Origin: Akkermansiaceae bacterium
GTDB lineage: Bacteria > Verrucomicrobiota > Verrucomicrobiia > Verrucomicrobiales > Akkermansiaceae
Length of the DNA: 35,698 bases
Direction of reading: 5' to 3'
Assembly (NCBI GenBank): GCA_903875675.1
Contig: CAIQXC010000333.1
Location: 1-35,698 of the forward strand
The notes below the pieces were generated by a model. The model was given only the letters and a program-made list of their open reading frames with translations. It searched no databases and was not told the DNA's origin. Below, one piece after another: positions 1 through 35,698 of this stretch. Positions within the stretch are counted from its first letter, which is position 1. Each line of letters opens with the position of its first letter. The position numbers and the translations under genes are program-made.

Positions 1-2
1 AG

Positions 3-143
3 ACCTTCACGAACGCGACGGCGGCGGATCTGTTCCACGGCGCGAACACGAAGGCGGCCCGAGTGATCGACAAGGCGCTCTGGCCGATCGTCCGGCGGAA
101 GCTTGACATGGTCAACGCGGCGGCAGCGGTGCCGGAGCAATGA
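3..143 (+). CDS. C-terminal fragment of a protein truncated by the window start; possibly amidohydrolase/TIM-barrel hydrolase
   Basis: Open frame from the window edge: TFTNATAADLFHGANTKAARVIDKALWPIVRRKLDMVNAAAAVPEQ, stop TGA 141-143. 'NATAADLF' weakly resembles amidohydrolase/TatD C-termini. Confidence 0.35.
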   Translation, partial: TFTNATAADLFHGANTKAARVIDKALWPIVRRKLDMVNAAAAVPEQ

Positions 144-2895
144 ACTTGATAGGCTCCTGGTTGGTCGGTTCTGGAATGGCTTCCGGATCACCACAGCGGT
201 TGGCATATTTCGCGAGCATGTCGATGCGCCGTTGCATCACCGGCCGGGCACCATTGACGTGCTCGGTCCAGGTGCCGTGGTCGGGCACGTTGAGGTCGAT
301 CCAAGTGATGAGGCGATCCCAAGCCTCGGCGTCGAGCTTCACGTTGTAGTGGCCGCGTTTGAGCATCTGCATCAGTTCGCTGGTATCGACGTGATACTCC
401 AGGGGTTTTTGCAGATGATAGTCGCTTTCCGGACCCGGGCGGCGCACAAACGGATGCAACGCAATGTAAGATTTGGTGAAGTTACGCTCGCCATTGTCTT
501 TCTTGGCGGTGAAGTCTGCCACCGCCTGGCCGTTGACTGGCTGAGCACCTTCCTTGTGGCAACCCACACAGTATTTGTCTAATACCGGTTGCACCTCACG
601 TTTGAAATCGAAGCCGCGAGCCGGGCCATACCACGGAGTGATGGCTGAGGCCGGCCGCTGGCTGGCAATGGTGGGCTTGCTCGGAGGAATCGCGTTCTGG
701 GTGTCGTGGCAACCAATGCATGAGAAACTCTCACCAGGCATCGCCGTGTACCAACTGCGCATCAACTGGATCGCCTTGCCTTCCGCATCTAACGGTTGAA
801 CCGCAATCGGCGTGTTGGCAGGTACCTTGAAGCTGGCTGAGCCGTCGGCCTCCACCGGCACGGTGCCAAGGATCCGATGGACGTCCCACGGGCCGTCGAT
901 GCCTACATTGATATGGCCGCCCATCCCCTGATAGGCAAAGTGCGGTTCATAAAGGCGCATCTTCTTGACGGTGCCGCGCGGCACGTCCTTGAGCCCCGGT
1001 CCCTGATAGATGTCTGCCAGATAGACGGTGGCATCGGTTTTGGTCAGATCGACGCGGTCGGGAATGACCGGAGGGCGGGTGGACTTGCGCAGTGGGATGG
1101 GTTCAAACATAACAAAGCCGTCCTGTTCCTTGATGAGGGTCATGTTGTCGAACACATCCACCAGATAGACACCCCATTTGGCACCTTGAGTGAGTTGGCT
1201 GGAGACCAGGAAGTACTTATCGCTGAGCGGATAGGGATGCAGGAACTTTGGCCATGAGCCATCGCAGAGACCGTCAGCAACGATGGGTTTGACTTCCTGG
1301 CCCGCACCGGGAATGCGTTGCACCACACCATCGGCCTCAAAGCGGCCCTTGGCGGGGTCGAACAAAATCAGTTCGCCCATGCGAGGCACGCCGTGGTGGC
1401 CGGAGATGACTGAGATGAGTTTGGTTGGATGGTTAGGGACGGGTTTGGCATAGAAAAACGAGTTAGGCCAATAGGAATTACTACCGTAGTAGGACATCTG
1501 ACCGGAGCCATCCGGGTTCATGCGGAAGAGGATGCGGGTGAAGTAATGCGGGGTGTCGGAGTATTCCCAGCGGGTGTAGAGGACGGTGCCATCGTTGAGC
1601 ACGGTCGGGCACCAATCTTGGTCCTGATCGAAGCACAACTGGCGGATGCCGGAGCCATCGGCATTCATTTTGCAGATATTGGCGACCGCGTCGCCGCCGC
1701 CGACACAAGGTACGCCCTGGAAGCCGCGGGTGGAGGTGAAGAGGATTTGGCCGCTGGGCAGATAGCAAGGTTCGAAGTTGTCCACATCGGGTTCATCGCC
1801 GGGGGTCACTTGGCGCAGTCCACTGCCGTCGGCCTTAATTTCCCAGACCTGCCAGCGGTCATTTTTGCCGGGCATGGAGAACAGCAATTTGTCGCCGCCG
1901 AAATCCAGTTTCATGTCGCCCACGAAGCCATGGTTTTCTGGCTTCAGGAGGGTGGTGAGTGTGCCCTGCGGGCCGATTGGGGAGAGTACGTCGATTTCGT
2001 TATCGCACTGTTTGCCGATGGCTGCGTTGGATTGCCAGTTTTGGGGCAGTTCGAGGTTGTTAGCGCTGCGTTTGACCAGCAGCATTTTGTCGAAATCGAT
2101 CACGGGGTTGGCGAGCAAGGCATCGCGCTGGAAGGTGGCAAACGTGTTAGCCAGTTCCTGGATGCGTTGTTTGGCCCCCTGATCACCGGCAGCCAAGGCG
2201 GTTTCCGCGTCCTTGATGGATTTTTCCAACTCGGCGAGGCGGGCTAGCAACTCCCTGCCCTTGGGGAATTTGGCACCGTTGGTGGCGACCATATCTTCGA
2301 GCGCGTCGCGGGTGGTTGGCACGCCGCGCAGCACCGGAAACTCCTTGGCGCTGGCAGGCGCAAGGCGGGTCTGGCTAGCCCCAAGCGCAAAGTAGAACCC
2401 ATGACTTCCGCTTTGATTGTGGATTTTGAGCAGCAACTTGTTTTCGCCGGCTTGGAGGTCGAGGATCACGATGGCGCTATCCGGTGAGACGCCGCGAGCG
2501 ACGTCTTGCGAGAGGAGTTTCTTGGCGTTGAGCCAGACTTCCAGTCCATCATCGCTGCCGAGACTCACTGACGCTTGGGCCGGTTTCTCAACCGTGAGCG
2601 TCCGGAACAGATAGGTCGAGACCCGCCCGTCGGCGGGCAATTCCTGGGCCTTGCCGTCGCTCCATTCAGGATGTGCCGTCCACAGGGCCTTGCCGTCCGC
2701 AGCTTTGGCCGCCAGATCAATCCCCTTTTCCGGGAAGAACCCATCAGCAAATGCCTGCGCCTTCAAGGGGCCGCTCGTGTGCCACGGACCGAGCTTCACC
2801 TGTGACGTTGCCGCCAACAAGTTGCTGCTGGCAGTCGCAGTTCCTATCAAAGCCAGCACAGCGGCTTTGCCAATCATTGACTTCAGATTTTTCAT
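112..2895 (-). CDS. Secreted c-type cytochrome/beta-propeller protein (hydrazine synthase alpha-subunit-like/TolB-like) with two CxxCH haem motifs
   Basis: 927 aa; N-terminal signal peptide (MKNLKSMIGKAAVLALIGTATASSNLLAA), TolB-like repeats (ADGSGLRQVTPG, NADGSGIRQL), haem motifs SCIGCHDTQ and YCVGCHKEG. Confidence 0.8.
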   Translation of the reverse strand: MKNLKSMIGKAAVLALIGTATASSNLLAATSQVKLGPWHTSGPLKAQAFADGFFPEKGIDLAAKAADGKALWTAHPEWSDGKAQELPADGRVSTYLFRTLTVEKPAQASVSLGSDDGLEVWLNAKKLLSQDVARGVSPDSAIVILDLQAGENKLLLKIHNQSGSHGFYFALGASQTRLAPASAKEFPVLRGVPTTRDALEDMVATNGAKFPKGRELLARLAELEKSIKDAETALAAGDQGAKQRIQELANTFATFQRDALLANPVIDFDKMLLVKRSANNLELPQNWQSNAAIGKQCDNEIDVLSPIGPQGTLTTLLKPENHGFVGDMKLDFGGDKLLFSMPGKNDRWQVWEIKADGSGLRQVTPGDEPDVDNFEPCYLPSGQILFTSTRGFQGVPCVGGGDAVANICKMNADGSGIRQLCFDQDQDWCPTVLNDGTVLYTRWEYSDTPHYFTRILFRMNPDGSGQMSYYGSNSYWPNSFFYAKPVPNHPTKLISVISGHHGVPRMGELILFDPAKGRFEADGVVQRIPGAGQEVKPIVADGLCDGSWPKFLHPYPLSDKYFLVSSQLTQGAKWGVYLVDVFDNMTLIKEQDGFVMFEPIPLRKSTRPPVIPDRVDLTKTDATVYLADIYQGPGLKDVPRGTVKKMRLYEPHFAYQGMGGHINVGIDGPWDVHRILGTVPVEADGSASFKVPANTPIAVQPLDAEGKAIQLMRSWYTAMPGESFSCIGCHDTQNAIPPSKPTIASQRPASAITPWYGPARGFDFKREVQPVLDKYCVGCHKEGAQPVNGQAVADFTAKKDNGERNFTKSYIALHPFVRRPGPESDYHLQKPLEYHVDTSELMQMLKRGHYNVKLDAEAWDRLITWIDLNVPDHGTWTEHVNGARPVMQRRIDMLAKYANRCGDPEAIPEPTNQEPIKFIAPAPLPPR

Positions 2896-3101
2896 AGACG
2901 TTTTTTAGTAAACACAGTTGCTCCGGAATGGGGATTTCCCCCAAGCCGGAGCTTCGGAAGTTGCCGGTACGAAATCAGCAACTCAATTGTATCAAATATC
3001 ATTTATCCCCATTTTCGTCCCACGTGAGCAATTAAGCCCGTAACCGCATGACGATTGATTTTACTGAGACGGTGCCCCCGCATTTCGCTGAGGCCAACTT
3101 C

Positions 3102-4103
3102 TTACCTAACCGTCAGAGCCGGTGTCTGGCAAGGAGCGTTGTAGTATTCCAGCAACTCGTCGTCCATTTTGGCGGCGAACATCTGGAACCCGGCCATTTC
3201 CTGCACCGTGAGCCATTCGCCGCAATGAGATGCGGCGATGCTGATGCCCTGGGTGTCGAGGTACTTTTTACAGCCACGCAACACGATATACATCTCCATG
3301 AGCGTGGTGGCACCAGCACCGTTGATGACCAAAAGAAGGCGGTCGCCTGCTTTGGCTTTAACAGCGGCAACCAGCCGCGAACACATCAACTCGGCAGTCT
3401 GGTCGGCACTGAGGATTTTGCTAGGACCGGTGCCGGCCTCGCCGTGCTGGCCCATGCCGACTTCCATTTCATCCTCGGCACGTTCGAAGATGGTCTGGCC
3501 GCTGGCTGGATGGGTGGCGGTGCGCATGGCCACTGCCAGAGTGGCCATGTTATCATTGAAGCGGCTGGCGATGGCATACACCTCGTCGAGGCTTTTGCCG
3601 GCTTCCGCCGCTGCTCCAGCAACCTTGTATAACGGGCAACAGCCGACCAAGCCACGCTTGTCTTCGGCCGGAGCGTCGGCACCCGGCGCAATGTCCTCGT
3701 GGGTCACAATTTTCCGATAGAGGATCCCTTCCTGGTCAGCCATCTCGGCGGCCATGTCGGCGCTCATGACGTCGCCGGCGTGATTGAGCACGACGAAGAG
3801 GATGCCAGCATCGCGCTTGGCGAGGCGCAGCGCTTCCAACACCTTGGGCGGTCCCGGCGCGGCGAAAATGTCACCGACGACGCTGAAATCCAGCGCTCCT
3901 TCGCCGACAAAGCCGCTAAGTGCGGGCTCATGGCCTGCGCCACCGAGGGTAACGATGGCGACCTTGCTGGCCGGCTTGGGCTTGGCGCGACAGACGATTT
4001 TGTCGGACTTGACGGTGACGATATCGCCGTGAGCGATGGCGAACCCCTCAAGCAGCTCTTTGGTGAGGTCTTTGGGGTCATTGATAAATTTCTTCATAGC
4101 CAT
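3102..4103 (-). CDS. dhaK: Dihydroxyacetone kinase subunit DhaK-like
   Basis: 333 aa; MKKFINDPKDLTKELLEGFAIAHGDIV, GGAGHEPALSGFVGEGALDFSVVGDIFAAPGP, and substrate-His motif GQHGEAG. Confidence 0.9.
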   Translation of the reverse strand: MAMKKFINDPKDLTKELLEGFAIAHGDIVTVKSDKIVCRAKPKPASKVAIVTLGGAGHEPALSGFVGEGALDFSVVGDIFAAPGPPKVLEALRLAKRDAGILFVVLNHAGDVMSADMAAEMADQEGILYRKIVTHEDIAPGADAPAEDKRGLVGCCPLYKVAGAAAEAGKSLDEVYAIASRFNDNMATLAVAMRTATHPASGQTIFERAEDEMEVGMGQHGEAGTGPSKILSADQTAELMCSRLVAAVKAKAGDRLLLVINGAGATTLMEMYIVLRGCKKYLDTQGISIAASHCGEWLTVQEMAGFQMFAAKMDDELLEYYNAPCQTPALTVR

Positions 4104-4127
4104 AATGGTAAATGCATTGGGGGTTGC

Positions 4128-4448
4128 TTACTTGGCAAACTCAAGGAATTCAACCGGCGCGCCGTCATCAAGGATGAAGGCGCAGCGGATGCCGGGCAGG
4201 GGCTCGAAGGGTGCCCAGATGACCTCGTGACCTGCGATGGCTTCTTCCAGATTGTCCACGCTGTAGGCCACGTGAGCGGTGGTCTTGAGCACCTCGGGGA
4301 ACGGGCAATCGGGCTCGGCGCGCGTCCACTCGATGCGATGCGGGCTTTGGGTCGCATCGGTGATGTAGAGTTGGATGCTTTCCAGATAGATCTCGTTAGG
4401 CCGGGGCTCGGACGTGGGAATACCGATGTGGTGAAATTCCTTTTTCAT
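4128..4448 (-). CDS. VOC/glyoxalase-like family protein
   Basis: Start placed at ATG 4448 (MKKEFHHIGIPTSEP...) rather than the longer track ORF. HHIGIP, HVAYSVDNLEEAI and VEFLEF match VOC fold metal-ligand positions. Confidence 0.7.
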   Translation of the reverse strand: MKKEFHHIGIPTSEPRPNEIYLESIQLYITDATQSPHRIEWTRAEPDCPFPEVLKTTAHVAYSVDNLEEAIAGHEVIWAPFEPLPGIRCAFILDDGAPVEFLEFAK

Positions 4449-4472
4449 GCGGGGTCGCTGTGGGTGGATCAA

Positions 4473-5195
4473 TTACAGCTTCACATCGGGATTGGTGAAG
4501 ACCAGGCCGGCACCGTCATGGAAGCTGGCGTATTCGGCGACGATGGCACCGGATGGGCCACCCATCATGAAGTGTTTGGCGGTGAGGCGGTTGAGCGCGA
4601 GGATGTCGCCGGCCTTCACTTCGGTGCATTTCTTCACTGTGATAAACTTCTCCTGGCTCTTGGGCAGGACCACGCCAGCCGGGATATCACCGCCGGTCTC
4701 GCCGAAGCAATAAATGCTGCCGTTGCGCGGATGCCAGCTTTCCATTTTGGCTTTGCCCTTGTCCGTCTCGGTGTGGCCGTGCTCGACGATCATCTGGCCC
4801 GGCAGGAGGAATATCTCATGGGCAAAGTAATTGGCTTCTTGGGAATTGACCCAGAACACGCCGCCCATGCCGACATTGACAAAATCGCCGAGACCGAAAT
4901 CGGTGTACCAAAATGGGGAAGCCCATTTTTTCTCGTTTTCGAGATGGATGTCGTAGCCGTGGGCTGCCATCATATCGAGGTAGGCCTTTTTGGCGACTTC
5001 CGGTTGGAACTTGCCGTCCACATAAAAGTCGGCGTTCTTATACTTCGGCAGGGTGATTTTCTTGGGGTTCATGGGGGTGGTTTCCTTGGCCAGGCTGAGG
5101 ACGCTGCTAAGTGCGGCGGTGCCTGCGGCTGCGGCCAACAGTTGCAGGTGGTTGCGACGGGTCATATTCATGTTGATTTGTTGGTTTGTGGTCAT
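4473..5195 (-). CDS. D-lyxose isomerase-like cupin sugar isomerase with predicted twin-arginine signal
   Basis: FAHEIFLLPGQMIVEHGHTETDKGKAKMESWHPRNGSIYCFGETGG and GDILALNRLTAKHFMMGGPSGAIVAEYASFHDGAGLVFTNPDV match the D-lyxose ketol-isomerase family. N-terminus MTRRNHLQLLAAAAGTAALSSVLS is Tat-like. Confidence 0.8.
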   Translation of the reverse strand: MTTNQQINMNMTRRNHLQLLAAAAGTAALSSVLSLAKETTPMNPKKITLPKYKNADFYVDGKFQPEVAKKAYLDMMAAHGYDIHLENEKKWASPFWYTDFGLGDFVNVGMGGVFWVNSQEANYFAHEIFLLPGQMIVEHGHTETDKGKAKMESWHPRNGSIYCFGETGGDIPAGVVLPKSQEKFITVKKCTEVKAGDILALNRLTAKHFMMGGPSGAIVAEYASFHDGAGLVFTNPDVKL

Positions 5196-5282
5196 GTGTG
5201 ACGGGGCCGACGCTCACACCCAGCCCCTCAGATAGCCCAACCACACGGCCACCTTTCGGCAGCAGATTAGTCAGACAGCAGC

Positions 5283-5300
5283 CCAACGCAATAGAAAAAA
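5283..5300 (-). promoter_or_regulatory. Shared 18-bp upstream motif, copy 1
   Basis: ccaacgcaatagaaaaaa on + strand; 17/18 identical to 6953-6970; about 88 nt upstream of the isomerase start. Confidence 0.5.
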
Positions 5301-5334
5301 ATTTGCATTTTGGCCGATGCGTGCCGGGCTCGGG

Positions 5335-6213
5335 CTAATGCTGGTGTTTGAGCGTGTTGTAGAGGTCGAAGGCGTCCTTAGGGGTGAGTTTGTCGTGGAC
5401 GACGGCACGCACGGCTTGGATCATGGCGATCGGGTGATCGGACTGGAACACGTTGCGGCCCATATCGACCCCGGCAGCCCCCTGTTGGATTGCCTGGTAG
5501 GCGAACTCGAGGGCTTCGTCCTCGGGAAGTTTTTTTCCGCCGGCGATGACGATGGGTACCGGGCAGGCGGCCACCACTTGCTCGAAGCCAGTCTCGCAAT
5601 AGTAGGTTTTGACGAAGGTAGCACCGTTTTCCGCACAGATGCGGCTGGCCAGCCCGAGGTAGCGGGAATCGCGGACGAGTTCCTTGCCAACAGCGGTTAC
5701 GCCGAGAGTGGGGATGCTGTATTTTGCGCCCATATCAGCGGTGCGGATCAAGTTCTTGATAGTGACGGCCTCGTATTTGCTGCCGATGGCAACCATGATG
5801 GCCAGCGCCGAAGCATTAACGCGGATGGCGTCCTCAATATCGAGGAGGCACTCGTCGTTAAGATCGGTGAGCACGGTGGTGCCGGCAGAATATCGGAGCG
5901 AAACCGGCTTATTAGATGTGGGCGGCACGATCGAGCGCAATGCGCCGCGAGTGCACATGATGCAATCGGCGTATTCGATGAGCGGGGTGATTGTCAGATC
6001 CATGCGTTCCAGTCCGGACGTGGGGCCCATGATATAGCCGTGGTCGAAGGCGAGCATCACGGTGTTGCCGGACGTCGGGTTGAAGATGCGGCTCAAACGA
6101 TCCTTGATGCCCCAGTCGGCATGCTCCAGGCCCTTGAGGAAAAACGGATGTTGTTTGACGGGGATGCCGATGCCATAATCGTTGGCATCCTTGGTGTTGT
6201 CTAGTTCAGCCAT
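5335..6213 (-). CDS. LsrF-like class I aldolase/thiolase (3-hydroxy-5-phosphonooxypentane-2,4-dione thiolase family)
   Basis: 292 aa; DYGIGIPVKQHPFFLKGLEHADWGIKDRLSRIFNPTSGNTVMLAFDHGYIMGPTSGLERMD...CTRGALRSIVPP is strongly LsrF-like. Candidate Schiff-base Lys in TFVKTYYCETGFEQ. Confidence 0.85.
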   Translation of the reverse strand: MAELDNTKDANDYGIGIPVKQHPFFLKGLEHADWGIKDRLSRIFNPTSGNTVMLAFDHGYIMGPTSGLERMDLTITPLIEYADCIMCTRGALRSIVPPTSNKPVSLRYSAGTTVLTDLNDECLLDIEDAIRVNASALAIMVAIGSKYEAVTIKNLIRTADMGAKYSIPTLGVTAVGKELVRDSRYLGLASRICAENGATFVKTYYCETGFEQVVAACPVPIVIAGGKKLPEDEALEFAYQAIQQGAAGVDMGRNVFQSDHPIAMIQAVRAVVHDKLTPKDAFDLYNTLKHQH

Positions 6214-6243
6214 GGTGTTGGTGTGTTAGTTTAGGTGAGTGGT

Positions 6244-6873
6244 TCAAAGCGCCTCGCTAAAGCCCTTGAATATAAGGGAAACGGACACAGCGCCGGGATC
6301 GACGTGGCCGATGACCCGTTCGCCGAGGTTGCGGGCACGGCCGAATTTGGCGCGAAATTGCTTGGTGGCCTCGGCCCCTTCGGCGGCGGCGGCGGCGGCT
6401 TGCCGGAGAGCCAGGCGGATGTCGCCCGAAGGAGCGGCGGCTAACAGCGCATCAAGCGCAGGCAGGAACGCGTCCATCATGGTTTTGTCACCGACGACCG
6501 CGCGGCTCTGCTTGGCGAGTTTGAGAATACCGCCGTTCATCATCGCCACCAGCGCTGTGCAGTCGAGCTCGGCGGCTTCTCCGGCGGCGGCGCTCATGCC
6601 CATGAACCACGAGCCAAGCAGGGGACCGGTCGATCCTCCATCGCAGTCCATCACATCCCAGGAGATTTTGGCGAGTAGCGGTTTGAGCTCGTTACCGGGA
6701 GCATCGGCTATGGCCTTTGAGACAGCTTCCATGCAGCGCAGGATGGTACTGCCGTGGTCGCCATCGCCCACGGCGGCGTCGAGGCGGGAGAGTTGTTCGT
6801 GGTTGGCGCGGATTTGTTCGACGGCGGCCAATAGCATCTGGCAGACTTGGGGATAGGAGATGGTTTCAGACAT
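6244..6873 (-). CDS. dhaL: Dihydroxyacetone kinase subunit DhaL-like
   Basis: MSETISYPQVCQMLLAAVEQIRANHEQLSRLDAAVGDGDHGSTILRCMEAV; DGDHG nucleotide/Mg motif; GSTGPLLGSWFMGM. Start placed at ATG 6873. Confidence 0.88.
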   Translation of the reverse strand: MSETISYPQVCQMLLAAVEQIRANHEQLSRLDAAVGDGDHGSTILRCMEAVSKAIADAPGNELKPLLAKISWDVMDCDGGSTGPLLGSWFMGMSAAAGEAAELDCTALVAMMNGGILKLAKQSRAVVGDKTMMDAFLPALDALLAAAPSGDIRLALRQAAAAAAEGAEATKQFRAKFGRARNLGERVIGHVDPGAVSVSLIFKGFSEAL

Positions 6874-6952
6874 GGCGGGATCAATCAACTCGGTTAACAA
6901 CGCAAATGACCCTATAGGGTGGGCCGCGCTTGACCTAGAATATCTTCCCCAA

Positions 6953-6970
6953 CCAATGCAATAGAAAAAA
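6953..6970 (-). promoter_or_regulatory. Shared 18-bp upstream motif, copy 2
   Basis: ccaatgcaatagaaaaaa on + strand; 17/18 identical to 5283-5300; about 80 nt upstream of dhaL. Confidence 0.5.
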
Positions 6971-7110
6971 TACGGTTTTTTGTCAGTTGACCCAAACCCG
7001 GCAGCAGTGGCGGTGGCGTGGGGTGGGGGCTAACAGGTATGACCATTCACCGCACAGCGAAAAATCGTGGCCAAGATACCAGTGGCCCCCCCGCCATGAG
7101 ATTCATAAAA

Positions 7111-7142
7111 AAGCCGTCTCCCGATTGAACGGGAGACGGCTT
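7111..7142 (-). terminator. Rho-independent terminator of the tandem-HTH gene
   Basis: Perfect 13-bp stem AAGCCGTCTCCCG-ATTGAA-CGGGAGACGGCTT; on the minus strand followed by a T run (ttttttatgaat). Confidence 0.9.
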
Positions 7143-7177
7143 GTATGAATCGAATTGGTTTGGTTTTCTTGATAAGA

Positions 7178-7885
7178 TTAGAGCTTACCGATGGTCAGCT
7201 TCAACTTGGTGAGTTGCTTCTCCAACTTGGTAACCTGATTGCCGATGGCGATAGCCACCTTGGCGCTCAGGCCGCCAGTGGCAGGAGCCTTCACCTTCGC
7301 CACCTTCACAGGCGCTGCGGCTTTAACGGCTTTAGGAGCCTTCGGAGCTTTGGGAGCTTTCGGAGCTTTGGGAGCTTTCGGAGCCTTGGGTGCTTTAGCG
7401 GCTTTAGGAGCCTTGGTTGCCACGCCAGCTTTTTTGACCCAGCCACTGATGGTCAGCGGAGAAACGTTGTACTTGGCGACGGCGGCACTCAAGCCACCAC
7501 GGCCCTTGGCAGTGTTAACTTCCAGCACATAAGCAACGACTTCCTGCTTCTGCGCATCTGTATAGCGCTTGCCTTGAGGGGCGTCTTGCTTGACCGCAGG
7601 TGTGGCGGCTGCTTTGGCAACCTTGGCAACCTTCACGACCTTCACGATCTTCACAATCTTGGGTGCCTTGGCAGGAGCGGCGGCCTTGGCAGCCTTGGGT
7701 TCTGCACCGGCCTTGAGCCAACCGGCGACCGTAAGCACCGAGGTGCCAAATTTTCTCGCGGCTTCGGCTTGTCCGCCCCGGCCTTTGTCAGCATTCCACT
7801 TGTTAGCGAAATTGATGACTTCTTGTTTCTGGGCGTCAGTATATCGGATGCCCTTGGTAGTAGTTTTCTTTGGAATTGCACTCAT
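7178..7885 (-). CDS. Tandem helix-turn-helix protein with Lys/Ala/Pro-rich (KAP)n histone H1-like linkers and C-terminal coiled-coil-like segment
   Basis: Two copies of a transposase-type HTH (RYTDAQKQEVINFANKWNADKGRGGQAEAARKFGTSVLTVAGWLK / RYTDAQKQEVVAYVLEVNTAKGRGGLSAAVAKYNVSPLTISGWVKK), (KAP)n tract, NQVTKLEKQLTKLKLTIGKL tail. Confidence 0.75.
   Translation of the reverse strand: MSAIPKKTTTKGIRYTDAQKQEVINFANKWNADKGRGGQAEAARKFGTSVLTVAGWLKAGAEPKAAKAAAPAKAPKIVKIVKVVKVAKVAKAAATPAVKQDAPQGKRYTDAQKQEVVAYVLEVNTAKGRGGLSAAVAKYNVSPLTISGWVKKAGVATKAPKAAKAPKAPKAPKAPKAPKAPKAPKAVKAAAPVKVAKVKAPATGGLSAKVAIAIGNQVTKLEKQLTKLKLTIGKL
7334..7411. repeat. In-frame minisatellite encoding (KAP)n
   Basis: Tandem 9/18-bp units ggagctttcggagctttg within the HTH gene. 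Confidence 0.75.
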
Positions 7886-7981
7886 GTCGCGGGGAACATA
7901 TCAGGGCAATTAAGTTTCACAAGAGAAAAGTTACACATTTTCAAAGTAATTGATAACAGGATGGATTCACGAGATAACATG

Positions 7982-9106
7982 CTAATAGCCATCGAGCATA
8001 GCAAGCAGAGTCTGTGAATCAGTCATGTTATCGATCCAATGTTGAGCCCCCTGTTTGACGCGGGGACGAGCGATGACACCGCCGAAGCCGATGAACACAT
8101 CGACGTCTGGCAGGGTTTCCAAATCGGACATGCCATCACCCATCATGGCCACGCGCTGGGGCAAGATGGCTTGCCGCCACTCGCGGATGATCTGGTTTTT
8201 GCCGCCATTGCGGGTGGTAGGATAGCTCTTACCATAGCCGGCATAGTTGCCAGACGCATCCAATTCGAGTGGCACAGCTTCCAGATGATCGATGCCAAGG
8301 TGCCGGGCCAAGGGAGCGATGAGAGGAGCGAAGCCACCGGAGAGAATCACTGGCAGCCAGTCATGTGTCTTGAGTTGTTGGATCAACTCGGGAGCGCCTG
8401 GCGTGAGTGCGGCCACATAGAGCGCAGCGACCTGTTCGCACGCCGCCCGGTCTGGACGGATGATATTCATGCGGCGGGCAAACACCTCATCAAGGGGCAC
8501 TTCGCCATTCATAGCGGCATGCGTGAGGGCCACAACTTCGGCATAGACCTCGGGACCGCGCACTCGTGCCAACTCATCAATCCCCTCAATTTTGGAGAGG
8601 GTTGAATCGCAATCCAGGAAGATGAGTTTGCCCCGGCACTGGTGGGGCGGATGAATAAAAACCTCGGCACCTGGAGACACCAACTCAAATAACTCAAGCA
8701 TATCCTTATTGAGCAATCGGATGCAACCATGGCTTGCCGGACGCCCGATGAGATCCTCGCGATTGGTGCCATGGATATAGATGCAGCGCTCGAGAGTATT
8801 GGCATTCTCGGGGTCCATGCCATCCAAGCGAAGGATGCGGGTGAGCACCAAATCATCAGTCACCACATCGCCCGGCTGCCAGATGCCGCAAGCCACTCTT
8901 GAGCGAAAGACCGTGCCCGGTTCGGCACCCGCGCCGAGCTTCTCCAGCACCCGAAATCGCCCCAGTGGCGTGCGAAAAGAGCCCACAGCAAAGCCCACGC
9001 CTTTGGTGCCGGTGGAAACCGGATAGCTGCGCAAGCGACGCTTCGCCTCGAACACATCCAGGCGTTGATCATCGACGGAGACTTCTAATGAGATTGAAGG
9101 ATTCAT
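7982..9106 (-). CDS. Fusion: N-terminal L,D-transpeptidase (YkuD) domain + C-terminal HAD-IB (SerB-like) phosphatase
   Basis: 374 aa; YkuD motif IHGTNREDLIGRPASHGCIRLL, then HAD motifs LIFLDCDSTLSKIEGIDELA, VILSGGF and MMGDGMSDLE in the same frame. No obvious signal peptide. Confidence 0.88.
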   Translation of the reverse strand: MNPSISLEVSVDDQRLDVFEAKRRLRSYPVSTGTKGVGFAVGSFRTPLGRFRVLEKLGAGAEPGTVFRSRVACGIWQPGDVVTDDLVLTRILRLDGMDPENANTLERCIYIHGTNREDLIGRPASHGCIRLLNKDMLELFELVSPGAEVFIHPPHQCRGKLIFLDCDSTLSKIEGIDELARVRGPEVYAEVVALTHAAMNGEVPLDEVFARRMNIIRPDRAACEQVAALYVAALTPGAPELIQQLKTHDWLPVILSGGFAPLIAPLARHLGIDHLEAVPLELDASGNYAGYGKSYPTTRNGGKNQIIREWRQAILPQRVAMMGDGMSDLETLPDVDVFIGFGGVIARPRVKQGAQHWIDNMTDSQTLLAMLDGY

Positions 9107-10263
9107 GAGGGTTGGATTGCGATTAAGGAGTTGTGGCCGCCCATGCCGTGAGCGAGTTTATATACGGGTCCGGTGGCTTCAAGGATTGTCTCGGGCAACA
9201 CATAGCCGTGTGGCGCGTGCAACCCGGAGCGGTTGCATGGCAATTTGCCGTCACGCAGGAAACATGCCAGAATCACACTTTCTAACAAACCGCTGGCTCC
9301 AATGGTGTGGCCAACGAATGGCTTGAGCAAATGCAACGTCGGACGCATGTCGGGGAACGCCCGGTCAAACGCCGCTGGATCGGCGGTGGCTTGGACCGCT
9401 GTGCCCGTAGCATGCGGGCACAGAGCGACGGGCGGATGGGTCAGGAGCCGTGCCTGATGCAACAACTCCGGAGTGCGCCCGCCATCGGCGGGAATGCCCA
9501 CCGGGTCACAAGCGTCAGCATTGCAGGCATAATGCAATAATTGCGGGCAAGTTCCTGCATTCGAGGGCTCCAGCGTCATCGCTGCGGCACCTTCACCGGG
9601 CACGAAACCAGCGCTCAAGGGATGATATGGATTGCAATCCATGCTGGCGGCTAGCAACCCGGACATGGCATAGTTGTCCAACAGCAAAGGAACCAGCGGC
9701 AAGTCCACCGCCACCGCCAGCGCCCGAGGAGCCATGCCGCCACGCACCATCAGCAGCGCTATACCTAACGCGTCCAAGCCGGCTGAACAACCACTGGCAA
9801 GCACTTGGTTGGGCCCGCACATGCCAAACTCAATACTGATGGCAGCGGCAGGTTCGCTATGAATGGTATTGCTCGCCGCCATCAGCCGGAACGGCCGTCG
9901 TCCGGGCCACGGGCCTAACCAACCGGCTGCATTGCCGCGGCTTGTGCCTACGACCAGCGCGGCATCCTTTAACTCCGCCGGGCCCCAACCGGCATCACTG
10001 ATGGCCTGCCTGGCCACATGCAAGGCCGCCATCGTCACCGGACTCCATTTGCGATGGTTCAGCAAGCCTCGTGCGGCAATCCATGCTGCAGGCCGAGCCG
10101 CATGCGGGCTATCAGGTCCGAGCAATTTGCCCAGCGGCTGAAATGGCACATATTGGTCGGCGACGGCGCGATGGTGTTGCGCCACGGATTCGCCGAGGGC
10201 GGAGAGAGCGCCGAGACCGGTGATGAAAAGTGCTGGGTCGATGCGCACGAAGTAGCAAGCCAC
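9103..10263 (-). CDS. Beta-ketoacyl synthase (3-oxoacyl-ACP synthase-like)
   Basis: Active-site region ASGCSAGLDALGIA, HATGTAVQATADPAAFDRAF, LKPFVGHTIGASGLLESV; start codon uncertain. Confidence 0.82.
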   Translation of the reverse strand: MACYFVRIDPALFITGLGALSALGESVAQHHRAVADQYVPFQPLGKLLGPDSPHAARPAAWIAARGLLNHRKWSPVTMAALHVARQAISDAGWGPAELKDAALVVGTSRGNAAGWLGPWPGRRPFRLMAASNTIHSEPAAAISIEFGMCGPNQVLASGCSAGLDALGIALLMVRGGMAPRALAVAVDLPLVPLLLDNYAMSGLLAASMDCNPYHPLSAGFVPGEGAAAMTLEPSNAGTCPQLLHYACNADACDPVGIPADGGRTPELLHQARLLTHPPVALCPHATGTAVQATADPAAFDRAFPDMRPTLHLLKPFVGHTIGASGLLESVILACFLRDGKLPCNRSGLHAPHGYVLPETILEATGPVYKLAHGMGGHNSLIAIQPS

Positions 10264-10331
10264 GCCATTCCCGCAACCCTAATCCGCCATGACTCAAAAA
10301 AATCCAATGCAAACCCATTTGCCCGATGGGA

Positions 10332-11264
10332 TCACTTTGAGCGCGACAAGGAGGCGCGATGGCGTGGGGGCAGGGCCATGAAACTGATAGCCTGGCAGAT
10401 TTGAAGCATCACCGGGAACCATAGGATCATGGCCACCGGGGGCACCAAGATCGAGCAACAACAGAAGGCTAGGAACAATCCCTCGTTGAGCTTGGGGGCG
10501 CGGTTCAGATCCGGGTAGCGGGCGGTGATGCGGTTCCAATCCTGTGCCAGGCCATAGAATGCCACGAAGGTCCAATACAAATTAAAGAGGGGCACGAGCA
10601 GCAGACCGACAGCATTGCCCGGAGTGGTGCGCGGCTTGGCATACTGCAAGGTGAGCCAGATGCGGTGCAGATAGATAGCATTGACTGCGATCCAGCCGAT
10701 CAGGCAACCGGCCGCCGCCGCCCACATCAACTTCAGCCAGAGCGTCTGGGTGGCTTGCGCGGCCACATCAGATTGATCGATGGTCCGCTGCGCCCAGATG
10801 GCAATGGCCATCAGCGTCACCACGCTGCCTAGCAATGCCAGCAACAACTCGAAACTCGCCGGCTTGATGCGAAGCGTCGGATAGGGGCCACTTGGCATCG
10901 CACGAGTGGATTGTTTGGTCGTCTGCCCGCGCTGCGTCGATGCCTTGCCGGCCGGGGCTGTCCGTTGGGTGGCGGCCTTGCCTGGCGAGGTGGCGCGTTG
11001 GGGAGTCGGGGCGGTGAGGGTGCCGGCGGCCACCGGGCGTGGAATAGCCGGTGCCTGGGGAACGGCTATGGCTAGAGGTATGGCTGGGACCACCTGAGGG
11101 AACAATCCCTCAAGGGTTGAGGCGGCCACCCAGCCTTGCATACCCTCGGTCCACAGCAGCGAATCACGCACAATGCGTCCTTCCCGCACGAACTGCAGCA
11201 AATCATCTTCGCTGTAGGGTCCATACTGCTGCCCGTTGTTTAATAAGTGCCATTGGTCGCTCAT
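10332..11264 (-). CDS. GYF_2 (DUF4339)-domain membrane protein with DUF4328-like C-terminus
   Basis: MSDQWHLLNNGQQYGPYSEDDLLQFVREGRIVRDSLLWTEGMQGWVAA (GYF_2 type), Pro/Thr-rich linker, multiple TM segments. Start moved to ATG 11264. Confidence 0.72.
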   Translation of the reverse strand: MSDQWHLLNNGQQYGPYSEDDLLQFVREGRIVRDSLLWTEGMQGWVAASTLEGLFPQVVPAIPLAIAVPQAPAIPRPVAAGTLTAPTPQRATSPGKAATQRTAPAGKASTQRGQTTKQSTRAMPSGPYPTLRIKPASFELLLALLGSVVTLMAIAIWAQRTIDQSDVAAQATQTLWLKLMWAAAAGCLIGWIAVNAIYLHRIWLTLQYAKPRTTPGNAVGLLLVPLFNLYWTFVAFYGLAQDWNRITARYPDLNRAPKLNEGLFLAFCCCSILVPPVAMILWFPVMLQICQAISFMALPPRHRASLSRSK

Positions 11265-11330
11265 GCCACGCAAGCAAGCAAATCCCGACTTGCTAGTACA
11301 AGCACAAAATTTCCGCCCTGATGAAAATTT

Positions 11331-13781
11331 ATGTCGCTCTCTGGTGGCCGCGCTGGACAGGACGCGAGTCTTGGCTTGGCGGAAATGGGAAACTGGGTGA
11401 TGGTCGCGGCGATGGCAAGTTGTGAGCATTGCGGGACAGAGTATGCGCGGCAGACGGGCGCAGGGGATCGGTATTGCTGCCGGGGCTGTGAGTTTGTGGC
11501 GGCGATGATCGAGGAGAACGGGTTTGAGCAGTTTTACGACCTCAAGCAAGGACTGGCGGTTGCCCCGGTGAGGAGCCGACCCTTTGAAGAGCACGATTTT
11601 TCCTGGCTGGGGACGAAGGTGGCGGAGGCGGAGGGAAAGGCGCTGCAACGAGGAGAGGCGGCACGCATGGAGGTGGCGTTGGAAGGGATTTCCTGCGTCG
11701 GCTGCGTCTGGCTCGTCGAGAAACTCTTCGCCCGCCGGGCAGGATCAGTGCGTGCCGCTGCCAATCCATCCAGCGGACGCCTGCACTTGGAATGGCTGCC
11801 GGGACTTTGTGACCTGGAACCGTTCCTCCGAGAACTGTGCCAGTTCGGCTATGTCGCCGCCCCTGCAGGCTCCGTGAGCGGAGACCACGAACGGGCACGC
11901 TTGGCGGCACGCATCGGCTTGTGCGGCGCATTTGCGCTCAACGCGATGGCTTTCACCCTGCCAGTATATTTGGATATGCCGGCCGATTTTGAATTTGCCC
12001 CGGTTTTCCGGCTCATCGCATTTGCCTCGGCAACCTTGTCGATGTTAGTCGGCGGCGGGTACTTCATGGAACGGGCGTGGCGCTCACTGCGGGTGGGAAC
12101 CTTGCACATTGACCTCCCCATTGCCTTGGGTTTGCTCTCGGCTTATGCGGGCTCTATCTGCGGCTGGCTCATGAGGTACGAGCGACTCATGTACTTTGAT
12201 TTTGTATCGATTTTCGTGTTTTTGATGTTGAGTGGACGCTATCTTCAAACTTCCGCTGTGGAGAAAAACCGCCGACGGTTGGTGCGCCGTCAACCTGTGC
12301 CCGAGGCGGTGGTTCGCTTGGATCAAGACGGACCGCCGGTGGAACGGGAGGCGATTTTGCCGGGTTTGAGGTTCTTATTGGACCAGGGGCGGGCCCTGCC
12401 GGTCAGCGGCGTCATGGTGGCCGGCGAGGCGGATTTTTCACTTGAGTGGATCCATGGCGAGGCGGCCCCGCAGCGGTTTTCGGCGGGGTCGCGGCTGCCG
12501 GCCGGGGCGATCCTGTTGAGCCGGGGACCGGCGGCCATGGAAGCTGGCGAGAGCTGGGAGGACTCACTGTTAGCGAAGTTGACGACAGCGCCGACGGGCG
12601 AGCGCGGGTCGCCCGGATTGGCCCGCCTGCTGCGAGTGTACCTGTCGCTCGTGCTGCTGGTTGGAGTGACTGGCTTGGGGTACTGGTGTGCAAAGGGGAG
12701 GGGGCTGACGGGTTTGCAGGCGATGATTTCAGTGTTTGTGGTTTCTTGCCCATGTGCTTTGGGCTTGGCGATTCCGCTGGCGGACGATCTGGCTGCCACG
12801 GCCATGGAACGGCTGGGCGTGTATGTTCGAACCGCCAGCGTGTGGCCCCGGCTGCGGCGGGTGCGAAAGGTGGTGTTCGATAAAACCGGTACATTGACCT
12901 TGGAACGGCCGCTGCTGGAAAACCCGGCCGCTGTTGCAGGGTTGGACGACGACGAAGCGCTGGCATTGGCACAACTGACGCGCGGCTCGCTTCATCCGGT
13001 GGCACGGGCCTTGCTCGAAGCCTTGGGCATGCGAGGGCAAAAGTTGCTGGCGCAGAGCCCCGCCGCCCCGCCCGAGGAGTTTGCCGGGCTAGGCGTGGCG
13101 CTCAACACCCAGGCAGGACGCTGGTCACTGGGCCGGGCTGGCTGGTCCGGCAATAGCGCGGTAGAGGCTGCTGCCACCACGCCGGGAAGCGAATTGCGAT
13201 TGGACGGAAAATGGGTGGCGGCCTTTCAGTTCAGCGAAGCCCTGCGCCCCGGCGCGGCGGCCATGCTGCGCCGCTTGGAACGCCGCGGCCTGGCCCTGTA
13301 TATTCTTTCTGGAGATCATCCAGACAAGGTCGCCACCATGGCGGAGGCGCTGGGCCTGCCCGCCGCTCAAGCCCACGGCGGCCTTTCGCCTGAAGAGAAG
13401 TCCCACCGCGTCAATCTGGTTAGCCGCCAAGACACGCTCTATTTGGGCGACGGAGCCAATGACGCGCTGGCTTTTGACGCTGCGCTGGTCACTGGCACTC
13501 CGGTGGTGGATCGCAGTTTGCTGGAGGCCAAGGCGGATTTCTACACCTTGGGCGCGGGCCTCGCGTTCCTGCCTCCCTTGCTCAAAACGGCCGCCGCTCG
13601 CACCATCGCCGTCCGCTCCGCCTTCGGCTTCGCCTTGGTCTATAACCTCACCACCGTCGGCTTTGCCATGAGCGGACAAATGAGCCCGCTGCTCGCCGCC
13701 ATCCTCATGCCGCTGAGCTCGATTGTGTCGATTTTGCTGGTTGCAACGATTTTTCGAGCAATTGCTGCGAAGAATGGTTGA
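11331..13781 (+). CDS. Heavy-metal (copper-type) P1B ATPase, CcoI/FixI-like
   Basis: N-terminal Cys-rich metal-binding region (CEHCGTEY...YCCRGCEF), HMA CVGC, TM motif SCPCALGLAIPL, phosphorylation motif DKTGTL, GDGANDALAF. True start may be near 11400 (MVAAMASCEHCG). Confidence 0.88.
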   Translation: MSLSGGRAGQDASLGLAEMGNWVMVAAMASCEHCGTEYARQTGAGDRYCCRGCEFVAAMIEENGFEQFYDLKQGLAVAPVRSRPFEEHDFSWLGTKVAEAEGKALQRGEAARMEVALEGISCVGCVWLVEKLFARRAGSVRAAANPSSGRLHLEWLPGLCDLEPFLRELCQFGYVAAPAGSVSGDHERARLAARIGLCGAFALNAMAFTLPVYLDMPADFEFAPVFRLIAFASATLSMLVGGGYFMERAWRSLRVGTLHIDLPIALGLLSAYAGSICGWLMRYERLMYFDFVSIFVFLMLSGRYLQTSAVEKNRRRLVRRQPVPEAVVRLDQDGPPVEREAILPGLRFLLDQGRALPVSGVMVAGEADFSLEWIHGEAAPQRFSAGSRLPAGAILLSRGPAAMEAGESWEDSLLAKLTTAPTGERGSPGLARLLRVYLSLVLLVGVTGLGYWCAKGRGLTGLQAMISVFVVSCPCALGLAIPLADDLAATAMERLGVYVRTASVWPRLRRVRKVVFDKTGTLTLERPLLENPAAVAGLDDDEALALAQLTRGSLHPVARALLEALGMRGQKLLAQSPAAPPEEFAGLGVALNTQAGRWSLGRAGWSGNSAVEAAATTPGSELRLDGKWVAAFQFSEALRPGAAAMLRRLERRGLALYILSGDHPDKVATMAEALGLPAAQAHGGLSPEEKSHRVNLVSRQDTLYLGDGANDALAFDAALVTGTPVVDRSLLEAKADFYTLGAGLAFLPPLLKTAAARTIAVRSAFGFALVYNLTTVGFAMSGQMSPLLAAILMPLSSIVSILLVATIFRAIAAKNG

Positions 13782-14755
13782 AAAAGCTGAATCAACTCAC
13801 TAGTCTCGTTCAGGACAATTATTGCGACAACATGCCGGCCACGATCCACGCTCACAAATCCTTTGAGAATACCCTGCTGGGTAGAATTGTTCAATCCGAC
13901 CGATTTAAAATCTATCAGGACGCGTTTCGCCTCACCACCGGCTTGCCGCTGCGCTTGGTTTCAGCGGATGCTGATCACTGGAGCCTCGACGAAAATACCA
14001 CCAACCGCAGCCCATTCTGCGAGGCCCTCAACCTCTGCAGCGACGCCTACACCGCCTGTCGCGATACCAACCGCCGCCTGATGCGCGAAGCTGAGGCCAA
14101 CGGCCCATCCACCTGCTGTTGTTTTGCCGGCCTCTGCGCCACCGCCGTGCCCGTCAAAATGGGTGCCTCCGTCGTCGGATTCTTGAAAACCGGTCAGGTC
14201 TTTACCAAAATCCCCAGCGAAGCCCAATTTGCCGAAATGCTCGGCTCGCTGGGCCGCAAGACGCTCAGTGAATCCTCCATCAACCAACTCAAGAGTGCTT
14301 ACATGAGCACCCGTGCAGTGGATCCGCAACGCTACGACAGCATGGTGACGCTCTTGCAAACCTTCGCCGAACAACTCAGCGAACATGCCGAATCACTGGC
14401 CATCATCGACGAAGGCAGCGAGCCGGCAGCCATTACCCGCGCCCGGAAATTCATTCATGCCAATGTTGACCAACCGCTGCCCTTGGGCCAAGTGGCACGC
14501 GAAGCTGGCTTGAGTGAATCGCATTTTTGCCGGCTTTTCAAAGATTCCACCGGCCTGACCCTCACCGATTATGTGAACCGTTGCCGGATCGACTGGGCCA
14601 AGCGCGAGTTGCTGCGCCCCGAAGTGCGGATCTCGGAAATCGCCTTCCTCGTCGGATACCAATCGTTGTCACAATTCAACCGTAGCTTCGCCCGGATTGC
14701 GGGGGTATCGCCGACCCAGTACCGGAACCAGCGGCTGGATCGAGCCGCATCGTAA
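13778..14755 (+). CDS. PocR-type sensor domain + AraC-family transcriptional regulator
   Basis: N-terminal PocR-like domain with Cys cluster (C..AYTAC...CCCFAGLCATAVPV); C-terminal AraC HTH (PLGQVAREAGLSESHFCRLFKDSTGLTLTDYVNRCRIDWAKRELLRPEVRISEIAFLVGYQSLSQFNRSFARIAGVSPTQYR). TTG start overlaps ATPase stop; ATG 13832 is an alternative. Confidence 0.85.
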   Translation: MKKLNQLTSLVQDNYCDNMPATIHAHKSFENTLLGRIVQSDRFKIYQDAFRLTTGLPLRLVSADADHWSLDENTTNRSPFCEALNLCSDAYTACRDTNRRLMREAEANGPSTCCCFAGLCATAVPVKMGASVVGFLKTGQVFTKIPSEAQFAEMLGSLGRKTLSESSINQLKSAYMSTRAVDPQRYDSMVTLLQTFAEQLSEHAESLAIIDEGSEPAAITRARKFIHANVDQPLPLGQVAREAGLSESHFCRLFKDSTGLTLTDYVNRCRIDWAKRELLRPEVRISEIAFLVGYQSLSQFNRSFARIAGVSPTQYRNQRLDRAAS

Positions 14756-14822
14756 GTGGCAGAACCCGCATGGTGCCAGCAGCTAACCCCAGTCCAACAC
14801 ACCGATCCCCATCCCCCGATTT

Positions 14823-17156
14823 ATGGAAGAGCGCTACGAAATCCGGGAAAAGATCGGTCAGGGAGGGATGGGATCGGTCTATCGGGCCTATGACACGCGG
14901 ATGAACCGCGAAGTGGCGATTAAGCGCATCCAGCAAGAAGGCGAGGACGCGCAGCAGCAAGCCACTTCGCAACAGATCATCAGGGAAGCCGGAGCCCTCG
15001 CCCAGCTGCAACACCCGCATATCGTCACCGTCTATGACGTCGGCACCGATGAACAAGGGCCTTATGTGGTGATGGAATTGATCAGCGGCAAGACCCTCGA
15101 CGAACTCATTGAGCGGGCTCCGCTAACGTGGGCGGACTTTCATGAGCTCGCCTTGCAAACCCAGGAAGCCCTCATCGCCGCCCAAGAACTCAACCTGGTC
15201 CACCGAGACCTCAAACCCGGCAACCTCATGCTCACTTGGCTGCCCTCCGGTAGATTCCAAGTGAAAATCGTCGATTTCGGCCTAGCCAACCTTGCCGAAG
15301 CCTCCCAGCTGGACCAACTCGAAAATACCGAAGCCGTCTATGGCTCGATTTTTTTCATGTGCCCTGAGCATTTCGAACGTGTCAAATTGGACATGCGATC
15401 GGACATGTACTCGCTGGGTTGCGTTTACTACAACGCTTTGACGGGGAATTACCCATTCACCGGGGAGACCGGGCTGCAAGTGATGACCGCCCACCTCCAC
15501 CATCAGGTCATTCCCCTGCAAGAAGTCCGCCCGGATATCCCACTCTGGGCCTGCGATTGGGTCATGTGGCACCTCAACCGTCTCAGCGCCGATCGCCCGC
15601 AAAATGCCCGCGAATCCCTGAAAATTTTCCTCCAAAACTCCAAAGTCAGATCCTCAACCATGCAGACCAAGCCCACCCCTCCGACAACCGGACAAATCCA
15701 GCCCCCGCGCTCGATCGGCCTGAGCGCCTCTGCGCAGGGACCCGCTGCCGCTATCATTGTTCCAGAGCCTCCGCGCACCCAAACGGCACCGCAAGCTCTG
15801 CTGCCACCGGAAGGCTCAAAGCCAAGCGTTCATGCATCCCCGCCACCCCCGCCGCCGCCGATGCCCCCACCGCCGCCACCGCCGGCCGTGGTGCTGCCAG
15901 CCGCGACGATCCTTCCAGCGCAGCCGGTATTGCCCGCCCTGCCCGCACCCCGCTTGGCAACCTCCGCCAAGCCCGCCGCTTCCCTCGCCCCCAAGTCCAC
16001 TCATATCCCAAAAGCCGCGATCGGCCCGAAAGTGGCCAAATCTGTCGGCGTAGGCCACGCCCCGGCACCCGTTGCCGTCGTGCGTCAAGGTGAAGCCGTG
16101 CAGCCTGATCTCGAATCGGCTCCGGTGGGCAAGCGCCGCCCGCTGGGTAAGGAGGCCAAGACTGCGATCAAGACGGTGGTGGCGATCGTGGTGGTGCTGG
16201 TGATCTTGATCATCTATAGCAAAATGCCTAGCCCGCAAATGGCGACCCTCACCGATATGATGCAAATCGCAGCCGTGCAGGACACCCGCAAGGTTGCAGA
16301 TGAAGAGAAAGAAGTCACCGTCACCAAAGACTCGTTGGACGTCCTGCTCAAGGCCACTCTGACCCCGAGCATGACCAAAACCCCAGCCCTCGTCTATTTG
16401 GCCCTCTGTTATGCCAAACCCGCCCCCGAAATCGATCTCGAGGTGGACGCCACCATCGTCGCTTTCGTCCTCCAACAATTTACCAACGACATTTGCGATC
16501 CGCAACTCCTTGATGTGTTGCGCAAACGCAAGAGCCCGACCGTCGCCCCCCCCCTCCTTGAATTCTGCCGCACCACCGGCAATGCCAAGGCCGCCATCGC
16601 CGCCATCCAGGCGTGCCGCACCATCACCACCGAAAAGGACTTTCCCAAATTCATCGATATCGTCGATTTCACAGGCAACCCCGACATCAGACAAGCCGCC
16701 GAGGAAAGCGCCGCCGATATGCTCAAAAAATCCATCAACCGCCAGTCGCTGGGCAGCAAGGTGAGCGCATCACTTACCACCGCCTCCAATAGCGACGTCA
16801 AGTATGCTCTCATCCGTTTGCTCGGATGCGTCGGCGGAGTTAAAGCCGCAGATACCATCACAACCGCGCTCGCCTCCACCGACAAAAATGAGCAACTCGC
16901 CGCTGCCATGGGCCTCGCCTCATGGCCTGACGATGCCAAGTTCGAATCCCTGATCGCCTATCTCAACACGCTCACCGACGCCCAAACCCGCAAACTCGTG
17001 TTTGATGCCTGCGTCGGTTTCGTCGCCAACCCGGATCGCACTCGCCCCCCCGAAATCAGCGTCAAATTCTGGAACCTCCTCAAAACCAGCTCCAAGTCCC
17101 CCGTCGAACAGGCACAGGTCGACCGCGCCCGTGCCGGTAATAAATCCAAGAAATAA
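14823..17156 (+). CDS. Eukaryotic-like Ser/Thr protein kinase with Pro-rich linker, one TM helix and HEAT-like C-terminal region
   Basis: GQGGMGSVYRAYDTRMNREVAIKRI, HRDLKPGNLML, VDFGLANL; poly-Pro linker; TM TVVAIVVVLVILIIY; C-terminal alpha-helical repeats. Confidence 0.9.
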   Translation: MEERYEIREKIGQGGMGSVYRAYDTRMNREVAIKRIQQEGEDAQQQATSQQIIREAGALAQLQHPHIVTVYDVGTDEQGPYVVMELISGKTLDELIERAPLTWADFHELALQTQEALIAAQELNLVHRDLKPGNLMLTWLPSGRFQVKIVDFGLANLAEASQLDQLENTEAVYGSIFFMCPEHFERVKLDMRSDMYSLGCVYYNALTGNYPFTGETGLQVMTAHLHHQVIPLQEVRPDIPLWACDWVMWHLNRLSADRPQNARESLKIFLQNSKVRSSTMQTKPTPPTTGQIQPPRSIGLSASAQGPAAAIIVPEPPRTQTAPQALLPPEGSKPSVHASPPPPPPPMPPPPPPPAVVLPAATILPAQPVLPALPAPRLATSAKPAASLAPKSTHIPKAAIGPKVAKSVGVGHAPAPVAVVRQGEAVQPDLESAPVGKRRPLGKEAKTAIKTVVAIVVVLVILIIYSKMPSPQMATLTDMMQIAAVQDTRKVADEEKEVTVTKDSLDVLLKATLTPSMTKTPALVYLALCYAKPAPEIDLEVDATIVAFVLQQFTNDICDPQLLDVLRKRKSPTVAPPLLEFCRTTGNAKAAIAAIQACRTITTEKDFPKFIDIVDFTGNPDIRQAAEESAADMLKKSINRQSLGSKVSASLTTASNSDVKYALIRLLGCVGGVKAADTITTALASTDKNEQLAAAMGLASWPDDAKFESLIAYLNTLTDAQTRKLVFDACVGFVANPDRTRPPEISVKFWNLLKTSSKSPVEQAQVDRARAGNKSKK

Positions 17157-17190
17157 AGCCACCACCCAACCACTCAGCTTCCTACCCACC

Positions 17191-19233
17191 ATGCGCATCC
17201 CATTCCCTCTGGCGGCCAGCACCGCCACTTCCCTGCTCGTCGCGAGCATCACGGGCCCCGCCTCTGCGCAGCCCGACACGGCCACCACCGCCCCTCGCTT
17301 CGGCACTTGGGGCTTCGACCTCACCGGCAAGGACGCCGCAGTCAAACCGGGCGACGATTTTTTCAAATTTGCCAATGGGGGGTATGTCGAGCGGACCCGC
17401 ATTCCTGAGGATTTGGTGCGTTTCGGTAACTTTGATGTGCTCTCCATCTTGTCAGAAAACCGGGTGCGAGAGATTTTGGACGAAGCCACAAAACAGCCGA
17501 CGGAAGCAACCGCCAAAATCGGCAGCTTCTATGCGACGTTCATGGACGAGGCCAAGGTGGAACAACTCGGGTCGCAGCCGCTCGCCGCGGATCTCGCCAA
17601 TGTTAAGGCCGCCACCTCACGGGAAAAACTTGCCGCCATCATGGGTCATCCAGGCAGCATGTGCCGCAGTCCGTTTGGCGCGGGCATCAGTGCTGACGCC
17701 AAAGACCCATCGCGCTATGCGGTGCACATCGGCTCCGGTGGCTTGGGCATGCCAGACAAAGACTATTACCTCAAGCCGACCTTTGCCGAAACCAAGGCCA
17801 AGTATCAGACCTACGCAGCGGATCTCTTAACCCTCGTCGGCTGGCCCGAACCCGCCCGCTTCGCTACCCAGATCGTCGCTTTCGAAACCCGCTTGGCTGA
17901 GGCCAGCTGGGAACGCGCCGACCACCGGGACCGCGACAAAACCTACAACCCGATGACCCCCGCCGAACTGGCCGCCTATGCGCCCGGCTTCGATTTCATC
18001 GGAATGTTAGAAGCACGCGGTCTCGCCAAGGTGCAAAAAGTCATCGTCGGAGATAACACGGCTTTTCCAAAGAAGGCGGCGATCTTCGCCGAAACACCCC
18101 TCGAAACCCTGCAAGCTTGGATGGCCTTCGGCATCGCCGATGCCGCCGCGCCTTATCTATCCAAGGCGTTCGTTGACGCCAGCTTCGGATTCCATGCCAA
18201 AACACTCTCTGGCCAGCCCGAACAACGGGCCCGCTGGAAACGCGGCGTGATGCTCACCAACGAGGTCCTCGGCGAGGCCGTCGGCCAAATCTATGTGGCC
18301 AAGTATTTCCCCGCCGCTTCCAAACGCCAGATGCTGGAATTGGTCAACAATATCAGATCCGTCATGGCTGAGCGCATCAACCACCTCGATTGGATGGGCG
18401 AGGAAACCAAAAAAGCCGCCCAGCAAAAATTGGCCAGTTTCACAGTCAAAATCGGTTATCCCGATGAGTTCCGGGACTATTCGGCGCTCGTCGTCAAGGC
18501 CGGCGATCTTTACGGCAACCTCATCCGCTCCAGCGAATTTTCCTGGAAGCGCGAACTCGATCGCCTGGATAAACCGGTGGACCGCAAGGAGTGGGGCATG
18601 CCGCCGCAAAAGGTCAATGCCTACTACAACCCGTCCTTCAACGAGATCGTGTTTCCCGCCGCTATCCTGCAACCGCCGTTTTTCGATCCGCAGGCGGATC
18701 CGGCAGTCAACTACGGCGGGATTGGTGGCGTCATCGCTCATGAAATCAGCCACGGTTTCGACGATCAGGGCCGCAAGTCCAACGGCGATGGGGTGCTCAA
18801 GGATTGGTGGACGAGCGAAGATGCCGCCAAGTTCAATGCCAGGGCCGAGCACCTCGGGGCCCAATACGAAAGTATCGAGATTTTGCCAGGCGAACACATC
18901 AACGGCAAACTCACCATGGGCGAAAATATCGGCGATATGGGCGGACTCACCTTCGCGCTCGACGCCTATCAAGCCTCGCTGCACGGTGCCGCCGCTCCGG
19001 TGTTGGATGGTGTCAGCGGCGTGCAACGGGTGTTCTTCGGCTGGGCACAAGTCTGGCGCCAAAAAATGCGCGACGAAGCCATGCTCAAACAAATCCACAC
19101 CGACCCCCACTCGCCCGCTGAAGCCCGGGTCAATGGCGTGGTGCGCAACATTGACGCCTGGTATTCCGCGTTTGACGTCAAACCCGGCGACAAACTCTAT
19201 GTGAAGCCCGAAGACCGGGTCCACATCTGGTGA
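17191..19233 (+). CDS. M13-family (neprilysin/PepO-like) zinc metallopeptidase, secreted
   Basis: Start at MRIPFPLAASTATSLLVASITGPASAQ; zinc motif VIAHEISHGFDDQG and GENIGDMGGL; C-terminal KPEDRVHIW. Confidence 0.92.
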   Translation: MRIPFPLAASTATSLLVASITGPASAQPDTATTAPRFGTWGFDLTGKDAAVKPGDDFFKFANGGYVERTRIPEDLVRFGNFDVLSILSENRVREILDEATKQPTEATAKIGSFYATFMDEAKVEQLGSQPLAADLANVKAATSREKLAAIMGHPGSMCRSPFGAGISADAKDPSRYAVHIGSGGLGMPDKDYYLKPTFAETKAKYQTYAADLLTLVGWPEPARFATQIVAFETRLAEASWERADHRDRDKTYNPMTPAELAAYAPGFDFIGMLEARGLAKVQKVIVGDNTAFPKKAAIFAETPLETLQAWMAFGIADAAAPYLSKAFVDASFGFHAKTLSGQPEQRARWKRGVMLTNEVLGEAVGQIYVAKYFPAASKRQMLELVNNIRSVMAERINHLDWMGEETKKAAQQKLASFTVKIGYPDEFRDYSALVVKAGDLYGNLIRSSEFSWKRELDRLDKPVDRKEWGMPPQKVNAYYNPSFNEIVFPAAILQPPFFDPQADPAVNYGGIGGVIAHEISHGFDDQGRKSNGDGVLKDWWTSEDAAKFNARAEHLGAQYESIEILPGEHINGKLTMGENIGDMGGLTFALDAYQASLHGAAAPVLDGVSGVQRVFFGWAQVWRQKMRDEAMLKQIHTDPHSPAEARVNGVVRNIDAWYSAFDVKPGDKLYVKPEDRVHIW

Positions 19234-19284
19234 AGCTCCCGAAGAGCCAGCCTCAGAATACCTGAACTCGTTGAGGCTTAAGCG

Positions 19285-20535
19285 CTAATCGAAGCTCGGA
19301 ATCTTCAGAAGCGTTCCACCTTGTAGGGCGGATTGATGGGCAACGATGCCTGGTGCGGTGTAGGCAATCGCTTCATGGATGTTCACGGCTGGCTGGCGCT
19401 GGTTGAGGATGGCATCAATGAATTCGTGAGTGATAAAACAATGCGAGCCTTCATGCCCGCTGTCATGGCGCAACGGCACAGGCAGCAGATCCGTCGCCCA
19501 CCATTTCACCTCCTGGTAGGGCTCGACCACTTGTGCAGCCCGCACAAAACCGCCGGCGTCACGCTCGCTATTGCCGTCGGTCTTGGAACGCACGATGCAT
19601 GGTTGAGCACCGTTGGGGCCGCCGAAGTAAAAACTCATCTTATCGCCGTAGAAACGGGCGCGCTCACCCCCTTGCTGGGCACCGCGCCACCACACGGCGA
19701 CGCGCATCGAGTTGCCGCGGTTGGTTTTGAAGAATGCGGTCTCGTTCCAGAACGGGTTGTTGTAAACATTGTCCTTCAAGATCGGATGACCATCGCCCCA
19801 GCCAATACAATTAACTTCCGTTAGTCTCTCCCCGGTCACGCTGATCAGGTGTGACGTGCAATGAGTCGGATACTGGATGGGTGCCATGCCATAGCGCCAG
19901 GTGCGTTTGCCATTCTCGAAATACAATTCCTCAAGTCCCGGGTGATGATATTCTGACTCTGTGTGATACAGGTTCCCGAACGCCCCTTCCAGATAGAACT
20001 TGCGTACCGACTGCGTCAGTTGCTGCCAATGGCTGGTCTCGGCCATCATATAGGTGAGTCCCGTCTGCTTCACGGCGTCAACAAGTTGCTGGCATTGTTC
20101 CAGCGTCATTGCCGCAGGCACCGCACATAGCACATGCTTGCCTGCTGCAAGACACAACAGCACATGCCGAGCGTGATCCGGCATCGGCGTGAACAACGCC
20201 ACCGCCTCGATCTTGGGATCCTTCACTAACTCCTCCAACGAGTCATACGCCTTGTCGCAGCGATACGTCTGCTTGAGGCTTGCCCGCCGCTCAGGGCGCA
20301 GGTCGCTGACGGCCTCGACCATGCAGTTGGGATGTTCGTGAAATTGGAAGCTCAGTCCGAAGCCGCCACCGACGATGCCCACCCGAAGCCTGCGCTCCGG
20401 GCTTTGGGCAAACACGGGTGAGGCCAGCAATCCGCTGCCTGCTGCGGCGCTGAGAGTTGCAATAAACTCGCGACGACTGTGGCCGCTGATGGGAATTGCC
20501 GGGTACAAGTTTGGGTCGGTTGTCATCACAGCCAA
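19285..20535 (-). CDS. Gfo/Idh/MocA-family oxidoreductase with Tat signal
   Basis: SRREFIATLSAAAGSGLLASPVFA, Rossmann motif LRVGIVGGGFG, AGKHVLCAVPAAMTLEQCQQLVDAV. Confidence 0.88.
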   Translation of the reverse strand: MAVMTTDPNLYPAIPISGHSRREFIATLSAAAGSGLLASPVFAQSPERRLRVGIVGGGFGLSFQFHEHPNCMVEAVSDLRPERRASLKQTYRCDKAYDSLEELVKDPKIEAVALFTPMPDHARHVLLCLAAGKHVLCAVPAAMTLEQCQQLVDAVKQTGLTYMMAETSHWQQLTQSVRKFYLEGAFGNLYHTESEYHHPGLEELYFENGKRTWRYGMAPIQYPTHCTSHLISVTGERLTEVNCIGWGDGHPILKDNVYNNPFWNETAFFKTNRGNSMRVAVWWRGAQQGGERARFYGDKMSFYFGGPNGAQPCIVRSKTDGNSERDAGGFVRAAQVVEPYQEVKWWATDLLPVPLRHDSGHEGSHCFITHEFIDAILNQRQPAVNIHEAIAYTAPGIVAHQSALQGGTLLKIPSFD

Positions 20536-20604
20536 ACGCTATTCAGCAAGCCGACTGCTGGCAAGGCATTGTACAGGGGCATTCACACACACACACCTTG
20601 CCTG

Positions 20605-20620
20605 GCGAGGCTGCGCCTCA
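20605..20620. repeat. 16-bp dispersed palindromic repeat, copy 1
   Basis: gcgaggctgcgcctca, identical to 31930-31945; core GAGGC-TGC-GCCTC. Confidence 0.55.
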
Positions 20621-20826
20621 GACCCAAATCGCAGGAGACTTGAAGAACCACCGGACTGCGCATTGCGCTTCTTGTTCCAGTCTTCGGTCTTCCCCTCTTC
20701 TGTCTTCTTCCCAAGCAGAGAACTTGACCTAACGAAAGCAACTTTGGCTATTCAAGGACCCCGGCCTGGCGCAGATGGCTATCCGTTAGGCGAGACGGCC
20801 AATACTGTTGACTTAGTAGGAGGATA

Positions 20827-20920
20827 GGCTTCCAGCCTGTTATGGACGACGCGCTTCTAGCCTGTCGTTTCAGTCACAGACAGGCTGGAAGCGCTGTCTT
20901 CCATCACAGGCAAGATGCCT
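20827..20920. repeat. Cluster of related inverted repeats, including a 15-bp hairpin
   Basis: GGCTTCCAGCCTGT (20827-20840), CGCTTCTAGCCTGTC (20852-20866), GACAGGCTGGAAGCG (20879-20893), CACAGGCAAGATGCCT (20905-20920). Copies 2 and 3 form a 15-bp stem with one mismatch (G.U wobble possible). Confidence 0.75.
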
Positions 20921-20937
20921 ATTTTCCGATCAGAGCG

Positions 20938-22776
20938 CTAAATTGACAGTATTGGGCGAGGCGGTCGCGGCCGGCTGAGCATCGATATGGTCAAGGCGAA
21001 CAGAGCGAGGACCATGATACCGCCATCGCCGATGAGCGCGTAAAGGGTGAGAGTGGGAACCAACGGCACGTCCAGTTCAGCGAGGAGCGAACCACGGGTG
21101 AAGTGGCTGCCGGTCGAATCGGTTAGGACCTGGGAAGCGGCGGTGTCGGGGTGGGCAGTGGAGCCGCAGGTATTGATGGCGGCGCTGACGCCGGTATTGG
21201 CACAGCGCAGCATCGGCCGGCGCAGCTCGATGGAGCGGAAGCGGGCGTTGGCAAAATGTTGTGCGGCACCGGCCGAGTGTTTGAACCAGCCGTCATTGGT
21301 GACGTTGAGGATCAGCTGCGGGCCATGCCGGGCGAACAAGCGGGTGAGTCGCGGAACGGTATCTTCGAAACACACGCTGGGAATGACGCCGATGGCGAGG
21401 CCGGCGGCGTTGATCGACAGCGGTTCGAACGAATCACCGGGAGTGAACGAGCCACCATATTCTGTGCCGGATTGCTGTTCGTAGATTTTCTTGAGAAATG
21501 GCAGGGACTCAACAAATGGAATGGTTTCCCCGAAAATCACCAAGTGGTGCTTGCGAAATGTCTGCAACTCATCCCTGGGAGACATCACCGCCAGCGAGTT
21601 GTAGATCCGTCCGCCGGATTTTGGAATCAATTGCTCACCTTGCACCTCAGCTTCCAATTCATTGACCCCGTATATCAACGAAAATTCACCGGCCGTTCGA
21701 ACCACCGCAATTGTGTCGAGGTTTTGTTGCCATGTCCCCCAGCCGCCGTCCGCACTGCGAAATATCCGCCCGCGCAACGCACTTTCCGGCCACAACACCC
21801 AATCGGGCCAGTGCCGGGCCGCAGGATCTTCAATGAGGGAATCCGCCTGCTTGATCGCCGCCAGAGCCGTTAGCGTATCTTCCTCGTAGGCGCGGTGGAT
21901 CGTGAGATCATCCCACTGCATTTCGCCGGCCTCCTGCGGAACGTCGAGTTGTACCAGAAGCGACTTGATCCTAACCGACTTTCGGTGACCTTCGCTGGCG
22001 AGTCTTTCCGCCCCATAGCCCAACACACCGGCCACGATCAGGGCGGTGGCTGCCACGTCCCACCAATGCTTGCGTTTAGCAGCTGCGTCTTTTGCTAGCA
22101 GACGGCTGGCGGCCTGCACCATCACCGCCTGACAAAACACCAGTAACAGCGAAAGGCCGAGCACGCCTAGCAAATCCGCAGCCTGCGCCAGCAGCAGGCT
22201 GTCATGGAACGCCACGCCCAAGGGATTCCAGCCAAAGCCGCCGAAGAGCCAACTGCGCAGCCACTCCAATCCGGCCCAGATCGCACCATGACAGAAGGCG
22301 CTGCGCAGGGACAAGCGGGGCGACCCGGGCACTGTTGGCAGGGCTGCGGCGAGCAGGCGATGGTGCCGCGAGTGAGGGGATGCGAGTGGCCCTGAGGCAC
22401 GATGTTTGTGCCAAGGATTACCCAGAGTGGCGGCAAAGGCTCCAAACAGCCCCCAGAAAAGCCCCAGATAAAGCGGCAACAACACCGCCGCCAGCCACGA
22501 CACCTCGCCCAGCCAGCTGAATTGCACGCCGCTGCTCGCACTGCCAGCCAACCAGCCCAGGCCAAAGCCTTTCCAGCCCGAGCGCTTTCCTTCTAACGAC
22601 CACAGCGCCGGCAACAGCGGCAGCAGGGCCAGCCATGCCAGTGCCGCAGCATGATACGGCGGAAACAGCCCGGCCACCAGCAAGCCGCTGGTGATGGCTC
22701 CGGCCACTTGAATCAATCCTTTGCGCGTCGGCATGCCCGCAGCATGAAGCGGTGCCCGGCCGTTGGTCCACTTCAA
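20938..22776 (-). CDS. lnt: Apolipoprotein N-acyltransferase
   Basis: Multi-TM N-terminus plus nitrilase domain: LLVQLDVPQEAGEMQWD, WPESALRG, GVIPSVCFEDTVPRLTRLFARHGPQLILNVTNDGWFKHSAGAAQHFANARFRSIELRRPMLRCANTGVSAAINTCG. Start may be ATG 22734. Confidence 0.92.
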   Translation of the reverse strand: MKWTNGRAPLHAAGMPTRKGLIQVAGAITSGLLVAGLFPPYHAAALAWLALLPLLPALWSLEGKRSGWKGFGLGWLAGSASSGVQFSWLGEVSWLAAVLLPLYLGLFWGLFGAFAATLGNPWHKHRASGPLASPHSRHHRLLAAALPTVPGSPRLSLRSAFCHGAIWAGLEWLRSWLFGGFGWNPLGVAFHDSLLLAQAADLLGVLGLSLLLVFCQAVMVQAASRLLAKDAAAKRKHWWDVAATALIVAGVLGYGAERLASEGHRKSVRIKSLLVQLDVPQEAGEMQWDDLTIHRAYEEDTLTALAAIKQADSLIEDPAARHWPDWVLWPESALRGRIFRSADGGWGTWQQNLDTIAVVRTAGEFSLIYGVNELEAEVQGEQLIPKSGGRIYNSLAVMSPRDELQTFRKHHLVIFGETIPFVESLPFLKKIYEQQSGTEYGGSFTPGDSFEPLSINAAGLAIGVIPSVCFEDTVPRLTRLFARHGPQLILNVTNDGWFKHSAGAAQHFANARFRSIELRRPMLRCANTGVSAAINTCGSTAHPDTAASQVLTDSTGSHFTRGSLLAELDVPLVPTLTLYALIGDGGIMVLALFALTISMLSRPRPPRPILSI

Positions 22777-22804
22777 ATTGGCGGCTGCGGTTTTGCGCTC
22801 TTGA

Positions 22805-23305
22805 TTAGCGAAGCGAGACGACCACGGCTGCCATCGCCACTAAAGTCCTTGAACCCAGAGTCCTTGTGAAGGAGTCAAGCTTTCCAGAACCTTTCCATTT
22901 GGGTGTTCCGACCATGCGGAGCAACGCAAGAGCGGTGGGTTCGATCTGATAGGCGGTCTTGCCGCTGTTGGTCGGGCGCTTGGGGTCGTCGGGATTGCGG
23001 ATCAGCAAGCCTTCCTCCACGAAGAATTTCACCGCGTCGTCGCGAATGGTTTCGCGGGTGTTCGGTGCATAGCGGACGTTGTAGGTGATGGCGATGAAAT
23101 CAATGATGGGTGTGATCCCACGCAGGGGGGCTTGCGCGTCTGCCCATGAAACATCGGGCTGAAGATCGAGCAAAGCGAGCAGAGTGTAGGCGGCGATCTC
23201 GTTGCGCTGTTTCAGGCCAAACTCCAATGCGGTGAGAGCTGCGATGGCTTCCGCGAGCCGTTGTTTCCTCGCGGCTGCTTTTCTGCTAGGTTTAGCTGAT
23301 GACAT
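22805..23305 (-). pseudogene. BsuBI/PstI-type restriction endonuclease, N-terminal domain only (truncated)
   Basis: RNEIAAYTLLALLDLQPDVSWADAQAPLRGITPIIDFIAITYNVRYAPNTRETIRDDAVKFFVEEGLLIRNPDDPKRPTNSGKTAYQIEPTALALLRMVGTPKW resembles the BsuBI/PstI N-terminal domain. ORF ends before any catalytic domain. Confidence 0.65.
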
Positions 23306-24683
23306 GAAGGTGTTTGGTGACGAGGAGGTCGATTTGTTCTTGTGAGTGGTCTAGGACATTGATCTCGCGGCCCATGGCTTGGAGGGTTTTTCGATCTGGG
23401 TAGGCCAAGGTCCGAAGATCGGTAGCGTTCACCTGAGTGTGACCGCTGAAGCGCCGGAAATACTGGTCAACCATGGTGGAATTCAAGAAAGCATAAAGTC
23501 CGATCGCCAGATCGCGGTCCAAGCCGTGCCCGGCCGTGTGGAAGTAATTCAGGTGATTTTCAAAACCGACCCACTCTGTTAGAATCTGATCTGGATCAAA
23601 CAAGCAGGCTACGAGGCGGCGTTTTTCCTCCTTAGACGTGAAGCGTTTGGTAAGAAGATAGACCCCGGATGGAACGAGCCACTGGCGGGTTTCGTGAGTG
23701 TCGAGAATGGCGTTGGGTTTGCGGGCTTGCGGCTTCGGCCAATGAATGGTGCCGCCATTGAAATGGCATGGATAGATCAAGGGCACGGTTCCAGGTTCCG
23801 ACTCCTTGCGCAGCGCATCCTTCAACCGAAAATCCACCACACGACCGGTCGAAACGGTGACACCTAACGAGGCGAGGTTAGAGCTGAGACTGCCCATGGC
23901 TTCTTTTGCCGCCGCATGGCTTGCCGCAGATGGGATGTGGATGAATTTCGCGGCATCGTGCGGGTGGACGATTTCCGAGAAAGGGAAAACGGTTTGGGTG
24001 ACGACATCGCGATGTTCGCCGCTACTGCTGGAGATGATTATTTCGTCCGGCTGGATTCTCCCTTTCACTGCGTGGAAGATGACATTCTCCTGCAACACGT
24101 TGTCCTTGCGGAAGGCGGCTTTTCGGGATTCGAAAACGTGGAGTCGGCGCAATTCCAGATGCTCCAGGAAGTCTTCACGAAACGGGCGGAAGTAGGGGCC
24201 ATTGCAAAAACTCCGCGGAGTGATGCCGACAAGTTGCCCGCCGGGAATCAGCAGGCGCTGAATGAGAGCGATGAAGCCGGTGCAAAGATTGCTGGTTTCC
24301 ATCCCGACGGAACGAAGGGCGTGCCTTTCGGGGGAGTCAGTGCTGATTTTTCGATAGGGTGGATTCGCGATGGCGGCATCAAACTCGGGCGGCGGTGCTC
24401 CGAATAAATCACCCCCGAGCCTGGCCGACATCTCTTCGATGAAATCGGCGGAGTGAATGGTGAACGTGAAGTGAATGAGGTGGATTGTGGAGATGACATC
24501 TATTAGACATGATTGCAAACTTGAAGCACCACCGGAATCGTGGATTTTTTTCAGGATTGGAGGATTCGCAAAGTGTGCTAGAACGGGGGCCGCACCTTGC
24601 CCGACGCCACCGACATCCATGCCTTTCTCGGCGACTGCCGCTGGAAGCAGCGCTTCGACGACGACCATCTCGCCGCCGCACAC
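23292..24683 (-). pseudogene. N6-adenine DNA methyltransferase (BsuBI/PstI/Eco57I-like), apparently missing its N-terminal SAM-binding part
   Basis: IANPPYRKIS catalytic motif and type II MTase-like C-terminus. Residues before about IHSADFIEE do not look like MTase, and no motif-I-like DPACGTG sequence is seen. True 5' end uncertain. Confidence 0.65.
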
Positions 24684-27302
24684 CCGTTGGTGTCAAAGGT
24701 CCGCGACCTGCGCATCGAAGAAGCCGGGGCGGGTGCCTTCTGCCTGCTGGGATCGGTGGCGGCCAAGGACGCCGAGGTGAGCATCTGGCAGAACGGCGGG
24801 ACTTGGGATTTTGAAACAACCTGTCGCTGCGAGATTGGCAGCTATTGCCCGCATGCCGCGGCCTTGTTGCTGAAGGCCGAAAAACAACGCGATCCGCAGC
24901 GCCTGCTCGGGCATAGCGTCGCCTCGGCAGTGGCCGCTGCCCTGCCCGCTGCCCGCGACCTCCTCAAGGAATCGTCGCCGGACCGGCCGTGGCTAACACC
25001 CGAGGCGCGCTTTGAGTTGCACGTTACGCGAGAACCGACCGACCGCACGACGCGTTTGTTGCTGCAATCGCTGGGCCTGCCGGCACCGGACCAATGGATT
25101 TTCGCTGCGGCATGGGTGAATTACGACGGGCATCGTAGTTCGCTGCGCGGATCCGCGCCGGAGTGGGTAAGCACGGTGGTACTCGCCGATGGCCTGCCAG
25201 CAATTCTCAAACACGATGCAGGCGCGGAAAATTCCGCCGCCCAACAACTCCGCGATACCGGCCTGTCGTCCCTCCAAGCAAATTCCGCATGGCGCTTCCT
25301 CCTCAACCTCAAATCAAGAGCCGCCGCCTCAAACACCGGGCCAGACCGCTGGTTTCCCGACCCGGGGCGCGTGCCTGTCGACGAGTTTTGGTTCCAATTC
25401 CGCGGGGAAATGCTCGCCCGCTTGGAAGGCCTCGGCTGGCGCGTGACCATCGACGACAACGTCGGCCACTGCGTGATCGACGCCGATCCCTCGCAATGGC
25501 TCAGCACCCTGGAACCCGGCGCTAACGGCTGGTTCAGCCTGTCCGTGGGCTTCGAAGTAGCCGGTGAACGCCACGACCTGCTGCCAATCCTCGCGGGTTT
25601 GTTGGAAAGCGATTTCTTGGAAGAAACGCTGGATCGCCCTAACAATGGTCACGTGTACGCACCGCTGCCCAATGGCGATGCGCTGCGGCTTCCTGTCGGC
25701 CGGGTGCGCCTGATCCTCCAACACCTGGCAGCCCTGCTCGACCCGAAGTTTCCCGAGCGCACCCGGCTCCACGCCCTGGATGCCGCCACCCTTGCCGGCT
25801 TGGAGGATCTGGGCCTCACAACACCACCGGACTTGGCGGAGTTGGCGGCGAAGCTGCGGGATTTTGCCGGTATCTCGCCAGTGGCGTTGCCGGCCGGGGT
25901 AAACGCAACGTTGCGCGACTATCAGCTGGCCGGATATCACTGGATGCAATTCCTTGCCCGCCACGGCCTCCACGGGATTCTGGCCGACGATATGGGCCTC
26001 GGCAAAACCCTCCAAACCCTCGCCCATATTCTAGCGGAAAAAGATGCCGGCCACTCCGGCGGCAAGCCGGTACTCGTCGTGGCTCCTACTTCAGTGGTGC
26101 CTAACTGGCGGGCCGAGGCCCTCAAATTCACCCCTTCCCTGCGGGTGCTGCTGCTCAACGGTGCGGAACGCAAGAAGTACTTCCGCTCAATCCCCCACGC
26201 GGATCTGGTCCTAACATCCTTTGCGCTGTTGCAGCGCGACCTCGACAAACTGCGCGGTGTGGCATTCCACTTGGTCGTCCTCGACGAGGCGCAAAATATC
26301 AAAAACCCGCGTGCCAAGGTAACACAAGCCGCCTGCAAGCTCGATGCCCGCCACCGGCTTTGTCTATCCGGCACGCCGATTGAGAACCACCTTGGCGAGT
26401 TGTGGAGTTTGTTGCGGTTTCTAATTCCGGGATTTCTCGGCAGCGAGGAGGCGTTCAATGCGCGGTTCCGCAGGCCGATCGAAAAAGATGGCGACGTCGA
26501 GCGAAACGAGTTGCTGAGGCGGCGAGTGGCGCCGTTGATTTTGAGGCGCACCAAGGATCAAGTGGCCAAGGAATTGCCGCCCAAAACCGAGCTGGTCCAC
26601 CTCATCGAACTGCACTCCGAGCAAAAAGACCTCTACGAAACCGTCCGCGCCACCATGGACAAACGCGTCCGCCAAGCCATCGAAGCTCGCGGCCTCGGCC
26701 AATCCCAAATCGTCTTCCTCGACGCCTTGCTCAAACTCCGCCAAATCTGCTGCGATCCCCGCCTGCTCCCCGAGGAATTCTCAAACCACGTCCGGACATC
26801 CGCCAAACTGGATTTTCTAACCAATCTTCTGGAGCTGCTCATCGAGGAAGGCCGTCGCATCCTACTATTCTCACAATTTACCAGCATGCTCGCTCTGATC
26901 GAGCAACATCTCATTGCCACACACGTCCCATATCTCAAACTCACCGGTTCCTCCACAGATCGCGGCAAACTCGTCGAGGATTTCCAGACCGGCCGCATCC
27001 CCCTATTTCTCATCTCACTGAAGGCTGGCGGCACCGGTCTGAACCTAACGGCCGCCGACACCGTCATCCACTACGACCCTTGGTGGAACCCGGCCGCCGA
27101 GGCTCAGGCGACCGACCGTGCCTATCGGATCGGCCAGGACAAGCCGGTGTTCGTTCACAAACTGCTGTGCCAAGACACCGTCGAAGAGCGCATCCACCAG
27201 CTCCAACAGGAAAAAGGCAAGCTCGCCGCAGGTATCCTCGCAGGCACCGATCTGGCCGCCACCCTCGATCCCGCCACCGTGCGCGCCCTGTTGAATCCAT
27301 AG
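24597..27302 (+). CDS. SNF2-family helicase with N-terminal SWIM zinc finger
   Basis: SWIM CRCEIGSYCPH; Walker A ADDMGLGKTLQTLA; LDEAQNIKNP; LSGTPIENHLGELWSLLRFL; LLFSQFTSML; LISLKAGGTGLNLTAADTVIHYDPWWNPAAEAQATDRAYRIGQ. TTG start as in the track. Confidence 0.92.
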   Translation: MPDATDIHAFLGDCRWKQRFDDDHLAAAHPLVSKVRDLRIEEAGAGAFCLLGSVAAKDAEVSIWQNGGTWDFETTCRCEIGSYCPHAAALLLKAEKQRDPQRLLGHSVASAVAAALPAARDLLKESSPDRPWLTPEARFELHVTREPTDRTTRLLLQSLGLPAPDQWIFAAAWVNYDGHRSSLRGSAPEWVSTVVLADGLPAILKHDAGAENSAAQQLRDTGLSSLQANSAWRFLLNLKSRAAASNTGPDRWFPDPGRVPVDEFWFQFRGEMLARLEGLGWRVTIDDNVGHCVIDADPSQWLSTLEPGANGWFSLSVGFEVAGERHDLLPILAGLLESDFLEETLDRPNNGHVYAPLPNGDALRLPVGRVRLILQHLAALLDPKFPERTRLHALDAATLAGLEDLGLTTPPDLAELAAKLRDFAGISPVALPAGVNATLRDYQLAGYHWMQFLARHGLHGILADDMGLGKTLQTLAHILAEKDAGHSGGKPVLVVAPTSVVPNWRAEALKFTPSLRVLLLNGAERKKYFRSIPHADLVLTSFALLQRDLDKLRGVAFHLVVLDEAQNIKNPRAKVTQAACKLDARHRLCLSGTPIENHLGELWSLLRFLIPGFLGSEEAFNARFRRPIEKDGDVERNELLRRRVAPLILRRTKDQVAKELPPKTELVHLIELHSEQKDLYETVRATMDKRVRQAIEARGLGQSQIVFLDALLKLRQICCDPRLLPEEFSNHVRTSAKLDFLTNLLELLIEEGRRILLFSQFTSMLALIEQHLIATHVPYLKLTGSSTDRGKLVEDFQTGRIPLFLISLKAGGTGLNLTAADTVIHYDPWWNPAAEAQATDRAYRIGQDKPVFVHKLLCQDTVEERIHQLQQEKGKLAAGILAGTDLAATLDPATVRALLNP

Positions 27303-27463
27303 CCCCCAGTGCCCAGCGGGACTTGCCAAAGACCGGCGTGATAGGTCACCCGGGGACGCCCACACCGCACTTGCCAAGTGCCGCCCCCTGCAACTCGCCA
27401 TTGACGGGGTGTCCGCCCGAAAACGAGCTTTACATTTTTCCCAGGCCGGCAAACCATTCCGCC

Positions 27464-28348
27464 ATGTCCGCTCTTCTGCGTTGCCTTGCCTTTTGCCTCG
27501 TCATCCCTGTCGCCGCTGCAGATCCAACCGCTCCTCCCGCTGCAGCTCCTCCCGCTCCTCCCGCAGCGACTCCAGGTCCCGACCCGGCCGCTCCGGCCAC
27601 TGATGCGGCCGCACCAGCCAAGGGCCAACCGGTGTTTGTGCAACTTGATGAGAACCGCATCAAAATCGGGGAGGTTGAATTCAACAAGCAAACCCGGTTG
27701 ATTACTTTTCCGGCAGTTTTCAACCAGCGCGAGGGTTTGCTGGAATATGTGATTGTTCACGACAAGGGCAAGGTTCACGAATCACTGCTGCGCACCTCCA
27801 TCAACGCCACCCACCTCAACCTCGCCCTCAAGTTGCTGCGCTATCAGAATTCCCCCGAATTGTTCCCGCTGCGCGACGAAGAAGGGTTTCCCAGCGGCCT
27901 CATGCCAGCGGTGGCCCCAGCCGTCAAGGCCGCTGCACGAGTCGAAATCCGCATGCTCTGGAAGGATGGCGACACCGCCCACTCCGCCACCGTAAACGAA
28001 TGCATTAACAATACCAAAACGGAAAAAGCAATGGCCCTCGGCCCTTGGATCTATGGCGGATCGGCATTTTATGAAGGCCACTTCGTCGCCGAAATGACCG
28101 GTGATATCGTTGCCATCCTAACCAATGAAGCAGCTATCTTCAACTATCCGGGCGATAGCAACAAGGTCGGCGAAAACTATGGCGACTGGTTCGTCCTGAC
28201 AAAAGCGGTTCCAGCCATCGGCACCCCGGTGACGGTGCAAATCGGACCGTGGCCGCCCGCCGCTACCGCCAAACAAAAACCGGAGGCTGCCAAGCCGAAA
28301 CCGGATGCCGCCAAGCCCAAGCCCGACGCCGCCAAGCCCAAGCCATAA
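27464..28348 (+). CDS. Secreted YdjY-domain-like protein with Pro/Ala-rich N-terminus and KPDAA repeats at C-terminus
   Basis: Start at ATG 27464 (MSALLRCLAFCLVIPVAAADPTAPP); ITFPAVFNQREGLLEYVIVHDKGKVHESLLRTSINATHLNLALKLL is YdjY-like; tail (KPDAAKP)n. Confidence 0.72.
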   Translation: MSALLRCLAFCLVIPVAAADPTAPPAAAPPAPPAATPGPDPAAPATDAAAPAKGQPVFVQLDENRIKIGEVEFNKQTRLITFPAVFNQREGLLEYVIVHDKGKVHESLLRTSINATHLNLALKLLRYQNSPELFPLRDEEGFPSGLMPAVAPAVKAAARVEIRMLWKDGDTAHSATVNECINNTKTEKAMALGPWIYGGSAFYEGHFVAEMTGDIVAILTNEAAIFNYPGDSNKVGENYGDWFVLTKAVPAIGTPVTVQIGPWPPAATAKQKPEAAKPKPDAAKPKPDAAKPKP

Positions 28349-28431
28349 CTCGCGCATCTTCCAGCAACCCCAACTGGGGACACCTGATTTGTGTTTCTCC
28401 AACAGCCGTGACAAGCTAGAACGATTCCACG

Positions 28432-30720
28432 ATGGGAAGCAACGCGGGAAGAATGAATCACGCCAGTCATCTGATGGCATGGCTGGGTGGAGGATTGACC
28501 TCGATGACTCCATTTGTCTGTGGCTGGACGCTGGTCTTCGGCGGCATTGCAACCCCCGTTAGAGTCTGGCCCGGCAACCTCATCGTCGAGGCAATGGTCG
28601 GCGCAATTCTCGCCATCAGCGGCACCACCCTCGGCGGCTTTTGGTGGTGCGCGGCCGGCGGACACGACCTGCGCCGCGGCCATCTGCTCGCTTGGCTGCT
28701 AGCCGCGTGGGGAGTGGCCGGATGCCTCGGGTTTCTAGCACCGTGGATCTATTGGACGGGCTCGGGCTTGTTGGTTCTTGGCTTGGCGTTTGGCTGGCTG
28801 GCTGCGTGGCGTCGCCGTCGCGGTGTGGCTTGTAGCTCGGATGGGGTAGAAAAAATGGGCTGGAACGGGGTGTTTTTCGGCCTGATCCTCGCTCTCAGCG
28901 TGACAAGTGACTGCCTCGTGCTGAGCAAAATGGAAGCCTCGCCAGCCGCCGCCCTGGCCTTGGTGCTGGTGCGCCTGCTCACCCAAGGCATCATCGTCAC
29001 GTTGCTGTGGTATGGGCTTCACCTCTTTGAGTCGTGGTCGCCTCCCGCCACCCGCTGGCTCGGCGGTGGCATGTTATGCCTGATGTTGGTCGGGCTGGCG
29101 GCTGAGATCGGTATGAACTTGCTGTGGGGCAAGGGCCTGATCCTGTTCTTCGGCGAACTCGTCGTCGGCGGAAAATTCGACCTGCTGCGGGCGATGGAAG
29201 GCGGAAATGTCAAATTCTCATTAGGAAACGCCCTGCAATTAGCCGCCCTCGCAGTCCTGGTGTTAGGCATCTATCTGGGCAGCGGCTGGTTGTCGCGGCG
29301 CATCGGCCTGCGGCTGCGTCCGCGCTCCTTGTTGCTCGCTGCCGCCGCAGTGTGGTTGCTGTTGTTTCTTGAGCAACGCGCCGAGGTTCATTGGCTCGAC
29401 CGCGGCGGCCACTGGTTGCAGCGCCGCTCACTTCTCGTCCACTTGTGTCCTAGCAATTCAGCACCGGGCTGGGTGTCCTTCTCGGTGAAATTCCGCGAGC
29501 AGCTACGTCCTGCGGCATGGAGCATGCCATGCAAGCCGGACGTCCACCTCTTCATCGTCGAGACCTTCCGAGCTGATGCCTTGTGCCCCGAAAAAATGCC
29601 CTTTCTGAGCCATTGGCGAGACACCGAGTGCCAACCGCTGCAGGCAACATTCTCCGCGTCCAACGCCACCCACATGTCATGGTTCGCTCTGCTGAGTGGT
29701 AAACCCGCCGTGTTCTGGGAACGAGAGCGGCAGGTCCAACGACCGGCGTTATTGTTAGACATTCTCCACGCTGCGGGCTATCGCAATGAACTCCGCTCCG
29801 CCTCGATCTTTGACTACGCGGAAATGGACACCACCAACTTCGGTCACGGCGAGGCCACCGATGACATGTTCAATAAGCGCGTCAACCCCAACTCCTGGCT
29901 CCCGGATGCCAGCGAGTGCGACCGCTTGGTGCGCGAGCATTGGCAACAATCCGTGCTGATCCGTCCCGCAGGTGCCACCTTCAGGCTGATGGCCGTCGAA
30001 TCACCGCACTTCCCCTACTACTGGGCGAAATCGTTCACCCCGCCGCTTGCCGACTATTATCGATCCGCCATGCTGCCGCTGCATCCAAGTGAGCGCGACG
30101 TCCAGCTGGTTAAAAACCGCTATGTCAACTCGGTGGCCTGGACCGACGGGTTGCTGCGGGATTATATCACCTATCTCAAGGAGCACGAGCGCTATGACGA
30201 CGCGATGATTGTGATCACCGGCGACCACGGCGAGGAGTTCCAGGAACATGGTTTTTGGTTCCATGCCACCGGCCTGACCCGGGAGCAAACAGCCGTGCCT
30301 CTGCTGGTTAAATGGCCCAAGAATGTCGGACCCGGCGCGCCAGTCGCGCAGGCCAGCCATCTGGACATCGTGCCGTCGATTCTGGAGGTGTTGGGATGCC
30401 CCGCAGAACAATTGCTAGGCTTCGCCGGGCGCTCGCTGCTTCACGGCGGCGACGCCACGGTGTTGCTGACGACCCACTTTGCTTCGCATAACTGCGAGGG
30501 CATGCACTGGCGGCGCAATGGCTATGAAGCGGCGTTCTCATGGGCCAATATCTGGGTGCCAGGCATGCCGGATCGCCTCTGGCTGGAACGCCTGACCGGC
30601 CCTGACGGTGACCTGCGCTTCGCCACCCCGGAGGCTGCCGAAGCCGCCTTGCACCGGTATTTCCCCGATGCCTTTGAGCGCTGGTTCACCCGCTTCCAAC
30701 AGGATCACGCCCCGTCCTGA
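28432..30720 (+). CDS. Membrane-anchored sulfatase/alkaline-phosphatase-superfamily protein
   Basis: Multi-TM N-terminus; VHLFIVETFRADALCPEKMPFLSHW; SASNATHMSWFALLSGKP; MIVITGDHGEEFQEHGFWFHATGLTREQTAVPLLVKWP. Confidence 0.85.
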   Translation: MGSNAGRMNHASHLMAWLGGGLTSMTPFVCGWTLVFGGIATPVRVWPGNLIVEAMVGAILAISGTTLGGFWWCAAGGHDLRRGHLLAWLLAAWGVAGCLGFLAPWIYWTGSGLLVLGLAFGWLAAWRRRRGVACSSDGVEKMGWNGVFFGLILALSVTSDCLVLSKMEASPAAALALVLVRLLTQGIIVTLLWYGLHLFESWSPPATRWLGGGMLCLMLVGLAAEIGMNLLWGKGLILFFGELVVGGKFDLLRAMEGGNVKFSLGNALQLAALAVLVLGIYLGSGWLSRRIGLRLRPRSLLLAAAAVWLLLFLEQRAEVHWLDRGGHWLQRRSLLVHLCPSNSAPGWVSFSVKFREQLRPAAWSMPCKPDVHLFIVETFRADALCPEKMPFLSHWRDTECQPLQATFSASNATHMSWFALLSGKPAVFWERERQVQRPALLLDILHAAGYRNELRSASIFDYAEMDTTNFGHGEATDDMFNKRVNPNSWLPDASECDRLVREHWQQSVLIRPAGATFRLMAVESPHFPYYWAKSFTPPLADYYRSAMLPLHPSERDVQLVKNRYVNSVAWTDGLLRDYITYLKEHERYDDAMIVITGDHGEEFQEHGFWFHATGLTREQTAVPLLVKWPKNVGPGAPVAQASHLDIVPSILEVLGCPAEQLLGFAGRSLLHGGDATVLLTTHFASHNCEGMHWRRNGYEAAFSWANIWVPGMPDRLWLERLTGPDGDLRFATPEAAEAALHRYFPDAFERWFTRFQQDHAPS

Positions 30721-30769
30721 GCCCGTGGCCACTTCCTAACACCCAACCAGCATTCATCCGCAAGTATTC

Positions 30770-31930
30770 ATGCAACCCGCTCGCCAGCAGATGCCAGAGG
30801 CCAGCCATGCCACCACCGGCGACGCGCCCCAGCACCACAACCTGCAAGGCCGCCATTTTACCGCTCTCGACGGATTTCGAGGGATGGCGGTGCTGATGGT
30901 GATGCTGAGCCACTTCATCAAGACCGGCGAGGTGATCGGCGATCAGCAACCATGGCACTTGCTGTTGCGCGGCGGATTCGTCGGAGTGGATATGTTCTTT
31001 GTCCTGTCCGGCTTCCTGATCACCGGCATCCTGTTGGATTCTCCTAAATGCGGGCCGCGCTACTTCAAAACATTCTACATGCGCCGCTTTCTGCGGATCT
31101 TTCCCTTGTACTATGGCGTGCTGGCAATCGCCTTCGGCTTCTTCCGTCACTCCGGCGGTGACTCGCCGTGGTGGTTTGTTGGGTTCGCCTCCAACCTCGG
31201 CGACGCCTATTACGGCCGCTGGCTGCATGCCACCGACGGGGTGTCCATCGCGCATTTCTGGTCGCTCGCCGTGGAAGAGCAGTTCTATCTGATATGGCCG
31301 CTGCTGGTGTATCTGCTGCCGACCCGCCGCCTCGTGATGGTCAGCCTGGCGCTGCTGGTCATCGCGCCGCTCAGCGGAGCGATATTTTTTATGGCGGATA
31401 ACGGCCTTGGGAGTTATGTGTTCACGCTGAACCGGTTTCACACATTGGGCATGGGGGCCTTGCTTGCCGTCGCGTTGCGCCATCCGAAGTACTGGCAACA
31501 CTGCCAGACTTGGGCACTCCCGCTTGCCATGCTCACCGGGGTGCTGACCACGGTTGGCATCATGTATGCGCCGCGCTCCGGCTTTTTTAGTGCCGCACCG
31601 GCGCTATGGGCACCTTACCTGTGGGGCAGCGTGCTGCTGCTCAGCTTGCGGCCCGAGGGTTGCTTGGCGCGTGGTTTTGCTTCGGGGTGGTTGGTGTTCA
31701 TTGGCAGGATCAGCTTCGGACTCTATGTCTATCACTCGTTCTTTGAAATCTGGGCACGCCAACATATCTATGAGGAATGGCTGGTGCCCGCGATGGCTGG
31801 CGGGAGGGCCCCTGCGCTGCTGGTGTTCCTGCCGATTGCCTACGGCTTGTCCATCACCCTGGCCTATTTGAGTTGGCGGCTCTTTGAAAAACCCATCCTC
31901 GCCTTCAATCGCTATTTCCAATACCGCTAG
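30770..31930 (+). CDS. Acyltransferase 3 family protein (OafA/YrhL-like)
   Basis: FTALDGFRGMAVLMVMLSHFIKTGEV, GGFVGVDMFFVLSGFLITGILL, FYMRRFLRIFPLYY, HFWSLAVEEQFYLIWPLL. Confidence 0.92.
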   Translation: MQPARQQMPEASHATTGDAPQHHNLQGRHFTALDGFRGMAVLMVMLSHFIKTGEVIGDQQPWHLLLRGGFVGVDMFFVLSGFLITGILLDSPKCGPRYFKTFYMRRFLRIFPLYYGVLAIAFGFFRHSGGDSPWWFVGFASNLGDAYYGRWLHATDGVSIAHFWSLAVEEQFYLIWPLLVYLLPTRRLVMVSLALLVIAPLSGAIFFMADNGLGSYVFTLNRFHTLGMGALLAVALRHPKYWQHCQTWALPLAMLTGVLTTVGIMYAPRSGFFSAAPALWAPYLWGSVLLLSLRPEGCLARGFASGWLVFIGRISFGLYVYHSFFEIWARQHIYEEWLVPAMAGGRAPALLVFLPIAYGLSITLAYLSWRLFEKPILAFNRYFQYR

Positions 31931-31945
31931 CGAGGCTGCGCCTCA
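31930..31945. repeat. 16-bp dispersed palindromic repeat, copy 2
   Basis: gcgaggctgcgcctca, identical to 20605-20620; begins at the last base of the acyltransferase stop codon. Confidence 0.55.
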
Positions 31946-31957
31946 AACGCAAGGACT

Positions 31958-31979
31958 GACCCCATCGACCGATGGGGTC
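31958..31979 (+). terminator. Possible terminator/hairpin downstream of the acyltransferase gene
   Basis: GACCCCATC-GACC-GATGGGGTC, 9-bp perfect stem; no clear T tract. Confidence 0.45.
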
Positions 31980-32109
31980 CTCGCATTTCACGGAATTGAG
32001 CTTGCTCGACCTCGTGGCGCTTTTGAGGTCGAACACTGGGGTCTGAAGCTGCAAAACGGCAGCTGTGGGGGAAGGGGATTCGAAGTATGTTAGAAACGGT
32101 GCCCGCTGG

Positions 32110-32270
32110 GCCAACTTGTGCTGAGATTGCCAAATTGCTGAGGAGTTATGCGTTAGAATTAAGTATATATACTTATATAACATAGTAAAAATACTGACCA
32201 ACAAAATAAAAATACTACAATAATAAAACATTTTGTTGCAAAGCTACTTATGACGCGTAAGTATTCGTGA
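32110..32270 (+). promoter_or_regulatory. AT-rich leader/promoter region of the GH9 gene
   Basis: Strongly AT-rich against GC-rich surroundings; palindrome AAGTATATATACTT (32161-32174), direct repeats TAAAAATACT (32186-32195, 32207-32216), inverted repeat TACTTA-N7-TAAGTA (32245-32263). Confidence 0.5.
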
Positions 32271-35200
32271 GTGAAGACTACTTATTCGACCGCTACATTT
32301 ACCTTTCTTGCAGTATTATTGTCCAACGTATCGGGGTTGGCAGAGCAAACCACTGACGCTGATCGGATTGACGGTCTCCACGGCCAGAGTGCGGTGGGAG
32401 GGGCTGAATGCCTGCGTTTCATCACTCCGCAACTCCTCGAACTGGCGCGGACCGGCACCAGGGTCCGTAGCCAAGACCCCACCAGCTGGAATTTTGTGCA
32501 GGGCGGGGTATTGACGCCACCGGAGCCAGCCAGCTACACCGTCACTTTGAACGGCCAAGCGGCTGTGGCTACTTTCGGCGGGTTCCGCCGCCGGGTTGCC
32601 CATGCGCCGCTGGCGAAATACGACGTACAGATAGACAACCGAATTTACCTGCAGCTTGCGACCCCGGCGAAAACCGGCGACACCGTCACGGTCACCACCG
32701 ACGGTTGGGGCAGCGGCATCCCCGATTCATGGACGACCACTCTGGCCAGCGACCGCCGCAACCCGGCGATCCACGTCAACCAAGTCGGGTATCCCACCAG
32801 CGGACCGAAACAGGCGATGGTCGGCTACTACCTTGGCAGCGCCGGTGAATTGGACGTTCCCGCCGCAGCCTTCCGAATCGTTGACACCGCCACCGGTTCC
32901 ATTGTCTTCACTGGCGTCCTCACCACCCGTGCAGACGTTGGCTTCGACACCACGCCCCTGCCCTATCAAAAAGTCATGGCCGCCGACTTCTCGGCCGTCG
33001 AAACCGCCGGCAACTATCAGCTTGAAATCGACGGGCTTGGGCGCTCGCTGGCGTTCCAAATTGATCCGGACATGGCCCTTAACTTTGCCCGGATGTACGC
33101 TCAGGGGCTCTACAACCAACGCTGTGGGGTCGCCCTGACGCTGCCCTACAGCCGCCACACCCACGCGGCCTGCCATGTTGCGGCAGCCAGCATCCCCACC
33201 AGTGCCCCGGAATTTCAAGATACCTGGAATACCATAGCCGCCAACAATAGAGACAGCAGCTACGGCAACCGGATGACTTCGGTGGAAACCCAGCTTTACC
33301 CGATCCTGCGCACGGGTCCCATTGATGTTTCCGGTGGCCACCATGATGCAGGGGATTACAGCAAATACACGATCAATTCTGCACAGTTGATTCACCATCT
33401 GGCGTTTGCAGCGGACAATTTTCCCGGTGCTGGAGATTTGGATAATCTGGGAATTCCCGAAAGCGGTGACGGCAAAAGCGATCTGTTGCAAGAAGCGAAA
33501 CAGGAAGCCGACTATCTCGCTAAACTTCAGGATGATGACGGCGGATTCTTTTTCCTCGTGTACCCGATGCACCGGCCTTATGAAAACAATGTATTGCCCG
33601 ACGCAGGCGACCCGCAAGTGGTCTGGCCGAAAAACACCGCAGCGACCGCAGCTGCGGTTGGAGCCTTGGCAGACATGGCATCATCGCCACGCTTCAAACA
33701 GCAATTTCCTGCGGAAGCCGCCCTCTACCTGCAAAAAGCCCGTGCCGGCTGGAATTTTCTACTCACTGCCATTCAAACCTACGGCAAAGCCGGCAGTTAT
33801 CAAACGCTCACCGGCTACGGGGATATTTTCGCCCATGATGACGAGCTTGCCTGGGCAGCTGCAGCCATGTTTGTGGCCACTGGAGATCCGGCATGCCAAC
33901 AGAAATTCATTGAATGGTATAACCCCCAAGACCCCGCAACCGTCCGTTGGGGCTGGTGGTATCTCTTCGAAGGTTACGGTTGCGCCGCCCGCTCATACGG
34001 ATTCGCAGTTAGCTCTGGCAAACGGACACTCGCCGAAATGGACCCGGCTCAATTGGCAAAAACCCAGGCCATCATCAAAACCGCAGGAGACGTCATCTCC
34101 AATCGGAGCCTCCAAAGCGCCTATGGCTCCTGTCTGGACGACGCCTCCAAACGGTTTATGACCGCTGGATGGTTCTTTTCTGGTGACCGAGCCTTCGATA
34201 TCACAACCCGCAACACCCTCGAAGCCTGTGCCAATTGGAAAACCTTGGTGCTTGGAAACACCAATTACGAACTCGGTTGCAACCCTCTCAATGTCTCGTT
34301 TGTCACCGGCGCAGGCCAACACCAGCAACATGAAATCGTCAGTCAATACGCAGCAAACGATAGACGGGAAATGCCACCTTCCGGACTTCCGTTAGGCAAC
34401 ATCCAAGCCGGTTTCCCTTGGACAAATCTCTATCAATCTGATCTCAACCAGATGAATTTCCCCCCCGATTGGTTGACGTCTAACTCATACCCGCTCTATG
34501 ACCGGTGGGGCGATACCTTCAACGTCACCACCGAGTATGTGGTCGCCCAACAAGCACGCGAGCTTGGCAGCATCTGCGCTTTGGCGGCAACCGCCCCCGG
34601 TGCCTCAACCCCATGGCAAACCGCTCCCGCCCATATTATCAGTAGCGGCCAATTCCTGCCGCAAAACCAACAGGCAACCCTTTCGATAGAAGCTGACTCC
34701 CTCGATCTAACAAACGCCCGGGTCACTTGGGAAACACCGGAGGAATGCTACATCGGCGGGCCGACCTTCCAAACGACCCCAACGAAAACCGGATCCTTCT
34801 GGATCGAAGCCGAAGCGGTCCTTCCCGATGGAAAACGAGTCTCCGCCCGCATTGAGGTGGGCATCCAAGCCGCCGACGGTGCCGACGAATTCCCCGTCGA
34901 AGCCAATACCGTCGCCCTCTATCATTTTAACGGTGATTACAACGATGCCTCGCCCAATGGATTCAATCTGACCAAACATGGGCAGGTGGACTTCGAGCCG
35001 CTTGCCACCGGGTGGATGGCCCATCCGGCAGGCTCAGCCGTCCGTTTCCATGGCATCGGGGACTCCCTCACCGTGCAACTGCCGGACAATCGTATTGCCC
35101 CGGGAAACACATCGAGCCCACTCACTGTGGAAGCGTGGATCCACCCGCTGGCATACAAAAGCTATGGGGCTTCCAACGACCCGTTGCTCAACTTGTACCA

Positions 35201-35698
35201 ATGGTGGGACTCCCAGTTTGGTGTACAGCAGGACATGTGGGTACAACCCAACAATCCGGGAATCACTGCCGATGGTATCTCCCTGTTTGACCGGAACCAG
35301 TGGAACGACCTGATCCAATTGGGCACATGGCAACTCCTATCCATTTCCCGCGATGCCACCGGGCAATACACGGTAAAACTCAATGGTCAGACAGTTGGCA
35401 CCGGCACTGCGGGAATCACCACCCGATACGATAACACCTCGGATTGGACTCTCACGCTAGGCAACTTCGACGGGTATATCGACGAACTCCGGATCACCGG
35501 CAGTATCCCCAGTACCCCGACAACCGCGGGCGGCCCCCCCCCCAGTGACCTCGTGCCCCCTCCGGTGATTCCACTGCTTTCAACCACCGTCAGACCTTTT
35601 GATGTGGAATACGAAGCAGATGAAAACACTGTGGCTCTGTATCACTTCAATGGGGACTTCGCAGATGATAGCGGCCATCAGTTCGATTTGGTTCCAAG
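32271..35698 (+). CDS. Secreted glycoside hydrolase family 9 (cellulase-like) protein with C-terminal LamG/concanavalin-like repeats; 3' truncated by window end
   Basis: Manually translated frame open to the window end from GTG 32271, in-frame TGA at 32268-32270. Signal peptide MKTTYSTATFTFLAVLLSNVSGLAEQ; NPAIHVNQVGYPTSGPKQAMVGYYL (CelD_N-like); SGGHHDAGDYSKYT; YGDIFAHDDELAWAAAAMF; ELGCNPLNVSFVTGAG; TTEYVVAQQARELGSI; LamG-like NTVALYHFNGD repeated. Not in the supplied ORF track. Confidence 0.85.
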   Translation, partial: MKTTYSTATFTFLAVLLSNVSGLAEQTTDADRIDGLHGQSAVGGAECLRFITPQLLELARTGTRVRSQDPTSWNFVQGGVLTPPEPASYTVTLNGQAAVATFGGFRRRVAHAPLAKYDVQIDNRIYLQLATPAKTGDTVTVTTDGWGSGIPDSWTTTLASDRRNPAIHVNQVGYPTSGPKQAMVGYYLGSAGELDVPAAAFRIVDTATGSIVFTGVLTTRADVGFDTTPLPYQKVMAADFSAVETAGNYQLEIDGLGRSLAFQIDPDMALNFARMYAQGLYNQRCGVALTLPYSRHTHAACHVAAASIPTSAPEFQDTWNTIAANNRDSSYGNRMTSVETQLYPILRTGPIDVSGGHHDAGDYSKYTINSAQLIHHLAFAADNFPGAGDLDNLGIPESGDGKSDLLQEAKQEADYLAKLQDDDGGFFFLVYPMHRPYENNVLPDAGDPQVVWPKNTAATAAAVGALADMASSPRFKQQFPAEAALYLQKARAGWNFLLTAIQTYGKAGSYQTLTGYGDIFAHDDELAWAAAAMFVATGDPACQQKFIEWYNPQDPATVRWGWWYLFEGYGCAARSYGFAVSSGKRTLAEMDPAQLAKTQAIIKTAGDVISNRSLQSAYGSCLDDASKRFMTAGWFFSGDRAFDITTRNTLEACANWKTLVLGNTNYELGCNPLNVSFVTGAGQHQQHEIVSQYAANDRREMPPSGLPLGNIQAGFPWTNLYQSDLNQMNFPPDWLTSNSYPLYDRWGDTFNVTTEYVVAQQARELGSICALAATAPGASTPWQTAPAHIISSGQFLPQNQQATLSIEADSLDLTNARVTWETPEECYIGGPTFQTTPTKTGSFWIEAEAVLPDGKRVSARIEVGIQAADGADEFPVEANTVALYHFNGDYNDASPNGFNLTKHGQVDFEPLATGWMAHPAGSAVRFHGIGDSLTVQLPDNRIAPGNTSSPLTVEAWIHPLAYKSYGASNDPLLNLYQWWDSQFGVQQDMWVQPNNPGITADGISLFDRNQWNDLIQLGTWQLLSISRDATGQYTVKLNGQTVGTGTAGITTRYDNTSDWTLTLGNFDGYIDELRITGSIPSTPTTAGGPPPSDLVPPPVIPLLSTTVRPFDVEYEADENTVALYHFNGDFADDSGHQFDLVP

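Follow-up and report, generated by a model that had tools for sequence, protein, structure and literature searches.

Why should a YkuD domain, of the L,D-transpeptidase fold, and a SerB-like phosphatase of the HAD type share a single polypeptide chain in a bacterium of the Akkermansiaceae? The question is raised by a 374-residue reading frame in the window, by which we mean the whole 35,698-nucleotide stretch of DNA analysed here. The original prediction had proposed a cytosolic enzyme of this fold, acting on a non-murein substrate and coupled to a phosphatase. Based on sequence, structural models and genome comparisons, we consider it likely that the frame encodes one cytosolic polypeptide with two independent enzymes, which would be an ElsL-like carboxypeptidase and a phosphoserine phosphatase, derived from a collapsed gene pair. 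The frame and its parts are:

7982..9106, minus strand: ElsL-like YkuD + SerB-type HAD fusion protein, 374 aa (ORF, Pfam, NCBIfam, AlphaFold2 model)
8654..9088, minus strand: YkuD (putative ElsL-like L,D-carboxypeptidase) domain, residues 7-151 (Pfam, NCBIfam ElsL, invariant residues, Foldseek 1y7m)
8723-8725, minus strand: codon of the catalytic Cys128 of the YkuD domain (HGTN = 112-115)
8630..8653, minus strand: short linker forming the fusion junction, residues 152-159 (domain limits, model strands, separate-gene comparison)
7991..8629, minus strand: SerB-type HAD (putative phosphoserine phosphatase) domain, residues 160-372 (profiles, invariant residues, Foldseek 6hyj/6q6j)
8612-8614, minus strand: codon of the nucleophile Asp165 of the HAD domain

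ORF analysis revealed a single frame running from 9106 to 7982 with an ATG start and zero internal stops, in which a Pfam scan gave only YkuD (residues 7-151, E 2.7e-20, 73.9 bits) and HAD (residues 162-332, E 1.1e-12), with no peptidoglycan-binding domain. As had been proposed, the motifs of both families are intact within this one frame (HGTN at 112-115, SHGCIRL at 125-131, DCDST at 165-169, SGGF at 256-259 and GDGMSD at 323-328), and their catalytic residues are invariant across 38 fused homologues; the invariant positions of the YkuD half include Cys128, His112 and Gly127. Purifying selection acts on both domains (dN/dS about 0.04-0.19). In an AlphaFold2 model built from the 38 fused homologues (mean pLDDT 93.3, pTM 0.89), strands end at residues 148-152 and resume at 160-164, flanking the linker. 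Foldseek comparison of this model matched its N-terminal part to Bacillus subtilis YkuD (1y7m, E 6e-10) and its C-terminal part to human phosphoserine phosphatase (6hyj/6q6j, E 4e-22).

The fusion's ATG and the TGA of the gene before it share a 4-base overlap, and upstream of this ATG the frame stays open for just 17 more codons (a 391-codon frame) with no start codon within them. Across the N-terminal 40 residues of the fused homologues, a hydrophobicity scan, used as a crude stand-in for signal-peptide prediction, found no strongly hydrophobic stretch (best 12-residue mean Kyte-Doolittle -0.20 to 1.29). Together, the start overlap, the short open extension and the non-hydrophobic N-terminus leave no room for a signal peptide, in agreement with the predicted absence of one, and the leaderless start supports the proposed cytosolic location. 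Unlike exported L,D-transpeptidases, the fusion protein has neither an export signal nor an anchor.

The window's genome assembly consists of 952 contigs and the two genes are unfused in three relatives, as might be seen had an assembly or sequencing error merged them. The probability of such an error is nevertheless vanishingly small, and we regard this origin as ruled out by independent single-contig genomes (G004, G049, G342, G345 and G410) and by the isolates Luteolibacter pohnpeiensis KCTC 22041 and Haloferula luteola YC6886, all of which carry the same fusion and thereby confirm its contiguity. In total, the fusion is present in about 50 Akkermansiaceae genomes, and purifying selection on both halves likewise speaks against an artefact. 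Named records with the fusion belong to the Verrucomicrobiota and are mostly labelled Akkermansiaceae or Verrucomicrobiaceae; among 99 relatives, and 388 genomes across the phylum, it is confined to one family (f1) and three of its genera. We examined 54 fused-half entries, two of which have a dead HAD half, while a few are truncated by a premature stop or the end of a contig.

In other families, the YkuD and HAD halves are separate genes at separate places. Three genomes of family f1 (L128, L129 and L130) carry them unfused and adjacent, in the order YkuD, HAD, HTH gene, and in L129 the separate YkuD and HAD genes overlap by 4 bases (ATGA); this adjacent pair is likely the precursor state of the fusion. 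The fused HADs are compatible with one clade (p-AU 0.55), which fits a single fusion without proving it. In the YkuD tree, members of the genus with a YkuD half only are interspersed among fused ones, the pattern that loss of the HAD half would produce. The fusion probably arose once, in Akkermansiaceae, from two adjacent, closely spaced genes (elsL-like and serB-like), in which loss of the intervening stop, whether the genes overlapped or only lay near each other, would have created the single reading frame.

Two conserved neighbours accompany the fusion:

9103..10263, minus strand: ketoacyl-synthase-like gene, upstream, with the 4-base overlap
7178..7885, minus strand: gene for a two-HTH, Lys/Ala-rich protein, downstream

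The ketoacyl-synthase-like protein carries Cys and His active-site motifs, and in most of the family its gene lies before the ElsL-like gene, the two sharing 4 bases; in a genome of another family (G065, L095 5459-7213), a ketoacyl-synthase-like and an ElsL-like domain occur in one 584-aa ORF. We know of no reason to pair a ketoacyl synthase with a murein-recycling enzyme. The Lys/Ala-rich composition of the two-HTH protein is histone-tail-like, and this protein is joined in frame behind the fusion at L092 6361-8016 and L139 5493-7049 (ORFs of 551 and 518 aa). Other genes in the window are:

112-2895, minus strand: 927-aa protein matching PF18582 (hydrazine synthase alpha middle domain, E 8e-32), although one would not expect hydrazine metabolism here
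3102-6900, minus strand: side-by-side cluster of Dak1 (DhaK-like), an LsrF-like thiolase (456 bits) and DhaL
14823-17156, plus strand: Ser/Thr protein kinase with HEAT repeats
23292-24683, minus strand: Eco57I-type methylase domain

Which reaction might a leaderless YkuD domain catalyse in the cytosol? Among YkuD models, the best NCBIfam match of the YkuD half is ElsL (NF040925, E 1.4e-24); since its 86.7 bits, like the 92-98 bits of separate relatives, fall short of the 270-bit cut-off, we refer to it as ElsL-like. In Acinetobacter baumannii, a bacterium without LdcA, ElsL is a cytosolic, leaderless YkuD L,D-carboxypeptidase that trims D-Ala off recycled tetrapeptides (PMC8649774). The YkuD half shares with ElsL the lack of a leader, the catalytic Cys, the lack of a peptidoglycan-binding domain and an occurrence in bacteria with Mpl but no LdcA; the fusion differs from ElsL in its attached phosphatase, in its 374-aa length, outside the 105-200 aa range, and in reaching just 87 of the 270 bits. 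The survey of ElsL described short orthologues in all orders of Verrucomicrobia using a 105-200 aa filter (PMC8649774), and our separate ElsL-like relatives are mostly 150-200 aa long. Because proteins longer than 200 aa were excluded, the 374-aa fusion would have been missed, which explains its absence from that survey.

The genomic context is consistent with this assignment. In the source genome, Mpl is present (433 bits), LdcA was not found by profile search, and each of the three further YkuD proteins starts with a leader resembling a signal peptide or lipobox and lacks a match to the ElsL model. Across the family, LdcA occurs in just 2 of 56 genomes with an ElsL-like protein. Gene order shows the whole fusion to be gone in G035, G050 and G038, and LdcA is present in the first two and absent in the third; LdcA is likewise found in G020 (59% complete), where the fusion gave no match. 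The YkuD half is thus most likely an ElsL-like cytosolic L,D-carboxypeptidase of murein recycling, in which Cys128 would cut recycled murein tetrapeptides by attacking their meso-DAP-D-Ala bond, freeing D-Ala, and the resulting tripeptide would be re-ligated by Mpl. A cytosolic transpeptidase, or an enzyme with a non-murein substrate as originally predicted, would agree with the unreached ElsL cut-off and with the lack of a match to the AmpG muropeptide permease model in the source genome (92% complete). We find either quite unlikely, given that L,D-carboxypeptidase activity has been proven for a leaderless YkuD protein of this profile (PMC8649774), that LdcA stands where the fusion is gone (G035 and G050) and that nearly all relatives have Mpl. 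Since cytosolic YkuD enzymes are a known kind, exemplified by ElsL, no non-murein substrate is needed.

For the HAD half, the evidence points to a plain phosphoserine phosphatase, a possibility that the original prediction left unconsidered. Both by sequence and by fold, its best solved relative is human phosphoserine phosphatase (PSPH). HAD-IB motifs I-IV and the phosphoserine-binding residues are all kept, and the positions matching human Asp20, Asp22, Glu29, Arg65, Ser109, Gly110, Lys158, Asp179, Asp183 and Arg202 are invariant in the 38 fusions; we take these sites to include the nucleophile and acid Asp, the substrate-binding Glu, Arg and Lys, and the loop Arg. The HAD half therefore has in common with SerB and human PSPH (TIGR00338; 6hyj, 1nnl) the HAD-IB fold, all four catalytic motifs, the substrate-binding Glu, Arg and Lys and the GFGG...R loop, while the fusion is set apart from them by its extra N-terminal YkuD domain and by a Leu in place of human Phe58. 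Dunaliella salina GPDH (6iuy) likewise combines a metabolic enzyme and a SerB-type HAD region in one chain, but it is eukaryotic, has another partner and places the HAD region first.

In the source genome, which carries SerA (612 bits), the HAD half is the sole strong SerB-type match (114.5 bits; the next, at 27 bits, lies inside a 916-codon frame), and neither ThrH nor DUF1015 was found by profile search. As its 113-114.5 bits remain below the 144-bit cut-off of TIGR00338, which all 99 relatives also fail to reach, we name it SerB-type. Its sequence points to the genome's phosphoserine phosphatase, the last enzyme of serine synthesis, in which Asp165 would accept the phosphate from O-phospho-L-serine before hydrolysis, yielding L-serine. 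SerB-like HADs supply the histidinol-phosphate phosphatase in several Proteobacteria (PMC5764234), the two substrates are chemically alike, and the HAD half does match the HolPaseNeis model weakly (19.9 bits). That it is a histidinol-phosphate phosphatase is very improbable, however, as it is nearest to human PSPH, as a SerA-bearing genome would be left without a recognisable phosphoserine phosphatase, and as the exclusion of ThrH and DUF1015, described below, would be unexplained.

Genomes in which the SerB-type HAD is missing provide a view of its role that does not depend on its own sequence. Among the 99 relatives, 51 are SerB+ and 46 SerB-, two genomes with a HAD cut at a contig edge being excluded. 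Neither DUF1015 nor ThrH occurs with an intact SerB-type HAD (0/51 each); SerB- genomes have DUF1015 in 41 of 46 cases, ThrH in 27 of 46 and neither in 3 of 46, two of these three being under 80% complete. G030, which lost the HAD half and has neither substitute, is an exception. In a second, prospective set of 80 further genomes, picked by HAD state alone, DUF1015 was found in 0/39 SerB+ and 23/41 SerB- genomes, so that 18/41 SerB- genomes are without it. The tree needs about six HAD changes, with just two independent pairs on well-supported branches, which makes a sign test incapable of significance, and the few independent losses mean that Fisher values for this distribution overstate the evidence.

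The weak TIGR00338 matches (~200 aa) in many HAD-less genomes proved to be ThrH, which scores 269-333 bits on its own model. ThrH (phosphoserine phosphatase/homoserine phosphotransferase, NF010109) is of the HAD-IB type like the HAD half, but belongs to a different HAD clade and, among the 99 relatives, is restricted to genomes that lack an intact SerB-type HAD; phosphoserine phosphatase activity has been reported for the Pseudomonas enzyme (PMC5764234). In the 99-relative set, ThrH is absent from 16 of the 41 DUF1015 genomes, where DUF1015 would have to do the phosphoserine step. At several loci, DUF1015 (PF06245) occupies the very place that was vacated:

L060 8080-9330, L061 6040-7356 and L067 6748-8589: DUF1015 where the lost HAD half would lie
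L112 5935-7185: DUF1015 replacing the whole fusion

The L061 copy is of a divergent subtype (20% identity to the L060 copy) and the L067 copy is similar to it; DUF1015 has thus probably entered the slot on two or more occasions. In G035, DUF1015 stands alone between the ketoacyl-synthase-like and HTH genes. At L116, L117 and L124, a potassium transporter gene lies between DUF1015 and the ketoacyl-synthase-like gene, as identified by a K_trans scan in L116 and judged by equal gene size in L117 and L124.

A sequence search of DUF1015 against PDB chains gave nothing credible, and only fold comparison succeeded: with a model of pLDDT 91.5, all nine PDB fold matches at E<=0.001 were SerK, its Pyrococcus homologue or SbnI. 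Pyrophosphate-dependent serine kinases exist in Thermotoga. Both free serine and phosphoserine serve as substrates of SerK (PMC5120207). The free serine kinases SerK and SbnI (5x0e, 6nr6) are unrelated to the fusion itself and share their fold with DUF1015, the stand-in for its HAD half; DUF1015 is longer (about 415 aa) and would need to run the reaction from phosphoserine to serine. DUF1015 was not found beside serA or serC among ten neighbours scanned, and our literature search found no report of it as a serine enzyme. Judging by its modelled fold and its distribution, DUF1015 is probably an enzyme converting phosphoserine to serine in genomes that lack SerB. Replacement by a SerK-like protein would, in turn, tie the HAD half to phosphoserine independently of its own sequence.

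The same losses bear on whether the two halves are coupled. Eleven genomes of the genus retain a YkuD half whose HAD partner has disappeared or is dead. At L070 and L071 (G016 and G023), the HAD is still fused but dead, its DxD, SGG and GDGxxD motifs being lost, and the dN/dS of this pair of dead HAD halves is 0.40, compared with 0.11 for the YkuD halves of these two proteins and 0.04-0.19 for the HAD halves of intact fusions; at L066 (G051), the fused HAD is reduced to a stump. Dead HADs and the stump are found solely in genomes with both DUF1015 and ThrH (G016, G023 and G051). Such repeated loss or decay next to a retained YkuD half argues against obligate coupling, and we rejected the fusion as an obligate functional unit. 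The predicted coupling to a phosphatase holds in the physical sense and is hypothetical in the functional one, and the most likely reading is that of two enzymes merely sharing one chain.

Both halves could instead serve one pathway, with the HAD dephosphorylating a murein-recycling product such as muramic-acid phosphate, like Pseudomonas MupP. The fusion and its precursor gene pair do bring the halves together, and SerB-like HADs may have other substrates (histidinol phosphate, PMC5764234); still, this is decidedly improbable, because the substitutes for the lost HAD are serine/phosphoserine proteins (ThrH and the SerK-fold DUF1015), the phosphoserine-site residues are invariant, no second SerB candidate exists in the genome and the HAD half is repeatedly lost from beside a retained YkuD half. 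A regulatory function of the fusion, in which one half would sense phosphoserine/serine or muropeptide/D-Ala and set the activity of the other, is also unlikely. The pTM of 0.89 and the short linker would make a fixed interface between the halves possible in the model, and a regulatory role, if true, would tie wall recycling to serine supply in Akkermansiaceae.

Taking the halves as two enzymes on one chain, both inferred activities are of already known kinds, and our search of open-access papers found no description of YkuD, phosphoserine phosphatase and their fusion together. In many genomes, the phosphoserine phosphatase is missing, a gap that has been pointed out before (PMC7311316, PMC9026213). 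The present analysis assigns likely functions to both halves of an architecture found widely within one bacterial family. Its most useful by-product concerns DUF1015: the natural losses of the HAD half single out this widespread family of uncharacterised role as a probable SerB substitute.
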